From: Caldilineaceae bacterium
Lineage (GTDB): Bacteria > Chloroflexota > Anaerolineae > Caldilineales > Caldilineaceae
Direction of reading: 5' to 3'
Length of the DNA: 9,541 bases
Assembly: GCA_012032975.1 (NCBI GenBank)
Contig: JAAUPU010000049.1
Span: forward strand, 1-9,541
Within the stretch, counting starts at the first letter, position 1; the number at the start of each line of letters is the position of its first letter. The notes under the pieces are model-generated. The model was not told where the DNA came from. It worked only from the letters and a program-made list of their open reading frames with translations, and made no database searches. Shown here piece by piece: positions 1 through 9,541 of this stretch. Both the position numbers and the translations under genes were made by a program.

Positions 1-385
1 CGGTCGTCCCCGGCTGTGCGCCGATCAACAGCTCTGGATTCTCGGCAAATTGCTCTGGGGAGACGAAGCGCTCTTCGTCCGCACGCACCAGCATGAACTG
101 CTGCATCGTCATGTAGCGAGAGGAGAAGTCCACCTGTTCGGCCCGTTCATCGGTGATGGTGATCCCGTCCATACCGATGTCAAATTGTCCGTTGGCCACC
201 GCGGCGATCATGCTGTCCCACGATGTGACCTGCCAATCCACCTGGCAGTTGATCCGCCGGCAGATCTCGTTGACCGCGTCATATTCCCAACCGACTGCGA
301 GACCGCTGCCGGGGTCGACAAAGTTCAGCGGCGTGTAGTCATTGCCCGTCACCGCGACCACGGTGCGACCCTCCAGGTCGGGCAG
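1..385 (-). repeat. Unit 2 of the tandem direct repeat (binding domain 2), cut by window edge
   Basis: Begins at LPDLEGR (first codon at 383-385) and repeats domain 1 nearly residue for residue. In the block 204-295 against 941-1032, about 80 of 92 bases match by eye, and most differences are silent or conservative (Gly to Asn, Val to Ile, Glu to Asp). The unit is open to position 1, where the motif QPGTT matches the point at which unit 1 carries its frameshift. Confidence 0.85.
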
Positions 386-1303
386 GTTGTCGTAGAGGTC
401 GTCGCCATTCGCATCGACCAGGAAGAACCATTTGGTGCTCAGGTAGTTGAGAAAACCATCGCGCGACATGCTGTCGATCGCGGCGTTGAATGGTTCGACC
501 AGGTCGCTGCCGGGCGTCAGGATAAAGCCAAAATCCTCGGACGCCAATGGGTCGCCCACGATCTTGAGCGCATCCGGGTTGGCGCCGATATAGCCGCGCC
601 CACTGGCCGCATCGACCAACACCATGTCCACATCGCCGCCGATCAGCGCCTGCACCGATGCGCCGAAGTTGTCGAAGAGGATGATGCGCGGATTGGATTC
701 ATCGCCATCCAGCACCTCGTAGACCGCAGTGTAAAAGCTGGTCTGCCTGGCTGCGAACCGATCAGCATCTCCTCATCGGCGGCAAAGTCGGCCGGTGTGC
801 TAAAGCGTTCTTCGTCCGCCCGCACAAGCATGAACTGCTGGCTACGCAGATACGGGTTTGAAAAGTCCACCTGTTCTGCGCGCTCTTCGGTGATGGTGAT
901 GCCATCCATACCCACATCAAACTGGCCACCAGCGACGGCCGCGATCATGCTATCCCACGATGTGACCTGCCAGTCTACCTGACAGTTCAGACGACGACAG
1001 ATTTCGTTGACCGCGTCATATTCCCAGCCGACGGCTTCGCCGGTTTGGGGGGTCGATAAAGTTTAGCGGCGTATAGTCGTTGCCGGTCACCGCAACCACA
1101 ATGCGACCATCCAGATCGGGCAACTTGTACACCGCAGCCACGTCGTCACGATTGACGCCCTCGGCGGATGCGCTTTGTTCGCTGTTTGCACCGTTGACGC
1201 CGTCTGTCTGACCCTCACCCGGCGCCGCACAGGCGGCGACCAACATGACGGTAAACATCAGCACCAGCACCCAAAAGACGCGGAAGTTAAGCGTGGGTCT
1301 CAT
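1..1303 (-). CDS. Tandem-domain ABC transporter solute-binding lipoprotein (SBP_bac_3), partial at left edge, two frameshifts
   Basis: Extracytoplasmic solute-binding protein of the polar amino-acid type. The ATG at 1301-1303 follows AAGGA-type ribosome-binding sequence, and residues 1-25 form a lipoprotein signal (hydrophobic stretch, lipobox VAAC, Cys25), so it should be lipid-anchored outside the membrane. A Ser/Gly/Asn-rich linker follows, then domain 1 from about residue 60 with VAVTGNDYTPLNF, GWEYDAVNEIC and GMDGITITEERAEQVDFS, hallmarks of family-3 binding proteins. Domain 1 ends near KWFFLVDANGDDLYDN and leads without a stop into a second copy starting LPDLEGR, which continues to the window edge. 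Two indels break the frame: a G run at 1047-1052 has one base too many, and one base is missing near 743-744. Comparing the two copies places both. About 434 codons are visible; the C-terminus, and any further copy, lie outside. No permease or ATPase gene is visible. Function as a binding protein is confident; the ligand is unknown. Confidence 0.88.
386..1123 (-). repeat. Unit 1 of an intragenic 738-bp tandem direct repeat (binding domain 1)
   Basis: Starting from the LPDLDGR motif (first codon at 1121-1123) the gene repeats itself with an offset of 738 bases, or 246 codons after correcting the two indels. The offset is 738 near 365/1103, 737 near 204/941 (past the extra G) and 738 again past the missing base near 743. 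The first half of this unit can be compared directly with unit 2; the second half has its partner outside the window. Confidence 0.85.
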
Positions 1304-1519
1304 CAGTCCTTCTTTCTCCTTTTCAGCGCGTGGATTCCAGGCCACATGACGGTCAACGACCACATGGTAGCATAAATCGGGGTCCGGCTACAATACACGA
1401 AGGATATGGGGAGAACTCGCACTCGTTGACAAAATGTCATTGGATACACGATACTTGTGTCCCGCTGCAAGCGGCTGGACCCCAAGAGGATCGACCCAAT
1501 AGCCAATCTGGAACGATGT
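1304..1519. other. Divergent intergenic region between the lipoprotein and the formate dehydrogenase genes
   Basis: This 216-bp region separates the minus-strand lipoprotein from the plus-strand dehydrogenase genes and should carry both promoters. The rightward promoter is listed separately. Leftward, only a loose TATGCT-like hexamer near 1366-1371 was seen, with no convincing -35 box at the right distance. A single CACGAAGG decamer (1396-1405) resembles the units of the repeat at 3920-3989 but may be chance. No ORF here looks real. Confidence 0.6.
1426..1455 (+). promoter_or_regulatory. Putative sigma-70 promoter for the formate dehydrogenase genes
   Basis: A perfect TTGACA (-35) at 1426-1431 is followed after 18 bases by GATACT (-10, four of six matches) at 1450-1455. 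Transcription would begin near 1462, leaving a leader of about 58 bases before the start at 1520. The -35 match is strong and the position is right, but no experimental support exists. Confidence 0.5.
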
Positions 1520-3226
1520 ATGGTCAATTCGACAAACCAAGAACTGATTGACCGCTGGCAGAGCCAGCCGGCCCCCTTGCTGCCGCTTCTGCACGCATTT
1601 CACCAGCGAGATGGCTACCTGTCGCCCGCGTCTATCAGCGAGATAGCTCAAGCACTGCGCATACCCATTGCCGACCTCTTTGGCACCGTCACCTTCTATC
1701 ACCACCTCTCTCGCACGCCGGACGGTCAGCTTGCTCCCCGCGTCTGCACCGGCCCGGTTTGTCGTCTGCGCGGTAGCGAAGCGCTGTTGGCAAGTCTGGC
1801 CGATCAGAAGGCAATTGCCATGCCTGCGCGGGGCGATGCGATGAACCGATCCCGGTGCTGATCGGCCAGGAGGCGCTGGTTGCCGGGCCAAGTAGCCAGT
1901 TGACGGCCCAACCCACCTTATTGCCGCCGCCCAATCCTGGGGGCCTGGAGGAGTGTGTCTTTCACGCCATCCGCGAGCCAGGCCGGGCTACCCTTGAGGG
2001 CTATCGACGCACAGGCGGCTATGCCGGTCTGACGCGAGTGCTGACGGAGATGACACCGACAGAGGTCGTCGAGTTTGTGCGCGCCAGCGGGTTGGCCGGG
2101 CGCGGCGGCGCAGGTTTTCCCACCGGTCTCAAGTGGAAGGCAGTCGCCGAAGCCGATGGCGCACCCAAGAGCATCGTCTGCAACGCGGATGAAGGCGAAC
2201 CCGGCTGCTTCAAGGACCGCGCCATCCTGGACCACGACCCCCACGCCATCATCGAGGGCATGTTGATCGCTGCCTATGCCACGGGCGCGACGCGCGGCTT
2301 CATCTATCTGCGCTACGAATATCCCCAGACCGAGGAAATTCTTGCGCGTGCGCTGACAGAAGCGTTCGATGCAGGCCTGCTGGGAGAAGCGATTCTTGGC
2401 AGCGACCTGACCTTTGAACTCTACATCCGCCGGGGGCGCGGGCGCCTACATCTGCGGCGAAGAGGGTTCGCTGCTCAACAGTCTGGAAGGCAAGCACCCG
2501 TTTCCGCGCAACCGCCCGCCCTACCCAGTGACCCACGGTTTCGAGAATCTGCCCACCGCGGTCAACAATGTGGAGACGTTGGCCTCCGTGCCACAAATCT
2601 TGCGCCGCTCGCCCGAATGGTACCAGGGCCTGGGGCTAGGCGAGCACGCCGGGTCCAAGGTGGTCAGCCTGTCGGGCGACATCCAGCGCCCTGGCAACTA
2701 CGAGGTTCCCTTTGGGCTGCCGCTGACCACCTTGCTCTACGAATGGGCGGGCGGCCCACCGGCTGGGCAGACGATCCAGGCGGTGACGATGGCCGGTCTA
2801 TCCGGCGGTTTTTTGGCAGGCGAAGCGCTGGCCACTCTCACTCTCGACGAGCCGAGCGTTCGCAGCAAGGGGTCGATGTTGGGCGCGGCCGGGATCATCG
2901 TCTTCGACGACCGCCGCAACATGGTAGAGGTGGCCCACAACGCGATGGAATTTTTCGCCCACGAATCGTGCGGCAAATGTTTCCCCTGTCGCATCGGAAC
3001 CACGCGCCTGGCCGAACGGTTGAACGGCGAGGCAGGACCGGACGATTTCGCATCGTGGAGCACAGAGATTCACGATTTGGGCAGGGTCATGAAGGCGACC
3101 AGCGCCTGCGGTCTCGGCATGGCCGCGCCGTTGGTGGCCGAAAGCCTGGTGCGCTATTTTCCTGACGAGGTGGCTGCACACGTCAAAGCTGCACGGGTCG
3201 ACCGGAATGGACGGGTCGAGAAATGA
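1520..3226 (+). CDS. NAD-linked formate dehydrogenase diaphorase subunit, NuoE-NuoF fusion (FdsB/HoxF-like), two frameshifts
   Basis: Flavoprotein subunit passing electrons from formate oxidation to NAD+. Residues 1-110 are a full NuoE-like [2Fe-2S] thioredoxin-fold domain with its helical N-terminus (LLPLLHAFHQRDGYLSPASI, VTFYHH), the pair C76-x4-C81 and the second pair CAGRC about 26 residues later. The NuoF part follows in the same chain: FMN/NAD motifs GRGGAGFPTGLKWKAV and NADEGEPGCFKDR, GAGAYICGEEGSLLNSLEG, and the [4Fe-4S] ligands ESCGKCFPCR plus a distal Cys in TSACGLG. Two indels interrupt it: one base missing between about 1811 and 1822, and one G too many in 2432-2436. After correction it is 568 residues. 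The architecture is that of HoxF; no C-terminal ferredoxin domain is present, unlike HydB-type bifurcating subunits. ATG 1520 is preferred for its position before the NuoE helix with GGA upstream; GTG 1457 is an in-frame alternative. The stop overlaps the next start (ATGA). With no hydrogenase genes nearby, a formate dehydrogenase role follows from the neighbours. Confidence 0.87.
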
Positions 3227-3897
3227 ACAGCGAGTCAAACAAGAGCCTGACCCTGACGTTGGATGGCCAGGTTGTCACCTTCGCCGTCGGTGAGACGATC
3301 TATGAGGTCGCCCAGCGCTACGGGAAAACGATCCCAACCCTTTGCTACGACCCACGGCTTGTGCCCTTTGGCGCCTGTCGCATCTGTCTGGTGGCGGTCC
3401 GCGGGGCGCGCAATCCGGTGGCCGCCTGCACCGCGCCGGCGGTTGTCGGGATGGAGGTTACCACGTCTACGCCGGAAGTCGACGTTTACCGCAAGATTCT
3501 TCTGGAGATGATCGTATCGGAAAACCCGCGGATCGAGGTCGATCCGCTGCGCAGCTACTCTTCGCAGGAATTGGCCCTGCTGGTCGAGCAATATGACGCA
3601 AAGGGCGGTCGCTTTGATGGCGCACATTCTGGCCAGAGTCGCCACGACGACGACAACCCTTTCCTCTTGCGCGATTACGACCTCTGCATCTCCTGTTACC
3701 GTTGCGTGCGCGTCTGCGCTGAACAGGAGGGCGACTATGCCATCAGCGTGGCCAACCGCGGTTTCCAGACGCAGATCGTCACCGAGTTCGATGGATTGCT
3801 GCGAGATTCAGCTTGCACCTTTTGCGGACAGTGTGTGCAGACTTGCCCCACCGGTGCGCTGGCCGACAAGAAGGCATTGCGCTTTGCCGAAATCTAA
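3223..3897 (+). CDS. Iron-sulfur electron-transfer subunit, HoxU / NuoG N-terminus-like (2Fe-2S plus two 4Fe-4S)
   Basis: Carries electrons between the catalytic subunit and the diaphorase. The 224-residue product is intact. Residues 8-80 are a plant-type [2Fe-2S] domain with C41, C52, C55 and C69. Residues 155-165 (CISCYRCVRVC) and 198-208 (CTFCGQCVQTC) form a two-cluster ferredoxin domain. Between them, about residues 95-125, lies the remnant of the NuoG His-Cys cluster segment, but the usual H-x3-C-x2-C-x5-C ligands are absent, so that cluster should be missing. In FdsA-type enzymes this module is fused to the N-terminus of the catalytic subunit; here it is a separate gene as in HoxU. Start and preceding stop overlap as ATGA, indicating translational coupling with the diaphorase. 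A 146-bp gap with a palindromic repeat follows before the catalytic gene. The domain call is secure; the partner is inferred from gene order. Confidence 0.88.
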   Translation: MNSESNKSLTLTLDGQVVTFAVGETIYEVAQRYGKTIPTLCYDPRLVPFGACRICLVAVRGARNPVAACTAPAVVGMEVTTSTPEVDVYRKILLEMIVSENPRIEVDPLRSYSSQELALLVEQYDAKGGRFDGAHSGQSRHDDDNPFLLRDYDLCISCYRCVRVCAEQEGDYAISVANRGFQTQIVTEFDGLLRDSACTFCGQCVQTCPTGALADKKALRFAEI

Positions 3898-3919
3898 GGC
3901 GGTCCAAAATAAAGTAGTC

Positions 3920-3989
3920 CATGAAGGGACACGAAGGTTCACGAAGGAATAAGCTTGGACTTCGTGCTTCTTCGTGGCCCTTCGTGGAT
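3920..3989. repeat. 70-bp palindromic element built of decamers (3 + spacer + 3 inverted)
   Basis: Three left decamers, CATGAAGGGA, CACGAAGGTT and CACGAAGGAA (3920-3949), a 10-base spacer TAAGCTTGGA (3950-3959), then three right decamers CTTCGTGCTT, CTTCGTGGCC and CTTCGTGGAT (3960-3989). The cores CACGAAG and CTTCGTG are inverted copies, so the arms fold into a stem of three 7-bp helices separated by 3-base, partly paired steps, with a 13-base loop; pairing can extend to 3917-3919. It lies between the HoxU-like and catalytic genes. The exact 10-bp spacing over 70 bases shows designed regularity rather than a simple terminator: no T tract follows. Confidence 0.85.
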
Positions 3990-4043
3990 CAATCTCTTCT
4001 TGTCGAATTGCCAGAGTTTGACTGTTCCAAGGAATCAACACCC

Positions 4044-6142
4044 ATGACAACCACCCTGCTTGCCAAAGAGATCCCGTTGCTCCACCGTGGCATCCACAAG
4101 ACCCGCTCGATCTGCGGCTATTGCGGCGTCGGCTGCTCGGTCGATATTCTCACCAGGGAGAACCGCATCGTCGGCATCCAGCCGGCCATGGATGGCCCGG
4201 CCAACGAAGGCGCGCTCTGCGTCAAGGGCCAGTTTGCCTATGACTACGTCCATCATCGCGACCGGCTCAAGCAGCCGCTGGTACGCGGCGCCGATGGGCA
4301 GTTCCGCGAGACAAGCTGGGACGAGGCGTTGACCGTTGCCGCCAATGGCTTTCGTCGCGCCGCGGAGGAGCATGGCCGCCACAGCATCTACGCCATTGCC
4401 TCTGGCCGCACACCCACCGAGGCGGACTACGCCATGCAGAAATTCATCCGCGCCGGTTTTGGCAGCCATCAGATCGACAACTGTAGCCGTGCTTGACACG
4501 CCCCCACCGTCGCCGGTCTGGCGGCAACCATCGGACGGGGCGCCATGTCCAATCCACTCAAGGACATGGAAAAACCGGATGTGATCTTCTGCATCGGCAC
4601 CAACATGACCGAGTGTCACCCGGTCGCGGCGACGCGGCTGAAGAAGGCGCTGGCCCGCGGCGCCAAGCTGATCGTCGCCGACCCGCGGCGCATCCGCCTG
4701 GCAGAGATGGCCGACATCTATCTGCCGTTGCGCGTGGGGTCAGACACCGCGTTGCTGCTGGCCATGGCCCACGTCATCGCGCGCGAAGAATTGCTCGACG
4801 AGGAGTTCGTGGCGAAGCGCACGACGGGCGTCGTCGATTTCCTGGAGCATGTGAAGCAGTTCACACCCGCGTGGGCAGAGACGATCTCCGGCGTGCGCGC
4901 AGCGGATATCGAAGCGGCGGCGCTGCTCTATGGCCGCGCCGAGCGGGGGTGCGGTCTACTACACCCTGGGCATCACCGAGCATATTTGCGGGGTGGACAA
5001 TGTGCAGAGCCTCTGCAACCTGGTCTTGATGACGGGCAATATCGGTCGCGAAGGCACGGGCATCAACCCCATGCGCGGTCAGAACAACATCCAGGGCGCT
5101 GGCGACAGCGGCGCGTTGCCCAACAACTATGCCGGTTTCCAGGCGGTGGATGACCCCAATTCCAGGCCAAGTTTAGCCGCCTGTACGGGCGCCAGATGGA
5201 CAGCGAGCGGGGCATCACCAAAGTGACTGCGCTGGAGCGATCCGGCGAATCGATCCGCGCCATGCTCATCGACGGCGAGAATACCCTCGTCTCCGACCCG
5301 GACCGCACCCACGGCGAACACGCACTGCGCAGCCTGGACCACCTGGTCGTGATCGACATCTTCCTCACCGAGACCGCTGAACTGGCCGATGTGGTGCTGC
5401 CGGCCACGGCGTGGGCCGAAACCGACGGCACCTTCACCAATACCGAGCGGCGCATCCAGCGAGTGCGCAAGGCGGTCGAGCCGCCGGCGAGGCGCGGCCA
5501 GACTGGTGGATCATCAGCCAATTGGCCAGGCGGCTGGGGATTCCGGGTTTTGATTATGCCGGCCCGGACGACGTTTTCAACGAGATGTGCAGTGTATCGC
5601 CCACCTATGCGGGGATGGACTGGGAGCTGGCCGCAACCGGCCAATATCAATGGCCGATTCCCTATCGCGGTCACCCCGGCACCCCCCGGCTGCACGAAGA
5701 TGAGTTCATCAACGGTCGCGGCAAGTTCTCTATCGTCGGTTACCGCGACCCAGCCGAGACCATCGACGACGACTACCCGGTCTGGCTGACCACCGGACGC
5801 AGACTGGCGTCCTATCATACCCGCACCCAGACGGGTCGCTCAGCAGGCATCGACTATCTGCTGCCAGAAGAATTGCTGGAAGTCCACCCGGACGATGTGG
5901 CCGCGTGGGGGTTGGAAGATGGTGGCTGGGCGCGTATGGCCAGTCGCCGCGGTTCGGTGCTGGTCAAGGTGCAAGCGACCCAACGCTCCCAGCCGGGCAC
6001 CGTCTTTGCCAGCTTCAGCTTCGACGATGTCCCCATCAACGTACTCACCGGCTCGGGGTACGACCCGGTCACCCAGACGGCCGAGCTGAAAGTCTGCCCG
6101 GTGCGGGTCGAGGCTGCCATGCCGCCCGCAGGTGCTGGTTAG
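4044..6142 (+). CDS. fdhA: Formate dehydrogenase catalytic subunit, selenocysteine-containing, Mo/W-bis-MGD; three frameshifts
   Basis: Oxidises formate to CO2, or runs in reverse, at a bis-MGD molybdenum or tungsten centre. The N-terminus carries a [4Fe-4S] motif C24-x2-C27-x3-C31 and C59 followed by Lys61, the conserved electron-relay lysine. The active site reads NCSRA-(TGA)-HAPTVAGL: the TGA at 4494-4496 (residue 151) stands exactly where E. coli FdhF has Sec140 and other family members have Cys, and the conserved His follows. Reading continues in the same frame past it. The substrate-binding Arg lies in [16 protein letters not shown]; later motifs include [32 protein letters not shown] and the C-terminal cofactor-binding domain ([10 protein letters not shown]). 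Indels: one G extra in 4945-4949, one base missing near 5155-5160, one G missing near 5486. Corrected length is 699 residues, close to FdhF (715) and without the N-terminal ferredoxin extension of FdsA. AAGGA at 4029-4033 precedes the ATG by ten bases. fdhD follows after three bases. Confidence 0.92.
4494..4496 (+). other. Selenocysteine codon (TGA) at the formate dehydrogenase active site
   Basis: The frame is unbroken from ATG 4044 through this TGA and onward to position 4945. Flanking residues (N-C-x-R-x-U-H-x-P-T-V-A-G-L) match the family's active-site signature. The codon needs only a third-base change to be Cys, the other residue used here in the family. Errors elsewhere in this window are indels, not substitutions, which makes a false stop here less likely. 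Confidence 0.87.
4497..4542 (+). promoter_or_regulatory. Bacterial SECIS-like stem-loop directly after the UGA
   Basis: The upper stem pairs 4509-4514 (GUCGCC) with 4520-4525 (GGCGGC), closing a loop GGUCU at 4515-4519. A 2-bp helix (4507-4508 with 4533-4534) and a lower 6-bp helix (4499-4504 with 4537-4542) extend it. In E. coli fdhF the SelB-binding SECIS also shows GGUC in the apical loop, and the codons align without gaps from UGA to the loop, so the loop lies at the same distance. The fold was derived by eye. Confidence 0.72.
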
Positions 6143-6145
6143 GGT

Positions 6146-6988
6146 ATGAGCCGCCAGAGCCGCGACAAACGGCGCATCGCTGTTTTTGCAGATGGTAAAC
6201 GTCAGGCCAAGAGTGACTATCTCGCCGGTGAAGAGCCGCTGGAAATTCAACTGCGCGCCGGCGGAGAGACGCAGACCGTCGCCATCACCATGCGCACGCC
6301 GGGCAACGACTACGAATTGGCCGCGGGGTTTCTATTTAACGAAGGGATCGTCGCGGCCAAGCACGATGTCGGACAGATGATCTATTGCGTCGATGGCCGC
6401 CTCGATCTCCAGGAGTACAACCTGCTGCGCGTCGATCTCAACTTTCCTCGCCTCCCCGATCTCCACCACCTGGATCGTCACTTCTTCACTACCAGCGCGT
6501 GCGGCGTCTGTGGCCGGACCATGCTGGAGCATCTGGAAACGCGACGGCTGGAGCCGTTGACGAGCGGGCCGGCGGTCAGCGTGGGTCTGCTGCTCAGTCT
6601 GCCGGCAAAGCTGCGCCAGGCCCAGCAGCTTTTCGCCAGCACCGGGGGTCTACATGCCGCGGCGCTCTTCGACCGCGAAGGGACGCTGCTGCAAGTGCGC
6701 GAGGATGTAGGTCGTCACAACGCGCTGGACAAGCTGATCGGCTGGGGGATGCTCAACGGACAACTCCCCTTCGCCGGGGGGATCGTGCTGGTCAGCGGGC
6801 GGGCCAGCTACGAACTGTTGCAGAAATGTCGGGTTGCGGCCGCGCCGATCCTGTGCGCTGTCTCCGCGCCGAGCACTCTGGCCGTCGATCTGGCCGAGCA
6901 TTTTGGGATCACACTGGTGGGGTTCCTGCGCGAGTCGAGCTTTAATGTGTACAGTGGGAGCGAGCGAATTGCATGGATCGACGATTGA
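6146..6988 (+). CDS. fdhD: FdhD, sulfur carrier / sulfurtransferase for formate dehydrogenase activation
   Basis: Binds the Mo/W-bis-MGD cofactor and transfers sulfur from a cysteine desulfurase to it, a step required for formate dehydrogenase activity in the cytoplasm. The 280-residue product is intact and close to the family's usual 270-280. Visible hallmarks are GEEPLEIQL near residue 28, MRTPGNDYELAAGFLFNEGI near 50-70, the catalytic cysteine motif SACGVCGR near residues 117-124, GGLHAAALFD, REDVGRHNALDKLIG, VLVSGRASYELLQKC and a C-terminal RESSFNVYSG. The start lies three bases after the stop of the catalytic gene, with a weak TAGGG upstream, so it is very probably co-transcribed and translationally coupled. 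The pairing with a catalytic subunit is classic. One of only two genes in the window without an apparent frameshift. Confidence 0.96.
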   Translation: MSRQSRDKRRIAVFADGKRQAKSDYLAGEEPLEIQLRAGGETQTVAITMRTPGNDYELAAGFLFNEGIVAAKHDVGQMIYCVDGRLDLQEYNLLRVDLNFPRLPDLHHLDRHFFTTSACGVCGRTMLEHLETRRLEPLTSGPAVSVGLLLSLPAKLRQAQQLFASTGGLHAAALFDREGTLLQVREDVGRHNALDKLIGWGMLNGQLPFAGGIVLVSGRASYELLQKCRVAAAPILCAVSAPSTLAVDLAEHFGITLVGFLRESSFNVYSGSERIAWIDD

Positions 6989-7007
6989 CAGAAGATCGCG
7001 ATATAAT
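6978..7007 (+). promoter_or_regulatory. Putative promoter of the Uma2-family gene
   Basis: A consensus TATAAT at 7002-7007 lies 18 bases after TCGACG (6978-6983, four of six matches to TTGACA). It overlaps the end of fdhD, and transcription would start near 7014, leaving a leader of about 36 bases before the ATG at 7050. A perfect TTGACA at 6985-6990 is too close (11 bases) to pair with this -10. Confidence 0.5.
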
Positions 7008-7049
7008 GGTGTCAGGTGACATATTGTGAAAAGCCCCGGAGGTGCAATC

Positions 7050-7663
7050 ATGCTGGCACAGACTCGTGTTGAAGTAGCCGAACGTTTGACGGCCGCGGAG
7101 TTTTTGAAGATGCCCCCGAAGACCGAAAAGCTGAACTGATTGAAGGAGTAATGGTGATGCCTTCTCCCCCGATGGTGACCCATGAAAAACTGTTCTCGTT
7201 TTTGTATCGACTGTTAGGCGATTTTGTTGAAGAACTCGACCTCGGCGTGGTGCTTGGTTCACGCACAGCCGCCGAACTCGAACCAAATAACGTGCCAGAG
7301 CCGGACATTCTTTTCGTGACCAAGGACCGCGCTGGAATCATCCAAGAAAAGGGCGTGATCGGCGCACCGGACCTGGTGATCGAAATTCTCTCGGCGAGCA
7401 CGGTGCGCAACGATCGCGGGCCAAAGTTCGCAGCTTACGAGCGGGCCGGCGTGCGCGAACTCTGGCTGATCGACCCGTATGGACCGACGGGCACTGAGTT
7501 TTATCAGTTGGCAGGCAATCGCTTCCAACCCGTAGCGCCAGACGCGGAGAATATTCTTCACTCATCGACTGTGGCAGGTTTTTGGATCGATGTGAACTGG
7601 CTGTGGCCGGCCGAGCAATTCGTCTCGGTGCGCGGTGCGTTGACGCAAATTATGGATGGTTGA
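7050..7663 (+). CDS. Uma2-family (DUF820) PD-(D/E)XK nuclease-fold protein, one frameshift
   Basis: Member of the Uma2/DUF820 family, which has a restriction-endonuclease-like fold; its biological role is not established. The start at 7050 has a strong GGAGG six to seven bases upstream. The first 22 codons (to the ATG at 7110-7112) are followed by a C run at 7113-7117 with one base missing; restoring it joins PPEDRKAELIEGVMVMPSPP to the rest, giving 204 residues, normal for the family. Typical motifs follow: the early Glu in ELIEG, the Asp in PEPDILFV, D-x-x-I-E-I-L-S in PDLVIEILSAST, the Lys in GPKFAAYERAGVRELWLID. These supply the acidic and lysine residues expected of the nuclease core. 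It stands alone with its own promoter and terminator, so a link with formate metabolism is unlikely. Family call is secure. Confidence 0.88.
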
Positions 7664-7688
7664 AGCCAGCGGCGCCGGCAATCAGATC

Positions 7689-7730
7689 AAAAAAGTCCCC
7701 GGCACTCTTGGAAGTGCCGGGGACTTTTTT
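7689..7730. terminator. Perfect bidirectional rho-independent terminator
   Basis: An 18-base inverted repeat, six A, then GTCCCCGGCACT, a six-base loop CTTGGA, the exact inverse AGTGCCGGGGAC and six T. It has a U tract on both strands and lies between two convergent genes, 25 bases after the Uma2-family stop and 5 bases beyond the carB stop, so it should end both transcripts. Confidence 0.95.
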
Positions 7731-7735
7731 ATGGG

Positions 7736-9541
7736 TCAGACTTGCAGCGCGTAGTGTTCCTGCAAACTACGCACGCGCAGCTCGCGCTGGCGCAGCGCGG
7801 TGATACCGTTGACCGCAGCCTGCGCCGCGGAGAGCGTGGTGATCAACGGCACTTCCTCGCGTGTGGCGAGACGGCGAATCTTGGCGCCATCCTCTCGGCT
7901 GTCTGCGCCCAATGGTGTGTTGACGATCAGCTGAATCTTGCCCTCGCGGATCGCATCCAGCGTGGTGTAGCCTTCGGCGCCGGCGATCGCCTTCGCCAGC
8001 GTCGTCACCGGGATGCCGGTGCGCTCGATGAAGTGGCCGGTGCCCGCGGTCGCGTAGATGGTGAAGCCCATCCGATGGAGGTCGCGCGCGATCTTGAGTG
8101 CGCCGCCCTTGTCGAAATCGTTCACCGTGATCAGCACGCCGCCTTCTAGCGGCAAGCCAGTGCCCGCGCCAAGTTGGCTCTTGGCGAATGCGTGGCCAAA
8201 ACGGGAGGCGCTGACCCATCACCTCGCCAGTGGAGCGCATTTCCGGCCCCAGCAGCGCATCGATGCCGGTGAATTTTTTCCAGGGCAGCACCGCCTCTTT
8301 CACAAAGAAACCGTCCACCTCTGGCTCGGTCAACAGGTTAAGTTCCTTGAGACTCTTGCCCGCCATGACCTGTGCAGCGATCTTGGCCAACGGCTTGCCC
8401 GTCGCCTTGCTGACAAAGGGACCGTCCGGCTGGCCCGCGGGTTGACCTCCAGCACGTAGACAACATCGTCTTTGATGGCATATTGAACATTCATCAGCCC
8501 GCGCACGCCCAGCGCCATGCCAAGCTGCTCGGTGTATTCGCGCAGAATGTTGAGATGATAGTTGCCGATCTTGTAGGGCGGCAGCACGCACGCGCTGTCG
8601 CCGCTGTGGATGCCCGCTTCCTCGATGTGTTGCATGATGCCGCCGACGACCACCCGGTTCGCCGTCGCAGATTGCGTCCACATCCACCTCGAACGCATCC
8701 TCCAGGAACTGGTCGATCAGGATCGCCCGATCTGCCGAGACGGACATGGCTTCATCCATGTACGAACGCAGCGCGGTGGCATCATCGACCACAGCCATGG
8801 CCCGGCCGCCCAGTACGTATGAGGGCCGCACGACCACTGGATAGCCCACCTGCTCGGCGACTGTGATGGCTTCCGCGGTCGAGCGCGCCACGCCGTGGTT
8901 GGGCGCGGGGATGTCCAGCCGTTCCAGCAATTCGCCAAACTGGTCTCGATCTTCGGCCAGGTCGATGGCCTCCGGCAACGTGCCCAGGATCGGCACGCCG
9001 GCGCGTTGCAGGCTGTCGGCCAGATTGAGCGGCGTCTGCCCGCCATATTGCACGATCACGCCGTGGAGATCGCCGGCGCTCTGCTCGCGCTCCACGATGT
9101 TGAGCACATCTTCGAAGGTCAATGGCTCGAAGTAGAGGCGGTCGCTGGTGTCGTAGTCGGTGCTGACCGTCTCCGGGTTGCAGTTGACCATGATGGTCTC
9201 GTAGCCAAGCTCCTGCAAGGCAAAGCTGGCGTGGCAACAGCAATAGTCGAACTCGATGCCCTGGCCGATACGATTGGGACCGCCGCCCAAGATCATGATC
9301 TTGGGCCGGTCGGTGGGTGCGGCTTCGCTTTCGCTTTCATAGCTGCTGTAGAGATAGGGCGTGTGCGCCTCGAACTCGGCGGCGCAGGTGTCCACCTGAT
9401 GATAGGTGGGGGTGACGCCAAGCGCCTTGCGCAGGCCGCGGATGTCGGTTTCAGAGATTGGCGATTGGAGATTGACGATTGGCGTGTCGCTGCTGAACTC
9501 CAATCTCTGATCTCCAATCGCCTGGTTGCAGAGGCGGGCCA
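7736..9541 (-). CDS. carB: Carbamoyl-phosphate synthase large subunit, C-terminal half, partial at right edge, three frameshifts
   Basis: Makes carbamoyl phosphate from bicarbonate, ammonia and two ATP for pyrimidine and arginine synthesis, as the large subunit of CarAB. The visible 600 or so codons correspond to roughly the second half of E. coli CarB (1073 residues). In order: the segment before the second ATP-grasp unit, [103 protein letters not shown], then the C-terminal MGS-like allosteric domain ([30 protein letters not shown]) ending at the TGA complement of 7736-7738. Indels: one C extra in 8653-8655, one base missing at 8418-8420 and one at 8215-8217; all occur at sites where family conservation fixes the true frame. 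An insertion of about 18 residues relative to E. coli is encoded by a palindromic repeat at 9461-9521. No other pyrimidine or arginine gene is visible. Confidence 0.95.
9461..9521. repeat. Palindromic repeat element inside the carB coding sequence
   Basis: Two 22-base arms (9461-9482 and 9500-9521) are inverted copies with 18 of 22 bases matching and a 17-base loop (9483-9499). The arms are built from GATTGGAGAT-type words, and a further CAGAGATTGG copy at 9452-9461 suggests the element extends left. The reading frame of carB stays open through it. The bases are poorer in GC than the surrounding gene. Confidence 0.8.

Follow-up and report, generated by a model that had tools for sequence, protein, structure and literature searches.

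A putative selenocysteine codon and its downstream hairpin in a formate dehydrogenase operon from a Caldilineaceae genome

Organization of the locus

The stretch of DNA analysed here (the window, 9,541 nucleotides of contig JAAUPU010000049.1 from a Caldilineaceae bacterium) carries nuoE-nuoF, hoxU, fdhA and fdhD in a row on the plus strand (Table 1). In fdhA, the Pfam domains Molybdop_Fe4S4 and Molybdopterin occupy the first part and Molydop_binding the last, and TIGR01591 is the best NCBIfam match of both pieces of the gene (330.4 and 158 bits). Each piece is cut by a frame shift, so that the whole-protein cut-off of 666 is out of reach. NuoE-like, NuoF-like and HoxU-like parts beside FdhA make up a layout of the Fds type, as recognized through Pfam; with NCBIfam, the cut pieces and the HoxU-like gene score below the curated cut-offs. 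Judging from its sequence, the operon looks like that of an NAD-linked enzyme with a NuoE-NuoF fusion, a HoxU-like and an FdhA subunit, accompanied by FdhD. The imperfect inverted repeat between hoxU and fdhA is perhaps unrelated to the decoding of selenocysteine (Sec).

Table 1. Features of the formate dehydrogenase locus (positions in the window).
Feature	Position	Strand	Basis and details
nuoE-nuoF fusion (thioredoxin-like 2Fe-2S, FMN-binding, SLBB and 4Fe-4S domains)	1457..3226	+	Domain and family matches
hoxU-like electron-transfer subunit (2Fe-2S and 4Fe-4S)	3223..3897	+	HoxU NF005745, 152.9 bits, below cut-off 333
Imperfect inverted repeat between hoxU and fdhA	3918..3988	.	Arms 3918-3946 / 3960-3988, 29 nt, 83% complementary, CACGAAG/CTTCGTG
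fdhA, molybdopterin formate dehydrogenase catalytic subunit (short form)	4044..6142	+	Pfam domains; TIGR01591 best NCBIfam match
TGA, very probably a Sec codon (residue 151 counted from ATG 4044)	4494..4496	+	Alignment with solved formate dehydrogenases; TGA in 80/80 kept relatives
bSECIS-type hairpin	4509..4525	+	Arms 4509-4514 / 4520-4525 (6 bp), loop GGUCU 4515-4519, 18 nt after TGA; comparative pairing, RNAalifold
fdhD, formate dehydrogenase accessory sulfurtransferase	6146..6988	+	NF001943, 286.6 bits, cut-off 269

Outside the operon, the minus strand of positions 2-1363 holds pieces of two related family-3 solute-binding proteins, arranged in tandem and spread over several frames (51 of 68 residues identical), and a gene for a Uma2-family putative endonuclease is found at 7151-7663. 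The window ends within a carB fragment (7736-9541).

Relatives and placement of the window

A scan of GTDB contigs found 107 relatives of the locus, 80 of which were kept; the codon counts given below cover those 80, the other 27 being left out. By record title they belong to Chloroflexota (32), Gemmatimonadota (21), Verrucomicrobiota (14), Latescibacterota (6), Poribacteria (3), Planctomycetota (2) and Handelsmaniibacteriota (1), seven phyla in all, with one title without group. The content of the operon can be followed through these loci. A hoxU homologue is present in all 66 with more than 4.2 kb before the TGA; nuoE and nuoF are both found in 59 of the same 66, and in each of those 59 they share one stop-free frame. 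Behind the TGA, 67 loci extend for more than 4.5 kb; 43 of these contain fdhD at some place, on either strand and in some cases upstream.

In a protein tree built by a quick method, the window adjoins L001 (support 84, not starred), a metagenome-assembled genome titled Caldilineaceae with 81% identity across 283 columns, and forms one group with the 32 Chloroflexota rows (support 99). The carB fragment was compared separately in 45 genomes and matched in 37; those lacking a match at 1e-40 are eight members of the L001 family. Identity to genomes of that family is 69-84% (25 of 33 matched, with the 84% values coming from partial stretches) and to genomes outside it 59-66% (12 of 12 matched). 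By sequence identity, the nearest relatives of the window's carB are therefore in the L001 family, L001 itself being titled Caldilineaceae, Chloroflexota. The original prediction, made from the letters of the DNA without knowledge of their origin, had guessed at a Chloroflexota host, which fits with both carB and the protein tree.

The L001 family comprises 46 genomes in this analysis: 35 have a TGA copy of fdhA, two have only a stop-free homologue of 39-41% identity (codon TGC), and nine have none at E 1e-60.

Frame shifts in the window

Several genes of the window are broken by changes of frame. The fdhA gene shifts three times, at about 4943-4950, 5154-5190 and 5486 (frames 3, 1, 3 and 2 in order), nuoEF shifts near 1825-1834 and 2427-2435 (frames 2, 1 and 2), and the carB fragment is spread over several frames when the ORF list is inspected by eye, its Pfam D2 match breaking at profile position 103 of 211. 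All three genes are open in relatives. The frame shifts are most simply assembly errors, and the assembly of the window is likely to be error-prone. Alternatively, the shifts in fdhA and nuoEF may be real mutations in a decaying pseudogene, whose TGA was formerly a Sec codon. However, carB, which we would expect to be needed, is frame-shifted too, hoxU and fdhD run without interruption, and 33 of the 35 TGA copies in the L001 family are open across the TGA, with lengths of 663 to 1023 residues (the other two, of 529 and 242, lie at contig ends). Decay of the operon is therefore improbable, and assembly error is the preferred reading of the frame shifts.

The active-site codon

The reading frame that opens at the ATG of fdhA runs to 4958 with the TGA as its sole stop. 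In the mechanical ORF list, one ORF ends at 4496 and the next ATG ORF of the same frame starts from 4545; an automatic caller would split the gene, as had been foreseen. The further claim that the frame continues with perfect family motifs holds for about 150 codons. Homology of this frame to relatives ends at about 4946, and beyond that the claim fails owing to the frame shifts.

When aligned to solved formate dehydrogenases, residue 151 falls opposite the Cys of HDCR FdhF (7qv7, 9.6e-73) and opposite X, which stands for Sec, in 9t1s and in E. coli FdhH (1aa6). A His follows directly in all three. The original prediction had placed the TGA exactly at the active-site Cys codon, ahead of the conserved His, and had proposed an alignment with Sec and Cys enzymes as a check; the alignment bears this out. 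The motif UHxP, described as the active-site motif of the formate dehydrogenase alpha subunit with either Sec or Cys (TIGR01591 family; PMC13188914), is present in the window as U-H-A-P.

The codon at this position is TGA in all 80 kept relatives. Further homologues were collected from 400 Chloroflexota genomes (at most five candidates scored in each), which gave matches at 1e-70 in 30 genomes and 31 rows, 13 with one TGA and 18 stop-free. Codon and hairpin were compared in the 18 stop-free rows, the two stop-free L001-family rows and 11 of the 13 TGA rows (G001 and G007 left out). All 20 stop-free homologues have TGC or TGT as the active-site codon and none of them has GGTCT 18 nt behind it, while all 11 TGA homologues carry GGTCT at this distance, with stems of 6-8 bp (third-base pair G-C in six, C-G in four and T-A in one). 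The pattern is that of a selenoprotein, with an in-frame TGA at a Cys position that is shared by 80 of 80 and 11 of 11 relatives and has TGC or TGT as its counterpart in the stop-free homologues. A Cys-type formate dehydrogenase from one Chloroflexota genome (L166) has a GGACT hairpin 18 nt behind its TGC, perhaps a SECIS left behind when Sec was exchanged for Cys; such a relic of a former Sec site has been described for another FdhA (PMC1794560).

Could the TGA be a misread or misassembled Cys codon, TGC or TGT? The base accuracy of the window looks low, given the three frame shifts in fdhA, the two in nuoEF and the state of carB. However, the conservation of the TGA in every kept relative and the intact hairpin behind it, the loop of which the 20 Cys homologues do not have, make such an error very improbable; a base error at 4494-4496 is excluded only by way of these relatives and the hairpin. 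A genome-wide reassignment of TGA (for example to Trp or Gly), in place of site-specific Sec, is vanishingly improbable. The open frame across a single TGA would by itself allow it and nothing further was found in its favor, whereas the nuoEF, fdhD and Uma2 genes all end at TGA, which therefore also serves as a stop in the window. Moreover, the aligned residue is Cys or X in the solved enzymes, and tRNA-Sec, selA, selB and selD are found in relatives (see below). The mid-gene TGA of the formate dehydrogenase is very probably read as Sec.

The hairpin downstream of the TGA

The codons GTN-GCC-GGT-CTG-GCN start 12 nt past the TGA, with GCC replaced by GTC in 3 of 81 sequences (the 80 relatives and the window; 65 distinct over 54 nt). 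The 6-bp stem is paired in all 81, and the loop reads GGTCT in all but one, where it is GGACT. One pair of the stem joins two synonymous third-base positions and occurs in three types, C-G in 59 sequences, T-A in 20 and G-C in two, the underlying codon pairs being GTC/GCG, GTT/GCA and GTG/GCC, respectively; in the 32 Chloroflexota rows among the 80 relatives it is always C-G. Third bases hardly vary in the codons of the loop and inner stem (entropy 0 to 0.1), while most neighboring variable codons have values of 1.3-1.9. On the protein tree, the left third base changes nine times, the right nine times and both jointly nine times. The changes at this pair are thus compensatory throughout, few of them falling on well-supported branches (just one of seven independent pairs lies on starred branches).

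In a shuffle test with 18 sequences picked for variety, none of 500 shuffles equaled the real sequences in their share of paired cells or in covariation score; the pair count and pair-type measures of the same test were unremarkable, being reached by 452 and 478 of 500 shuffles. From the 81 sequences together, RNAalifold predicts the 4509-4525 hairpin and no other structure. Folded alone, the window's 42 nt counted from the TGA favor a different register (-11.3 kcal/mol, z +0.68), with 144 of 200 shuffles at least as stable. Lone folding thus does not favor the hairpin, which calls for comparative tests. The hairpin is part of the single-sequence optimum in 58 of the 81 sequences, the window not among them, and its energy is at most -7.5 kcal/mol in 78 of the 81.

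The bSECIS model, as given in PMC13188914, comprises a loop of 3-9 nt, a stem of 4-16 bp, a G in the first two loop positions, a UGA-to-loop distance of 16-37 nt, and an energy of -7.5 kcal/mol or lower. The hairpin of the window agrees with each element (loop of 5 nt, stem of 6 bp, GG, 18 nt and -8.9 kcal/mol). At -7.5 kcal/mol or better, the same loose model also fits 51 of 298 other codons of fdhA, 27 of them with hairpins at least as stable, so that the model by itself proves little. The combination of TGA, 18 nt, GGTCT and a stem of 6 bp or more is found a single time in the window when both strands are counted, and never in 300 mononucleotide shuffles. Rfam at the gathering threshold gave no match in the window.

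Selenocysteine machinery in related genomes

The original prediction implied selA, selB, selC and selD elsewhere in the genome of the window. These genes for Sec synthesis and insertion were searched in the genomes of relatives, namely 29 that account for 29 of the 80 loci, and in 14 control genomes. Both tRNA-Sec and selB are over the cut-off in 29 of 29 relatives' genomes, and selA and selD in 28 each, the one genome without either being G008. The best tRNA-Sec match per genome reaches at least 50.7 bits. The tRNA-Sec model is also over the cut-off in 5 of the 14 controls, some of which are presumably not users of Sec; by itself, tRNA-Sec is therefore a weak marker. Among the controls, selB and selD pass in two each and selA in one (E. 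coli), and selA is the cleanest marker. ARAGORN calls a tRNA-Sec with anticodon tca in all 12 loci that it was given, which cover 12 of the 29 genomes, and in 12 of 13 loci from a tRNA-Sec scan that included the controls. Within the window it finds no tRNA.

In 24 of the 28 genomes with selD, the match to this gene runs through one in-frame TGA. In the genome of L065, titled Verrucomicrobiae, the selA match also has one in-frame TGA (G027:C26:86621-87922), which is an error or an odd case, and the selD of that contig is in two pieces.

In the L001 family, selA is over the cut-off in 42 of 46 genomes, and 7 of the 11 genomes without a TGA copy have tRNA-Sec over the cut-off. These seven (G043, G045, G049, G051, G055, G056 and G058) have no TGA formate dehydrogenase of the clade at 1e-60. 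A further genome without a TGA copy, G053, is below the tRNA-Sec cut-off, and ARAGORN calls a tRNA-Ser there. The Sec machinery is thus not tied to fdhA. A contrast of sel genes present or absent according to the absence of fdhA was tried and is not clean, the machinery often being kept without a TGA copy. SelA and SelB are also reported in most bins of sponge symbionts, in a study whose table lists two Caldilineaceae bins, MPML and MPMO, that may or may not be among them (PMC5649159); the accessions given there match L019 and L056 of the present set.

Proposed mechanism and comparison with known systems

The position of the codon, the conservation of the TGA, the hairpin and its third-base covariation, the sel genes of related genomes and the operon content in relatives together support the selenocysteine formate dehydrogenase originally predicted. 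It is almost certain that the TGA encodes Sec. This residue would bind the metal, Mo or W, in a formate dehydrogenase that is probably soluble and linked to NAD, and SelB would insert it by way of the hairpin. In the organism of the window, SelB carrying Sec-tRNA (anticodon UCA) would bind the mRNA hairpin at 4509-4525 and insert Sec at the UGA. Electrons from formate would then pass to the HoxU-like iron-sulfur subunit and on to the NuoEF-like diaphorase, which would reduce NAD+, presumably in the soluble compartment of the cell, while FdhD would aid in maturation of the cofactor.

The catalytic subunit is homologous to E. coli FdhH (FdhF, 1aa6, with Sec), at 224 bits over query residues 19-301 and with X-His aligned at residue 151. 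The FdhH gene has a hairpin with a GGUCU loop at a like distance. FdhH belongs to formate-hydrogen lyase, whereas fdhA of the window has NuoEF and a HoxU-like module alongside. A similar layout is that of Rhodobacter capsulatus FdsABG (6tg9), which like the window combines a catalytic with HoxU-like, NuoF-like and NuoE-like parts (P0001 against 6tg9, 7e-60). FdsABG is described as an NAD+-dependent formate dehydrogenase whose FdsA subunit carries the HoxU-like part at its N-terminus; its NuoE-like component is a subunit of its own, FdsG, and the thioredoxin-like N-terminus of FdsB has no cluster (PMC7171172). Differently to FdsABG, HoxU is a gene of its own in the window, NuoE is fused to NuoF and the enzyme would contain Sec.

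In the same phylum as the window and in another order, the Anaerolineales single-cell genomes An-B16, An-B22 and An-K11 are reported to encode Sec formate dehydrogenases, with Sec annotated at the active site, and the enzyme of An-B22 has been hypothesized to be NAD-dependent (PMC4959059, PMC5736913); the likeness is one of description. Sec formate dehydrogenases are known in bacteria and, according to these reports, already published for Chloroflexi, and the mechanism is well known, while the host family is little studied. Among the matches listed by a literature search, no description of this Caldilineaceae enzyme was found. FdhA is described as among the most widespread bacterial selenoproteins or as the most widespread (PMC5029168, PMC13188914); the window adds a Caldilineaceae operon to this family, together with an example of a gene that a plain ORF caller splits.

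Relation to oxygen

A COX1-family protein is found at E 1e-50 or better in all 29 relatives' genomes, and in 8 of the 14 controls too. The COX1 family also takes in nitric oxide reductases, so that oxygen respiration is suggested and not demonstrated in the genomes of the clade. Aerobes and anaerobes are reported to occur in similar proportions among users of Sec (40.4% and 35.8%; PMC5029168), and Sec formate dehydrogenases are described as rather oxygen sensitive (PMC7171172). It is conceivable, if unlikely, that the clade represents NAD-linked formate dehydrogenases, Sec-type in every member examined (80 of 80), that work in air in seemingly oxygen-respiring organisms. If true, an oxygen-tolerant Sec formate dehydrogenase would be widespread, contrary to the view of the Sec forms as rather sensitive. 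The tolerance of these enzymes to oxygen bears on their use for CO2 reduction, and the clade, with its invariant TGA, a NuoE-NuoF fusion in 59 of the 59 loci where both parts are found and a COX1-family protein in each of the 29 genomes, is a place to test it.
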